Origin: an uncultured Prochlorococcus sp.
GTDB lineage: Bacteria; Cyanobacteriota; Cyanobacteriia; PCC-6307; Cyanobiaceae
NCBI GenBank assembly: GCA_902539115.1
Contig: CACBHP010000002.1
Coordinates: 39,800-103,799, forward strand
DNA length: 64,000 nt
Direction of reading: 5' to 3'
Every line of letters starts with the position of its first letter. The stretch's first letter is position 1. A model generated the notes under the pieces. It did not search any database and was not told the origin of the DNA. It saw only the letters and a list, made by a program, of their open reading frames with translations. Positions 1 through 64,000 of this stretch are shown here, piece by piece. The translations under genes were made by a program, and so were the position numbers.

Positions 1-207
1 GGAATAAACTTTGACTTCTTTTTCAGTTGAGTTAGCAGGTATATTAACGTTTAGCAAAAATGTACATGTAAATACTGAAAAAATTAATTTTTTAAGTTTT
101 TGCACTTTTTCAATTTCGTATCTATGGTTACTTTATACCTATAAAAACAGTTCAAGCTCTAAAAGCGAACTTCTATACATTGATTTGTATCATTTTTTAT
201 ATTTCAT

Positions 208-876
208 ATGAATTATTTAATCCATCAGTTATTAAACACTGAAGAAATAAATTTTATAAAAAAAGAATTAGAGAAATGTAGCCAACAAGATTGGGAAGAT
301 GGAAAAAAAACAGCTGGTAGCCACGCCTCAATGGTAAAAAATAATTTGCAACTAAATAGAAATGCTGAAATATCGAAAAAAAACGCTCAATTAGTTAATA
401 AAAAGATCCTTTCCAACCAGTTAATAAAAAGTTTTTCTTTACCAAAAAGAATACATGGAATAATGTTTACAAAATCTTCCAATAATATGCAATATGGGAG
501 ACATATTGACAATCCATACATGTCCTCTGGTAGATCAGATTTATCTTTTACTCTTTCATTGACGAATAGAGATTTTTATAAAGGTGGAGAATTAATTATT
601 GAGACAATGAATTCAGAAGAGAAATTTAAATTAAATGCTGGAGAGATTATCATATACCCAAGTTCTTACTTTCATGAAGTGAATGAAGTAAATAATGGTG
701 AAAGATTAGTATGCGTAGGATGGATAGAAAGTTATGTTAAATCAATTGAAGAAAGGGAATATTTATTTGATCTTGATGCGGGAGCAAGAGGGCTGTTAGC
801 AAAACATGGGAGATCAGACGAGCTTGATTTAATCTTCAAGTCTTATGCAAGTTTATTGAGAGTATTAGGCAATTAA
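208..876 (+). CDS. PKHD-type Fe(II)/2-oxoglutarate-dependent hydroxylase (PiuC-like)
   Basis: 222-aa ORF; HxD motif in 'YGRHIDNPYMS', distal 'YPSSYFHEVNEV' and 'ERLVCVGWIES' typical of the PKHD hydroxylase family. Confidence 0.85.
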   Translation: MNYLIHQLLNTEEINFIKKELEKCSQQDWEDGKKTAGSHASMVKNNLQLNRNAEISKKNAQLVNKKILSNQLIKSFSLPKRIHGIMFTKSSNNMQYGRHIDNPYMSSGRSDLSFTLSLTNRDFYKGGELIIETMNSEEKFKLNAGEIIIYPSSYFHEVNEVNNGERLVCVGWIESYVKSIEEREYLFDLDAGARGLLAKHGRSDELDLIFKSYASLLRVLGN

Positions 877-949
877 TGGATCATTTTATACATCAAATAG
901 AAAATGTTATTAAAGATATTTAGAATAATAAATATAATTTAAAATTAAG

Positions 950-1177
950 ATGTCAAGTAAAAGTTCAATTGCAATATTTATAGCCGCAACTAGCGCAATT
1001 GCTATTTCATCACCTGCAAGTGGAGGAGAAAAAGATTTAGGAGGGCTTAAGGAATGGAATACTGATATGTCAATTGATGCAGAATTCGTTCTAGATAAGG
1101 ATGCGCAAAAAATTGCAGATGAAGCATCCAAATCAAGTATGTGCATACCTGTTGGCGAGGGTGAAAACTGCTGGTAA
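950..1177 (+). CDS. small secreted hypothetical protein with N-terminal signal-like segment and C-terminal Cys pair (CIPVGEGENCW)
   Basis: 75-aa ORF followed by a terminator hairpin; hydrophobic N-terminus then ASGGE. Confidence 0.6.
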   Translation: MSSKSSIAIFIAATSAIAISSPASGGEKDLGGLKEWNTDMSIDAEFVLDKDAQKIADEASKSSMCIPVGEGENCW

Positions 1178-1232
1178 ACCCAATTATCAAATATATATAA
1201 CAAATTAAATTTGTAGTATTAAATAAAAAAAA

Positions 1233-1254
1233 ACGCCCTTAACTGGGCGTTTTT
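1233..1254. terminator. bidirectional Rho-independent terminator between convergent genes
   Basis: aaaaaaaACGCCCttaactGGGCGTttttag, perfect 6-bp stem with A/T tracts on both sides. Confidence 0.85.
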
Positions 1255-1271
1255 AGTTTCAAAATCTAATC

Positions 1272-2564
1272 CTAGAATTTAAATGTAGTTTCTAAAACTG
1301 CACCAGTTATGTCTGAGCCAGCTGTTCCGTTTCTATCGGAGCCACCAAACACAGCAGGAGTAACAGAAACTGAATCATTAACTTGGAATTGATAATATGC
1401 TTCCCAAGCAAAAGGATCAGTTGTCTCGTCTTCACGTTTTTGTGGCTGACCGAAAGCTAAACCTATACGATCATCCGCCTGGAACATATCTTGCCAGTTT
1501 AAACCAACAAAATACATAGTTGTATTACTGTTTGAACTAGCATCTGTTTCAGAAGTATCAAAACCTACAGAGATAGAAGGGGTAGCAACTCCTGTTTCTT
1601 GAGGTCTCCACCATGCTCTTAAACCAATATTGGTACTACCTGCATCATTGTAAGTTCTTTGTTTACCATTGGCAGTAGAAAAATAACCGTCCTCCCAGTC
1701 ATTATACTTTTGGTTAACAATTGCTGAAACTGAGTATTGTGGCTGTGTATAACCTATTTGAGTAGCCCAACTAGTAGCACCTTCATTTGTTAATAAACCT
1801 GTTGAATTACCAGATTTTGTGGTGAAGTTAGTGCTAATAGCAAGTCCACTATCGTCAGTCCATGTCAAGCCAGCTCCAGGGCTAGTACTTGCACCATAAG
1901 CTGAAGCATTACCTCCAAGAGTAAACTGTTTTAAAACAGGTTTATAGATTGATGGAGTTGTACCATGCATGTAGTAGTTTTCAATCTTAGGTCCAGCGGT
2001 AAAAGTAAAGCTGTCACCTAATGGCATTGAGTACCACAACTTATCAACCTTTAAACTATCTCCGTTTTGGTTTGCAGATGATAGATATGTACCATATGCG
2101 GTTTCGTTAAATGGTTTGGTTTTGTCTCCAGCGGAGTCTTTAGGACCGTTTCCAGTTTTAATCCTTACATAAAGATTATCATCTCCAGTAAAACTTGAAT
2201 TCAAGTTCATTACGTACATGTACTGGAAAACAGTGGCTTCATTTAGAGCTGTAACACTATCAGGAGCATCGAGAGCACCTACAGTGAAGACTGCCTTACC
2301 ATCCATTACTGTAGTATCGGAAAATCCACCGGCTTCAAAGTTATTCTGCCTAGCTTCTAGGCCATCTATACGACTATTTACTTTTGCAAGACCATCCTTA
2401 ACATCGTTCTGGAAAGTATCGCTATCAAATCTTTGAGATGTTTTTTTGCTACGAACATAGCTATTCATCTCTTCAAGATTGACTGATTCGGAAGCTTGAG
2501 AAGCAATTGGAGCTATTAAGCTCAATGCGGTTCCAGCCACCAACATTTTTTGGAAGAGTTTCAT
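1272..2564 (-). CDS. outer-membrane porin, cyanobacterial som/OprB-like
   Basis: signal peptide, short coiled-coil 'VNSRIDGLEARQNNFEAGGFSDTTVMDGKAVFTVGA', beta-rich body, C-terminal 'LETTFKF'. Confidence 0.85.
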   Translation of the reverse strand: MKLFQKMLVAGTALSLIAPIASQASESVNLEEMNSYVRSKKTSQRFDSDTFQNDVKDGLAKVNSRIDGLEARQNNFEAGGFSDTTVMDGKAVFTVGALDAPDSVTALNEATVFQYMYVMNLNSSFTGDDNLYVRIKTGNGPKDSAGDKTKPFNETAYGTYLSSANQNGDSLKVDKLWYSMPLGDSFTFTAGPKIENYYMHGTTPSIYKPVLKQFTLGGNASAYGASTSPGAGLTWTDDSGLAISTNFTTKSGNSTGLLTNEGATSWATQIGYTQPQYSVSAIVNQKYNDWEDGYFSTANGKQRTYNDAGSTNIGLRAWWRPQETGVATPSISVGFDTSETDASSNSNTTMYFVGLNWQDMFQADDRIGLAFGQPQKREDETTDPFAWEAYYQFQVNDSVSVTPAVFGGSDRNGTAGSDITGAVLETTFKF

Positions 2565-2705
2565 TTTACCTCACACGGAAAAACCCATAGAAATGGGTAA
2601 CTATACTGTATCGGGTGTAACAAAAAGATAAAGATATAAAAGTTTCAATTCGGTGTAACTTTTTTTACTATCAATTCTTTTTATTGTCTAAATATATTTT
2701 GCGTA

Positions 2706-3575
2706 TTAATTCTTTATCAAAGGAAAATTAAGGGATTCTCTTTCATCTACCCATGATGAAGCAACTTCTCTTGCTAATTTTCTAATATTTTCTATATATT
2801 GCGCACGATCTGTAACCGAAATTACTCCTCTGGCATCAAGAAGATTAAATGTATGACTACACTTCAGAACAAAATCAAGCGCAGGGTAAGTTAATTTCTT
2901 TTCTGTTAAAGAAATTGCCTCAGCTTGATAAATTTCAAATAATTTTCTGAGATTGTCAGCATTAGATTCATTAAAATTATAAGAGCATTGACTTTTTTCA
3001 AATTGGAGCCAAATATCGCTATATTCTAAATCTTTGTTCCAATTTAAGTCCCATATACTTTCTTTATCCTGCAAAAACATTGCAATCCTCTCTAATCCAT
3101 AAGTGATTTCAATTGGGATTGGATTACAATCTACACCTCCGCATTGTTGGAAATAAGTAAATTGAGTAACTTCCATTCCGTCCAACCAAACTTCCCAACC
3201 TACACCCCAGGCTCCAAGTGTTGGCGACTCCCAATTATCTTCCACAAATCTTATGTCATGATTTCTAGGATTTATTCCAAGAGATTCTAGAGATGTCAAA
3301 TATTTTTCCTGTATTCCTTCCGGTGAAGGTTTAATTATTACTTGATATTGAAAGTAATGTTGCGCCCTATTTGGATTATCGCCAAAACGTCCATCAGTAG
3401 GTCTTCTACATGGCTCTGCATATGCTACATTCCAAGGCTCTGGTCCAATAGCCCTTAAAAAAGTATGCGGATTCATTGTTCCAGCACCTTTTTCGGTATC
3501 ATATGGCTGCATAATTAAACAACCTTCTTCTGACCAAAAATTATTTAAATTTTGAATTATATCCTGAAAAAACAT
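2706..3575 (-). CDS. glyQ: glycyl-tRNA synthetase alpha subunit
   Basis: 289 aa; '[70 protein letters not shown]'. Confidence 0.97.
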
Positions 3576-3729
3576 TTAATTAAAACAGTTGGGAAATTTT
3601 GATCAATGCCACTTGACATAATAACAAAGCTTTAAAGTAAAAATTATATGAAAATGAAAGTTCTCAAAAATATCAACCGATAAAAAGCTTTCATTAAAAT
3701 AGATCCTTAATAAAAAAATTTGGAATTAA

Positions 3730-4116
3730 TTATTTAAAAAAATCTAATGGCAATGGTCCAAAAGTATTCAATTCTTTTGCACCCTCGTCATACTGACATG
3801 TTATTAAAATTCCTTCTCCAAGACCATTTTCAGATCTGACAAAAACATTACTAGTTTTTTGATTAGCTTTTAAAAAAACACCTCCATCAGCATTAAGGGA
3901 ACTTAGATTTCCAAATTTAATTGAGGAATATTTCTTAGAAATTGATTGCAATGCTTCAATGGCTTTATTATCACTAGATGCCATTATGCCTATTGTTATC
4001 CAATCTGCATTAAAAATATTTGCTTCTAGTTCCTCTAAAAGTTTTTTTTCTTGCCTATTACTTAATTGAGGTGCAGTTCTAAGTTTATTTAAATCGACTA
4101 ATTTATTTATTTCCAT
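3730..4116 (-). CDS. conserved cyanobacterial protein, DUF1824-like
   Basis: ORF 3730-4191; start trimmed to internal ATG (MEINKLVDLNKL) to avoid overlap with the next gene; 'NADWITIGIMASSDNKAIEALQSI...FGPLPLDFF'. Confidence 0.6.
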   Translation of the reverse strand: MEINKLVDLNKLRTAPQLSNRQEKKLLEELEANIFNADWITIGIMASSDNKAIEALQSISKKYSSIKFGNLSSLNADGGVFLKANQKTSNVFVRSENGLGEGILITCQYDEGAKELNTFGPLPLDFFK

Positions 4117-4138
4117 TAGGTTAATACGCAAAAAGTTC

Positions 4139-4471
4139 TTAACCAAATGTTCTTCCATTCCAAGCCCACAATGAAGCTGGAACATCCTCAAAAGAAATAT
4201 AAATCCTATCTATTGGGATCCCCATTTTCTCATATACAAAATCTGATATTGGCTTTGCCATTTCTGAAGGATTCAGAGAACCTATTGATTTGATTTCTAA
4301 AAAGCAAGAAGGTGTCTCATCATCAAAATACATTTGGCAATTATCATCTAATTTCGCCATAACAAAACTTCTTGATTTATTAGTTAAAGATGAAATTAGC
4401 ATTGAAATTTCTTCGAGTAATTTACCTTTATCATTTACTTTTGCTGAAGTGGAAACATTAATGTAAGGCAT
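4139..4471 (-). CDS. MIF/phenylpyruvate tautomerase-like protein
   Basis: 110 aa; 'MPYINVSTSAKV', 'RIYISFEDVPASLWAWNGRTFG' typical of the MIF family. Confidence 0.85.
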   Translation of the reverse strand: MPYINVSTSAKVNDKGKLLEEISMLISSLTNKSRSFVMAKLDDNCQMYFDDETPSCFLEIKSIGSLNPSEMAKPISDFVYEKMGIPIDRIYISFEDVPASLWAWNGRTFG

Positions 4472-4473
4472 CT

Positions 4474-4647
4474 CTATGCAGCAAAATAATCTTTTTTAGA
4501 ATCATTTTTTAGATAAACAGTTTTATTTTTTAAATTTCTTTTTGATGAAAGGTATGCCATATCGTATGAACTTATTCCGTTTTTATATGGATTGAAAAGA
4601 GCATTTTTAGACCTGTTTTTTTTGCTCCTCTTGAACTCAATCATCAT
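4474..4647 (-). CDS. unlisted small basic protein (57 aa)
   Basis: Own translation: MMIEFKRSKKNRSKNALFNPYKNGISSYDMAYLSSKRNLKNKTVYLKNDSKKDYFAA*; ends 2 nt before the downstream MIF gene start; shorter than the track cutoff. Confidence 0.45.
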   Translation of the reverse strand: MMIEFKRSKKNRSKNALFNPYKNGISSYDMAYLSSKRNLKNKTVYLKNDSKKDYFAA

Positions 4648-4796
4648 TATTCAATCATTAATTAATAATTTAACTTTTTTTGAATAGATGTCTAGTTTTT
4701 TTGAGAATTTTTAATTTATTAAGTGGAAAAAATTTCTAATACACAATTAGAATTTCTTTTTACTAGATTTGCTATGTAGATTCTAAATTAGTTACT

Positions 4797-5444
4797 TTGG
4801 AAGTTCTAAATAATTATCAAAGGAAAAAACTTGATGAGAGCAATGATGAAGAATTTTATTCTGATCCGAAATTTGTTTATCATCTAGATTCAAACTTCAG
4901 GCAAAACCTATCAGATTTATATGAAAGAGAAATTGATAATAATTCAATTGTCCTTGATTTAATGTCCAGTTGGGATAGCTATTTACCTAAAGGGAAAAAA
5001 TATAAAAAAGTATTTGGACATGGTTTAAACAAACAAGAACTTGAAAGAAACAAAATTTTTGATTCTTACTGGATACAAAATTTTAATTTAAGTCAACAAA
5101 TCCCTCTAGATGAAGAAAGTGTTGATTATTGCTTGATGGTGGCCGCATGGCAATATTTACAATATCCAGAGAATTTAACTAAAGAAATTGCAAGAATATT
5201 GAGCAGAGAAGGTAAGATTATTATTGCTTTCTCAAACAGAGCATTTTGGCATAAAGCTCCTAACATATGGACTTCATCTACTGAGGAAGAGAGGGTTAAA
5301 TATGTAAGAAAAGTACTAATTTCAAACGGATTTAATGAGCCAAAAATTATCAAAAAGTTTACTGAACCAGCACTTAATATCTTTAATTTTTTAAATAAAG
5401 ATCCTTTTTATTGCTTAATCGCAACCAGAGAGGAACTTACTTAA
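4797..5444 (+). CDS. SAM-dependent methyltransferase-like protein
   Basis: 215 aa; 'VLDLMSSWDSYLP', 'DYCLMVAAWQYLQYPENLTKEIARILSREGKIIIAFSNRAFW'. Confidence 0.75.
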   Translation: MEVLNNYQRKKLDESNDEEFYSDPKFVYHLDSNFRQNLSDLYEREIDNNSIVLDLMSSWDSYLPKGKKYKKVFGHGLNKQELERNKIFDSYWIQNFNLSQQIPLDEESVDYCLMVAAWQYLQYPENLTKEIARILSREGKIIIAFSNRAFWHKAPNIWTSSTEEERVKYVRKVLISNGFNEPKIIKKFTEPALNIFNFLNKDPFYCLIATREELT

Positions 5445-5542
5445 TTGAATTGAATTAAAAAACTCTATGAAAAAGTTATCAACTATTTTTCATAGCCATA
5501 CTCTTAAATTTTTACTAGTATTGGATAGTTAAAATAAATCAT

Positions 5543-5788
5543 ATGGGTTCTAAAAGAGAAAAATATCCTGAAAAATGTCCTTGGGATCTTGGTCCAAATC
5601 AACATTTAGCAAAAGAAGAGAACTGGACTTTAAGATTAGGAGAAGCAAATGTATGCTTTAGCAAAAATAAATTAGATAATAATTATTTTCACGTAATTAG
5701 TAATGAAAATGAAGAGCAAATTCTAGCTTTTAGAGCAAGACTCCTTTATCAAAAACTTCTTGATAAAGGGTTTAGATTGGTTGAATAA
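5543..5788 (+). CDS. conserved hypothetical protein
   Basis: 81-aa ORF, no recognised domain. Confidence 0.55.
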   Translation: MGSKREKYPEKCPWDLGPNQHLAKEENWTLRLGEANVCFSKNKLDNNYFHVISNENEEQILAFRARLLYQKLLDKGFRLVE

Positions 5789-5792
5789 AAAC

Positions 5793-6446
5793 CTAATTTA
5801 ATAAGCACAGATCCTCGAAGACAAATTTTTGTGTTTCTTCTTTCTGATTTTGGTTTAAGTATTTTATTGTTCTTGAATTTAATATCCAATAATCGTCTTT
5901 ACCCATATTTAGAAATTCATCCTCATATTCCAATTTTTGAGAATTTGTCTCAAGTGTATCTGGATTAATTTGTTGACTACTATATTTTTTACTAAGAGAA
6001 CCTTTTCCTGTATCTAAAAATTCTTCAACAAAAATTTCAATTATAGTTCCATGAATTTTTCTGTAGACCATATTAATACAGTTATTTTTAACTCTATATT
6101 TATCACCTTGATTCTTACCTGAAACACTCATCTCAATCCCACTTTCAGAATTTTTAAGTAAGTTAAAAGTATTTTCTGAGTGCACTAATTCAAATTCTCT
6201 CTTTACTCTATGTATACACACTTCAAATAACTGAGAGGCAATACTTTTAACAACTTTCTCATCTTCTATTTTTTGAATATTTGGTTTAAAGTCTTTCCCT
6301 AATATGAAGTCCCCTTTATGAATATTATTATTAGTCAAGAAAATACATTTACCTTGGTAACCATGAAAATCATTCTTCCAGGTGTAACGATTTTGATAAG
6401 CCTTTTTGAAAATCTCTTTACAATTGATTTCTTTTACATTATCCAT
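5793..6446 (-). CDS. DUF3386-like cyanobacterial protein
   Basis: 217 aa; 'AYQNRYTWKNDFHGYQGKC' and 'HRVKREFELVHSENTF' resemble DUF3386. Confidence 0.65.
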   Translation of the reverse strand: MDNVKEINCKEIFKKAYQNRYTWKNDFHGYQGKCIFLTNNNIHKGDFILGKDFKPNIQKIEDEKVVKSIASQLFEVCIHRVKREFELVHSENTFNLLKNSESGIEMSVSGKNQGDKYRVKNNCINMVYRKIHGTIIEIFVEEFLDTGKGSLSKKYSSQQINPDTLETNSQKLEYEDEFLNMGKDDYWILNSRTIKYLNQNQKEETQKFVFEDLCLLN

Positions 6447-6480
6447 TACTTTATTTGAATACTTTAGATAATTCTACAAA

Positions 6481-6513
6481 AAAAAACCTCCCTGTTAGAG
6501 GAGAGGTTTTTTA
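6481..6513 (-). terminator. Rho-independent terminator of the pcb gene
   Basis: aaaaaaCCTCcctgttagaGGAGaggtttttt: inverted repeat with flanking A/T tracts, directly downstream of pcb. Confidence 0.75.
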
Positions 6514-6523
6514 TTAGATTAAA

Positions 6524-7582
6524 CTAGTTTTGAGTAATTTTTGTATTTTCAATATTGTCAAAAGCTTGACCTATTTTCTTAAAGTCAAATCCCATTGCTC
6601 TTAGTGCGTGCCAAAGATGACCTTGTAAGAAAAAGAAACCCAAATAAAAATGAGTATTAGCAAGCCAAGCTCTTGAACTGTATGCTCCTGAACCTAAATC
6701 TACTGTATCAGTAAAATAGGGAGCAAATTCAAATTGAAGCTTTAAGGGCTCTCCATATAAATCAACTGGATATATGGTTGTATTTGAAGCACACCAAAAA
6801 GCAGCAACAAAAGCCATATAAGAAACACCAACTACTGAGTATGACAAAATTGCCTCAGCACCAAGTAACCCTTTTCCTTTAAATTCTGTATATTCTCCAA
6901 ATTGTTTAGTACAAATATGGAAAACTCCACCAATGATGGTTAAGAATGCCACAAAAGCATGACCTCCCATAATATCTTCAAGACTATCTATTTTTAAAAA
7001 GTCAAATTGATGGTTCCAGATAGCAGCAATATCTAAATTGTAAATAACTTTTCTTGTAGATCCTATTACTGGATCGTAAATTCCATGAATCCGAGCCCAT
7101 TCCACGAACATTATTGCTCCTAGGCCAAGAAAAATTAGATGGTGTCCAAGAATAAAAGTTAATTTATCAGGATCATCCCATTCAAAATCAAAACTTTTTG
7201 GTTTACTACCCTCTGGATAATCACCAAGATCACCAGCAAATTTGTTGGAATGTAATAATCCCCCAGCACCCAATACTGCTGAGAAAATTAAATGTAATGT
7301 GCAAATTACAACAATTCCATATGGCTCTGTAATAACTCCATTTTCAATTCCACCTATTCCAATACCAGCTAGGTGAGGAAGAACAATTGCTTTTTGGGCA
7401 CCCATTGGAATGCTGGCGTCGTAACGAGCTAGTTCAAACAATCCAAAAGCTCCAGCCCAAAACATCATTAATCCTGCATGAGCAGCATGGGCAGCAATGA
7501 ATTTACCTGAACGACCTACAACACCAGAATTTCCTGCGTACCAGTCATAGCTGACATCAGATTTTCCGTAAGTTTGTAACAC
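6524..7582 (-). CDS. chlorophyll-binding antenna protein Pcb/IsiA family (IsiA-like type)
   Basis: 352 aa; 'LQTYGKSDVSYDWYAGNSGVVGRSGKFIAAHAAHAGL', 'DKLTFILGHHLIFLGLGAIMFVEWARIHGIYDP', 'FFFLQGHLWHALRAMGFDF'; GTG start. Confidence 0.93.
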   Translation of the reverse strand: MLQTYGKSDVSYDWYAGNSGVVGRSGKFIAAHAAHAGLMMFWAGAFGLFELARYDASIPMGAQKAIVLPHLAGIGIGGIENGVITEPYGIVVICTLHLIFSAVLGAGGLLHSNKFAGDLGDYPEGSKPKSFDFEWDDPDKLTFILGHHLIFLGLGAIMFVEWARIHGIYDPVIGSTRKVIYNLDIAAIWNHQFDFLKIDSLEDIMGGHAFVAFLTIIGGVFHICTKQFGEYTEFKGKGLLGAEAILSYSVVGVSYMAFVAAFWCASNTTIYPVDLYGEPLKLQFEFAPYFTDTVDLGSGAYSSRAWLANTHFYLGFFFLQGHLWHALRAMGFDFKKIGQAFDNIENTKITQN

Positions 7583-7725
7583 TTGATTTAAATAAACAGC
7601 AAATTGAGCATATTGCTATTCAGTATTGTTTTTACATGTTCTTTACAGATTTAATTACTTATGTAAAAAAAACATATTACGAGAGAACAAATGTTACAAA
7701 TTGGGGTAGTAATATCTTTGAAAGC

Positions 7726-8250
7726 TTATGCCAATGTGGGAATTTCACCCTTTAGTTGAGAAGCCCAAGTTTCAAGACGAGAATCAGTTAAGTCAGACTC
7801 ACTATCCTCATCAAGAGGTAATCCACAAAAGCTTTCTCCTATAACACTTTTAGACTCATCAAATGTATAAGAGGATTTATCTACATAACCGACCATTTCG
7901 GCACCAGCTTTAGTGAAGTAGCTATGAAGTTCTTCCATGGCATCACAATAATTTTCTGTGTAGGTAGAAGAATCTCCTAAACCAAAAATTGCTACCTTTT
8001 TACCTGATAAACTTAGTTCACCAATATCCTCCAAGATTGAATCCCATGCAGTTCCCGATCTTTCTTCATCGGCACCAGTATTCCAAGTAGGAATTCCACA
8101 GATAATTCCATCAAGGCCTTCAAATTCTGAAAGATCATCTACATCAGATACATCTTTAGGTGCTTCTGCTGAAGAGATAAAATTGTGAAGACGATCAGCT
8201 ACGTCTTCGGTTTTTCCAGTTGTTGTTGCGTAATAAATTCCTACAGTCAT
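7726..8250 (-). CDS. isiB: flavodoxin (long chain)
   Basis: 174 aa; 'VGIYYATTTGKTEDVADRL', 'GIPTWNTGADEERSGTAWD', 'GLGDSSTYTENYCDAMEELH'. Confidence 0.95.
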   Translation of the reverse strand: MTVGIYYATTTGKTEDVADRLHNFISSAEAPKDVSDVDDLSEFEGLDGIICGIPTWNTGADEERSGTAWDSILEDIGELSLSGKKVAIFGLGDSSTYTENYCDAMEELHSYFTKAGAEMVGYVDKSSYTFDESKSVIGESFCGLPLDEDSESDLTDSRLETWASQLKGEIPTLA

Positions 8251-8390
8251 AACTTCAAAATATTTACATTAAAATAATAAAATCTAAAAACGTAAAATTA
8301 ATTTCTTTAAAAACTTTTTCGTGTAATATTTTATACTAATCAAGGTAAGAAAATTTTTTTGAGAATAATTTATAAAACTTTTAAAACATC

Positions 8391-9125
8391 GTGACTAACA
8401 AATTACAAAATGATATTAGAAATCTTTTAAAGGAATTTAATTTTAATGGACATAAAAAATTCAAATTAATCATATTATTTGGTTTATTGGGAGATTTTGA
8501 TAGCTTTGAATATGCAATAAATTTAAAAAATTTTATCGATAATCATCAAGAAAAAAATTTAGATATTTTTGCAATTGCTATTGGTAACCAAAATGGGAAA
8601 CAAAAATTCTGTAAATTTACTGGCTTTCAAGAAGAAAATTTAATAGTTGTTTCTGATAATCAAATCCACAATAATCTTAAAGTCTCAAGAGGATTAGATA
8701 TTGGTTTAGGAGGTTGGATCAATATGCTTTTGATGCTATCAGGGATAAATTCTTTTAAAACAATTAAAGAAGTTATTAGAGGTTATACTGGCGACCAAAA
8801 AGCAAAGCAAATCTATTCAGAATTTGACAAAATTGATGTTTTAAAATTTCTAAAATTTTCAGGTAATTCTTTTAAACGGTTTTTCGGGGATGGTTATTTG
8901 AGACCATTTGAATTAGCAACATTTAGATTAAACAATATGAATGAAATAATCCAAAATTGGAGTGATTATATTCTTAATGAAGAATACCTTCCTCAAAGAG
9001 GTGCTTCTTTTCTAATGAACAATAAAAATCAAGTTATTTATAAATTTTTTTCAAATGATGTACTTGGATATTCATCAAACATGAGGGATCCCTTAGGATT
9101 TTTGACTGATTTAACTAAAGCATAG
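8391..9125 (+). CDS. AhpC/TSA-type peroxiredoxin-like protein
   Basis: 244 aa; thioredoxin-fold segment 'KLIILFGLLGDFDSFEYAINLKNF' and 'GLGGWINMLLMLSGI...RGYTGDQKA' typical of the cyanobacterial family; GTG start. Confidence 0.65.
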   Translation: MTNKLQNDIRNLLKEFNFNGHKKFKLIILFGLLGDFDSFEYAINLKNFIDNHQEKNLDIFAIAIGNQNGKQKFCKFTGFQEENLIVVSDNQIHNNLKVSRGLDIGLGGWINMLLMLSGINSFKTIKEVIRGYTGDQKAKQIYSEFDKIDVLKFLKFSGNSFKRFFGDGYLRPFELATFRLNNMNEIIQNWSDYILNEEYLPQRGASFLMNNKNQVIYKFFSNDVLGYSSNMRDPLGFLTDLTKA

Positions 9126-9139
9126 TTTTTAAATTTTTT

Positions 9140-9397
9140 ATGAATGTAGATATATTCGGATATTTTGCAGCGATTTTAACAACAGCGGCATTCCTACCTC
9201 AATTAATAAAAACCTTGAAAACAAAAAAGGCCGATGATGTTTCTTTAACAACATTAATAATGTTTATTATCGGTGTTTTGTCTTGGATTATTTACGGTTA
9301 TAAAATTTCTTCTACACCAATATTGATAGCAAATTTAATTACTCTAATCTTAAATTTATTGATATTAATCTCTAAAATATATTTTTCAAAAAACTGA
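9140..9397 (+). CDS. SemiSWEET/PQ-loop sugar transporter-like protein
   Basis: 85 aa, three hydrophobic segments, 'AAFLPQLIKTLKTKKADDVS' PQ-loop. Confidence 0.85.
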   Translation: MNVDIFGYFAAILTTAAFLPQLIKTLKTKKADDVSLTTLIMFIIGVLSWIIYGYKISSTPILIANLITLILNLLILISKIYFSKN

Positions 9398-9475
9398 AAT
9401 GAGTAAAATTTTTTTTAAAAGTAATAAAATTTAGATTCAATATTTAAATCCTGATTAAAATAGAACAAAAATTTA

Positions 9476-9706
9476 TTGATCTTGAAAACTTCAAAATGCT
9501 GGGTTTGGTTTAAAGGCAGCCTTAACAATGGTGGATATTGGAAAGAAGGTTTTACATGTACTTTTGATGAGAACCCAGGAGTTTTAATAGAAAGTCCTGC
9601 TTACGTAACTTGTCGGGTTCCTTCATGGAGAGTTTTGACTAAAGAACCAGAAAATTTATATAAATCTCCTCTAATTCCTGACAAAGCAATTTGGAAAATA
9701 ATTTAA
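9476..9706 (+). CDS. conserved hypothetical protein
   Basis: 76-aa ORF, TTG start, no recognised domain. Confidence 0.5.
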   Translation: MILKTSKCWVWFKGSLNNGGYWKEGFTCTFDENPGVLIESPAYVTCRVPSWRVLTKEPENLYKSPLIPDKAIWKII

Positions 9707-9776
9707 GTTCTCAATTATTAATAAAAAACTTTTTGACTGCACTACGGCGAGTTAATATTGCTTTAATAAATATTTA

Positions 9777-10697
9777 ATTAATACCATTTACGCTCTTTTT
9801 ATAAATATTATCCCTTTTTTAATCTTTGGTTTTCTTCTGGGGAAAAAGAATCCAAAGATTTCAAAATATATAGCAAGACCTCTAATAAGATTTGGCATTC
9901 CATTAAGTGTAATGGGTCTCCTATTAAAGGAAGGTATAGATATAAACTTAATTAAAAGTGCATTTTTAGCATTCTCTATAATTGGATTTTTAATAAATTT
10001 AATAAATGTAATCCCAATATTAAAGAAGAGGCTTCCAAATTACACATTGCAGCTAGCAGGCCTCATAGGTAATACATCATTTCTTGGAATACCAATTGCG
10101 CTAGCACTTCTACCTTCAACAACTATAAATTTCACTATTGGATTTGATTTAGGAACAACACTTTTCGCTTGGATATTTGGACCTTTTTTACTTCAAGAAA
10201 AATCCAACAGCAATAACATCCCAAACATCAAAGGACTATTAAATGCATTGATAAATAGCCCGGCATCAAGAGGGATTATTGGTGTACTTCTTGCATATCT
10301 TTTTCAGATAAATGAAATTTTAGGCAATTATCTTTGGATTCCTGCAAGAATAGTTATTGCTTTGGCAATAATAATTGTGGGAACAAGACTTGGAATAATC
10401 ACAAATCAAAATGAGAGGATTTTGGATCTAAATGAAGAAATTAAATTTTCAATTTTATTAAAGTTATTTATTCTTCCCTTTATTATTTTTTTAGTATGCC
10501 AATTCATAAATTTTAATTTCTATCAATCATCTGCAGTAATTCTTCAGGCAGCAACCCCAACGGCAATATCCACAATATTAATGGCAGAGGCTTATGGTGT
10601 GAAACAAAAAATAGCTTCAAAAATTCTTTTCACTACAACTTTAATTTCAATAATTACAATTCCTTTATTAAAAATATTTATGAATTTATTTATTTAA
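9777..10697 (+). CDS. auxin efflux carrier (AEC) family permease
   Basis: Track ORF 9912-10697; in-frame upstream translation 'INTIYALFINIIPFLIFGFLLGKKNPKISKYIARPLIRFGIPLSV' supplies the expected first TM helix but lacks an ATG/GTG/TTG start. Confidence 0.75.
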   Translation: MNTIYALFINIIPFLIFGFLLGKKNPKISKYIARPLIRFGIPLSVMGLLLKEGIDINLIKSAFLAFSIIGFLINLINVIPILKKRLPNYTLQLAGLIGNTSFLGIPIALALLPSTTINFTIGFDLGTTLFAWIFGPFLLQEKSNSNNIPNIKGLLNALINSPASRGIIGVLLAYLFQINEILGNYLWIPARIVIALAIIIVGTRLGIITNQNERILDLNEEIKFSILLKLFILPFIIFLVCQFINFNFYQSSAVILQAATPTAISTILMAEAYGVKQKIASKILFTTTLISIITIPLLKIFMNLFI

Positions 10698-10808
10698 GCA
10701 ACCTGGGAAGGGGTGAGAGAGCGGAAGAAACTCTTTTTAGAAAGCATGATTAATGAATATTGTAAAGATTATATCCTGATAACTAAATAATGTCTTAAGA
10801 TTTAAGTT

Positions 10809-11060
10809 ATGAAGTCAGCAAACCCTGAAAATGAATTTATCCCTTTAGATCTTAGGATTTCTGTAAGGAGGGATACTCTACGGCTTATCTCAGAGATGGC
10901 GCAAGATATGGGAATAAGCATTAATGAAGTTTTTAGTTTTTTAGCCGAAGATTCTGTCATCGATCTCGAATTAATGGAAGATTTGAATAATATCGATATC
11001 CCGAGCAAGTGCAGCCTTGATGATCTCAAAAACGCTCTTCTTAAAAAAAGACTTTGTTAG
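10809..11060 (+). CDS. conserved hypothetical protein, possibly ribbon-helix-helix-like
   Basis: 83 aa; 'IPLDLRISVRRDTLRLISEMAQDMGISINEVFSFL'. Confidence 0.55.
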   Translation: MKSANPENEFIPLDLRISVRRDTLRLISEMAQDMGISINEVFSFLAEDSVIDLELMEDLNNIDIPSKCSLDDLKNALLKKRLC

Positions 11061-12862
11061 AATTTTTCAACTTTTCTATTTTCCCAGTCAGATTTATAAC
11101 CACTATTAACTAGAAATTTAGAAAAATTATTTAAATCACTTTTTTGAATGCGCCATAAATTATAAATCCCAAATTTGCCCAATTTTTGATGATTAATTTT
11201 TGACCATTGCTTTCCGCGGGAAGAGTATTCATCTATCACAACCAATAGAGATTTGTATTCATAATCAGGTTGATCCTCATAATTTTCTCTCCTATCAGTA
11301 TTCAGCCTTTCTGACAGATTAATTAATCCCTCTTCAGTGTTTGGTTCATAAAAAACTATTTGCCTCGAATAATAATGTAATGACGGTTTTCTTATCCCGA
11401 TCATTGCTAAAGTTTCCCTCCCCTCGCGAGTATCTAAAATTAATTTTGAGATATTCCTTAAAGGTAATTGTCTAGAAGTATCTGCTAATTTTCTAATTGG
11501 GGACATCAAATAAGATTGTCCTATTAAAAGTAAAATTTGAAGATAAAGAAGGATATTTTTAGATTTTAAAGAAAATAGTATTATTGCTAGAAGGGTAAAT
11601 GAAGAGAAGAAAAATTTAGCTTTGAAAATAATCCCAGAGCTTATTAATTCGGATGCAAGATTAGGCATTTCGGGATCATTAATTGAACTTAACCAATTAT
11701 TTGAGAAAAAGAGTGTTAAGGATAAGCCAAACAAAATTAAAATATTAAAAATCCAGAAATATAAATAACTTTTATTTATATTTTTTAAGCTTATAAAGCT
11801 ATTACTTGTTAATAACGCCGCTGCTGGAATTGCTGGCAACCAATAGCTAGGTAGTTTCGTTGCAGAAAGGCTAAAGAAGATTAAAACTGACGTTAACCAA
11901 CATAAAGAATATGTATAAAGGGTTTCAGTGACATTGTAAGTTTCTTTTAAACTTTTAAAAAAATCCTTAAAAGATTTTAAAATCCCATGATACAAAAAAG
12001 GAGTGAATGGTAATGAAGCCAGTATCATTATGTAAAGAAAAAACCAGAATGGTTCTGCATGATTATTTACAACTGAGGTATATCTTTGAATATTATGGTA
12101 TCCAAAAAAATTATCCCAAAAAGGCTTTCCCTCTTTTAAAAGTTCTAATATGTACCATGGAACACTTATTAATGTTGTTATTAAAAACCCTTTTTTAGGG
12201 TTTATCTTGCGGAGCAACTTTTTCCAATTCTTCTGACAAAACAAAAAAGACGTAATAGTCAAGAACGTCAAAACAAATGCAACAGGTCCTTTAACTAAAA
12301 TTGCAAAACCTAAAAATACCCAAGCTGAAATGCATTGATCATTATTTTCACTTGCCATTCTTCTCCAAAACAAAAGCAGGCTAATCCCTAGGGTTCCAGT
12401 TAAAAGGGCATCACTCACGGCAGTTCTACTCCAAATAATTATTAATGGAGAAAGAGCAAAGCCTAATGATGCAACTATTGGAGTGAGAAATTGCCTATCA
12501 CTCTTCTGTGGCCAACAAAACAACGTATCTCCAATCATCAACATTAAAAATAATGATGCCAAAGCTGAAGGGAGTCTTGCTGAGATAGTCCCGAAGCTAT
12601 CCCAAATCTCATTTTTCGGTAATGAGTAAAAAAAACCCATTAGCCAATATATCATTGGAGGCTTATCAAAACGGAATATTCCATTGACTTTTGGAGTTAA
12701 CCAATCACCAGATTCACTCATTGCCCGTGCTGCAGCGGCAAATAAAGGTGGAGTTTCATCCACCAATCCTGTAGTACCTAAATCTAAGATAAATATAATG
12801 ATCCCACAAACTAAAACTATCAATAAGGTTATAAGCCTTTTTTTTGAGTTAAGAAGAATCAT
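11057..12862 (-). CDS. GT39/ArnT-like membrane glycosyltransferase
   Basis: 601 aa, multi-TM; 'LGTTGLVDETPPLFAAAARAMSESGDWLTPKVNGIFRFDKPPMIYWL'. Confidence 0.9.
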   Translation of the reverse strand: MILLNSKKRLITLLIVLVCGIIIFILDLGTTGLVDETPPLFAAAARAMSESGDWLTPKVNGIFRFDKPPMIYWLMGFFYSLPKNEIWDSFGTISARLPSALASLFLMLMIGDTLFCWPQKSDRQFLTPIVASLGFALSPLIIIWSRTAVSDALLTGTLGISLLLFWRRMASENNDQCISAWVFLGFAILVKGPVAFVLTFLTITSFLFCQKNWKKLLRKINPKKGFLITTLISVPWYILELLKEGKPFWDNFFGYHNIQRYTSVVNNHAEPFWFFLYIMILASLPFTPFLYHGILKSFKDFFKSLKETYNVTETLYTYSLCWLTSVLIFFSLSATKLPSYWLPAIPAAALLTSNSFISLKNINKSYLYFWIFNILILFGLSLTLFFSNNWLSSINDPEMPNLASELISSGIIFKAKFFFSSFTLLAIILFSLKSKNILLYLQILLLIGQSYLMSPIRKLADTSRQLPLRNISKLILDTREGRETLAMIGIRKPSLHYYSRQIVFYEPNTEEGLINLSERLNTDRRENYEDQPDYEYKSLLVVIDEYSSRGKQWSKINHQKLGKFGIYNLWRIQKSDLNNFSKFLVNSGYKSDWENRKVEKF

Positions 12863-12868
12863 TTAATA

Positions 12869-13945
12869 TTATTTATATTCATGCATTACCTTATTAAGCC
12901 AGTTCACAACCTTGTTAGCAAATATATCTGAGGAGGCATTTTTTTCTACCCATTCTCTACATTTCTGACGCTTTATTTTTTCAATAATCTCTACATAAGA
13001 AAGCATATTTTTTTTATCATCAGGATCCGCAAGATAACCTGTTTGGCCATGCTGAATAATTTCACTAGGTCCTCCCCTTTTATAGGCAACAACAGGCACC
13101 CCACAGGCTAAAGCTTCTACAATAACGTTCCCGTATGCCTCATTCCATTTCGGAGTATTTAGCAACCCTCTGCATTTACCAAGTTCTTTTTGTAATTCAT
13201 CAGTTGATAAAAACCCCATCCAATCTATGGCTCCTTGAGGGAACGATTTTTCTATCTTTGATGCATAAATCTTATCTTCTATAAATCCCCAAACTTTTAA
13301 TTTTTCGCCAAGTTGGTTTGCTACATAAACTGCATCCTCCAAGCCTTTCTCCGGAGCCACTCTCCCCACCCATGCCAAGGGTCCCTTAACTGAATCTTGA
13401 AAAATATAATTATCCAAATTAAACCCATTCCCAATAATTGTTGGTTTTTTTATGAAAGGATAATCATTAGCTTGCATTTTCGAATGAAAAGCAAAATTAT
13501 TTGGATATCTAGCATATACCCTAGAGATTAAATTACTAATTATTGAACTTTCAGAACCCATACTAATAATATGTGCAATGGGTATCTCTAAATTTAAAGT
13601 CATCCAGATAGGCAACCAATCATAGGACATGTTCAACAATACATCTGCATTTTTAGCGATATCTATTCCCTTTTCAAACATTCCTACTAAAAGAGAATTA
13701 TCTGGGATAATCACGGGAGAATTATAATTTTGATGCTGCCAACTAATTTGATCTTCACCTTCAACAAAATGTAATTTTGCTTTTACATTACTTTCATGTA
13801 ACTTAGAATTTTTTGGAGCTACAACCTCAACAGAATGACCTAAAGAAATTAAACCTGAAACTAAAGAATTTAAAGTTAATTCAACTCCACCACCTTTACC
13901 ACTCCCTAAGAACCCTATTGGAGTACTAATCAAAACTATTCGCAT
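12869..13945 (-). CDS. GT4-family glycosyltransferase
   Basis: 358 aa; 'GSGKGGGVELTLNSLVSGL', 'WVGRVAPEKGLEDAVYVA', 'EAYGNVIVEALACGVPVVAYKRGGPSEII'. Confidence 0.9.
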   Translation of the reverse strand: MRIVLISTPIGFLGSGKGGGVELTLNSLVSGLISLGHSVEVVAPKNSKLHESNVKAKLHFVEGEDQISWQHQNYNSPVIIPDNSLLVGMFEKGIDIAKNADVLLNMSYDWLPIWMTLNLEIPIAHIISMGSESSIISNLISRVYARYPNNFAFHSKMQANDYPFIKKPTIIGNGFNLDNYIFQDSVKGPLAWVGRVAPEKGLEDAVYVANQLGEKLKVWGFIEDKIYASKIEKSFPQGAIDWMGFLSTDELQKELGKCRGLLNTPKWNEAYGNVIVEALACGVPVVAYKRGGPSEIIQHGQTGYLADPDDKKNMLSYVEIIEKIKRQKCREWVEKNASSDIFANKVVNWLNKVMHEYK

Positions 13946-13973
13946 TATTTGACTTTTTACAACAAGAAACTAA

Positions 13974-14915
13974 TTAAATAGTAGTATCAGAAAATTTATT
14001 TTCCCATAAACTCTTTCTCTGGCTAACAAAAAATACTGAGATAAGAACAAACACCACTCCTATCCACTGCACAATAGTGAGTCTTTCATCTAACCAAACA
14101 CCTCCACTAAGAAGAGCAAATACAGGTGTTAAAAATGCTAGAGTGCTAAATCCAGTTATTTCTTTATTATTAGCAAAGTAAAAAAACAATCCATAAGCTA
14201 TTGCTCCTCCAAAAATACTTGCAAATGACATGAGTCCCCAATCAAATATTGACCAATCTGGAATTATTTTGAAATTTGATTGTAAGCAATGCTTAGTAAT
14301 TAAAGGCAAACTCCCTAAAACCATATGCCAACCAGTAACAGCCACTGGATCACTTTTAGTACAGGTGAACCTAATTAAAATTGTTCCTAATGCCATAGCG
14401 AGAGAAGCTGCAAGCATCCAAAGTTCTCCAAAGTTAAATGCAACATCATTTATAGAACTATCAGACATCAACCACCAATTACCTAAAAATTCCTGTGGAA
14501 CTCCTAAAAATACTATTCCTCCCAAGCCAAAGAGTAGTCCTAACCATCCTATTGGATTAATTAAATTCCCAAAAATTGCCCTCGCTAAAATAGCTACCAA
14601 AAGCGGTTGAGAATCAATTAAGACAGAACCTAAACCTGCTCCAGTTTTTTCAATACCATAAGTTAGAAACAACTGAAAAAAAGTGGCATCAATAATCGTA
14701 AAAACAAAAAACCACTTCAAATCGCATTTGTAAATTTTCAAATCTCTTTTAAACAAATATGTTGTTATTAGAACAAGAATCCCTGCAGGAAGTAATCTTA
14801 AAGAAGCCACAAACTCTGGGCCAGCACTAGATACTAAAGGAGTCATTGCTGCCATTGAAGTACCCCAAAGTGCAAAAGGGAGTATCATTAAAAACCAATT
14901 TAGGATTGAATTCAT
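13974..14915 (-). CDS. EamA/DMT-superfamily transporter
   Basis: 313 aa, multi-TM, 'PFALWGTSMAAMTPLV' and duplicated EamA architecture. Confidence 0.88.
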   Translation of the reverse strand: MNSILNWFLMILPFALWGTSMAAMTPLVSSAGPEFVASLRLLPAGILVLITTYLFKRDLKIYKCDLKWFFVFTIIDATFFQLFLTYGIEKTGAGLGSVLIDSQPLLVAILARAIFGNLINPIGWLGLLFGLGGIVFLGVPQEFLGNWWLMSDSSINDVAFNFGELWMLAASLAMALGTILIRFTCTKSDPVAVTGWHMVLGSLPLITKHCLQSNFKIIPDWSIFDWGLMSFASIFGGAIAYGLFFYFANNKEITGFSTLAFLTPVFALLSGGVWLDERLTIVQWIGVVFVLISVFFVSQRKSLWENKFSDTTI

Positions 14916-14967
14916 TAGGTCTGCTGATAGTCTTTTTAAAGTAGTTTTATGAATTTACCTTAAAAGA

Positions 14968-15777
14968 ATGATTTGGCCTTTTAGACGAAAGTCAAAAAAA
15001 AGAATAGCTCGTATAGTAATTGATGAGCCTATTACAAGTTCAACAAGAGTTTCAGTCCTTAAAGCTCTTAAACAAATTGAGGATAGAGAATTTCCTGCTT
15101 TAATCGTGAGAATTGATTCTCCAGGGGGTACTGTTGGGGACAGCCAAGAAATATACTCCGCTATTAAAAGGCTAAAAGATAAAGGATGTAAAGTCATTGC
15201 TAGTTTTGGGAACATCTCAGCATCAGGAGGCGTTTACATTGGTGTTGCATCTGACAAAATAGTTGCTAATCCAGGTACAATTACAGGATCTATTGGTGTG
15301 ATTATAAGAGGAAATAATTTATCTGAATTATTAGATAAAATCGGTATTAAATTTGAAACTGTCAAAAGCGGTGTATTTAAAGATATACTTTCTCCAGATA
15401 AACCTCTAAGTGAGGAAGGTAGAGGGCTACTCCAAGGTCTTATAGACGAAAGCTACAAACAATTTACTGAAGCCGTTGCTGAAGGAAGAAATTTACCTGT
15501 TGAAGAAGTAAGGAAATTTGCCGATGGAAGGATTTTCACCGGAACACAAGCACTAGAACTTGGTCTTATTGATAAGGTTGGTGATGAATTTGTTGCAAGG
15601 GAACTTGCTGCAGAAATGGTTAATATTGATCCTAAAATTCAACCTTTAACATTTGGGAAGAAAAAGAAAAAAATACTTGGACTAATTCCTGGTAGTAGAA
15701 TGATTGACAAAATTATAAATAATATCTTTTTTGAGTTTGACTCATCTAATAAAGTACTTTGGTTATATAAGCCTTAA
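14968..15777 (+). CDS. sppA: signal peptide peptidase SppA (S49)
   Basis: 269 aa; 'RIDSPGGTVGDSQEIYSAI', 'SASGGVYIGVASDKIVANPGTITGSIGVI'. Confidence 0.94.
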   Translation: MIWPFRRKSKKRIARIVIDEPITSSTRVSVLKALKQIEDREFPALIVRIDSPGGTVGDSQEIYSAIKRLKDKGCKVIASFGNISASGGVYIGVASDKIVANPGTITGSIGVIIRGNNLSELLDKIGIKFETVKSGVFKDILSPDKPLSEEGRGLLQGLIDESYKQFTEAVAEGRNLPVEEVRKFADGRIFTGTQALELGLIDKVGDEFVARELAAEMVNIDPKIQPLTFGKKKKKILGLIPGSRMIDKIINNIFFEFDSSNKVLWLYKP

Positions 15778-15781
15778 ATAG

Positions 15782-16168
15782 ATGTGTCTGCAAAAAATGA
15801 AAGATGATCATAAAATCACATTTATTCGTGGAGCTACAACAGCATCTGGAAATTCTGTTAGGGAAATAGAAGTTGCTGTAGTGGAATTGATTAATGAATT
15901 AATTTCACGCAACAATCTTATTAAGACGAACATATTATCTATTACATTCACCGCAACAAAAGATTTAGATGCATGTTTTCCTGCTTCAATTGCAAGAAAA
16001 TTTAATGGACTTGATTCAGTTGCCTTTTTAGACTGCCAACAAATGCACGTATTTAATGATGTTGATTTTTGCATAAGAATAATGGCTCAAGTTTTATTGC
16101 CACCAAATTATGCAATAAAGCACCCTTATTTAAAAGGCGCTGCAAAATTAAGGGCAGATAGATGTTAA
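15782..16168 (+). CDS. aroH: chorismate mutase (AroH type)
   Basis: 128 aa; 'FIRGATTASGNSVREIEVAVVELINELISRNNL...FTATKDLDACFPASIAR'. Confidence 0.94.
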   Translation: MCLQKMKDDHKITFIRGATTASGNSVREIEVAVVELINELISRNNLIKTNILSITFTATKDLDACFPASIARKFNGLDSVAFLDCQQMHVFNDVDFCIRIMAQVLLPPNYAIKHPYLKGAAKLRADRC

Positions 16169-16238
16169 TCTTAATGAAATTATTTTTCTGCTTTAAATTT
16201 GAATAGCACGAACTCAACCTTTAAATTCCATTATCTTA

Positions 16239-16817
16239 ATGTTAAAAATCACAAAGAAAATTACTATGAATTTTAAAAGTTTAAGATTTCTAGTTATTCC
16301 CACAATTTTAATTTCAACTACTTTTTTTAATAAAATTCAAGATGCTAAAGCAGGGATGGAATTTCAGTGGAATCAAGACTCTGTGTTTAGAAGATTAAAT
16401 TGGTTTCAAAAAGAAGATAAAAAGAAATTTAGAAATACAATTTATTTTTTCTTAAGGCCAACTGATAGAAGAAGTGATCTCTTGAAAATTAATCTAGCAA
16501 TCCCTAAAACCTTTAAATCCACTTTAAAAAGCGAAAAATTAAGTTTTTGCAAAGTAAGAATTGGCGGTTTTGAGAATAGAACAAAATGTTTAGAAGATAT
16601 TCCAGCTGATATCGAAATTAATACTGATGAATCAGGCTTACGTTCACTAGATATTTACCCCTACAGCCCAATTCCTTCAAATAAAGATAGTTATGCAATT
16701 GTCTTAAAAGTTTTTAATCCCAAAAAATCAGGTTTATATCAATTTCATTCATATGGGCAACCCAAAGGGAAATCATTTTCAAGTTATTTAGGAAGCTGGA
16801 CTATAGTGATCGATTAA
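16239..16817 (+). CDS. DUF2808-like secreted cyanobacterial protein
   Basis: 192 aa; N-terminal signal; 'IYPYSPIPSNKDSYAIVLKVFNPKKSGLYQFHSYGQP'. Confidence 0.7.
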   Translation: MLKITKKITMNFKSLRFLVIPTILISTTFFNKIQDAKAGMEFQWNQDSVFRRLNWFQKEDKKKFRNTIYFFLRPTDRRSDLLKINLAIPKTFKSTLKSEKLSFCKVRIGGFENRTKCLEDIPADIEINTDESGLRSLDIYPYSPIPSNKDSYAIVLKVFNPKKSGLYQFHSYGQPKGKSFSSYLGSWTIVID

Positions 16818-16847
16818 ATGATAAATTAAATAAAGATAATTAAACAA

Positions 16848-16985
16848 ATGACTAAAAGAACTTTTGGCGGAACTTCAAGAAAAAGAAAACGTGTATCTGG
16901 TTTTAGAGTAAGAATGCGTTCTCATACCGGTAGAAGAGTTATTAAAAGCAGAAGACAAAAAGGAAGAGAAAGAATAGCTGTATAA
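16848..16985 (+). CDS. rpmH: 50S ribosomal protein L34
   Basis: Own translation: [45 protein letters not shown]; directly upstream of rnpA; absent from the ORF track because of length. Confidence 0.97.
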
Positions 16986-16998
16986 CTTGTAAATCTTA

Positions 16999-17385
16999 AT
17001 GGCCTTACCAAAGGATATGCGTTTAAAAGGTTACAGGACTTTTAATTATATTCATGAAAATTCCAAAACATATTACGGGAAATTAATGACATTTAAAGTT
17101 GCAAAATCAAATCCCGAAATTCTATTAAGCCATAAATTCACAAATACCTCAAACAAATTTAGGGTTGCTATTGCGATTAGTAAAAAAGTCTCAAAAAAAG
17201 CTGTAGAAAGAAATAAATTAAGAAGAATCCTTCAAGATTGGCTATTAAAAAACATTCAAAAAATTAATAACCACAAACCATATTGGTTACTTGTTAACCT
17301 TAAAATTGGAGATTTCTGCAATGATAAAAGCAGACTTTTGGAAGATTTTCAAAACTTAATGTTCAAATCTCATCTAATCAAATGA
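16999..17385 (+). CDS. rnpA: ribonuclease P protein component
   Basis: 128 aa; 'RVAIAISKKVSKKAVERNKLRRILQDW'. Confidence 0.95.
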   Translation: MALPKDMRLKGYRTFNYIHENSKTYYGKLMTFKVAKSNPEILLSHKFTNTSNKFRVAIAISKKVSKKAVERNKLRRILQDWLLKNIQKINNHKPYWLLVNLKIGDFCNDKSRLLEDFQNLMFKSHLIK

Positions 17386-17795
17386 TTAACACGAATGAAG
17401 AAACCTTTTATGAAGGGGGTCCTGCAAAAAGTGATTTAATAATAAATCTATTTGCAGGTATAACTATTCTTGGATTACCATTTACCTTTGCCGCAATAGT
17501 TAGAGCATTGTGGTTGAGATATAAAATTACAAACAAAAGAATTACAATTGATGGCGGATGGTTTGGCAAAAACAAAACACAAGTTGCATTAAGTAAGATT
17601 GAAGAGATTAGATCTATACCAAGAGGGTTCGGCTCATATGGTGATATGGTACTTATCCTTAATGACGGATCAAAGGTTGAAATGAAATCTTTGCCTTTGT
17701 TCAGAGAAAAGCAAAAATTCATTGAAGAAAATATAAATAAGAGATCACAGATCCCAAATCTCAACGAAGTACAGGGATTTGCTACTAAATCCTAA
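17382..17795 (+). CDS. bacterial PH domain-containing membrane protein
   Basis: 137 aa; 4-nt ATGA overlap with rnpA; 'RYKITNKRITIDGGWFGKNKTQVALSKIEEI'. Confidence 0.85.
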   Translation: MINTNEETFYEGGPAKSDLIINLFAGITILGLPFTFAAIVRALWLRYKITNKRITIDGGWFGKNKTQVALSKIEEIRSIPRGFGSYGDMVLILNDGSKVEMKSLPLFREKQKFIEENINKRSQIPNLNEVQGFATKS

Positions 17796-17867
17796 ATAAA
17801 TTAATTACAAAAACCTTTTTTTCCTGTAAAATAAAATGTCTATAAAAATTACACTCTTTTTAATATC

Positions 17868-19010
17868 GTGATAGGGTTCATTTCTGAAAAATTACTTATC
17901 CCGATTCTAGATTTTTTCTACGGTTTAGTCCCTAGTTATGGTTTAGCGATTGTTGCATTGACTGTGGTAATTAGAATTGCACTTTTCCCTTTAAGCGCTG
18001 GTTCCATCAGAAGCGCAAGAAGAATGAAGATTGCCCAACCAGTAATGCAAAAAAGACAAGCGGAAATAAAATCTAAGTTTTCAGGTGATCCAAAGAAACA
18101 GCAGGAAGAACTTGGAAAACTAATGAACGAATTTGGGAGTCCCCTCGCTGGTTGCCTTCCATTGATTGTACAAATGCCTGTGCTATTTGCATTGTTTGCA
18201 ACCTTAAGAGGCTCACCATTTGCTGATGTCCCTTACAATATAAATCTCAAAGTTGTTCCCCAAGACCAAATAGCGGCTATTGACCCAAAACCTTATAAAT
18301 CTCCAAGGCATTCAATATTCATTACAGAAAAATCACATTTTCCTGTAATAGCTACTATTCCTAATGGAACAAAATTAGGAACAGAAGAATCTGTAAAAAT
18401 AAATTTACAAACAACAAATGGCAATAGCTATTCGGAAGTTTTATCTAAGTATGACAACGGATCAAAATTTCTCCCCATATGGAAGGTATCTAAAGGTTCC
18501 GAAAATCTTAAAGTTTCGCAAGACGGAACAGTAACAGCAATTAAACCCGGTGATGCAACAATCGAGGCAAAAATCCCTGGTCTAGCTGCTAAAAGTGGTT
18601 TTCTTTTTATTAAAGCTCTTGGTCAAGTAGGATTTTATGTAGATGGTGCAATTAATTGGGATATTGCAGCACTAGTTGGTGCCTTTGGATTAACCCTACT
18701 TCTTTCTCAAGTTTTATCAAGCCAGGGTATGCCTGCTAATCCACAGCAATCAACAGCAAACAAAATCACACCAATCATGATTACTGGAATGTTTCTTTTT
18801 TTCCCACTTCCAGCAGGAGTTTTACTTTATATGGTTGTTGCTAATATATTTCAGGCATTCCAGACTTTTCTGCTTAATAAAGAAGCTCTTCCCGAGAATC
18901 TACAGAAAATTTTGGATCAACAATTATTAGCAAAAAATGAAGTATTATCAACTGCTGCTTCAACTATCTCAGATAAAAGATTACCTTTTGAACCTAACAA
19001 TAAAAAATAG
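17868..19010 (+). CDS. yidC: membrane protein insertase YidC/Oxa1
   Basis: 380 aa; '[30 protein letters not shown]', '[23 protein letters not shown]'; GTG start. Confidence 0.96.
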
Positions 19011-19025
19011 TCTTAATCTTAAATC

Positions 19026-20492
19026 ATGAATTCATGGTGTAGAAATTTAGAATTATTAATAAAATCAAGAACTTCATTAATTTGGATCAGGTCTAAAGAA
19101 GAGGAAAGACTAGAGACATTAATTAATTTTTCTTGTGAAAGACTAAATGTAAAAAGATTTATTCGCTGGGATTGTGTTAGCGGGATAAAAGGTTTAATAA
19201 ATGAAGAAGGTAAATTTTCTAACAATCCTTTAGGAGTGCTTAATTGGCTTAAAGAACAAAACTCTGAAGTTTCAACAGTCTTATTAGTAAAAGATTTTCA
19301 TAAATTTTATGATGATCCAAGTATCAATAGAACTATTAAAGAACTATCCTCAGAGCTTAAGAAAACTAGTCACAATTTAATTATTTCTTCACATTTATTC
19401 CCATCATCAGAAGATCTGGATGAATTAATGACAATTGTAAATTTACCTTTACCTAATCAAAAAGAATTGAAAAATCTAATAAAAACAATTGCCATAAATA
19501 CCAATTCAAATCTTGAAGAACATGACTTAAACGAACTTTCTATAGCTTCAAGTGGACTAACCGAAATAAAAGTAAAGCAAGTCACTGCAAAGGCACTTGC
19601 TCAAAGAGGGAAAATAAGTAAAGAAGATATTCAAGATATTCTTGAAGAGAAAAAACAAGTGATCGCAAGAAGTGAAATTTTAGAATTTTTCGAAGCTAAA
19701 TCAAGTCAAGATGATATTGGTGGTTTAAATGTTTTAAAAGTTTGGCTCAAGCAAAGATACAGGGCCTTTTCTAAAGAAGCTAGAGACTATGGACTACCTA
19801 TCCCCAAGGGAGTATTACTTGTTGGGGCACAAGGAACAGGGAAATCACTTACTGCAAAATCAATTTCTAGGAGTTGGTCTATGCCATTACTTAGGTTAGA
19901 TGTTGGAAGACTATTTTCTAGCCTTGTTGGTTCAAGCGAGGCCAGAACAAGAGAAACAATATTGAGAGCTGAGGCTATGTCTCCTTGTATCCTTTGGATC
20001 GATGAAATTGATAAGGGCTTTGGTGGCGATGCTAGAAGTGATGGAGGGACAAGTCAAAGGGTTTTGGCGAGTTTGCTAACTTGGATGGCTGAAAAAGAAT
20101 CCGCAGTATTTGTAATTGCTACCGCTAATGCTATAGATAAGCTTCCTGCTGAATTGTTAAGGAAAGGGAGGTTTGATGAGATATTTTTTCTTGATTTACC
20201 AAATTCTGAAGAAAGGTTAAGTATTCTGGATTTGCACTTAAAAAAAAGAAGACCAAGTTATAGTTTCCCTCTCTCTACTATCATCGATAGAACAGATGGT
20301 TTTTCGGGAGCAGAACTTGAACAAGCAGTAATAGAAGGTATGCACATTTCATTTTCTGAAAATAGAGAGCTAATGGAAAAAGATTTAATAATGGCAGTTT
20401 CTGAATTAGTTCCCTTATCCAGAACAGCCAAAGAGCAAATTGATTTACTAAAAAATTGGTCATCAACAGGACGAGCTCGTTCTGCATCGTAA
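19026..20492 (+). CDS. AAA+ ATPase, Ycf46-like
   Basis: 488 aa; Walker A 'GAQGTGKS', Walker B 'CILWIDEIDKGF', 'RKGRFDEIFFLDLP'. Confidence 0.92.
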   Translation: MNSWCRNLELLIKSRTSLIWIRSKEEERLETLINFSCERLNVKRFIRWDCVSGIKGLINEEGKFSNNPLGVLNWLKEQNSEVSTVLLVKDFHKFYDDPSINRTIKELSSELKKTSHNLIISSHLFPSSEDLDELMTIVNLPLPNQKELKNLIKTIAINTNSNLEEHDLNELSIASSGLTEIKVKQVTAKALAQRGKISKEDIQDILEEKKQVIARSEILEFFEAKSSQDDIGGLNVLKVWLKQRYRAFSKEARDYGLPIPKGVLLVGAQGTGKSLTAKSISRSWSMPLLRLDVGRLFSSLVGSSEARTRETILRAEAMSPCILWIDEIDKGFGGDARSDGGTSQRVLASLLTWMAEKESAVFVIATANAIDKLPAELLRKGRFDEIFFLDLPNSEERLSILDLHLKKRRPSYSFPLSTIIDRTDGFSGAELEQAVIEGMHISFSENRELMEKDLIMAVSELVPLSRTAKEQIDLLKNWSSTGRARSAS

Positions 20493-20613
20493 CTAAAATT
20501 TAATTTTGAAAATATTAAATAAGTTAGGAATCATTAATTTAGTTAATTTTTCATCAAAATTCCCAAATAATGAATTGAGATTAACTATCTTAATTAAGGT
20601 ATAAAAAAAAAGA

Positions 20614-21891
20614 GTGTTAGATCAAAAATTAATAAGAGAAAATCCAACATTTGTTGAAGAGAATTTATCCTTAAGAGGAAAAGTATATGAGATATCCCAT
20701 ATACATGAATTAACTGTTAAGAAAAAAGAAATTGATATAGAAATATTCAGTCTTCAATCCGAGAGTAAAAAATTAAGCAAATCAATCGGCCAAGCAATTG
20801 GGAAATCACAAAATAATAACTCTCAAGAATTAAATGATTTAAAGAAAAAGGGAAACGAATACAGAATAAAAATTTCTGAGCTTGAAGAGCAACAAAGGAT
20901 ACTAAATAAACAAGTAAATGATGAAATTTATAATTTGCCAAATTTTCCTAGCAAAGATGCACCTATTGGAAAAGATGAAAGTGATAATGTACAAATAAAA
21001 ACTTGGGGGGACCCTTTTAGAAATGAAAATATAAAATCACACTGGGAAATAGGTGAGAGTCTTAATATTTTTGACTCTGTAAAATCAACAAAAATATCAA
21101 AAAGTCGTTTTATTACTCTTACAGGTGATGGGGCCAGATTAGAGAGGGCATTGATTAATTTCATGCTCGATATGCATACTAAAAATGGTTATTTAGAGTT
21201 AATGCCTCCAGCTTTAGTAAATTCAGAAAGTCTAAGGGGATCTGGACAATTACCTAAATTTTCAAATGAAAGTTTTAAATGTTCTAATGACGATTTATGG
21301 CTTTCTCCAACAGCTGAAGTTCCAATAACTGCTTTTCATAGAAACGAGATTATTGATCCAAAGAAGTTACCCATTAAATATGTTGCATATAGTCCATGTT
21401 TTAGGAGAGAAGCTGGAAGTTATGGAAGAGATACTAAAGGTTTAATAAGACTTCATCAATTCAATAAGGTTGAGCTCTATTGGTTTTGTGATCCAAGTAA
21501 ATCTTTAGAAGCTCATAAAAAAATTACTTCTGATGCAGAAAGCATTTTAAAAAAGCTCAACTTACCTTACAGATTAGTAGATATTTGTACGGGAGACTTA
21601 GGCTTTTCCTCTAGTAGAACTTTTGATCTTGAAGTTTGGCTTCCCAGTAGTAAATGTTATAGAGAAATTTCAAGTTGCAGCAACTGTCTTGACTTTCAAG
21701 CACGTAGATCATCGATAAGATCAAAAATTGATAAAAAAAATATATATTTACATTCCTTAAATGGTAGTGGTCTTGCTATCGGAAGAACAATGGCCGCGAT
21801 TCTTGAGAATGGCCAGCTAACAGATGGTAGCGTTAAGATTCCAGATGCTCTTGTTCCATATTTTGGATCAAATTTTTTAAAAACTGCTTAA
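20614..21891 (+). CDS. serS: seryl-tRNA synthetase
   Basis: 425 aa; coiled-coil N-terminus; '[30 protein letters not shown]', '[13 protein letters not shown]', '[18 protein letters not shown]'. Confidence 0.97.
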
Positions 21892-21900
21892 TATAAAATA

Positions 21901-22980
21901 ATGAATGTTTTAACTTCAATAACGGTACTTGGATTTCTCATATTTTTTCATGAGATGGGGCATTTTCTTGCGGCAATTTTACAAGGTATTTATGTTGATG
22001 GATTTTCAATTGGCTTTGGACCATCAATAATTCAAAAAAAATTTAGAGACATCACTTATTCCTTTAGAGCCTTTCCTCTCGGAGGCTTTGTATCCTTCCC
22101 TGATGAAGAACTAAATAATATTGACCCTGAAGATCCAAATCTTTTAAAAAATAGACCAATAATTCAAAGAGTTATTGTTATCTCCGCTGGGGTATTAGCT
22201 AACTTAATTCTTGCTTACACAATCTTAATTTTAAATCTTACTACTGTTGGGATTCCATTTGATCCAGAACCAGGTATTTTAGTTTTGGCTACTCAACCTG
22301 AGAAGGCTGCCTATCTTGCTGGATTAGAACCTGGAGATAAAATATTAGAAATTGAAACTAGTGCTTTAGGTGTTGGTGATCAAGCTGTTTCAACTTTAGT
22401 AAAAGAGATTCAAAACTCACCAGATGAACCAATTTCAATAAAAATTGAAAGAGATGGGATTTTCAAAGATTTAACTTTGATACCAAAAAATGTTGAGGGG
22501 AAAGGAACAATAGGTGCTCAATTGCAACCGAATATAAGGAAAGAAACTAAAAAGACAAAAAACGTTTTCGAACTTTTTAAATATACCAACAATGAGTTTT
22601 CATCTCTTTTAGTAAAAACAATCCAAGGCTATAAAGGACTAATAACAAATTTCTCCTCAACAGCTCAACAATTAAGTGGGCCAGTCAAAATTGTCGAAAT
22701 TGGAGCTCAACTATCACAACAAGGCGGAACAGGGATATTATTATTTGCAGCTTTAATTTCTATTAATTTAGCAGTACTTAATTCATTACCCTTACCATTG
22801 TTAGATGGAGGACAACTTGTTTTCACTTTAATTGAAGGGCTTAGAGGAAAACCTGTACCAGTCAAGGTACAAATGGTTGTTACTCAGTCCAGTTTTTTTC
22901 TTTTAGTTGGACTAAGCGTTCTGCTTATTATTAGGGATACTAGTCAACTATTAATCGTACAAAGGTTATTAAACCATTAA
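21901..22980 (+). CDS. rseP: site-2 protease family zinc metalloprotease
   Basis: 359 aa; 'FHEMGHFLAA', PDZ segment, 'LNSLPLPLLDGGQLVF'. Confidence 0.95.
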   Translation: MNVLTSITVLGFLIFFHEMGHFLAAILQGIYVDGFSIGFGPSIIQKKFRDITYSFRAFPLGGFVSFPDEELNNIDPEDPNLLKNRPIIQRVIVISAGVLANLILAYTILILNLTTVGIPFDPEPGILVLATQPEKAAYLAGLEPGDKILEIETSALGVGDQAVSTLVKEIQNSPDEPISIKIERDGIFKDLTLIPKNVEGKGTIGAQLQPNIRKETKKTKNVFELFKYTNNEFSSLLVKTIQGYKGLITNFSSTAQQLSGPVKIVEIGAQLSQQGGTGILLFAALISINLAVLNSLPLPLLDGGQLVFTLIEGLRGKPVPVKVQMVVTQSSFFLLVGLSVLLIIRDTSQLLIVQRLLNH

Positions 22981-23041
22981 ATAAATTTCAAAAACTGTTC
23001 TCCAAGCTGTTATTATATTTATTAGTTTTAAAATATATTAA

Positions 23042-23344
23042 ATGGCTAAAAAGTCCATGATTGCGAGAGAAGTTAAACGCAAAAAACTTGTGAAGAAATA
23101 TGCTGCAAAAAGGAAATCATTATTAGATCAATTTAATGCCGCAAAAGATCCAATGGAAAGGTTAGAAATTCATAGGAAGATTCAAGGTCTGCCAAGAAAC
23201 TCTGCACCAAATAGAGTAAGAAATAGATGTTGGGCAACTGGTAAACCTAGAGGAGTATATAGAGATTTTGGTCTTTGCAGGAATCAGTTAAGGCAAAGAG
23301 CTCATAACGGTGAACTTCCTGGGGTAGTTAAATCAAGTTGGTAG
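23042..23344 (+). CDS. rpsN: 30S ribosomal protein S14
   Basis: 100 aa; '[17 protein letters not shown]...[36 protein letters not shown]'. Confidence 0.98.
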
Positions 23345-23516
23345 GATAATTTAACTGCTTTATTTTATAATTAGATTTTCTAAAATAAATATTTTCCAAA
23401 GAAATTAATATTTAATTTAGGACATTTTAAAAATTTTACAGCTTATCTAAATAATTTACTCAATATGTCCCTATAAAATGTAAGAATAAAACATGTATAG
23501 ATTTATAATTTAAAAA

Positions 23517-25682
23517 GTGGAAGGACAAAATAAGTCGATCACGTTTGACGGACGAGAGATACGACTAACTACGGGACTATATGCTCCTCAAGCAAATGGA
23601 TCAGTAATGATTGAGTGTGGTGACACCTCTCTTTTAGTTACAGCTACAAAAACAACAAAAAAAGATGCTTCAGACTTTCTGCCTCTGATATGTGACTACG
23701 AGGAAAAACTATATGCTGCCGGAAGAATTCCAGGGGGTTTCATGAGGAGAGAAGGTCGCCCCCCAGAAAGGGCCACTTTAATTGCAAGATTGATTGATAG
23801 GCCAATGAGGCCACTTTTCCCTTCATGGATGAGAGATGAAATACAAATAGTTGCCTCTTGCCTTTCTCTAGATGAAAGAGTTCCAGCAGATGTTTTAGCG
23901 GTTACTGGGGCATCACTAGCAACTTTACTTGGTGAGATTCCCTTTTATGGGCCAATGGCTGCAGTTAGAGTCGGTCTCATAGGAGATGATTTCATATTAA
24001 ATCCAAGCTATAGAGAGATAGAGAAAGGAGATTTAGACATTGTTGTTGCAGGTTCCCCTGACGGCATTGTCATGATTGAAGCAGGTGCCAACCAATTATC
24101 AGAGCAAGATACCATCGAAGCTATAGATTTTGGATATGAATCAGTTACCGAGCTTATTAAATCTCAGGAAGATTTACTTAAAGATTTGGGAATAAAGCAG
24201 ATTAAACCATCTGAGCCTGAAGAAGATAAAACATTGCCCTCTTATTTAGAGAAAAATTGCACAAAACCTATTGAGTTGGTTTTAAAGAAATTTGATCTTT
24301 CCAAAGAGGAAAGAGATCTTGAACTCGAAAAAATAAAAGTTGAGACGCAAGGAAAAATTGAATCATTGAAAGATGACAACCAATTAAAAGTTCTTCTCTC
24401 AGAGAATGATAAGTTATTAAGCTCCAACTTTAAAAAGCTTACAAAGAAATTAATGCGATCACAAATCATTAACGATAACAAAAGAGTTGATGGAAGAGAT
24501 CTAGACGAAATTAGAAAAATATCAGCTTCTGCAGGAATTCTTCCAAAAAGGGTTCATGGTTCTGCATTGTTTCAAAGAGGTTTAACACAAGTTTTATCTA
24601 CTACTACTTTAGGTACTCCAAGTGATGCTCAAGAAATGGATGACTTGAATCCAAGCACTGAAAAAACTTACTTGCACCATTATAATTTCCCTCCTTATTC
24701 AGTAGGAGAAACAAGACCAATGAGAACTCCTGGGAGAAGAGAAATTGGCCATGGAGCATTAGCTGAGAGAGCAATAATCCCAGTATTACCTGGGAAAGAA
24801 ACATTTCCTTATGTACTAAGAGTAGTTAGCGAAGTTTTAAGTTCTAACGGTTCAACTTCAATGGGGTCTGTATGTGGAAGCACTCTTTCATTATTAGATG
24901 CGGGGGTTCCTTTAAAAGCTCCTGTAAGTGGTACTGCCATGGGTCTTATCAAGGAAGGTAAAGAAGTAAGAATTCTTACAGATATTCAAGGAATTGAGGA
25001 CTTTCTTGGAGACATGGACTTTAAAGTTGCTGGCACTGATAAGGGAATAACTGCATTGCAAATGGACATGAAAATTACAGGTTTACCTGTTTCTGTTATT
25101 TCTGATGCAATTAAAAAAGCTCGTCCAGCAAGATTACATATCTTAGAAAAGATGCAAGAGGCGATCGATAAACCTCAGGAATCCCTTTCTCCGCATGCTC
25201 CTCGACTTTTAAGCTTTAGAATTGATCCTGAGCTTATAGGAACAGTCATTGGACCTGGAGGCAGAACTATCAAAGGAATTACTGAAAGAACTAACACAAA
25301 AATAGATATAGAAGATGGCGGAATTGTAACTATTGCTTCGCACGACGGAGCTGCTGCAGAAGAAGCTCAAAAGATAATAGAAGGATTAACACGAAAGGTT
25401 CATGAGGGTGAGATCTTCTCTGGTGTAGTAACTAGAATCATACCCATTGGTGCCTTCGTAGAAATCTTGCCTGGCAAAGAAGGGATGGTTCATATTTCTC
25501 AATTATCAGAAGCAAGGGTTGAGAGAGTCGAAGATGTAGTAAGGCAAGGCGACGAAGTAACTGTAAGAGTTAGAGAAATTGATAGTAGAGGCAGAATCAA
25601 TCTTACTTTGAGAGGCGTAGGACAAAATAGTGGAATGTCTTATCCAGAACCAACTCCTACTCCAGTAGCTCCACTTAATTAA
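23517..25682 (+). CDS. pnp: polyribonucleotide nucleotidyltransferase
   Basis: 721 aa with RNase PH repeats, KH '[16 protein letters not shown]' and S1 domain; GTG start. Confidence 0.97.
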
Positions 25683-25685
25683 AAA

Positions 25686-26588
25686 CTAGAGGGGATAAAT
25701 CCCATTCTCCTCAATAATTTTCTTTATTTTTAGACAAATACTCCTATGGGTATTCTTATTATTAGTCGCTACTATAATTCCTCCATGTTCGAAACAAGTT
25801 TGTCCATAGGTTAGTTCTTCATTTTCTAAATTTGTTATTGCGCCGCCAGCCGCCTTCAGAATGGATTCTGGTGCGGCAAAATCCCAATCTTTTGGAGAGC
25901 TTTTCTCAGGTAAACTTAGGCAGATATAAATATCACTTTCTCCCCTGACTATAGATGCTAATTTGCAGCCAATGCTTCCCATGATTTCGACTTTGTTGAA
26001 ATTAATTTTCTTAATTAAATTTTGCAAAATTTCATTTCCATGATTTTTACTTGTTACTAAAGTCATTTCTTGAAGATTTTTACTCTTTAAAACCATTGGT
26101 TTATATTTTGAACCGTCTCTTTTTTCACACCAAGTTTTTTCTCCATCAGTAATCCATAATTGATTTTTATCTGGAATCAAAACAAACCCAATATAAGGCT
26201 TTTGTTTAAAGTTCAATGCTAAATGCATTGCATAGTTGCCCGTTCCTTGGATAAAATCTTTAGTTCCATCAAGAGGATCAAGAACCCAGATCCAATCAGA
26301 CTTAAAATTAAAAATTTCTTCAGAAATTTTTACATTTTCCTCACTCAAAATATCCCAATTAATATTTTTATATTTTTCATTTATGCTATTAATAATTATT
26401 TCATTGACTTTTAAATCAGCCAAAGTAACAGGATCTTCTTCATTATTATTTTTGAGTATATTTTTCTTATAATTTGAATTTTCTAACACTTTAGAGTAAT
26501 AAAGCAAAATATCTGCTGCTTGCCAGCTGATATTTCTTATATCATCGATAAGATGATTAATATCTACTCCAGAAGGTAATTTAATCAT
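25686..26588 (-). CDS. cysQ: 3'(2'),5'-bisphosphate nucleotidase CysQ / inositol monophosphatase family
   Basis: 300 aa; 'WVLDPLDGTKDFIQGTGNYAMHLAL', 'KDWDFAAPESILKAAGGAITN'. Confidence 0.9.
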   Translation of the reverse strand: MIKLPSGVDINHLIDDIRNISWQAADILLYYSKVLENSNYKKNILKNNNEEDPVTLADLKVNEIIINSINEKYKNINWDILSEENVKISEEIFNFKSDWIWVLDPLDGTKDFIQGTGNYAMHLALNFKQKPYIGFVLIPDKNQLWITDGEKTWCEKRDGSKYKPMVLKSKNLQEMTLVTSKNHGNEILQNLIKKINFNKVEIMGSIGCKLASIVRGESDIYICLSLPEKSSPKDWDFAAPESILKAAGGAITNLENEELTYGQTCFEHGGIIVATNNKNTHRSICLKIKKIIEENGIYPL

Positions 26589-26591
26589 TCA

Positions 26592-27452
26592 ATGCATAAT
26601 AATTCATTATTATCACATAGAAAAGATGAACCTGAAAACGGTACTTTATATATAGTTGGTACTCCAATTGGAAATTTAAATGATATTACCCATAGAGCAA
26701 TAAATATTCTTAAACATGTTTCTTTAGTAGCTTGTGAGGACACAAGGCAAACAAAAAAAATAATGAACAAGTTCAATATTTCAAATAAACTTATAAGTTT
26801 TAATAAACACAATTCTTTAATTAAAATTCCAAAAATAATAAAAGATCTCAAAGAAGGAAAATCAATAGCAATTGTCAGTGACGCTGGCATGCCAGGAATC
26901 TGCGATCCAGGGGAAGATATTACTAGGAGCGTAAAAACTGAGGGGATCGATATTATTTGTATTCCTGGCGCATGTGCTGCAATAACAGCACTTGTTTCGA
27001 GCGGGTTACCATCCTCTAGTTTTGTATTTGAAGGATTTCTTCCTAAAAAGCAAATTTATAGAGAAAAAATTCTTTTAGAGATAAGTAAAAATGAAAAAAC
27101 AACTATAATTTATGAATCTCCTAAAAGACTCAGAAAATTATTAAAAGAATTATTAGATTTATGTGGAGGTAATCGAGAAATAATGGTGGCAAGAGAATTA
27201 ACAAAAAAGTTTGAAGAACATGTTGGGAATAATATTAATGAAGTTATAGAATTCTTCAAAGATAAAGATATTATTGGTGAAATAACAATTGTTGTTAAAG
27301 GTATAAAAAAAAGAGATTTTAATCCTGATAAATTCATCATAAAAAAAGATCTCAATGATTTAATAAATGCAGGCCTTAGCTTGTCAGAAGCATCTAAATA
27401 CTTGGCAAAGAGAAATGGTTTAAAAAAAAGCGAAGTTTATAATATGATTTAA
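26592..27452 (+). CDS. rsmI: 16S rRNA (cytidine1402-2'-O)-methyltransferase
   Basis: 286 aa; 'LYIVGTPIGNLNDITHRAI', 'CEDTRQTKKIMNKF', 'VSDAGMPGICDPG'. Confidence 0.96.
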   Translation: MHNNSLLSHRKDEPENGTLYIVGTPIGNLNDITHRAINILKHVSLVACEDTRQTKKIMNKFNISNKLISFNKHNSLIKIPKIIKDLKEGKSIAIVSDAGMPGICDPGEDITRSVKTEGIDIICIPGACAAITALVSSGLPSSSFVFEGFLPKKQIYREKILLEISKNEKTTIIYESPKRLRKLLKELLDLCGGNREIMVARELTKKFEEHVGNNINEVIEFFKDKDIIGEITIVVKGIKKRDFNPDKFIIKKDLNDLINAGLSLSEASKYLAKRNGLKKSEVYNMI

Positions 27453-27469
27453 ATGTAAAATTCATTTAT

Positions 27470-27682
27470 ATGAGCTTATTTATTAAAAAATTATTCTTCG
27501 CAGCAATTTTCAATTCTTGTCTATTTGCGCTTTTATTTATTGGGATACAAAATAGTTCAAACAAAAGCAAAGTAGAATTGTTAATAAGTGAATCTATTGA
27601 ACTCCCAATAAGTTTTATAGTAGGTTCTAGTTTTATATTAGGTTCTATTTTTGGAAGCTTTTTTGTTTTCAATAATGATTAA
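27470..27682 (+). CDS. small membrane protein, LapA/DUF1049-like
   Basis: 70 aa, two hydrophobic helices separated by 'IQNSSNKSKVELLISESIELP'. Confidence 0.55.
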   Translation: MSLFIKKLFFAAIFNSCLFALLFIGIQNSSNKSKVELLISESIELPISFIVGSSFILGSIFGSFFVFNND

Positions 27683-27689
27683 AAAGAGC

Positions 27690-28373
27690 TCAAAGAGATA
27701 TTAAATTTTCAGCACAAACGATTCTTGAAATTCCTTTCTCAATAAGAATAGGTGCTGCAATTCTAAATACATCAGTATTTGGGACTTTAAGTACTTTTTG
27801 CTCTTTATTACAAGATCTTTTAGCAAGATTTAAATCAAAGAATATTTCTATAGTTTTTCTATTCAAATCATTACGAGGTAAAAATTCCCATTCTGGAAAA
27901 TCTTTTAATAGTTTTATTTCTAACTCAATTTTTTTATCCACAATCATATAAACAACCTTGGGGAAATCTACTTCTGATAAGGGAACTGAACTTAATTCTT
28001 TACGAGATGAATTATCCATCTCATAATCTATTGGAGCAATTTCAAAAAAAGAATCAATTGGTGCAAAATCTGAAACAGCTATATTTTCATTTAAAACATT
28101 TGGATCATTAGGATCATTTTTAAATTCTTCATTATCAAAATTTGTTTCTTTTAAATCATTATTTTGCTTTTTGTAAATTTTAGATTTTTCTTTGAAAGGT
28201 TTACTTTTACTCAATAACTCCTTATATTCAAATTCTGAAAGACTTTTTTTCAGATTTCTAGCAATTGTTGAATGAGTACAATTATGTTTTTTTGACAAGA
28301 CATCTATAGCTATGCCAGATTTAAAACTTCTTAATATTTCTTCTTTTTGTTTTTCAGTAAGTCTTTTGGTCAA
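27690..28373 (-). CDS. HTH-containing hypothetical protein
   Basis: 227 aa; N-terminal 'LTEKQKEEILRSFKSGIAIDVLSKKHNCTHSTIARNLKKSL' resembles a helix-turn-helix. Confidence 0.65.
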   Translation of the reverse strand: MTKRLTEKQKEEILRSFKSGIAIDVLSKKHNCTHSTIARNLKKSLSEFEYKELLSKSKPFKEKSKIYKKQNNDLKETNFDNEEFKNDPNDPNVLNENIAVSDFAPIDSFFEIAPIDYEMDNSSRKELSSVPLSEVDFPKVVYMIVDKKIELEIKLLKDFPEWEFLPRNDLNRKTIEIFFDLNLAKRSCNKEQKVLKVPNTDVFRIAAPILIEKGISRIVCAENLISL

Positions 28374-28508
28374 AATTCAAAGTGCATAATTATCTAATTT
28401 TATGTGATTTTTTATTGAAAGAGAATATAAAGAAAAGATATTTATTAAACCATAAAAAGAATTTACTTAGATTGTTTAGGCTTATAGTGTCGGATATAAT
28501 AAAAAGAT

Positions 28509-28582
<74 letters not shown>

Positions 28583-28621
28583 TAAAATAATTTCTTAGGA
28601 AACTGTAACGTTAAAAATCCC

Positions 28622-28651
28622 AAAACCTACTTGCACAATGTAAGGTTTTTG
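28622..28651 (+). terminator. probable terminator downstream of tRNA-Arg
   Basis: aaaacctac ... gtaaggttttt, one-base bulge stem plus T tract. Confidence 0.45.
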
Positions 28652-28704
28652 ATTATCTATAAGCTAATTACAATTGTTATTATTTAGTTTTTTAATTAAA
28701 ATTT

Positions 28705-29973
28705 TTGATTTTCATGATGGAAAAATTATTGATTAAATCAAATATAAATTATGCATTTTTCATATTTTATTTAGGAGTATTTTTACTACCTTCTGCTTTC
28801 AGCTTAGCTGCCTTTCTACTTCTAATAGCTTCAATTATTGGTTTTAAGAAAAATAATAAAGTCTATCATAGAGACAAAATTAATGTCGCATTTTTAATTA
28901 GTAGCGCGTTTATGATTATCAGTTGCGTTTTTCAAACAATAAATTATAAGTTTTCAGCATTAACAACTTGGACACCTTCTTTATCATGGATTGGGTTAAT
29001 TAATTGGGTACCATTTTTTTTCCTTTCTTGGGGTTTTCAACCTTATTTAATTACATCAAAGTCGAGAAAAAGATTTGCTTTAGCTCTACTTGCTGGTTCT
29101 TTTCCAGTTTTAATAACTGGAATTGGGCAAGTTTTTTTTAATTGGCATGGCCCAAAAGAAATTCTTAATGGCTTTATAATTTGGTATTCAAGACCTTCTG
29201 ATAATAACGTATTAACAGGTTTATTTAATAACCCAAATTATGCTGGAGCATGGTTGAGTGTCATCTTACCAATTGCATTTGCAAAATTAATAAAAAAAGA
29301 TTTTTTTTTAAAAAGGGCTACATCATTAATTTTTCTCATTTTAATCATAATTTGCATTATTCTTACTAACTCAAGATCAGCTTGGATAGGTTTATTTGCC
29401 TCAATTATTTTATTTTTTGGTGTAAATTCTCTAAAATGGGTTTTTTCGTCAATAATTGTTATCGCAATACCAATTATATATTCTCTTTTAAATCAACAAT
29501 TTACTTTAATTCCATTAGAAGCATTAAATGAATTCTCTAATTTTCAGTATTTAGATAGGTTAGATATCTGGATAAAATCTTTTCAAATAATTTCTGAGAA
29601 TCCACTTTTTGGATCAGGAGCTGCATCTTTCGCAGAGATTTATCAAAATATTAGTGGTATAGGGAGAAATCATTCACATAATCTAATATTGGAGATGATC
29701 ATAAGTTATGGGATTCCTGCAGCATTATTTACTTTTATTCCAATTACTTATTTAACTTTGGTTGGAACTAAAAAATGCTTTTTTAAAAAGAATTTTCCAG
29801 ATTGTCTCATAGAAAGATCACTTGTAACGTCTTTGATCGTTATTTTAATGATGCACATGGTCGATATCCAATATTTTGATGGGAGAATAAGTCTCATAAT
29901 ATGGATCTTAATTGCTGCAATTAAAAATATTTCTTACGATAAATCAAATAAAAACTTCCAAATTGACTCCTAG
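28705..29973 (+). CDS. O-antigen ligase/polymerase family membrane protein
   Basis: 422 aa, multi-TM; 'GLFNNPNYAGAWLSVILPIAFA', 'LTNSRSAWIGLFASI', 'IGRNHSHNLILEMIISYGIPAAL'. Confidence 0.85.
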   Translation: MIFMMEKLLIKSNINYAFFIFYLGVFLLPSAFSLAAFLLLIASIIGFKKNNKVYHRDKINVAFLISSAFMIISCVFQTINYKFSALTTWTPSLSWIGLINWVPFFFLSWGFQPYLITSKSRKRFALALLAGSFPVLITGIGQVFFNWHGPKEILNGFIIWYSRPSDNNVLTGLFNNPNYAGAWLSVILPIAFAKLIKKDFFLKRATSLIFLILIIICIILTNSRSAWIGLFASIILFFGVNSLKWVFSSIIVIAIPIIYSLLNQQFTLIPLEALNEFSNFQYLDRLDIWIKSFQIISENPLFGSGAASFAEIYQNISGIGRNHSHNLILEMIISYGIPAALFTFIPITYLTLVGTKKCFFKKNFPDCLIERSLVTSLIVILMMHMVDIQYFDGRISLIIWILIAAIKNISYDKSNKNFQIDS

Positions 29974-29996
29974 TTTTTCCCCGAAGACTTAATAAC

Positions 29997-31439
29997 TTAA
30001 TAATTTATCCTGCCGTACTTATCTTTTATTCTTACAATATCATCTTCTTTTAGATAAGCTCCGCTTTGTACTTCAATTAAAATTAAGGGTATCTTTCCTG
30101 GGTTACTTAATCTATGCTTAGATCCCAATGGTATATATATACTTTTATTCTCCCCAATAATATATTTTTCCGAATCAATTTCTACTTCAGCAGTTCCTGT
30201 CACTACAATCCAGTGCTCAGTTCTATGATGATGCATTTGGAGTGATAATGATGCGCCTGGTTTTACCTCAATCCTTTTTACTTGCCATCTAAATCCTTCA
30301 ACAACAGAATCATAATTACCCCAAGGTCTATATATTTTTCTATGATTAATACCCTCTGTTTTACCCTCTTTTTTTAATTCCTCTACTATTTCTTTAACTT
30401 TTTGAATATTATCTTTCTTTGCGACTAGCACTGCATCATTAGTTTCTACTATCACTAAATCTTCTAATCCAATTCCAACTACTAAACGATTCTCACCTCT
30501 AAAATAATTATTCTTAGAATCTAAGCTCTTAATTTTTCCAATATTTACATTCCCATTACTGTCTTTTTTAGATATTTCCCATAATGAACTCCAACTTCCT
30601 ACATCAGTCCATCCTGCATCAAGAGGAACCACAGATGCAAGTTTAGTTTTTTCCATTACTGCAACATCAATGGAAATATTTGGGCAATGGTAGAAAAATT
30701 CCTTATTTATTCGTTTAAACTCTAAATCCAAAATATTTTTTTCAAACGCCTTCTCGGAATGACTAATTATATCAGGAACAAAGTTTTTTAATTCTTTTAA
30801 AATTTTACTTGCTTTAAACATAAACATTCCACTATTCCATAAATAATGATCATTAGAGATAAATTTTTCAGCACTTTCTTTATCAGGCTTTTCAATGAAT
30901 TTTGCAACATCCAACGGCTCACATGAATCCAAAATTATAGATTGTTCAGTTTTTATATAGCCGTATCCTGTTTCAGGAGAAGTAGGTATTACGCCAAAAG
31001 TTACTAATCTATTTTGTAAAGAAGCTTTTAAAGCAGAATCAATTGCTTTAACAAACTTATCTTCATCCTCTATATAGTGATCAGATGCTAAAACTAAAAG
31101 GTTAGGATCTTGTTCTCTACTAAGGGCTTCTAGAGCTGCGATAGCAATTGCTGGAGCAGTATTTCTTCCAAATGGTTCTAATATTATTGATTTTTGATCT
31201 ATTCCTTCTTGCCTAATTTGCTCTGCTATTACGAAGCGATGCTCCTCATTAGTTATAAAAATTGGACTGCTTATTGATTCCAATTTCGAAATCCTTCTTA
31301 AAGTTTTTTGTAGTAGGGTTTTATCGTCGTTTTGAAAAAGTGACAAATATTGCTTAGGGTATGATTCTCTAGATAAAGGCCATAATCTAGTTCCTGTACC
31401 TCCACATAATATAACTGGCACTATCTGTTCTTTATTCAT
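29997..31439 (-). CDS. manC: mannose-1-phosphate guanylyltransferase / mannose-6-phosphate isomerase
   Basis: 480 aa; 'PVILCGGTGTRLWPLSRESYPKQYL', C-terminal cupin 'YRPWGNYDSVVEGFRWQVKRIEVKPGASLSLQMHHHRTEHWIVV'. Confidence 0.96.
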   Translation of the reverse strand: MNKEQIVPVILCGGTGTRLWPLSRESYPKQYLSLFQNDDKTLLQKTLRRISKLESISSPIFITNEEHRFVIAEQIRQEGIDQKSIILEPFGRNTAPAIAIAALEALSREQDPNLLVLASDHYIEDEDKFVKAIDSALKASLQNRLVTFGVIPTSPETGYGYIKTEQSIILDSCEPLDVAKFIEKPDKESAEKFISNDHYLWNSGMFMFKASKILKELKNFVPDIISHSEKAFEKNILDLEFKRINKEFFYHCPNISIDVAVMEKTKLASVVPLDAGWTDVGSWSSLWEISKKDSNGNVNIGKIKSLDSKNNYFRGENRLVVGIGLEDLVIVETNDAVLVAKKDNIQKVKEIVEELKKEGKTEGINHRKIYRPWGNYDSVVEGFRWQVKRIEVKPGASLSLQMHHHRTEHWIVVTGTAEVEIDSEKYIIGENKSIYIPLGSKHRLSNPGKIPLILIEVQSGAYLKEDDIVRIKDKYGRINY

Positions 31440-31548
31440 ATAAAAATTATTCTAAGAGCACCTATGAACTTAATAATAAACCATGAAAGAAACTAATATA
31501 TTTTAAGTTACTAGGGAGATTAGAAAATCTTCCAAGATACTCAAAAAA

Positions 31549-32394
31549 TTAATAATTACTTTTCATATAGTCGAATACATATCTAATTCCTTCATGGATA
31601 GAAGTTCGTGGGCTCCACCATTTTGTTATGTATTGATTAGGCCTGTTTTTTGTTGACCTTTGAACTTGATCCTGCTCAACTCCTGGCTTGATATTTACAG
31701 AGAGTCCTTCTTTCCTAAAAAGACTCTCGATGATTGAAGCTATCTCAAGAATTGTGGTCGATTTAAAAGAAGTAATATGTAAGTCATCACTTGAAATAAA
31801 TTCATCATAATTACACATTATTTTTTCCAATGCCTCGCAACAATCTTCAGCATATAAAAACTCTCTTTCTTCTAAACCATTTGTTAACATTCGAAACTCT
31901 CTTTCCTCGAAACCTTTTCTAATAAAATCAGTAATTACATGTGCTTTTTCCATATCTTTTTCAATCCCATAAACATTCCAAAACTTAACTATTAGTCCTG
32001 AGAGTGATTTAGTGTATAGCTCACCAACATTTTTTAAAACTCCATAAGGCGAAAAGCTCATATTACTCATTTGACTGCTAGCAAAAACAAAACGCTTTTT
32101 GTATTTAGATAAATAATCAAATGTATTAACCATTAGTCTTGAGTTATTGTTAATAAATTCGAAGGTATGTTGATATTTTTTTAAATACCTAGAGCCACCA
32201 ACATCAAATGCCAAAAAATAGATGAAATCAGATTCTTCTATGCACCTTCCTAAATAATCATTTGGTATGGTTCTTAAATCTTCTTTTTCATTGTTTAGTA
32301 TGTCAAAATTTGTAACTTCGTATCCTTTCTTAACCAAGTATTCAGACAGATAAGCTCCTACCTGACCGGAGGATCCCAAAATAACAACTTTCAT
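31549..32394 (-). CDS. NAD-dependent epimerase/dehydratase
   Basis: 281 aa; 'VVILGSSGQVGAYLSEYLVKKGYEV'; adjacent to the GME-like gene. Confidence 0.82.
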   Translation of the reverse strand: MKVVILGSSGQVGAYLSEYLVKKGYEVTNFDILNNEKEDLRTIPNDYLGRCIEESDFIYFLAFDVGGSRYLKKYQHTFEFINNNSRLMVNTFDYLSKYKKRFVFASSQMSNMSFSPYGVLKNVGELYTKSLSGLIVKFWNVYGIEKDMEKAHVITDFIRKGFEEREFRMLTNGLEEREFLYAEDCCEALEKIMCNYDEFISSDDLHITSFKSTTILEIASIIESLFRKEGLSVNIKPGVEQDQVQRSTKNRPNQYITKWWSPRTSIHEGIRYVFDYMKSNY

Positions 32395-32401
32395 AAATTA
32401 G

Positions 32402-33412
32402 TTAGACTCTAGCTAAATTTTTAGACTTTATTTGCTCATTGATCCATTGATAAGTTTTCAAAATGCCCTCTTCTAAAGTTAGTTTATAATCCCAATTCAA
32501 CTTTTGCCTTATGAGGTCATTATTTGAATTTCTTCCTCTCACACCTAAGGGACCATCGATATGATTCTTTTTAACCAACTTATTTGCAACTTTAGAAGTT
32601 ATATCCACTAATTCATTTATGGATACCATCTCTTCCGACCCTATGTTTACAGGACCCATAAAGTCAGATTCAACTAATCTTCTTGTAGCCTCAATGCATT
32701 CATCTACAAAAAGGAAAGATCTGGTTTGCAATCCATCTCCCCATACCTCAATAGTTCCTCCATCCTCTGATAAAGAAGCAACTTTTCGACATATAGCTGC
32801 AGGTGCTTTTTCTCTACCACCTTCCCAAGTTCCTTCTGGTCCGAATATATTATGATATCTTGCAACCCTTACAGGTATTTTATAGTTTCTATTGTAAGCG
32901 AAATATAATCTCTCTGAAAATAATTTTTCCCAACCGTATTCTGAATCAGGATTAGCTGGATATGCAGAATCTTCTCTGCAATTAGGATTATCAGGATCTA
33001 ATTGATTATGTTCAGGGTACATACATGCAGATCCTGAATAAAATATTTTAGTTTTATTTAGAGATAATTTTTTATTTAGTTTTACTTGTTGATCCAAAAT
33101 ATTTAAATTAATAGAGACTGAATTATGCATTATATGTGCATCATTTTCACCTGTAAAAACAAACCCTGCGCCACCCATATCTGCAGCAAATTGATAAATG
33201 TGGTCGAAAGTAGTATTTTCTGGAGTTTTCAAAATATCTTCAACTAATAAAATATTCCTTAGATCGCCTTGAACAAACTCATTTGCCTTAGTTTGGGAAA
33301 ATTCGGGATATTTTAAATCTACCCCTCTAACCCAAAAGCCTTCATTTATTAGTCTTCTAACCATATGACTACCTATAAAGCCACCTGCACCAAGAACTAA
33401 GGCCGTTTTCAT
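32402..33412 (-). CDS. GDP-mannose 3,5-epimerase-like NAD-dependent epimerase
   Basis: 336 aa; 'GAGGFIGSHMVRRLINEGFWVRGVDLKYPEF', 'SACMYPEHNQ', 'YGWEKLFSERLYFAYNRNYKIPVRVARYHNIFGPEGTWEGGREKAPAAICRK'. Confidence 0.85.
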   Translation of the reverse strand: MKTALVLGAGGFIGSHMVRRLINEGFWVRGVDLKYPEFSQTKANEFVQGDLRNILLVEDILKTPENTTFDHIYQFAADMGGAGFVFTGENDAHIMHNSVSINLNILDQQVKLNKKLSLNKTKIFYSGSACMYPEHNQLDPDNPNCREDSAYPANPDSEYGWEKLFSERLYFAYNRNYKIPVRVARYHNIFGPEGTWEGGREKAPAAICRKVASLSEDGGTIEVWGDGLQTRSFLFVDECIEATRRLVESDFMGPVNIGSEEMVSINELVDITSKVANKLVKKNHIDGPLGVRGRNSNNDLIRQKLNWDYKLTLEEGILKTYQWINEQIKSKNLARV

Positions 33413-33590
33413 TTTTTAAAATCTAGACAAAATTTTACTTAATATAGCATAAGCTATCTAAAATAATTAATTCCTAATTTAAGTATTTAATTATGAAAAT
33501 TATATTTAATTTAGTAGATAATCTCTAATTATCTCTTATAGCAATTTTGTAATAATTAAAAATTTTATATAAAAATAAGTAGCAATTAAA

Positions 33591-34904
33591 AAAATCATAA
33601 CCATTTATATAATAGGCACAATCTTACCCATAATATTATTTCTAATTGAAAAAAATATACCATATAAGTTATTAGAAAAATTAACTATACTTTCACAAGA
33701 TATTTATTATTCTGATTACTATGGCGTTCTTCAAACAGTAACTATAATAATAATTAGTTAAATGATTTTAATATTATTTTATAATAAAAAAAGTTATCTT
33801 TTTCATGTATATTTAAATTCTAAATCAATAATATTAATAACCTTATATTTTTTTTACCGAATAATAAATTCTGGATTTTTTCTTATTAAAATTTGACAGA
33901 TATAGTAGAAAACAAATCCAAATTATTGAATCAATTTCAAGAATTGGTTTCAAGGGATTAATAATTTCTTTTCTTAATAGTATATATCCAGTAATTGTAA
34001 CTTTAACTTTTTCAAGTTATTTATCATTACCTAAAGAGTGTAAAAAAAAATATAAAATGCTTATATTGTTTATAATTATTATACTTGGTTTTTCATCTTT
34101 GCTTTTTGATTTATAAGAGGTTCAAGAGGTAATATTAGTATTTATTGGATATCTTTATTAATAGGTTATTTAATTACATTTAAAGATTCAGTATTTAAAT
34201 TAAATCTAAAAAAAATATTTCCTTTTTATTGATTTCTTTCATTTTAACAACTATTTTTATAAGCAATACTTTTTATAGATATATAAGGTTTTCTAAAAAT
34301 AGCTATGGAATTAATTTAAATATTAATTCTGAAAAATTAATTTTTTTAAAAATATTTCATGATTCAACAATAGCTAAGGCTATCGGAGGTCAATAATTAA
34401 TCAACAAAGGCATAAGAGGAGAAATGATATTAACTAATTTCACAACGAATCCCTTTTCATTTAGAAAAGATATTAATATAAATTCAATAGAACAAGAAAT
34501 AATTACTGCAAGGTAAATAATTGCCTGCACCTTTTTTCAACCATTATTCAAATTATTTTCAATATTTGGCTATTCGAATAAAGTAAATTTAATATATATC
34601 ATTTAACGGAGATTTCCCTTTTAAATCAGGCTCGTATTTGGGTTCATTATATATAGTATTCAAAAGAAATATTGCTACAATTGTTTATTTAATACTTATA
34701 TTTTTAAATGCTACTTTAATTAATTTTAGATTAAATTATATACAATTTATATCAATATTTAATATTTTTTATTTCAGCTTCTTTGCATTTACTGATAATT
34801 GGTTTGTGAGTTATTACCCATACATATCAATATTAATAATACTTTTAGCTAAATATTTAAATATAAAAATATTAAGAATAAAAAGAGATATTTATAATTT
34901 GTAA
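33591..34904 (+). pseudogene. degraded Wzy-like oligosaccharide repeat-unit polymerase
   Basis: Hydrophobic translation resumes across frames: 'LEKLTILSQDIYYSDYYGVLQTVTIIIIS*', 'KFDRYSRKQIQIIESISRIGFKGLIISFLNSIYPVI...', 'IRGSRGNISIYWISLLIGYLITF', 'KGIRGEMILTNF', 'GSLYIVFKRNIATIVYLILIFLNA...FFAFTDNWFVSYYPYISILIILLAKYL*'; at least five interruptions. Confidence 0.75.
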
Positions 34905-34966
34905 GCCTAATTAGAAATTATCTTAGTAAATCTTCTCGTGTATAATAATGAAAATAATTATTAATT

Positions 34967-35935
34967 TTGTTCATGAAGAAGGCTGCTTTAATTACTGGAG
35001 GTGCAGGCTTTATCGGTTCAAATCTAATAAAAGCTTTAACAAAAAGCTTCGATCAATTAATTTGTATAGATAATTTAAGTAGAGGTAAAAAAGAATATCT
35101 AAAAGAAGTGCAAAATTTGCATTTTATTAATGAAGATTTATCTAACTATAATGAGATAAAAAGGCATATAGACCAGTTACAGACTCAATTCGAAATAGAT
35201 GAAGTTTGGCATTTAGTGGCAAATTCAGATATCCCTTCGGGGGTGGCTAATGCTGAAATTGATTTAAAAGATACGTTTCTTTGCTCTCATGCACTTTGTA
35301 AATGCTTTGAAAAAATTCCCCCCAAAAAAATTATATTCGCCTCGAGTTCTGCTGTCTATGGTGATATGGGAGATGCACTAATTGATGAGAAAAGTGCCCC
35401 TCTTTTTCCTATCTCTAACTATGGAGCAATGAAATTAGCTTCAGAAGCTTATTTATCTGCTTGGATAGAAAAAACTAAATCTAAATTAATAATTTTTAGA
35501 TTCCCAAATGTAGTTGGGACCCCTGCAACACATGGAGTAATATACGATTTTTTAAGAAGGCTCATTAAAGATAAAAGAAGTTTGCAAGTTTTGGGAAATG
35601 GCTTTCAAATGAAGCCCTATCTTCTTTGTGATGATCTTATTCAAATAATGATTTTTCTAAAAAGTAATATTAAAAATAAAAGAGAAGTCTTTAATATTGG
35701 GCCCTCTGATGCAGGAGTATTTGTAAAAGATATCGCAAAAACAGCCTGTGAGATTGCAGGTGACTCTGAGACAACTATAAATTATGAAGATAATGATAGA
35801 GGTTGGATTGGAGATGTTCCAAAATTTAAATATGATATTAGAAAACTTCAGCAAGCTGGTTGGAGCAAAGAATTATCTTCAATTAAAGCAATAAAAATTG
35901 CTACTAAACAAATTTTTAATCAATTGAAAAATTAA
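34967..35935 (+). CDS. NAD-dependent sugar epimerase/dehydratase (SDR)
   Basis: 322 aa; 'ALITGGAGFIGSNLIKAL', 'SSSAVYGD', 'SNYGAMKLASEAY'. Confidence 0.9.
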   Translation: MFMKKAALITGGAGFIGSNLIKALTKSFDQLICIDNLSRGKKEYLKEVQNLHFINEDLSNYNEIKRHIDQLQTQFEIDEVWHLVANSDIPSGVANAEIDLKDTFLCSHALCKCFEKIPPKKIIFASSSAVYGDMGDALIDEKSAPLFPISNYGAMKLASEAYLSAWIEKTKSKLIIFRFPNVVGTPATHGVIYDFLRRLIKDKRSLQVLGNGFQMKPYLLCDDLIQIMIFLKSNIKNKREVFNIGPSDAGVFVKDIAKTACEIAGDSETTINYEDNDRGWIGDVPKFKYDIRKLQQAGWSKELSSIKAIKIATKQIFNQLKN

Positions 35936-35991
35936 TAAACGGAATTTTTTTAAATTCAATTTATAAAGCAAAAAAATTGAAGGAAATTGTT

Positions 35992-36795
35992 TCACTTAAT
36001 ACGTAAAAATCTCTTTAGAGAATATAAATTAATCCTTAGAAAAGTTCTAAGAGTGGATTTTAAAAATCCTAGTAATATTCCAAAACTAAAAAATAACGCT
36101 CTTAAGAGATATCTATATCTGATTTGATTTTCAAACTTATAAACTGACAAGAAAGAAGATGTCATTCTATTTGCATGAATTCTATAAGTTACAAGTTCCT
36201 TATTAATCTGAATGATTCTTATCCCTGATAAAAATGATCTAATCCAAAAATCCCAATCTTCGCAATTTTTATAATTATCAAACTTTATAACCTTAAAAAC
36301 ATCTAAAGAACCCGATATGGCACTGCCTCCTCCAATTAAATTACTATACCCAACGCTAAAAGGATTAGGATTAGGTTTTACTTTTGAAGGAACAGATATC
36401 AAACTTTCACCTTTTAATGAATTATGAAAATGCTTAACTAAGCATGGTTTATTTTTTTCTATCGCTTTAACAGTTAACCGCACTTTATCTTTGTGCCAGA
36501 GATCATCATCATCTCCAAAAATAATTATTTCATTTTCACAAAGATCAATCCCAAGATTTCTTGCGCAAGAAAGTCCATTTTTTTTAGAAACAACGAATTT
36601 ACAATTTAAATTATTAGGAATTTTTCTTTTTAAAAAATTTATAGAATTTTTAATATCATTTAATGGCCTACCACTTACAATGATTAAAATTTCATCCGGT
36701 AAAAGAGTTTGATTCTTAATAGATTTTATAAGGTCTAAAAAAAAATCTAAATTCTCTAATTTAGATGGGATACAAACAGTAGTCTTATTGTTCAT
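35992..36795 (-). CDS. GT2-family glycosyltransferase
   Basis: ORF 35992-36840, start trimmed to ATG at 36795 (MNNKTTVCIPSK) so that it does not overlap its neighbour; 'SCARNLGIDLCENEIIIFGDDDDLWHKDKV'. Confidence 0.87.
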   Translation of the reverse strand: MNNKTTVCIPSKLENLDFFLDLIKSIKNQTLLPDEILIIVSGRPLNDIKNSINFLKRKIPNNLNCKFVVSKKNGLSCARNLGIDLCENEIIIFGDDDDLWHKDKVRLTVKAIEKNKPCLVKHFHNSLKGESLISVPSKVKPNPNPFSVGYSNLIGGGSAISGSLDVFKVIKFDNYKNCEDWDFWIRSFLSGIRIIQINKELVTYRIHANRMTSSFLSVYKFENQIRYRYLLRALFFSFGILLGFLKSTLRTFLRINLYSLKRFLRIK

Positions 36796-36811
36796 AATAT
36801 TTATTCTAAAT

Positions 36812-37759
36812 TTATCTAAATAAGTTTTTGTTGTCTTCACTAAGATAATTTATTGTGTTAATAACTCCTTTTTTTATTGAAACTTTTGGTTCCCAATTGT
36901 AAGATTTGGCTTTTGATATATCTAAATGAACCATAGGCGAATCCCCAATCCAACCTCTTTTTGTTCCAGAAAACTTATAGTTTATATTTTTGATTGAGAG
37001 AGATTGACAAACAATGTCAGCCAGTTCTTTTACTGACATAATTTCAGAATGTCCTAAATTAAATATCTCTGATTTACTATTATGATTTACCAATTTTATT
37101 ATTCCCTTTACACCATCAGAAACATCTAGAAAAGATTTACGTTGAGATCCATCACCTAAAATTTCCAAATATTTTTTGTTAATTTTTAATTTCTTATAAA
37201 AATCATAAATAACTCCATGGGAGTATCCCACTCCTATCCATGAAACAAATCTAAATATAGAACTTTTAAAATCACCATATTCCGAATATGCTTGAATAAA
37301 AGCTTCACAGGCTAACTTACTTGCTCCATATACTGAAGTTTGTCTAAAGCATTCATTTTCAGAAGTAGGGAAGTTACTCGGCTCTCCATATACAGCTGCA
37401 CTACTTGCAAATATAAGATGCTCGCAATTATTAATTCTTGCATAATCACATACTGATTTTGTTACTAACAAATTTTGGTGCAAATCAATATCTCTATTTA
37501 AAATCCCTCCTCTAACATCTGCATTAGCAGCGAAATGATAAATATAGTTTAAATTCTTAATTACAGGCCATTCTTTATAATCAGTTGATAAATCTATTTC
37601 AAAGAATACTAAATTAGGGTTATTTAAAGGTAAATTTTCCTTTCTTCCTGTACTCAAATTATCGAAAATATATACTTTAATATCAAAATTTTTCAGTAAC
37701 TCACTTATTAAATTTGAACCTATAAAACCAGCTCCTCCTGTAACTAATATATTTTGCAT
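36812..37759 (-). CDS. NAD-dependent sugar epimerase/dehydratase (SDR), paralogue of 34967-35935
   Basis: 315 aa; 'ILVTGGAGFIGSNLISEL', 'SSAAVYGEP', 'SVYGASKLACEAF'. Confidence 0.9.
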   Translation of the reverse strand: MQNILVTGGAGFIGSNLISELLKNFDIKVYIFDNLSTGRKENLPLNNPNLVFFEIDLSTDYKEWPVIKNLNYIYHFAANADVRGGILNRDIDLHQNLLVTKSVCDYARINNCEHLIFASSAAVYGEPSNFPTSENECFRQTSVYGASKLACEAFIQAYSEYGDFKSSIFRFVSWIGVGYSHGVIYDFYKKLKINKKYLEILGDGSQRKSFLDVSDGVKGIIKLVNHNSKSEIFNLGHSEIMSVKELADIVCQSLSIKNINYKFSGTKRGWIGDSPMVHLDISKAKSYNWEPKVSIKKGVINTINYLSEDNKNLFR

Positions 37760-37877
37760 ATTTAGAAAATAATATTATCTGATAATAAGATATTTCGGGA
37801 GAATTTTTATGAAGTGGTTAATTATTTTCAAAATCATAAAATAAATTTTGTGTATTTAATTATTCAGAGAATATTAA

Positions 37878-38801
37878 TTATCTTCTCAATCTTTTTGACC
37901 AATTCAAGAAAGTCGTATGAAAAAAATTATAGAAATTTATGCCCAAAAACGAAGCAATATAGATAAAAAAGTTTATTAAATATTCTCTATTAAAATAATT
38001 TTTTTTTAAATTAAGAAGCTTTCTAGCGCTTTTTGATTTATTAATTCTTATTAATTTAGTAACTATTTTTCTACGCAATATTAGATCTATTTCTGGATAT
38101 AAGCCATAAAATTTTCTCAATATATTTATTTCTGTTCTTATATAATCTCTTAATCTCCCCCCCAGCCTAGAACCTTGATGCTGTCTTATAAAAGTCAATG
38201 ATCTATTACTAAAATAGAACTTATTTTTTTTTGATAATCTAAGATAAAAATCATAATCTTCACCAGTTAGTATTTTATTATCAAAACCATTAATTTCTTT
38301 TGCTATTTTTACATTAATAATTGGATTACTAGCAGAGCCCGTAAAATCGCCTCTTTGCAATAATAGTGATCTTAAGTCTGATTTAGGATCTTTTATTGTA
38401 TTTGAAAAAATTCTTTTTGTATCATTATCTTTAAAAAATTTAAATCCCGAATACCAAAGTGCTATTTCCTTTTGGTGAATTTCCTCTAAAAAATTAAAAA
38501 ATTCCTGAACTTTTTTTTCATGCCAATAGTCATCATCATCCAAAAAACCTAAATATTTAGTATTTGCAATATTTAAAGCAAGATTTCTCTGTTCTGAAAT
38601 TGATATTGGTTTATGTCTTTTATAAAAAATATTCTTGTAATATTTTTGATAATCATTAATTATATTTTCTGAAACTATATCTGATCCATTATCTAAAATT
38701 AATATTTCAAAATCGCCATTTGTTTGATTACAAAGACTATTTAATGATTCCTTTAAAAATTTTGGTCTATTAAATGTAGTTATGCAAGCTGTTAATTTCA
38801 T
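37878..38801 (-). CDS. GT2-family glycosyltransferase
   Basis: 307 aa; 'MKLTACITTFNRPKFLKESLNSLCNQTNGDFEILILDNGS', 'FLDDDDYWHEKKV'. Confidence 0.92.
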   Translation of the reverse strand: MKLTACITTFNRPKFLKESLNSLCNQTNGDFEILILDNGSDIVSENIINDYQKYYKNIFYKRHKPISISEQRNLALNIANTKYLGFLDDDDYWHEKKVQEFFNFLEEIHQKEIALWYSGFKFFKDNDTKRIFSNTIKDPKSDLRSLLLQRGDFTGSASNPIINVKIAKEINGFDNKILTGEDYDFYLRLSKKNKFYFSNRSLTFIRQHQGSRLGGRLRDYIRTEINILRKFYGLYPEIDLILRRKIVTKLIRINKSKSARKLLNLKKNYFNREYLINFFIYIASFLGINFYNFFHTTFLNWSKRLRR

Positions 38802-38831
38802 TAAATGATGATAAAAAAGATATAATAAAAT

Positions 38832-39356
38832 TTAAATTAAATATAGACCTATAATTGCGGAGGAGGCTAGTAGAGAAAAGTATTTTTTTATTTGATCTTT
38901 ACCCATCCAAAAGAAGTAAGACTCTTCTAGCTCGCCCTCCACGAATGCGGTAAATGGTTTTAGGCTATTAAACAAATTAGATTTAAAAAAATACCCTCTA
39001 AATTCACTTCGCATTGGATCTATGTAGCAAGATCCAATCTGAATTAAATTAATATTTTTTAATCCTAACTCTTCTCTCATTTCTCTTTCAGCTGCTTTTA
39101 TTGGAGTTTCATTCTGATCTATTGCGCCTCCTGGAAATTCCAAAATATAATCTTTACATCCAATCCTATATCTTAATTGAAACAAATACTGTTCGAGTTC
39201 ATTTATTAGAATTACTTGAGAAAAACTTTGCCTATTTATTCTTGAATAATTAATATGATTATTTGATCCTAATTTTATTTTTGATTCTAAAAGTTCCAAA
39301 TATTTACTATTTTTATAAATAAATTTTTCTTCTTTTATTTCTCTTTTACAAGGCAT
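38832..39356 (-). CDS. NUDIX hydrolase
   Basis: ORF 38832-39449, start trimmed to ATG at 39356 (MPCKREIKEE); Nudix box 'GGAIDQNETPIKAAEREMREELGL'. Confidence 0.9.
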   Translation of the reverse strand: MPCKREIKEEKFIYKNSKYLELLESKIKLGSNNHINYSRINRQSFSQVILINELEQYLFQLRYRIGCKDYILEFPGGAIDQNETPIKAAEREMREELGLKNINLIQIGSCYIDPMRSEFRGYFFKSNLFNSLKPFTAFVEGELEESYFFWMGKDQIKKYFSLLASSAIIGLYLI

Positions 39357-39363
39357 CTTAAAT

Positions 39364-40545
39364 TTAAATTCTTGATTTAAAGCTATTAATAAACTTTCTT
39401 GATAAGTTTGACCAATTTCTTTCATTTGCATATCTAAAAGCCATTTCAATTTTATCAGTATAGTATTCCTCTTTTTTTTCTAAAATTTTTTTTATAGAAG
39501 AAAATACATTTTTTGAATCTTCAGGTATAAAATATTCAGCTAAATTTTCTTCTTTAGCAAGTCGGCCCATTTCAGAAACATTTGATACTAATGCAAGTTT
39601 GGAATGTGAAAAAGCTCCTTTCATTAATGGTCCTGAACCTCCACTGTAATGGGATAAGTAAGGAAGAATTGCGAAGTCAGCTTTCTGATAAACACAACTT
39701 ATTAATTCAAAGGGCACATATGAATTATGAATTACTACATTTTTTGAGGCACCTTCCAATATTTTTCTTGAAAGTTTTTCCTCATCATGCCCAACTATCC
39801 ATAAATAAGGGTCATCTGGTTTATTAAAAAATTCATTCCAAACAGATGTTATAAAAAGATGGCCTTTATCTTTTCTGAGATTTCCAAATAAAAGGAATAT
39901 TTTTTTATTGTATTTAGGGTAATTTATTGATTCTTTTTCAAAATTATAAATCAATTCTTTTTCGGAAAATTTTCTAATAATTCCTCCACCTCCGTCCTCA
40001 ATAACTATTATTTTTTCTTTTTTGAAAGATAGTTGTTTTGAAAGTAAATTTTTATGCCATTGCCCTAAACAGCTAATTTTTATATCAAATAGATTTAATG
40101 AAAATTTGAAAATAAAAGATTGAATAAACTTTAAAATCCTAAAAAAGTTTATTCCTTGATTATGAAAATTATATTCAAAATTAGGTGCGTTTACTTGAAC
40201 AGTTATCTTGCCTTTCCATCTCAATATTTTTAAAATAATTAATAAAAATGAAACGCAAGAATATTCACAATCTAATATTATTAATCTGTTATAGTTTTTT
40301 CTTAAATAAACAAATCGAAGAATAGTTATAAAACACAAAGATAAATAAAGAATCAGACCTTTAATAGAGTAAATATTAAAATTTAAATTTGATGTATTTT
40401 CTTTATCTAAATATCTATAAACTTTTGCAGCAGAAATGATATTTACTTTATATTTAAAGTTTCTTAATTCATTAAATAAAGATTTTGTATAAACGTAATA
40501 ATGACCTTTTCTAAAGGGAGTAGGTTGAATAATAGCTATTTTCAA
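39364..40545 (-). CDS. GT4-like glycosyltransferase
   Basis: 393 aa; 'LFGNLRKDKGHLFITSVWNEF', 'ADFAILPYLSHYSGGSGPLMKGAFSHSKLALVSNV'. Confidence 0.85.
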   Translation of the reverse strand: MKIAIIQPTPFRKGHYYVYTKSLFNELRNFKYKVNIISAAKVYRYLDKENTSNLNFNIYSIKGLILYLSLCFITILRFVYLRKNYNRLIILDCEYSCVSFLLIILKILRWKGKITVQVNAPNFEYNFHNQGINFFRILKFIQSFIFKFSLNLFDIKISCLGQWHKNLLSKQLSFKKEKIIVIEDGGGGIIRKFSEKELIYNFEKESINYPKYNKKIFLLFGNLRKDKGHLFITSVWNEFFNKPDDPYLWIVGHDEEKLSRKILEGASKNVVIHNSYVPFELISCVYQKADFAILPYLSHYSGGSGPLMKGAFSHSKLALVSNVSEMGRLAKEENLAEYFIPEDSKNVFSSIKKILEKKEEYYTDKIEMAFRYANERNWSNLSRKFINSFKSRI

Positions 40546-40657
40546 TTTAAAAATGGATTTTTTACATCTGAAGAAATTCTGAGAAAATGTGTTTGATAAA
40601 TCAAAACTAAATATCCTTGGTAAATCTTGAATTATTATTTTTATAAATTAACATAAT

Positions 40658-41899
40658 TTATTCCCAAATATCTAATTGAAAGTAATTTAGATTTTTTTCT
40701 TTGATAATTTTCTTCACCATTTTCAATTTACTTTGATCCCTACTACAGTTGAATAATAAAATATCACCAATCACTTTTGAGTTTAAATTAAATTCTTCTA
40801 AGCCTAAATCTTTATTATTATTTAAAACATCGGGATCAAAGTAGAAAATTTTATAATTTTTTGAAAGTTTTAGAGATATTAAATAAGATTGTGATTCTTC
40901 TAATAAATAACTTCCATCTTTATAAGTCAATCCTACAACTACTACATTCTCTAATTTCTTATTAATACAAAATTGATCAATTTTTTTTACATAGTAATCA
41001 GGCAATTTACTGTTGAAAGTCTCATTCTGAATTGGCAAATAATATTCTAATCCTTCTGCTCTATTAATAACTTGCTGAATTGCTCTATTGTCTCTAGGGA
41101 AACAAGGGCCTCCAAAACCTAAACCTTTATTTAAATACTTTTTACCAATCCTACTATCGGAACCAATTGCAGAAAGAACATCTTTTGAAGAGCAATTTTC
41201 AATATTATCGGAAGCTATTCCTATAGCGTTAGCAAAACTAATTTTTGAGGTTATATATGAATTTATAGAGATTTTTGCCATTTCAGCACTTTCTATACTC
41301 ATTCTTCTTATTGGAATATTTTTATTTTTTATTACTGTCATCATTGCCTCAATATGGATATCTGCAGAGTGTGGAATATCTTCACCAACCAAAAGAAAAT
41401 CAGGATTTTTTAAATCATTTAATACTGAACCTAAAGCAATGAATTCGGGAGAATAACAAAATTTAATTTTTGAAATTTTTTCATTTTTTAATCTTATTTT
41501 AGAAATCAATTTCAACCTAGTATCTCCTGGTAAAACAGTCGAGGTTATTACAATTAACTTATTTTCACAAGAAGAATCAACATCACTTATGTTTAAAATT
41601 ACATTCTCTAAATATTTAGTATCAAAAGTACCATCCTTCAAAGAAGGTGTTGGCACTATTACATAAATTACATCGGATTGCTCTATAACTTGTGATGTAT
41701 TATCTAAAATTTTAAAATTTTCAAAACCTAGATTTATTTCACCTTGCAAGCCTGTTTCTAAAACTGGAGCAATCTTTTTACGTAAATCATTTCTTACATT
41801 TTTATCTATATCAAAACCAAATACATTATTTCCAGCTGCAGCAAAAGCAGCAAACATCGAGCAACCTAACTTACCTAATCCAATAACACCTATATTCAT
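40658..41899 (-). CDS. UDP-glucose/GDP-mannose dehydrogenase family protein
   Basis: 413 aa; 'MNIGVIGLGKLGCSMFAAFAAAGNNVFGFDID', 'CYSPEFIALGSVLNDLKNPDFLLVGE', 'GLGFGGPCFPRDNRAI'. Confidence 0.92.
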   Translation of the reverse strand: MNIGVIGLGKLGCSMFAAFAAAGNNVFGFDIDKNVRNDLRKKIAPVLETGLQGEINLGFENFKILDNTSQVIEQSDVIYVIVPTPSLKDGTFDTKYLENVILNISDVDSSCENKLIVITSTVLPGDTRLKLISKIRLKNEKISKIKFCYSPEFIALGSVLNDLKNPDFLLVGEDIPHSADIHIEAMMTVIKNKNIPIRRMSIESAEMAKISINSYITSKISFANAIGIASDNIENCSSKDVLSAIGSDSRIGKKYLNKGLGFGGPCFPRDNRAIQQVINRAEGLEYYLPIQNETFNSKLPDYYVKKIDQFCINKKLENVVVVGLTYKDGSYLLEESQSYLISLKLSKNYKIFYFDPDVLNNNKDLGLEEFNLNSKVIGDILLFNCSRDQSKLKMVKKIIKEKNLNYFQLDIWE

Positions 41900-41925
41900 A
41901 AAATTAAATTGTCATGTTAAAAAAA

Positions 41926-43254
41926 TTATCTTATTGGATTTGCTCCCTCTCTCCTAGAGACAAGACGTATTGTTCTAAAAAAAATTAACAAATCTAACCA
42001 AAAAGAAAAGTTTTTGATGTAAAAAAAATCATAAGTCAATTTTATCTCTGAATCGTCAATTGAAGATCCATAAGGATAATTAACTTGAGCCCAACCACTT
42101 AAACCAGGCTTAACTAGATATCTTAAGTCATAAAAGGGAATTACTTTCTTTAAATTTGAATCAATCTCAGGTCTTTCTGGTCTGGGACCTATCAAACTCA
42201 TGTCTCCTATAAGAACTGAATACAATTGAGGAAGCTCATCAATTCTTGAAGGTCTAAGAAATTTACCAATTTGAGTTATCCTAATATCGTTCTTTTTTGA
42301 CCATTGAACGCCATCTACCTCCGCATTTACTTTCATAGTTCTTAATTTACAAATTCTGAATTTATTGCCATTTTTCCCTACTCTATCTTGGAAATACAAT
42401 ATTGGGCCATTATCTTCTAATGATATTAATAATCCCAAAAAACACAATAATGGTAATAATAAAATAAGCATAATTAGGCTTAAGAAGATATCTGAAATCC
42501 TTTTAAGTCTTATTTGAAAACTTCTTCCTCTGCTAATGTTTGCGAATAAGTTTAACAATTCATTAGAGGAGAGGAAAACCGATGGTATTCTTTGCAAAAA
42601 AATTTCGCTCCAATTAACTATTGAAAAGATATTTTCTCCCTGAAAATATAAATTAATAATTTTTTTTTGATTTATTGGAGTGCAATCACCAAATTTTTCT
42701 ATTATTATGTTTTTGATTTTTTTATTACCAATCAAAAGTTTATCTATAGAATCTGAAAACTTTATATTAATTTTACTTAATTTTACTAGATCTAATAATT
42801 TTAAAAATGAATTATGGCTTCCAACAAATTCCCAGTTTTGTTGAAATTTAGAATTACGAATTAAAAATAGACGTAAAAAATATTGTCCTATAAAAGAAGC
42901 AAGTATATACCTCAGAAAAAAAACAAAGTTATCCCAGTAAATATAATTATCTTTAAAATCTAAAATTTTATAAAATAATAAAAAATTAAATGAAAAGTAT
43001 ATAAAAAAATTTAAACAAGATAAAAATATATTTTTTATATTTTCTAGAATATCATTCTTATTTTGGTGATATCTGCCAACTACATAACTAATTAAAAACC
43101 AAAAAAATATAATTAAAAAGTTAAATAATATTGTTGTATATCCATTTGAATAAATTTTTAAAGTAGTAAAAAAAATAGCGAAAGTAAAAATATCAAACAA
43201 AAAAGAGACTAATATGCCTTTACGTAATGCGAACCAATAAGGCGTAATTAACAT
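41926..43254 (-). CDS. polyprenyl-phosphate sugar phosphotransferase (WbaP/WcaJ type)
   Basis: 442 aa; N-terminal TMs; 'KRISDIFLSLIMLILLLPLLCFLGLLISLEDNGPILYFQDRVGKNGNKFRICKLRTM', 'RIDELPQLYSVLIGDMSLIGPRPERPE'. Confidence 0.95.
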   Translation of the reverse strand: MLITPYWFALRKGILVSFLFDIFTFAIFFTTLKIYSNGYTTILFNFLIIFFWFLISYVVGRYHQNKNDILENIKNIFLSCLNFFIYFSFNFLLFYKILDFKDNYIYWDNFVFFLRYILASFIGQYFLRLFLIRNSKFQQNWEFVGSHNSFLKLLDLVKLSKINIKFSDSIDKLLIGNKKIKNIIIEKFGDCTPINQKKIINLYFQGENIFSIVNWSEIFLQRIPSVFLSSNELLNLFANISRGRSFQIRLKRISDIFLSLIMLILLLPLLCFLGLLISLEDNGPILYFQDRVGKNGNKFRICKLRTMKVNAEVDGVQWSKKNDIRITQIGKFLRPSRIDELPQLYSVLIGDMSLIGPRPERPEIDSNLKKVIPFYDLRYLVKPGLSGWAQVNYPYGSSIDDSEIKLTYDFFYIKNFSFWLDLLIFFRTIRLVSRREGANPIR

Positions 43255-43422
43255 GAGTTATGGTATATCAAGATAAATTATTAATTTATGATATCTTAAA
43301 AAGTATATTTATCAAAACTTAAAAAAATAAAATTTTAGCGATAAATTTTTATCTTATAAACTATAGATAAAACCTTTAAATCTATATTGGATAATCTTTA
43401 TATATTATTTTTTTAAAAAGTA

Positions 43423-44505
43423 TCATGTTTTATTAAAAAGATCTGAATACAAATTTAAGAATTTGATTGCCCTATCTTTATAAGAGTGACAATTAATTGC
43501 TCTTAGATTGCCTTTTTTCTGTATCTTAGTTCTTTCTATTGGGTTGTTTAAATAATAAATAATTTTGTTTACCCAAATATTTGGGTCATCGGAATCAATA
43601 TGTATTACTTCTTCTTGATTAAAATATGGAGATGTATTCAATGGTGAATCAACTAATTGAAATCCACCATAGTAAGGAATTTTAAAATAGCGTAAATTAT
43701 AGATGATATGTTCTGGTGTATTTTCATGAAAATTAATACAGATCTTACTATTTCTATATATTAATATTTCTCTTTCATTACTTATAACTTCATTCAATTT
43801 TTTCATTTTTTTATTTACAAAAAAATTAAGTTTTTTTGAAACCGGCTTAATAAATTTATTTGAAAATTTTATTATTCCATTTGATATCCTAACTCTTTTA
43901 TTGAATCCTCTGCCAAACAAACCTATTTTAAGATTTGGATTTTTTTTTCTTAAAAGTGGCAAAACATTATTAAATAAAAATGATTTACTTTTCATTTTTG
44001 ATCCAATAAAAACTAGGTCAAAATTATTTTTGTGCTTATCTTCACTTTTAATTTTTATACTATTTTTAGGTAAACCTGGAGAGGCATTGGGAATTGTTAT
44101 GTATTTTCTTTTTGTTAATTCCTCAAATTTTTTCATTGAAATAGATTCCCTTTCTCCATAAATTATTTGAAATGAATTAAGATTATTTATTATAAGTTTT
44201 TTATGAAATTCATAAAATTTTGAATCATTATATATAGGCCAATGAACCCATAAAGCGATAATTAATCCTTTTTTGGAAAGAAATTTTGCATGATTTAAAA
44301 CAGATTTTGATTTATAATTTGAGAGATCATCTATTATAAATATCTTTTCATTACCATTATTAATTTTTTTAATATTATCAACTATTTTACAATTAAGATT
44401 TAATTCTAAAAATCCGTTCATCAATCCTAAAGAAATATGCGATTCTGCGGATTGAACATCAATATTAGGCCTTATAATATAAATTTTTTCAGGAAATGTA
44501 TTCAT
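43423..44505 (-). CDS. putative glycosyltransferase (GT1/GT4-like fold)
   Basis: 360 aa; 'FDLVFIGSKMKSKSFLFNNVLPLLRKKNPNLKIGLFGRGF', 'NSKICINFHENTPEHIIYNLRYFKIPYYGGFQLVD'. Confidence 0.65.
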   Translation of the reverse strand: MNTFPEKIYIIRPNIDVQSAESHISLGLMNGFLELNLNCKIVDNIKKINNGNEKIFIIDDLSNYKSKSVLNHAKFLSKKGLIIALWVHWPIYNDSKFYEFHKKLIINNLNSFQIIYGERESISMKKFEELTKRKYITIPNASPGLPKNSIKIKSEDKHKNNFDLVFIGSKMKSKSFLFNNVLPLLRKKNPNLKIGLFGRGFNKRVRISNGIIKFSNKFIKPVSKKLNFFVNKKMKKLNEVISNEREILIYRNSKICINFHENTPEHIIYNLRYFKIPYYGGFQLVDSPLNTSPYFNQEEVIHIDSDDPNIWVNKIIYYLNNPIERTKIQKKGNLRAINCHSYKDRAIKFLNLYSDLFNKT

Positions 44506-44507
44506 TT

Positions 44508-46172
44508 TTATTTTAATTTAAACCTCATGGGGAATAAATTAGATTGTACTTCCGAATGAGTAATAACAATAACAATTGAATTTTTGGTTTTTGATAACAG
44601 TAAATCATTAAAAATCATTGATGTTTTTAGATCGAGTGATGATGAAGGTTCATCTAATATTATGATTGGTTTTACACTTGAAATGATTTTTAAAAGGGAT
44701 ATTCTTTGGGCTTGACCACCTGAGATATTCCTTCCAAAGTCAGAAATCATATAATCAAGAAACTGGCTGCCAAATTCTTCTTTTAAACCTAATTTAATAC
44801 CATTTTCATACAATTCCTGCTTATTAATTAATTCATTACTCCCAAACAATATATTTTCATATAAGGAGCCAGTAAATAAAAAAGGCGATTGTGATAGATA
44901 AGAAATATTTTTGTAAAAATATCTATTAGGTATATTTTTTGTATTAAAATTATTTAATTCTATCTCTCCTGCAGAAGGTTTAAGAAGTTTAAGAATTAAT
45001 TCTACTAAAGTTGTTTTACCAGAACCGCTTTTACCTAAAATAGCTGTGGGCTGTCCCTCTACAAATTGCCAATCATCATAAATTATCTCATGTTTATCCT
45101 TGTATTGATATCTTAAATCCTTTATTTTAATTTTATTTTTTTCATTTTTATATAAAAAATCATCTTTTATTATTTCGTTTACAAAATAATTTGATAATTT
45201 TTTGGTTTTCTTTGTTTTTAGACTAAATAAAAATATAAGATTATTTATTGAAAGTGAAGAGGATTTAATAAAAGCATATGCGGAATAAGTCTGTTGTGAA
45301 GCAGGAAGAATCCTATTAAATGCAAAAAGCAAAGTTCCTAATTGCCCAAAAATTAATAAACTGGAATTATTAGAAATTGAAATAATAATAAAAAAGGTAA
45401 ATAAACATAAACAAACTGTTTCAACTATATATCTTGGCGATTGAGAATAAATCAAAGTATTTGCATAACTATTCCTTGATTTAATCTCGTTATAAATGAA
45501 TTTTTTAATCTGTTTTTCCGATGATCCTCCTATTATTAAATCAACAATTGAAGCTAAAGTTGATCTCACTAAAGCTGCTTGTTCGTGATTATACTTAGTA
45601 ATATTTTCACCATTTATTTTTAATTTCTTAGCGAATAAAAGAATAATAATTAAATAAACTAAAGAAATAAATAATCCTGAAATTAAGAATAGTTTTGTTT
45701 CTAGAAATAAGAGCGAAAAAGATATAGATATCAAAATTATTGTATTAGATATTAAACTTGCAAAGTTTGATAAAGCTTCAGAATTTCTTGGCACATCTTG
45801 AATTAGAATAGATAAAAATTTTGATTGATTTGCTGACTTTAAAAAAATATATTCCTGATTAATAATCTTTTGAAATGCAAAAGAAGATATTTTAGCGCTA
45901 ATGGAAGCTGCTATACGATATTGAGTAAATAATAAAAATACCCTTAAAACACCACATATAATTACAGTAAACAAAAACTTAGAAGCATATTCAAAATTAT
46001 TTTCAAGATCAACTCTATTATCAATTGATGAGAAGGATTGAATGAATGGTTTTATTGAAGAAAGCACAAATACTTCGCTCAAGCTGAGCAACAACGCGCT
46101 TAGAATAATTAAGCAGCTATAAAAAACATATTTTCTCGGAAGAAAAAGAATTAATCTTATCAAAGGGATCAT
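44508..46172 (-). CDS. ABC transporter permease/ATPase, PglK/MsbA-like lipid-linked oligosaccharide flippase
   Basis: 554 aa; N-terminal TMs; Walker A 'GKSGSGKTT', signature 'NISGGQAQRISLLK', 'IIILDEPSSSLD'. Confidence 0.92.
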   Translation of the reverse strand: MIPLIRLILFLPRKYVFYSCLIILSALLLSLSEVFVLSSIKPFIQSFSSIDNRVDLENNFEYASKFLFTVIICGVLRVFLLFTQYRIAASISAKISSFAFQKIINQEYIFLKSANQSKFLSILIQDVPRNSEALSNFASLISNTIILISISFSLLFLETKLFLISGLFISLVYLIIILLFAKKLKINGENITKYNHEQAALVRSTLASIVDLIIGGSSEKQIKKFIYNEIKSRNSYANTLIYSQSPRYIVETVCLCLFTFFIIISISNNSSLLIFGQLGTLLFAFNRILPASQQTYSAYAFIKSSSLSINNLIFLFSLKTKKTKKLSNYFVNEIIKDDFLYKNEKNKIKIKDLRYQYKDKHEIIYDDWQFVEGQPTAILGKSGSGKTTLVELILKLLKPSAGEIELNNFNTKNIPNRYFYKNISYLSQSPFLFTGSLYENILFGSNELINKQELYENGIKLGLKEEFGSQFLDYMISDFGRNISGGQAQRISLLKIISSVKPIIILDEPSSSLDLKTSMIFNDLLLSKTKNSIVIVITHSEVQSNLFPMRFKLK

Positions 46173-46332
46173 AATTTTTCAAAATTAGTAATTACTTGGT
46201 TATCTTTTAGCTATTAATTAATCATTTTTAATTTTTTTTATATGAATTGAAAGTTAAGATAAATAAATCAAATATGATAATATTATTTTAATTTTACAAG
46301 CAAACAAAAAGCTTGATAGTCAAATTAATTTA

Positions 46333-46950
46333 ATGTTTAAGAAATATAAGAATTCTTTAGATATTGCGCTTAGTACCATCAAGCAAGAAAATTTAAATAT
46401 TTTATTTTCAGAAATAAAAAAAAGGTTAAATGGATCTTCATCTATTCATATTCTTGGAAATGGTGGTAGCGCTGCAAATGCAAGTCATATAGTTGGTGAC
46501 TACACAAAAACTTTTGCATATATGAAATTAAAGCTCAAAATTTTTAATCATTCTGATAACATCAGTTATTTAACTGCAGCTTCAAATGACCTAGACTTTA
46601 ACGAAATATATTCAAGTCTTGTTGGAACTCTAATAGATAAAGAAGATTTAATAATTTATCTTTCTGGAAGTGGTAATTCACTCAATCTCATTAAGTGTGC
46701 CAATAAAGCTAAAAAACTTAATATCTTTCAAATTTCTATTTCTGGTTACAACGGTGGGAAAATTAAAGATCTAGTAAATACTCCTATTCATATAGATTAT
46801 CCTGATATGGAAATAAGCGAAGATTGTCAATTAATTATTTTTCATTACATTAAGCAACAACTAGTTAAGGAGATTGAAGGGAAAGATCCATATGCTGAAA
46901 ATAAATTGCCAAAATACAAAAAAAGAGTGATAGAGGATCTTATTGCATGA
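46333..46950 (+). CDS. gmhA: sedoheptulose-7-phosphate isomerase (SIS domain)
   Basis: 205 aa; 'IHILGNGGSAANASHIVGDYTKTF', 'DLIIYLSGSGNSLNLIKCANKAK'; adjacent heptose genes. Confidence 0.88.
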   Translation: MFKKYKNSLDIALSTIKQENLNILFSEIKKRLNGSSSIHILGNGGSAANASHIVGDYTKTFAYMKLKLKIFNHSDNISYLTAASNDLDFNEIYSSLVGTLIDKEDLIIYLSGSGNSLNLIKCANKAKKLNIFQISISGYNGGKIKDLVNTPIHIDYPDMEISEDCQLIIFHYIKQQLVKEIEGKDPYAENKLPKYKKRVIEDLIA

Positions 46951-47942
46951 TTATTATTTCTAGATGTCCATATAGAATTTCATTGCTTGGAGGGGGCTCA
47001 GACCTAGATTGGTTTGTAAAAGAAAATGATTATGGTATTTGTTTAGGTTATTCATTATCAAAATATACCTACACCGTAATTAACCAATTATCATCTAGAG
47101 CCAAAAGAGGAATTTTGAATTATTCGTCAAGGGAAGAATATTCTAAAATAGAAGATATCGCACATCCATTAATAAAATCTGCACTTGAAGAATTAAATTT
47201 CAATGATTTGGTTGAAATTTCTTCTTTTGGATTTGCCGCAAGAGGTTCTGGTCTTGGAGGTTCTTCTTCATTTTTACTTGCTCTTCTAAAAGGCCTTTTT
47301 AAAATAAAAAAAGAAGAATTATCTAATGATGATTTAGCTTATTTAGCTTCTGATATTGAAATAAAAAAACTAAAAAAACCCATTGGGAGGCAAGATCATT
47401 TTATTTCGTCTAGAGGTAATATATCTTGTTATAAATTCCTAAATGATAACAGCACAATACAAAAAATCAATTTAAAAATTTCACAAGAAATATTCATCAA
47501 AAAATTAGCTGAAAAACTATATTTAATTCCTTCATTTGTTTCAAGATCAGCCGATAAAGTTTTATATAAATTAAAAGAATCTTCTTCAGCAAATGATGAG
47601 TTATTAGAAATTCGAAATATTTCAGAAAAGTTTATTAACTTAAATGAGAATAGAGAGCATGTAATAGAGGAAACATTCAATAGTTGCATAAGAGATTCTT
47701 GGGAAATCAAAAAAAATATGACTGGAGTCATGTCTGGCATCCTTAATGATCAATATAAGGAGTTACAAAAATTACCTTTAAATTGGATTAGATTATTAGG
47801 TGCAGGTTCAGGCGGTTACTTTTTAATATCTACAAAATTAGACAATCAAACTACTGAAGAAGAACTGAGTAAGCTTGGCATGAAAGATTTTTTTCAGGCA
47901 TCTATGAGTCAATCAGGATTAGAAATAATACATCATTGCTAA
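46947..47942 (+). CDS. hddA: D-glycero-alpha-D-manno-heptose 7-phosphate kinase (GHMP kinase)
   Basis: 331 aa; 'SRCPYRISLLGGGSDLDWFVKEN', 'GSGLGGSSSFLLALLKGLF'; ATGA overlap with gmhA. Confidence 0.88.
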   Translation: MIIISRCPYRISLLGGGSDLDWFVKENDYGICLGYSLSKYTYTVINQLSSRAKRGILNYSSREEYSKIEDIAHPLIKSALEELNFNDLVEISSFGFAARGSGLGGSSSFLLALLKGLFKIKKEELSNDDLAYLASDIEIKKLKKPIGRQDHFISSRGNISCYKFLNDNSTIQKINLKISQEIFIKKLAEKLYLIPSFVSRSADKVLYKLKESSSANDELLEIRNISEKFINLNENREHVIEETFNSCIRDSWEIKKNMTGVMSGILNDQYKELQKLPLNWIRLLGAGSGGYFLISTKLDNQTTEEELSKLGMKDFFQASMSQSGLEIIHHC

Positions 47943-49183
47943 TGATTGAAGATATAACAGTAGTAATTGCAATTGGAGGAGAAGGTAGTAGATTAAAAAA
48001 AATTTCTGGAGAGATACCGAAACCACTTTTCCCTATTTGTGGCATTTCAACATTAGAAAGAGCACTTAATGAATTAGATAAATATGGCTTTAAAAAAGTA
48101 ATATTATCTACTTGCTTTAGGAAAGAGTTATTTACGGATTTCATCAAGAATAACACTTTTAATTTCGATAAATTAATAATTTTTGAGGAAGAATTTCCTC
48201 TTGGAGAATGTGGCTGTTTATGGAAAATACAGGATCAACTTAGTTCCAAAACATTATTTATTAATGGAGATTTAATCTTCAGCCTTGATTTCAAAAAACT
48301 TTGTGCATTCGATAAAAATTTAAGTTCCGACATAACATTAGTTACTCATCCTTCCTCTCATCCTGAAGACTCTGATATGATTTCAGCGCCAAATGGATCT
48401 TTTGTAGAAAAGTTATTTCTCAAAAATAGAGATTATAGAGAAGATAAATTTAAACCATTATTAGGTTTTGCAGGAATTTCTTTATTCGAGACATCAATTA
48501 TCGATGAATTCAAACTTTTGAAAAATCAAAATAAGTACAACCTATTTGGGTTTCTAATTAAAAAAGCATTTGAGAATAAGAAAAAGATTTTTTCATACAA
48601 TACCTCAGAATATATTAAAGATATGGGTACTGAGAAACGATATTTAGAAGTAACTAAGGCTATAAATAAAAATATTTTAGAAATGAAAAATTATTCAAAT
48701 TCACAAAAAGCTCTTTTTATTGACAGAGATAATACACTTATAGAATGTAACATTAATAATTATATTTTATGTAAAGATGAGATTAAATTTCTAGATAAAA
48801 ATATTGAAAAACTAGCCAAATTATCAACAGGATTTTCAGTAGTTTCTATAGTCACAAATCAACCTCAAATAGCAATGAATAAATTATCTTTGGAAGAATT
48901 AGAAAGTATAAATAATTATATAATTCATTATTGCAGAGCTAAGTCGCTTTTAATAGATACAGTTGTATGGTGCCCACATCATCCTCATAAGGGATATGAT
49001 TCGGAAAATAAAATCTTAAAAACAGATTGTTTTTGTAGAAAACCAAAACCCGGCATGTTATTACAATTAGCTTACGAAAGAAATATCGATTTAAAATCAT
49101 CATTATTTGTCGGAGATTCATATGTTGATGAAGAGGCGTCAAAATCAGCCGGATGTAGTTTTATTAATATATTAAACTTATGA
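47942..49183 (+). CDS. bifunctional heptose-1-phosphate nucleotidyltransferase (HddC-like) fused to heptose bisphosphate phosphatase (GmhB-like HAD)
   Basis: N-terminal 'VVIAIGGEGSRLKKISGEIPKPLFPICG'; C-terminal 'ALFIDRDNTLIECNINN', 'CPHHPHKG...CFCRKPKPGMLLQLAYE', 'FVGDSYVDEEAS'; ATG at 47942 overlaps the hddA stop. Confidence 0.88.
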   Translation: MIEDITVVIAIGGEGSRLKKISGEIPKPLFPICGISTLERALNELDKYGFKKVILSTCFRKELFTDFIKNNTFNFDKLIIFEEEFPLGECGCLWKIQDQLSSKTLFINGDLIFSLDFKKLCAFDKNLSSDITLVTHPSSHPEDSDMISAPNGSFVEKLFLKNRDYREDKFKPLLGFAGISLFETSIIDEFKLLKNQNKYNLFGFLIKKAFENKKKIFSYNTSEYIKDMGTEKRYLEVTKAINKNILEMKNYSNSQKALFIDRDNTLIECNINNYILCKDEIKFLDKNIEKLAKLSTGFSVVSIVTNQPQIAMNKLSLEELESINNYIIHYCRAKSLLIDTVVWCPHHPHKGYDSENKILKTDCFCRKPKPGMLLQLAYERNIDLKSSLFVGDSYVDEEASKSAGCSFINILNL

Positions 49184-50172
49184 GCTACAGTTTTTTCGGA
49201 ACATGCTTTGAAGATAAAGAAATCCTAGTTGATTGTCTAATTTCTATGGCAAATCAGTCTATAACTCCTGATGAAATCATAATTATTGACTCAAGTAAAA
49301 ACCCTATTGATTGCAAACTTTTCGATGATATTTTTAAAAGTAAAATAACTTCAATTAAATATGAAAATATTAAACTTCCAAGAGTAGAAGCTTTGAATTA
49401 TGCAATTACTAAAGCAAATTCTGATTACTTATTAAGATTTGATTCAAGAACAAGATTTTCAAGAAATTATGCTGAAGAAGCATTAAAAATTTTGGATAAG
49501 ATAAATATCGGTGGAGTTGGAGGAAGGCAGTCTGCTTACCCTGCAAATGCATCTATAAATGCAGAAATGGCAGCCAACATAATGGATAGATCATATGTTT
49601 TTGGTAATCCTCTTTACAGAAGAAAAAACTATAGTGGGAATGTAAATTCTATTTATTTGGGTTGTTATCCCAAAGCAGTTTTAAAAGAAATTCCATTTAG
49701 AGAAGAAATAAGCCTTATTTCAGAAGATAGTCAATTATGTCAGGATATTATTGCCAAAGGATATATAATTTACATGTCAAAAAAATTACAGCTGAAATAT
49801 TTATGTAGGGGAAATATAATAAAAGTTTTAAAGCTATTCAGAAACTACGGAAGATGCAGGGCAAGAACTATCATCTCTACAAAAACAATTCATGATAAAA
49901 AAAAATATATTCTTATTTTTATTATGGTCTTAATAATACCCATTATAAACTTTCTAATTTTTAAAGAAAAAATATTTTTTTCGATACTTTTTATACTTAT
50001 AGTTCCCCTTTCATATAATATTTTTCATGAAATTAAAGATTATGGCTTCAAAAAAATTTTTTATATGCCTTTTTTAGGCCTAATTGCACAATTAAATTGG
50101 TGCCTCGGTCTGATTGAGACCTTTATATTTTTCAAATATATAAAAAGTAATAAATCTAACTACTTGAAATAA
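49180..50172 (+). CDS. GT2-family glycosyltransferase with C-terminal TMs
   Basis: 330 aa; 'SYSFFGTCFEDKEILVDCLISMANQSITPDEIIIIDSS', 'YLLRFDSRTRF'; ATGA overlap with preceding gene. Confidence 0.88.
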   Translation: MSYSFFGTCFEDKEILVDCLISMANQSITPDEIIIIDSSKNPIDCKLFDDIFKSKITSIKYENIKLPRVEALNYAITKANSDYLLRFDSRTRFSRNYAEEALKILDKINIGGVGGRQSAYPANASINAEMAANIMDRSYVFGNPLYRRKNYSGNVNSIYLGCYPKAVLKEIPFREEISLISEDSQLCQDIIAKGYIIYMSKKLQLKYLCRGNIIKVLKLFRNYGRCRARTIISTKTIHDKKKYILIFIMVLIIPIINFLIFKEKIFFSILFILIVPLSYNIFHEIKDYGFKKIFYMPFLGLIAQLNWCLGLIETFIFFKYIKSNKSNYLK

Positions 50173-50231
50173 ATTCTTTAATTTCAAAGTTAAAATTTAC
50201 TTAAATAATTAATATTATTTTTGATAAAATC

Positions 50232-51083
50232 TTATTTAATAATTTCTGCACACATAAAGTAGCCTATTTTCTCTTCACCACCGAGTAATAAAGAGAGAAA
50301 TTTTGCAATCACCCTTATTAAAGGCCTAAGAAATCTGGGATATTTTCTTAAGATATAGAAAAAATCTCTATAAAGTTTTAAATTAACCAAACTAAAACCA
50401 ACTGACTCTATTAATTCTTGAAAATCATTTTTTGAGAGAATAAGTGTTCCAGGAGATTCAATATTTTCAGAAATAATCTCTGCTCTTGTTCTTTTAAAAT
50501 TAAATTCCTTTATGGAGTAATAGAGCCAATAAACAAAAACTATCAAGGAGTCTTTGTTATAAACCATTATTTTTGACCTACCACCGTTTTTTAAAACTCT
50601 ATATATTTCTTCTAAAGACTTCTTTAAATTTCCTGAATGATGAATTACACCCCAACTATAAACAAAATCAAAAAAATTATCTTCATAATCTAAATTAGTT
50701 GAAGAACCAACCTTCAAATTAGTATTTTTCAGGCCATATAACTTTAGTCTACGTGCAGTAACATCATAAGAAACTTCTGAAAGATCAGTACCAAAATAAT
50801 TTTTTGAATACTTTGCCAATAAAACAGCATCCGATCCTAAACCAAAACCAACTTCAAGAACATTTAAACCCTTTAATAAATTAAAGTCAGTAAATTTTAA
50901 TATCTCGGGTTCGTTTGAATAACGCAAATAAGAGTTTCTATTAAACTCCTCTAAATTGATTTGATTAGGATTTTTGCAGTTTATTCCTGGACCAAAAAAC
51001 CATTCTTCACATGGATTATTTACCCAATAATCTTTAATTGATTTAAGGTTTTCCTTATAGTTATTTATATTATTTATAATCAT
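50232..51083 (-). CDS. SAM-dependent methyltransferase
   Basis: 283 aa; 'GLNVLEVGFGLGSDAVLLAKYSKNYFGTDLSEVSYDVT', 'FDFVYSWGVIHHSGNLKKSLEEIYRVLKNGG'. Confidence 0.92.
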   Translation of the reverse strand: MIINNINNYKENLKSIKDYWVNNPCEEWFFGPGINCKNPNQINLEEFNRNSYLRYSNEPEILKFTDFNLLKGLNVLEVGFGLGSDAVLLAKYSKNYFGTDLSEVSYDVTARRLKLYGLKNTNLKVGSSTNLDYEDNFFDFVYSWGVIHHSGNLKKSLEEIYRVLKNGGRSKIMVYNKDSLIVFVYWLYYSIKEFNFKRTRAEIISENIESPGTLILSKNDFQELIESVGFSLVNLKLYRDFFYILRKYPRFLRPLIRVIAKFLSLLLGGEEKIGYFMCAEIIK

Positions 51084-51239
51084 AATTAATCTAAGTTAAA
51101 TTAAAATTATTGAATTATAAAGTATAAAACCTTAATTAATCATCTTATCTTAATGCCACTAAGTCATTTATAGATTATTAATAAAAAGGTCGCATATTTT
51201 TTTAATATTAAGATTAATTCTGAATTATTGAATCAAATT

Positions 51240-52292
51240 TCAATATCCTTCAGGATTAAGCTGCTTCCATCTCCAGCCATCTCTACACATATCTTCAATA
51301 GTTCGTTTGGGGATTATTTTAAATTTTGATTTTAGTAAAGAATTATCTGCAATTACACTGCAAGCATCTCCAGCCCTTCTTTTTGAAAATACAGAAGGAA
51401 CCTTTATACCATTAGTTCTTTCAAATATATTGATTAATTCCAAAACAGATGTACCTAATCCTGTTCCTACATTTAGATTAAAGTATGTAGACTTTTCCTT
51501 AATTAAATATTCTAAGACCTTAATATGAGTCTCTGCCAGATCCATAACATGTATATAGTCTCTCACTGGAGTCCCATCTTTAGTCGGCCAATCATTACCG
51601 TATATTTTGAATGTTTTTTGTTCACCAATTGCTGTATTAATAATTAAAGGAAAAATATTGTTAGGTAAACCTTTTGGATTTTCACCAATTAAGCCAGATT
51701 TATGAGCTCCAATAGGATTAAAGTATCTTAAAGAAGCAAATTTCCAACTCTTTTTTGAAGATTGATATAAATCTTCTAAAAATTTTTCAATAACAAACTT
51801 AGTGTTTCCATATGGGTTTACAGGTTTGATTTTTGCATTTTCATTAAAGAAACTATTTTCTTTACTATCATAAATAGTTGCACTACTGCTATATACAAGA
51901 TTTAAGCATTCATATTTTTCCATTATTTCTAATAAATTAATTGTCCCTAAAACATTTTTTTTCCAATAAAGTTGAGGATTTAAAATTGATTCAGATACTG
52001 ATTTTAAACCTGCCAAATGTATTACTCCATAAATTTCTTTATTACATTTTTTCATATTTAAAAAAACATTTTCAATAAAAGTTCTATCACAAATATCTCC
52101 ATTAAAAATCTCTAATTTATTAGCTAAATAATTATCTTTTTTTAAAAAAATATCCAAAACCCTTTTAAGAGAATTTACTGAACTGTTTTCAAAAGAGTCA
52201 ATAACAATAACTTCATATCCCTCGTCTAATAAAACTAAACATATATGACTTCCTATGAAACCTGCACCTCCAGTAATCAAAATTGTTTTCAT
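51240..52292 (-). CDS. galE: UDP-glucose 4-epimerase
   Basis: 350 aa; 'ILITGGAGFIGSHICLVLLDEGYEVIVIDSFENSS', 'RYFNPIGAHKSGLIGENPKGLPNNIFP', 'TKDGTPVRDYIHVMDLA'. Confidence 0.95.
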   Translation of the reverse strand: MKTILITGGAGFIGSHICLVLLDEGYEVIVIDSFENSSVNSLKRVLDIFLKKDNYLANKLEIFNGDICDRTFIENVFLNMKKCNKEIYGVIHLAGLKSVSESILNPQLYWKKNVLGTINLLEIMEKYECLNLVYSSSATIYDSKENSFFNENAKIKPVNPYGNTKFVIEKFLEDLYQSSKKSWKFASLRYFNPIGAHKSGLIGENPKGLPNNIFPLIINTAIGEQKTFKIYGNDWPTKDGTPVRDYIHVMDLAETHIKVLEYLIKEKSTYFNLNVGTGLGTSVLELINIFERTNGIKVPSVFSKRRAGDACSVIADNSLLKSKFKIIPKRTIEDMCRDGWRWKQLNPEGY

Positions 52293-52346
52293 AAAGTTCT
52301 GAAATTAGAAAAAGTTAAATTGAATTTTTTATCCTAATGATTAATA

Positions 52347-53459
52347 TTAATTATTTTTTTTTTTTAGAAATTCAATAGATTTTTCTAATATTATTTTACT
52401 TGCATTTCCATCTCCATAAGGGTTTGGAACACAAGACATTTTATTATAGATTTTGTCATTATTAATTAATTCATTAACAAACTTTGTAATTTTAGATTTA
52501 TCACATCCTACTAATTTTGCACAATTTGATTCAATACTTTCTATTCTTTCTGTTTTGTTTCTTAAAATCAAAACAGGCTTATTAAAGGATGGAGCTTCTT
52601 CCTGAATTCCTCCGGAATCAGTCAAAATAAGCCTACTTTTTTTCATTACAGAAAGTAAGCTTATATAATCTAATGGCTCAGAAAGAATTACCTGACTATT
52701 GTTTAGAAACTCTTTTAAAAAAGGTTCTCTTACGATTTTATTAGGATGAAGAGGAATAAAAAAAATCACATCTTGATTAATACTTATAATTTCCTTAATG
52801 GCGAGTATCACTTTTTGTAAATTTTCGCCCCAATTCTCCCTTCGATGAACAGTTAAAAGGATTAATTTTTTATCATCAAGATTCTTCAATTTTATAATTC
52901 TTCGAAGTTTTCCAGAAATTTGGCATAAAGCATCGACAACAGTATTACCAGTAACATGTATCTCTCCTGTGATACCTGATTTAAGTAAATTATTCTTAGC
53001 ATTATCTGTTGGAGCGAAATTCAATTCTGCTATTTGCGATATAAATCTTCTATTTGCCTCCTCAGGAAAAGGTTCCTTTATAGAATCAGTTCTCAATCCT
53101 GCCTCTACATGAGCAACTGGAATTTTTTGATAAAAAGCAGCAAGGGAAGATGCGAATGCAGTTGTTGTATCTCCCTGAACAAATACCATATCAGGAAAGT
53201 TTTCGGTAAATTCTATCTCTAATTTTTTAATTACTAATTGTGTAATTGCACCTAAAGTTTGGCCTTGTTTCAAAATTTGCAAATCATCATCTATTTTTAT
53301 TTCGAATAATTCAACTACATTGTGGACTATTGACGAATGTTGCCCAGTAAGAATAACTCTTGATTTAAAATAATTAGAAAGAGAAAAAATTTTTATTAAT
53401 GGACAAAGTTTTATTGCCTCTGGTCTTGTTCCAATAATAAATGTGACATTCCAAACCAT
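52347..53459 (-). CDS. wecB: UDP-N-acetylglucosamine 2-epimerase (non-hydrolysing)
   Basis: 370 aa; 'IIGTRPEAIKLCPLI', 'VFVQGDTTTAFASSLAAFYQKIPVAHVEAGLRT', 'TDSGGIQEEAPSFNKPVLILRNKTER'. Confidence 0.95.
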   Translation of the reverse strand: MVWNVTFIIGTRPEAIKLCPLIKIFSLSNYFKSRVILTGQHSSIVHNVVELFEIKIDDDLQILKQGQTLGAITQLVIKKLEIEFTENFPDMVFVQGDTTTAFASSLAAFYQKIPVAHVEAGLRTDSIKEPFPEEANRRFISQIAELNFAPTDNAKNNLLKSGITGEIHVTGNTVVDALCQISGKLRRIIKLKNLDDKKLILLTVHRRENWGENLQKVILAIKEIISINQDVIFFIPLHPNKIVREPFLKEFLNNSQVILSEPLDYISLLSVMKKSRLILTDSGGIQEEAPSFNKPVLILRNKTERIESIESNCAKLVGCDKSKITKFVNELINNDKIYNKMSCVPNPYGDGNASKIILEKSIEFLKKKNN

Positions 53460-53678
53460 ATTTAAATCAACCCAAAAAAGAGGTAATAGTTAATTTATAT
53501 TTTATTACTTATACAATTAGAAAAACTATAAATCAAAAACAAACTAATATTTGTTATTTTTTTTTCAAATATTTATAAATAAATATTCAGAACGTTTTCA
53601 AAATTTTAAGTAATCAGGTTGTTAAGGATCATCATTACATATTCATAGCTATTATTAATAAAAATTTGTTTAATTTAA

Positions 53679-54557
53679 GTGGCAAATCTGAGCTCCCTAG
53701 AAGATGTTCGTAATTATTGGAATAAAGATAATATTCCTCAAGTATGGTATTCAAAGAAAAAACCACTTTCTTATCAATGGTTTAATGAAATAGGTTATAA
53801 AAGATTTTCAACATACTATCCTTATTTAAAAGATGAGGCGGAATTTCAATGGCATAGTGGGGAGGATATTCTTGAGATAGGCTGCGGTCTTGGTACTGAT
53901 TTAAAAGAGTATGCCAAATATGGTGCAAATGTTCATGGAATTGATCTTGGACATGATCAAATACAACTAACAAAATTAAATTTTGAATTATCTGATTTAA
54001 AATACAAATATTTAGATCAAGGGAATGCCGAATCACTCCAATTTCCAGACAATTCATTTGACTTGGTTTATTCCTTTGGTGTTCTTCATCACACACCAAA
54101 TACAGAAAAAGCAATCTCTGAAGTTTTTAGAGTTTTAAAGCCAGATGGTATAGCTATAATTATGCTTTACGCAAGAGGCTGGAAACATTATATAAAAAGA
54201 TGCCTTATTCAAGGATTAATAAAGGGAAGATTTTTTGCAAATAAATGCAATTGGCAGGCAGTTTACAACGAGATAAGCGAAGTTAATGGTAATAGTCCAA
54301 AAACTGGAGTTTATAGGAGAAGCCATATTAAAAAAATGTTTAAACAATTTAAAGACGTTGAGATCAAAAAAAAGAGGATGGGAGAGTTTTTTGAATATGC
54401 ACCCTATCAATCCTACAAATTCCCTGAAGTTGTAAATAATATTTCTCAAACACTTAATCTTGAAGCTTTTTTAGGGGAAAATTGGCTAATCAAAGCTAAA
54501 AAAACAGAGAAACTAGAACGAAAAGATATTTTTAATGTCATTTTTAATAACTATTAA
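53679..54557 (+). CDS. SAM-dependent methyltransferase
   Basis: 292 aa; 'DILEIGCGLGTDLKEYAKYGANVHGIDLGHDQI', 'FDLVYSFGVLHHTPNTEKAISEVFRVLKPDG'; GTG start. Confidence 0.92.
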   Translation: MANLSSLEDVRNYWNKDNIPQVWYSKKKPLSYQWFNEIGYKRFSTYYPYLKDEAEFQWHSGEDILEIGCGLGTDLKEYAKYGANVHGIDLGHDQIQLTKLNFELSDLKYKYLDQGNAESLQFPDNSFDLVYSFGVLHHTPNTEKAISEVFRVLKPDGIAIIMLYARGWKHYIKRCLIQGLIKGRFFANKCNWQAVYNEISEVNGNSPKTGVYRRSHIKKMFKQFKDVEIKKKRMGEFFEYAPYQSYKFPEVVNNISQTLNLEAFLGENWLIKAKKTEKLERKDIFNVIFNNY

Positions 54558-54654
54558 AACTTTCATACAGAAAAATATGCAGGAAAAATTATTAAATAAA
54601 GGAGAAAAAATTTTTTAAGTTTAAAAATTATTTAATGAAAATTAAATATATTTT

Positions 54655-55032
54655 TTGTTTTTTAAATATGTTTTTCTATTGGTAGGTTCTTATAAAAATG
54701 AATTTGATTTTAACTTTTTAGTTACTTCAGCAAAACCATTAGAGCATATAGGTCTTGATAGTAGTGATGTTTGCTTATCAAAAGATAGAAAAATAATTCT
54801 TAAAGAATTATGCAAAAGAATCTTGCCTAAATCATTTTATATAAAAAGAGAAAAAGACTTATTATTCCTATTTCTGTTTTTTTAAAAAAGTTCTTTTTAT
54901 AATTAATTTTGGGCTATCCTGAGAACTAGCGATACTTTACTTAATAGTAAATTTATAAAATCATTACTAATTAAGGCAAAGGGTTCAAAGATGCTGCAAA
55001 GACTATTTGTTTTAGCAAATTTAAAATTATAG
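54655..55032 (+). pseudogene. remnant of an asparagine-synthetase-like (AsnB) C-terminal domain
   Basis: 'KPLEHIGLDSSDVCLSKDRKIILKELCKRILPKSFYIKREK' then frameshifted 'IPISVFLKKFF' then 'SDTLLNSKFIKSLLIKAKGSKMLQRLFVLANLKL*', with TAG where AsnB-type C-termini have Trp. Confidence 0.6.
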
Positions 55033-55113
55033 GGGAAAAACTATAACTACTATTTATAATTCCTAATTAAATAAAATTTAAAATCTTTTTTATATTTTCT
55101 TTAAATATTGTTT

Positions 55114-56199
55114 TTAAAAATTTAAAATTGCTTGAAAAATTTTTTCTGAATATTTTATTGAAGAAAAAGGGCAAATCTCTGATAATTTTTTTTTAGTAAA
55201 AGAATTTTCTTTACATATTTGTACTGCTTTTAAAAAAGCTTTTTTGAAAGATCCTGGATTACTAGGATTATACTTTACTAAATTTGTTCCTTCGGTAAGT
55301 ACCTCAGTAGAATCATCATATATAGAAGAAATAATAAATAAACCTGCACTAGAAGCTTCAGAAAGAATTCTTGAGAAAGGATCAGCCCAAGTGGAATGTA
55401 GAAATAAAGCTCCTTCCTGAAATATCTCCCTAAGGGCGAATTCGTCAGATTTGCCTAAAAAAGATATATTTTCATAAGGTTTTATTTTGTTAACTATATC
55501 TAACTCTAGTGGCCCAAAACCAGTTATTTTAAGATCAATCTTAGATAATATATCCTTATCAGAAATAATCTCATTTAATAATTCTAAAAGACCTTTCCTT
55601 GGTATAAATTTACCTGCCCATACACATTTAACTTTTTTACCTGTTTCAATAATCAAATTATCATTTACCAAAAGTTTGAAAAATGAAGTATCAGAAGAAT
55701 TTATTCCCGTAAATATTTTTTCTTGAGGGTAACCTAGATTTTTGTAAAATTGAGTACTCAATTTGCCATAAGTAACTATTGATGCAAGTTTTGAAATAAA
55801 AAATTTCTTCAAAAATTTATAAAAAAAGGTATCGTTTACTGTCGATTTACTACTGGCTCCTAACCAACCTACCATCCTTAAACCCTTAATACTGCCCAAT
55901 AGTAGAGAAATCCAGCACTCAAAATGCCCATAACCTCCTATTAATAAAATATCATTATTTTTTAGAAATAATATCTTAATTATAATTTGTACAAAAGTTT
56001 TCCATCTATACTCATATTTAAATAAGTTATATTCACTAATTATTTTTTCATTTAGGTTCTCAACTTTATAAGTTGGATTAAATTCAATAAATCTAAATTT
56101 AAAATCCTTTTTTTTAAGCTTTCTTGCCAAATCAATTAACAAACTATGCCTACTAAATTCTGGAGAAATTGACTGGCTTATAAATAAAACCCTCTTCAT
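55114..56199 (-). CDS. GT4-family glycosyltransferase
   Basis: 361 aa; 'VKCVWAGKFIPRKGLLELLNEI', 'ALFLHSTWADPFSRILSEASSAGLFIISS'. Confidence 0.88.
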   Translation of the reverse strand: MKRVLFISQSISPEFSRHSLLIDLARKLKKKDFKFRFIEFNPTYKVENLNEKIISEYNLFKYEYRWKTFVQIIIKILFLKNNDILLIGGYGHFECWISLLLGSIKGLRMVGWLGASSKSTVNDTFFYKFLKKFFISKLASIVTYGKLSTQFYKNLGYPQEKIFTGINSSDTSFFKLLVNDNLIIETGKKVKCVWAGKFIPRKGLLELLNEIISDKDILSKIDLKITGFGPLELDIVNKIKPYENISFLGKSDEFALREIFQEGALFLHSTWADPFSRILSEASSAGLFIISSIYDDSTEVLTEGTNLVKYNPSNPGSFKKAFLKAVQICKENSFTKKKLSEICPFSSIKYSEKIFQAILNF

Positions 56200-56398
56200 A
56201 GATTTTTACTATTTTGATAATTAAAATTTTTTTTATTATTAAATTATAAAGGATTGATAAAATAAGATTAAGTTATTATTGAAAATTTTGAAGATTCAAA
56301 ATCTATTAATTAGAAAAAATAGTAAAAGTATTTTATGTATTTATTTGTGATAATTACTTAAAAATACAATACAATATACAAAAGAAAAATTTTTTGAA

Positions 56399-57841
56399 TT
56401 GAGTTCAAACCTAAAAAAAATTTGTTGTATCGGCGCTGGATATGTTGGAGGTCCGACGATGGCTGTAATTGCTGATAAATGCCCTAACCTCAATGTAACC
56501 GTAGTTGATATTAATAAAGAAAGAATAAATTTATGGAATGAATCAGACACCTCAAACCTCCCAATATATGAGCCAGGTTTAGCCGATATAATTAAAAGAT
56601 GCAGAGGAAAGAATCTTTTCTTTTCCAATAAAGTGGAAGAGAATATAGCAGATTCAGATATGATATTCATCTCTGTAAATACACCCACAAAGAAGAAAGG
56701 ACTAGGCGCTGGGAAAGCAAGTGATTTAAAATGGGTAGAATCTTGTGCTCGTAAAGTCGCTAAACACTCTATTGGACATACTATAGTCGTTGAAAAAAGC
56801 ACCTTACCAGTTAGAACTGCGGAAGTGATAAAAACTATTCTTGAAGCATCAAAAAATACTAATTCAAAAAAATCTATTAATCCTACCTTTGCTGTTCTTT
56901 CTAACCCAGAATTCCTTGCGGAAGGTACAGCTATAAATGACTTAGTTAACCCTGATAGAGTTTTAATAGGAGGTGACAATGAGAATGCAATTCAAACACT
57001 TCATGAAGTTTATAAAAACTGGGTATCTGAAGATAAGATTTTGCATACAAATTTATGGAGTAGTGAATTAGCAAAACTAACTGCAAATGCTTTCCTTGCT
57101 CAAAGAATAAGCTCCATTAATTCAATAAGCGCTATCTGTGAAAGCACTGGGGCCGATGTAAGAGAAGTGGCAAGAGCTATTGGCTCAGATAGTAGAATAG
57201 GTTCTAAATTTCTAGACTCTGGACCTGGTTTTGGTGGAAGTTGTTTTAAAAAAGACATATTAAATCTTGTTTATTTATCGGAATATTTTGGACTAAAAGA
57301 AGTTGCAGAATTTTGGGAAGGAGTCGTGCAGCTTAATAATTGGCATCAAAATAGAATTTCTCAATTAGTAGTAAAAAAACTTTTTGGATCTGTCTCAGGG
57401 AAAAAGATCAATATACTAGGATTTGCATTTAAATCAAATACTAATGACACTAGAGAATCTTCTGCTATAAAAATCTGTAAGAAACTTCTTGAAGAAGGAG
57501 CAATTCTTTATATACATGATCCAAAAGTTGAGGAAAAACAAATAGAAAATGATTTAAAAATTACTTTTAATATGAAAAGAAATGAGGATTTGAGCCCAAA
57601 TTTACATAATAATGAAGTTGAAGGTTCTTGGAAAAAAGTTAATAACCTTAGCGAGGCTTTTTTAGATTCAGATGCTGTTTTAGTACTTACAGAATGGGAA
57701 GAATATACAAAAATAAACTGGTTAGATGTCGCTTCTCAAATGAGATTTCCTGCATGGATTTTTGATTCAAGATCGATTATTGATCCTATTAAAGTTAAAG
57801 AAGCAGGCTTAAATTTCTGGAGAATTGGTGATGGAACTTAA
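56399..57841 (+). CDS. UDP-glucose 6-dehydrogenase (eukaryote-type UGDH subfamily)
   Basis: 480 aa; 'KICCIGAGYVGGPTMAVIADKCPNLNVTVVDIN', 'SNPEFLAEGTAINDLVNPDRVLIGG', 'GPGFGGSCFKKDILNLVYL'; TTG start. Confidence 0.93.
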   Translation: MSSNLKKICCIGAGYVGGPTMAVIADKCPNLNVTVVDINKERINLWNESDTSNLPIYEPGLADIIKRCRGKNLFFSNKVEENIADSDMIFISVNTPTKKKGLGAGKASDLKWVESCARKVAKHSIGHTIVVEKSTLPVRTAEVIKTILEASKNTNSKKSINPTFAVLSNPEFLAEGTAINDLVNPDRVLIGGDNENAIQTLHEVYKNWVSEDKILHTNLWSSELAKLTANAFLAQRISSINSISAICESTGADVREVARAIGSDSRIGSKFLDSGPGFGGSCFKKDILNLVYLSEYFGLKEVAEFWEGVVQLNNWHQNRISQLVVKKLFGSVSGKKINILGFAFKSNTNDTRESSAIKICKKLLEEGAILYIHDPKVEEKQIENDLKITFNMKRNEDLSPNLHNNEVEGSWKKVNNLSEAFLDSDAVLVLTEWEEYTKINWLDVASQMRFPAWIFDSRSIIDPIKVKEAGLNFWRIGDGT

Positions 57842-58037
57842 TTAAAATTAAATAAAGAAATTTTGCTAAAATTTTAAATTTTGTTCTTGAGTCAATTAAG
57901 CTAAAATTGCAAAAGCATATTTATAAAAAATTTCAATTTAAAGTTTATAAATTACTGATATTATAGGATTTATATAAGGATTAAAAAAATTTTTTTATAC
58001 TATAAATTCTACATTTTGATTTAAATTTTATATCATT

Positions 58038-59282
58038 TTGGAAAGCATTCTAAAAAAAACAAGAACTATATTTTTAATAAAAATTAGTACGTTAACAATA
58101 GATTTTATTTCTAGTGTCGCAATAGCTAGATATCTTAATCCTAATAATTATGGTATCTATGCTGTTATTTATCTAATCCCAAGTTTAATTACTTCAATTG
58201 GCTCCTTTGGTTTTGGTCCTGCAATTATCTATCATTTAGGCAAAAAAAAAGTAAACCCTACAAAATTATTTACTTCCCTTTTGCTCTTGGGAGTTATTCT
58301 TGGATCAGTATATTATTTTTTATTAAACTATATATTTATAGATATAATTAACTCCTTAATAATAAAAGATAAATTTTCTCTTTCTCTCTTAAAAATATCA
58401 ACTCTTTACATCCCCATTGTATTAGTCCAAAAATATATTAGAAAAATGCTACAAGGAATGAATAAAATAACAGCATTTTCTTTAAGTTCTAACTTACTTC
58501 TATCAATATTAAGGTTAAGTCTTGTTGGTTTAGCTATTTTAGTTTTTGATTCTGGATTAAATGGAATTATTTGGACTATATTAATATCAAATATATTAGT
58601 TAATTTTTCAATTTTTCTATTGTTTAAATATTATGGTCTTTTATCATTTAAAGAATTTGGCTTATTAAATAAAAATGATTTTTCCTCCTTAACTAAATTT
58701 GCTTTTAAGGGACATATTTCTTCAATACTACAGAAATCTAATGATCAATTAATAAAATTAATAATTTTTCCTTTACTTAATACATCTCAATTTGGATTTA
58801 TTTCATTAGGTATTCAAATTAGTAATTTATTACTTACAATTATTAGTAGTTTACAAGTTGTTCTAACCCCAAAAATCAGTCAAAGTAGTATCAATGAAAT
58901 AAAAAAACTTATTCCAAAAGTTTTCAGAGTCTTATTTGTTGCTATTATTAGTATCTCAATATTATTTGTAATAGCATTGCCAAGCATAGTTAATAATTTT
59001 TATGGGGTTGATTATCAAAAAGTTATTAGTATTAGTTATTGTCTTATTCCTGGAATTTTTTTCCTTTCCTTTTCAAAAATATTTAATCTTACTTTGAATC
59101 AAATGGGATACCCATTTCTTACAAGTATTGTAAGGTCTACCGGACTTATTACAAATTTAACTTTAGTTTATTTTCTAGTAAAAAGATATGAAGAAAATGG
59201 TTTTAGCATTTCTTTATCAATTTCTTATTTTGTTATGTTTATAGTTGGTTATTTATTGTTTTATAAAAAACTTAATTTCTAA
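58038..59282 (+). CDS. Wzx-type polysaccharide/oligosaccharide flippase
   Basis: 414 aa, multi-TM; 'DFISSVAIARYLNPNNYGIYAVIYLIPSLITSIGSFGFGPAIIYHLGK'; TTG start. Confidence 0.85.
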   Translation: MESILKKTRTIFLIKISTLTIDFISSVAIARYLNPNNYGIYAVIYLIPSLITSIGSFGFGPAIIYHLGKKKVNPTKLFTSLLLLGVILGSVYYFLLNYIFIDIINSLIIKDKFSLSLLKISTLYIPIVLVQKYIRKMLQGMNKITAFSLSSNLLLSILRLSLVGLAILVFDSGLNGIIWTILISNILVNFSIFLLFKYYGLLSFKEFGLLNKNDFSSLTKFAFKGHISSILQKSNDQLIKLIIFPLLNTSQFGFISLGIQISNLLLTIISSLQVVLTPKISQSSINEIKKLIPKVFRVLFVAIISISILFVIALPSIVNNFYGVDYQKVISISYCLIPGIFFLSFSKIFNLTLNQMGYPFLTSIVRSTGLITNLTLVYFLVKRYEENGFSISLSISYFVMFIVGYLLFYKKLNF

Positions 59283-59335
59283 CTTAAAGATTTTTATACA
59301 TAAAAAAATAAATAAATTATATATAACTTATTCAT

Positions 59336-60307
59336 TTATTTTTTTTTAAGTTTATATTTTCTAGACATTAAGTTTTCTTTTCTAAATAAAAAAATTGACA
59401 TCGATTTTTTGTGAAGAAATTTTATAGATTTTTTTATTTCTTTAAACTCTTTTTCATTAAAAATATTATTTTTTTTACTTTTTATTAAAAGATTTAATCC
59501 AATATCATAATATTCATAAAGACAAGAAATAAATATTGTTTTTCTTATTTTTTCGATATTTTTATTTTTTATAATACTATTTATATTTTTCATACATAGA
59601 ATATCAAAAACCATTGGTCTTGGCTTATAACCAGAAAAAGGCCTTGCTGATAAATTCTCATTGTTATAAATTTTTTGCCCCTCTGAGCTAACAAAAGTTG
59701 AGTAGGCTATAGTTTTGAAATCAAATATCTCCATATCCTTTGAATACAAAATATTTAATATATCAGCAATATTATTTCCCTCTTGATATAAATTAGCAGC
59801 ATATGCCTCAGTATATAATCCTAATAAATCTTCCCATTTATCTTCCATATTATTAAGGACAAAAGTTTCTGCTCCTTGTATATCAATCTTTAAAAAATCA
59901 AATTTTTGAATATTTTCTTTATTAAGATAAAAATGTAAACTATTAGTATTAACTTCCTCTATTTTTTCTAATTTATAAAAGTTTTTTTCATAATAATAAG
60001 TACCTTCTAATTGAGAATAATTTGGTTTCAGTAATGAACTATAAGAACTATTTCTTGTTTTATAAAAATTTCTTTTTTCATTTTTCTTTCCTACAACTTC
60101 AGGGATGTTGATTATGCGTCCTCTCCTTCTACGATTATTATGAATATTTTTATTATTATATGTTTCATCTTGAGGCTCAAATATCACAGAAGTAATTATA
60201 TCTTTTACATTTTTCCATGGCTCAATAAGGCCATTTTTACCCCCAATATCAACAAGTATAAAATCAAAATTACCTAAAATATTTAAATGAGCGTTCAAAA
60301 AATCCAT
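59336..60307 (-). CDS. FkbM-family methyltransferase
   Basis: 323 aa; 'FLKIDIQGAETFVLNNMEDKWEDLLGLYTEAYAANLYQEG'. Confidence 0.82.
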   Translation of the reverse strand: MDFLNAHLNILGNFDFILVDIGGKNGLIEPWKNVKDIITSVIFEPQDETYNNKNIHNNRRRRGRIINIPEVVGKKNEKRNFYKTRNSSYSSLLKPNYSQLEGTYYYEKNFYKLEKIEEVNTNSLHFYLNKENIQKFDFLKIDIQGAETFVLNNMEDKWEDLLGLYTEAYAANLYQEGNNIADILNILYSKDMEIFDFKTIAYSTFVSSEGQKIYNNENLSARPFSGYKPRPMVFDILCMKNINSIIKNKNIEKIRKTIFISCLYEYYDIGLNLLIKSKKNNIFNEKEFKEIKKSIKFLHKKSMSIFLFRKENLMSRKYKLKKK

Positions 60308-60409
60308 CTATATATTTTCTAATCAAATACTTATTTAATAATAGATTACACTAAAATTTTATTTAAATAAGCTTTAAAAAAATATTGTTTTAATTAATAT
60401 TAAACTAGA

Positions 60410-62290
60410 TTAGATATTCCTTTGCCATTCAGGAACAAGTTTATTTAGAATAATCAAAGCTTTCTCCAAATTTTGTTCTTCTATCTCCTTTTTAAGATTA
60501 TTTAAGGCAGGCCATAAATTCTCTGATGAGATAAATTCTTCTTCTGCTTTAAAAATTAAATTATGTTTAGTAGCTTTAGCTTTACCATCAATTAAAAGTT
60601 CTTCAAAAAGTTTTTCCCCAGGTCTTAAACCAGTAAATTTGATTTCTATATCACCTTCTGGATTATTACTATTTTTAATTTCAAGTCCACTTAAAATTAT
60701 CATTTTCTTCGCTAAATCCAATATCTTAATTGGTTTGCCCATATCAAGCAAAAATACTTCACCTCCTTGGGCAAGTTCCGAGGCTTGAAGAACTAGCTCA
60801 ACGGCCTCAAATATTGTCATAAAATATCTAATTATTTCTGGATGAGTTAGAGTTAGTGGCCCTCCTCTTGCTATTTGTTTCTTAAATAAGGGAACTACAG
60901 ATCCAGAAGATCCCAAAACATTACCAAATCTAACCATAGAAAATTTTACTTTCTTATCTTCATTAATTAGGTTTTTTAATTTAAAATCATCTGCATGTGC
61001 TTGAAAAATTAATTCTGATAATCTTTTTGATGCTCCCATCAAGTTTGTTGGTCTTACTGCCTTATCAGTTGAAATAAGAATTACTCTTTCAATATTTGCC
61101 TCTATTGCAGCATTGCATATTGAGATAGAAGATCCAATATTATTATTAATCGTAGATAGGGGATTTAACTCTGCCATAGGAACATGTTTATATGCAGCTG
61201 CATGATATACATCTGAAACACATTCATCTAAAAAAAGCTTTTTTACAAACTTAAAATTAGATGCATCACCAAGAACATATTTTATAATTACATCTTTTTT
61301 AATTTTCTCGCATAATTCTTGCTGAATTAAATATAAGCTGGGTTCATTTTGCTCCAAAAGAATAAGTTTTTTGGGTGAATAATTAAGTATCTGTCTACAT
61401 AACTCTGAACCAATTGAGCCTCCAGCTCCAGTAACGCATATTACTCTCCCAGAAATGCTTCCCTGAAGTAACTCTTTTATGGGCTTTGATGGATCTCTTC
61501 CTAACAAATCTTCAATTTCTATTGAGCGTAAAGAATCAATTCGTGCCTTCCCAGAAGATATATCTTCAAGCGTAGGGATCTGAAGAATAGTTATTCCTTT
61601 ACCTTCAAGACTCTCTAATATCTCTTTCCTCCTATTACTAGTTAATGAAGGTATTGAAATCAATAACTGATCATATTTTCTATTAGCCTTATTAATTTCA
61701 CTCGGAGAATAAATTGGTATACCCATAAGTTCTCTATTCCATAAATTTTTATCATCATCAAAAAAGTTAATTATTTTATATTTTCTATTAGTTTTTAATG
61801 ACGCACAAAGTTGAGCTCCTGCTTCTCCTGCGCCATAAATAGCAACTTTATTTTGACTTGAATTATTGCCAATACGTAAGCCTAACAATAAATCCCTTAA
61901 AATTACTCTAATACCAACTGATAAACTATTAATAACAAAGAATAATTGCACGCTGTCATATCTCGATAGAAATTTTAAATTAAAACTAAAACCAATAAAT
62001 AAAATAATTAGAATTAAGAAGGTATTTCGATATATGATTTGATAAAAAGATTTACTGCTTACATAACTTGATAAGGCTTTATATTGCCCAGTTATTATGT
62101 AAATTACAAGTCCCAAAGATATTAGGATCACAAGCTCCAATAAATTTTTTGAATCAAGACTAAATAAATTGGTTCTTGAATAATTTACTAAAAATAAAGA
62201 AAAACTTATTATTAATAAATCAATAATTACTAAGACTATTCTTAAAAAAGGTCTATGAGGGAAGAAATATTTATCGTGCTTACTAAACAA
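60410..62290 (-). CDS. nucleoside-diphosphate sugar 4,6-dehydratase (PglF/WbpM/CapD-like)
   Basis: 626 aa; N-terminal TMs; 'VICVTGAGGSIGSELCRQILNYSPKKLILLEQNE', 'DVYHAAAYKHVPMAELNP', 'ISTDKAVRPTNLMGASKR'. Confidence 0.95.
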   Translation of the reverse strand: MFSKHDKYFFPHRPFLRIVLVIIDLLIISFSLFLVNYSRTNLFSLDSKNLLELVILISLGLVIYIITGQYKALSSYVSSKSFYQIIYRNTFLILIILFIGFSFNLKFLSRYDSVQLFFVINSLSVGIRVILRDLLLGLRIGNNSSQNKVAIYGAGEAGAQLCASLKTNRKYKIINFFDDDKNLWNRELMGIPIYSPSEINKANRKYDQLLISIPSLTSNRRKEILESLEGKGITILQIPTLEDISSGKARIDSLRSIEIEDLLGRDPSKPIKELLQGSISGRVICVTGAGGSIGSELCRQILNYSPKKLILLEQNEPSLYLIQQELCEKIKKDVIIKYVLGDASNFKFVKKLFLDECVSDVYHAAAYKHVPMAELNPLSTINNNIGSSISICNAAIEANIERVILISTDKAVRPTNLMGASKRLSELIFQAHADDFKLKNLINEDKKVKFSMVRFGNVLGSSGSVVPLFKKQIARGGPLTLTHPEIIRYFMTIFEAVELVLQASELAQGGEVFLLDMGKPIKILDLAKKMIILSGLEIKNSNNPEGDIEIKFTGLRPGEKLFEELLIDGKAKATKHNLIFKAEEEFISSENLWPALNNLKKEIEEQNLEKALIILNKLVPEWQRNI

Positions 62291-62328
62291 ATTCTTTATT
62301 AATTTTTAATTTAATATATTATATTAAA

Positions 62329-63516
62329 TTACCTTGACGCTCTTAATAAGATTTTTTTTAATGTGTTGGAATATTCTTGAATTTGTTCTTCATTAATTGT
62401 TGGGTGAACAAGAAGCATTAAACTTGTTTCGCCAAGTTCATTAGCTATAGGAAGATGCATTTTTGGATTTAAATCTAATTCTTTAAAACATTTCTCTAAA
62501 TAAATTTCACTACAAGTACCAGTTAAAGCAGGGTACCCAGCGTCAGCTATTTCAGAAAGAATTCTTTGCCTTGACCAATCTTCTGCTAACAAATCTTTTT
62601 TTAAATAAACATAAAATTTATACCAAGCATGTTTCATATTTTCATTTGGAAAAGGTATTCTCAAAATTTCAAGATCATTGAATTTTTCTGCAAAAAGTTT
62701 TGCATTCTTTTCGCGTTTTAATCTCCAAGAGGGAAGCTTCTTTATTTGCTGACGACCTATAGCACTTTGTAGCTCTGTTAACCTTAAATTAGTTCCGAAA
62801 TTAGTATGTATTAAGTTATAACCAATCGACTTTTTATTTTCCAACATCAAATCTAAATCTTTTCCATGATCTTTAAAAGATCGAATAAATTCCCAATGTT
62901 GTTTTTTTGAAGTGGTTACCATCCCTCCTTCACCTCCAGTGGAAATAATTTTATCTTGACAGAAACTCCATGCTGACAATTCTCCGAAGGTGCCGACTGA
63001 CTTGAATTTACCGTTTACTTTTATTTCAGCACCATGAGCCTGGGCACAATCCTCAATTACAGGAATATTATAACTATTTGCAAGATCGCAGATTTTTTCC
63101 ATATCAGCTGGCCAACCTCCAATATGAACAACAACAATTGCTTTGGTTTTTTTTGTAATTAGAGGTTCTATGGTATCGACAGTTATTGCTCCTGAATTTC
63201 TGTCTACATCTGCAAATATTGGTTTGGCATTCAGTAGGACAGCGGAGGATGATGTAGCAATAAAAGTCCTTGGGGTAGTAATTATTTCATCACCCTCTTT
63301 TATTCCCAAAGATAAGTAAGCAACAATTAGAGCTAAAGAACCATTTGCAATTGCAACTGAATATTTAGAACCATTCCATTCAGCAAATTCTTTTTCAAAT
63401 AATTTACCTTGATCACCAGTCCAATAGTTAACCTTTCCGGAACTTAAAATTTCTTTAACAGCATCAATTTGAGCTTGATCAAAATAAGGCCATGAGTTAA
63501 TTTTATTTGCATTCAT
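62329..63516 (-). CDS. DegT/DnrJ/EryC1-family sugar aminotransferase
   Basis: 395 aa; 'YSVAIANGSLALIVAYLSLGIKEGDEIITTPRTF', 'VIEDCAQAHGAEI', 'SFCQDKIISTGGEGGMV'. Confidence 0.94.
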   Translation of the reverse strand: MNANKINSWPYFDQAQIDAVKEILSSGKVNYWTGDQGKLFEKEFAEWNGSKYSVAIANGSLALIVAYLSLGIKEGDEIITTPRTFIATSSSAVLLNAKPIFADVDRNSGAITVDTIEPLITKKTKAIVVVHIGGWPADMEKICDLANSYNIPVIEDCAQAHGAEIKVNGKFKSVGTFGELSAWSFCQDKIISTGGEGGMVTTSKKQHWEFIRSFKDHGKDLDLMLENKKSIGYNLIHTNFGTNLRLTELQSAIGRQQIKKLPSWRLKREKNAKLFAEKFNDLEILRIPFPNENMKHAWYKFYVYLKKDLLAEDWSRQRILSEIADAGYPALTGTCSEIYLEKCFKELDLNPKMHLPIANELGETSLMLLVHPTINEEQIQEYSNTLKKILLRASR

Positions 63517-63642
63517 AGTTTAAGAATATAGTTAATATTTAAAAACTTGAATTTTAAAAATATATTTCTACAATACCTATTTTTTTTTAAAATAGTTTTA
63601 ATTTTCATTAACTTAACTCCAAAATTTTGACTTGAAAACTTG

Positions 63643-64000
63643 TTAATATAATCCACAGAAATCCATAAACGTAATATTTTCCGCATGCTTTGAATTAAAT
63701 TCTTTATGAGCAACAAGACCTACTAAGATATCTACTTGCAACAATATTTCTTCATAATCAACCAAATTAATATTTTCGTGAAATGAAATATTTGGTTCAC
63801 AAGCAATAACATTCTCAGATTCTTTTAAAAGATTTAAAACTATTTCTAAAGCAGGGGATTCCCTTAAATCTTCTACATCAGCTTTAAATGTTAATCCTAA
63901 GCATCCAATAATAGGCTTCCTCCCATTAGCCTTATAAAAATCTTTTGATTTAAGTAAAATTTTTTCTATCACCCACTTGGTTTTCTTTATATTTACTTTT
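63643..64000 (-). CDS. wecC: UDP-N-acetyl-D-mannosamine dehydrogenase, C-terminal part (truncated by window edge)
   Basis: 'VNIKKTKWVIEKILLKSK...IIGCLGLTFKADVEDLRESPALEIVLNLLKE...FMDFCGLY*'; reading frame remains open to the window end. Confidence 0.85.
   Translation of the reverse strand, partial: KVNIKKTKWVIEKILLKSKDFYKANGRKPIIGCLGLTFKADVEDLRESPALEIVLNLLKESENVIACEPNISFHENINLVDYEEILLQVDILVGLVAHKEFNSKHAENITFMDFCGLY

Follow-up and report, generated by a model that had tools for sequence, protein, structure and literature searches.

What, if anything, was once encoded between two intact epimerase genes of a surface-polysaccharide island, where no long open reading frame is found today? The locus lies in the window, by which we mean the whole stretch of 64,000 nucleotides that was analysed. 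The window forms the final 64 kb of a contig of 103.8 kb from a Prochlorococcus draft genome of 1.10 Mb (48 contigs, ~70% complete; complete members of the genus have ~1.6–1.8 Mb), and this AT-rich cyanobacterial genome encodes short Pcb-like PF00421 proteins. The island starts at tRNA-Arg(TCT) (28508–28583, + strand) and extends to the contig end. Both neighbours of the locus are intact: an NAD-dependent epimerase gene (PF01370; 32402–33412, − strand) lies upstream on the opposite strand, and an NAD-dependent epimerase/dehydratase gene (PF01370; 34967–35935, + strand) lies downstream in the same orientation as the locus, 62 bp away. Four NAD-dependent epimerase/dehydratase genes are found on both strands within ~6 kb (31549–37759; at 31549, 32402, 34967 and 36812), and the products of those at 34967 and 36812 are ~39% identical.

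On the + strand of 33579–34904, the longest open reading frame has 88 amino acids (34638–34904), and every frame in 33413–34966 has 88 amino acids or fewer. Three-frame translation gives hydrophobic segments that abut one another along 33579–34904, and a near-continuous reading path of 437 residues on the + strand was recovered by an unsupervised coding-frame search, using a frame-tracking Viterbi model trained on ~335 kb of genes from the same genome and on island genes. The path runs through frame A (33580–33884), frame B (33885–34110), frame A again (34111–34205), frame C (34206–34594) and once more frame A (34595–34898). It is interrupted by three in-frame stops (TAA at 33759–33761, 34394–34396 and 34514–34516) and four frame changes (~33885–33893, 34105–34116, 34199–34232 and 34593–34606), and no start codon could be recognised in its first segment. 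The preliminary description of this DNA had reported a hydrophobic read-through with frame changes in place of a long frame, which the 88-residue maximum and the Viterbi path bear out. The two peptides it quoted, IRGSRGNISIYWISLLIGYL and FAFTDNWFVSYYPYISILIILLAKYL, are both present; the frame of FAFTDNWFVSYYPYISILIILLAKYL continues for 15 codons past the quoted end, to a stop at 34902–34904. All five lesion positions that it gave (33759, 33893, 34115, 34230 and 34394) are correct, but the list was incomplete, missing the stop at 34514–34516 and the frame change near 34600.

Hydrophobicity alone is weak evidence for a former gene, because the DNA has ~20% G+C and random AT-rich codons encode hydrophobic residues. 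The periodic coding signal is better evidence. On the + strand the path reaches z = 8.0, a value equalled by none of 500 dinucleotide shuffles, and island genes given four artificial deletions each score 6.6–17.1, a range that contains the value of the interval. The reverse strand gives z = 3.1, read as a shadow signal; values of up to 11.6 occur on the antisense strands of intact genes, and thus the strand call rests on the + value being clearly above the − value. This measure took the place of a simpler test, codon log-odds with an entry cost, that had lacked the necessary power, and the first intergenic controls (at least 300 bp) contained short genes, so short gaps were used instead. These short gaps of the same genome, concatenated, have a mean z of 1.1 and a maximum of 3.7. 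That the stretch was never a gene, its hydrophobic translation being a product of AT-rich intergenic DNA, would suit a base composition at which such translations come cheaply and the lack of homologs in every collection searched. It is nonetheless exceedingly improbable, given a three-base periodic signal at more than twice the intergenic maximum and well over that of the − strand, and a gene-free stretch of 1.5 kb would stand out in an island whose other examined gaps are 0.56 kb or shorter. Coding-like periodic signal was also seen in two unannotated gaps, 63517–64000 (z 6.3 on the − strand, cut by the contig end) and 9126–9911 (z 7.2 on the + strand), and these may hold short or decayed genes.

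The lesions could also be errors of sequencing, amplification or assembly in a gene that is intact in the cell. Some frame changes adjoin runs of A or T (e.g., A8 near 34208 and T5 near 34222), and the source is a fragmented, incomplete draft. However, sequencing error is unlikely because the neighbouring genes are intact: seven lesions are crowded into 1.3 kb while the island genes on either side run uninterrupted, three of the seven are nonsense codons rather than indels, and a recognisable start codon is absent. An intact gene hidden by errors is therefore given very little credence. With a former coding signal and disabling lesions in one interval, the stretch is almost certainly a true pseudogene, derived from a gene for a multi-span membrane protein, and the decayed gene proposed in the preliminary description is upheld by the reading path and its z score relative to the controls. 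It is gene loss of an ordinary kind, seen here in a single case.

The membrane topology predicted for the 437-residue read-through comprises 10–11 spans and a single large hydrophilic loop in the later part of the chain. By translation and the Viterbi model, segment 1 (33579–33896, + strand), in which the first TAA falls, carries spans 1–3, and segment 2 (33885–34116, + strand), in another frame, carries spans 4–5. Segment 3 (34110–34232, + strand), delimited by the same means together with topology, returns to the first frame and holds a GSRG motif followed by span 6. Segment 4 (34199–34606, + strand), in the third frame and with the other two stops, holds span 7 and, after it, the large loop, which is the largest of the protein at 80 residues in the 11-span prediction. 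Segment 5 (34593–34904, + strand), again in the first frame, adds the C-terminal spans and ends at the TAA at 34902–34904. For comparison, the largest loop follows span 8–9 of 11–13 in 5 of 6 PF14296 polymerases and span 7–8 in most PF04932 proteins, a comparison that is crude, since the flippase of the window likewise has its largest loop mid-chain. The GSRG motif stands at the start of predicted span 6, ahead of the large loop, and the PF04932 ligases of the genus carry SRN, SRA or SRS (SR[NSA]) opening a span near mid-chain, at a comparable place. Wzy proteins cross the membrane 10–14 times and have a single large periplasmic loop past the midpoint, an arrangement that the prediction reproduces for span number and loop position. 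The arginine motif associated with Wzy may be represented by the GSRG before span 6, a short motif that is also typical of ligases. Predicted span layout, loop and motif together fit the Wzy/WaaL arrangement.

The gene neighbourhood is also that of a Wzy gene, with a flippase, an initiating transferase and glycosyltransferases nearby. The island encodes an intact Wzx-type flippase (PF01943/PF13440; 58038–59282, + strand), an intact initiating sugar-phosphate transferase (PF02397; 41926–43254, − strand), glycosyltransferases, GDP-mannose genes, a ManC-type enzyme and epimerases. An intact ABC transporter whose membrane and ATPase domains are fused (PF00664/PF00005; 44508–46172, − strand) is a PglK-like candidate flippase for lipid-linked sugars. 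The presence of both an ABC-type candidate and a Wzx-type flippase in one island suggests either that there are two routes of export or that the island is a mosaic built from two clusters. An intact O-antigen ligase/Wzy_C family protein (PF04932; 28705–29973, + strand) is the only above-threshold PF04932 member of the ~70% complete draft. The 64-kb window yielded no further polymerase candidate, and neither a Wzz chain-length regulator nor an EpsG-type polymerase was found in the available ~70% of the genome. The epimerase/dehydratase at 34967–35935 is probably a former operon partner of the pseudogene. Its best relatives in the genus are 45–50% identical and no polymerase occurs in the neighbourhoods of the closest ones, so within the set of genomes compared the cassette is confined to this lineage.

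The preliminary description had named the lost gene a Wzy-like polymerase, and here topology, motif and neighbourhood agree with it, but sequence homology is lacking in every library searched. Searches of Pfam, NCBIfam, PHROGs and PDB gave nothing meaningful for the read-through protein, and no Wzy family of Pfam matched it up to E = 10; the Pfam scan likewise matched neither PF04932 (O-antigen ligase) nor the Wzx flippase families PF01943/PF13440 to the pseudogene. No credible relative was found in 266 genomes of the genus, in 390 genomes of the class, in two scans of GTDB-species contigs, in one scan of viral contigs or in phage and plasmid records, and none of the genus, class, GTDB-species, viral, phage and plasmid collections contained an intact allele, each species being represented by a single genome. 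In profile comparisons with hhalign, scores against polymerase, ligase and flippase sets were within the null of shuffled composites and those against 11 ligases of the genus were not above shuffles; GT39 and a DMT transporter were marginally above most shuffles (1/30 each). It is documented that Wzy and WaaL proteins are poorly conserved in sequence (PMC4594306), and PF14296 matches 0 of 121 genomes of the genus and nothing in a family search of the whole draft genome. The absence of homologs is thus weak evidence against Wzy, and missing homologs neither prove nor exclude that identity.

Several weak matches were set aside. A DNA search of the interval within the genus returned only short AT-rich matches, taken as chance, and a 29-bp stretch inside the pseudogene (34494–34522), with 93% matches in dozens of genus genomes, is probably a chance resemblance to one conserved gene. 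Weak protein matches from class genomes (E = 7e-4 to 0.02) fall inside unrelated genes or antisense to them, one such gene being a carbamoyl-phosphate-synthase-like frame, and a weak match in the genus (E = 0.05) lies inside a 1103-residue frame equal in size to that one. Among ~40 island stretches of relatives in the genus, most multi-span frames outside the PF04932 group are singletons without a relative. Strain-private membrane proteins, going by these sequences, are the rule in islands of the genus.

Taken together, the locus is a decayed + strand gene for an inner-membrane protein, which was probably a Wzy-type repeat-unit polymerase of the island's surface polysaccharide. The polymerase function is what we infer for a locus whose former coding sequence, lesions, predicted topology and neighbourhood are established here. 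Like Wzy polymerases (PF14296 and many unclassified Wzy), the read-through has ~440 residues, 10–11 spans, a large late loop and a short candidate G-x-R motif opening a span, and its gene is surrounded by those for flippases, an initiating transferase and glycosyltransferases; it differs from them in having no significant sequence or profile match and in being broken. The PF04932/WaaL ligases share a similar topology and an SR-type motif at a span and have an intact member in the same island (28705–29973), whereas PF04932 does not detect the pseudogene, whose scores against the 11 ligases stay within the range of shuffles. Another multi-span protein of the island, be it a WaaL-type ligase, a flippase, a GT-C glycosyltransferase or a membrane acyltransferase, is a possible though less favoured source, as the identity is not pinned down by a match to any family, islands of related genomes contain many different orphan multi-span proteins, and the marginal hhalign scores fall on GT39 and the DMT transporter. 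Conversely, Pfam usually detects even divergent members of PF04932, PF01943, GT39 and similar families, and it detected none here, and a single large late loop with GSRG at a span suits a polymerase or ligase better than a GT-C protein; in the GT-C protein W_11057, the large loop follows span 1. There is a slim chance that the stretch is the remnant of an undescribed polymerase family that survives, among the genomes searched, only as this decayed copy, and whose loss would have turned a polymerised surface glycan into a single-unit one.

In the Wzy pathway, flipped lipid-linked repeat units are joined in the periplasm before ligation. If the gene was indeed a Wzy-type polymerase, the intact protein of ~440 residues and 10–11 spans would have polymerised such flipped sugar units into a chain in the periplasm. 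As it stands, the reading path is broken in at least seven places (by three stops and four frame changes), and no such protein can now be made. The pseudogene represents the loss of one putative polymerase gene, and a cell-wide loss of polymerisation does not follow, because the draft lacks about a third of the genome and, beyond the contig end, the far end of the island, and because ligase and polymerase are both possible roles for a PF04932 protein.

Marine picocyanobacteria and SAR11 have hypervariable islands for surface polysaccharides (PMC11898729 and references therein), and as in those, strain-private sugar genes lie here beside a tRNA gene in a region of high turnover; unlike in those islands, a decayed gene is still recognisable. 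A recent O-antigen switch under phage selection, as put forward in the preliminary description, is plausible as a history for islands of this kind (references in PMC11898729) and would be speculative for this one. The loss may have followed the replacement or disuse of an old sugar chain in a fast-changing island. Genes of surface islands set phage attachment, and because picocyanobacterial genomes are streamlined, a pseudogene that can still be read offers a snapshot of turnover in phage-attachment genes. Intact alleles in sister cells, if found, would permit a direct test of how the loss of a polymerase affects the glycan and phage sensitivity.
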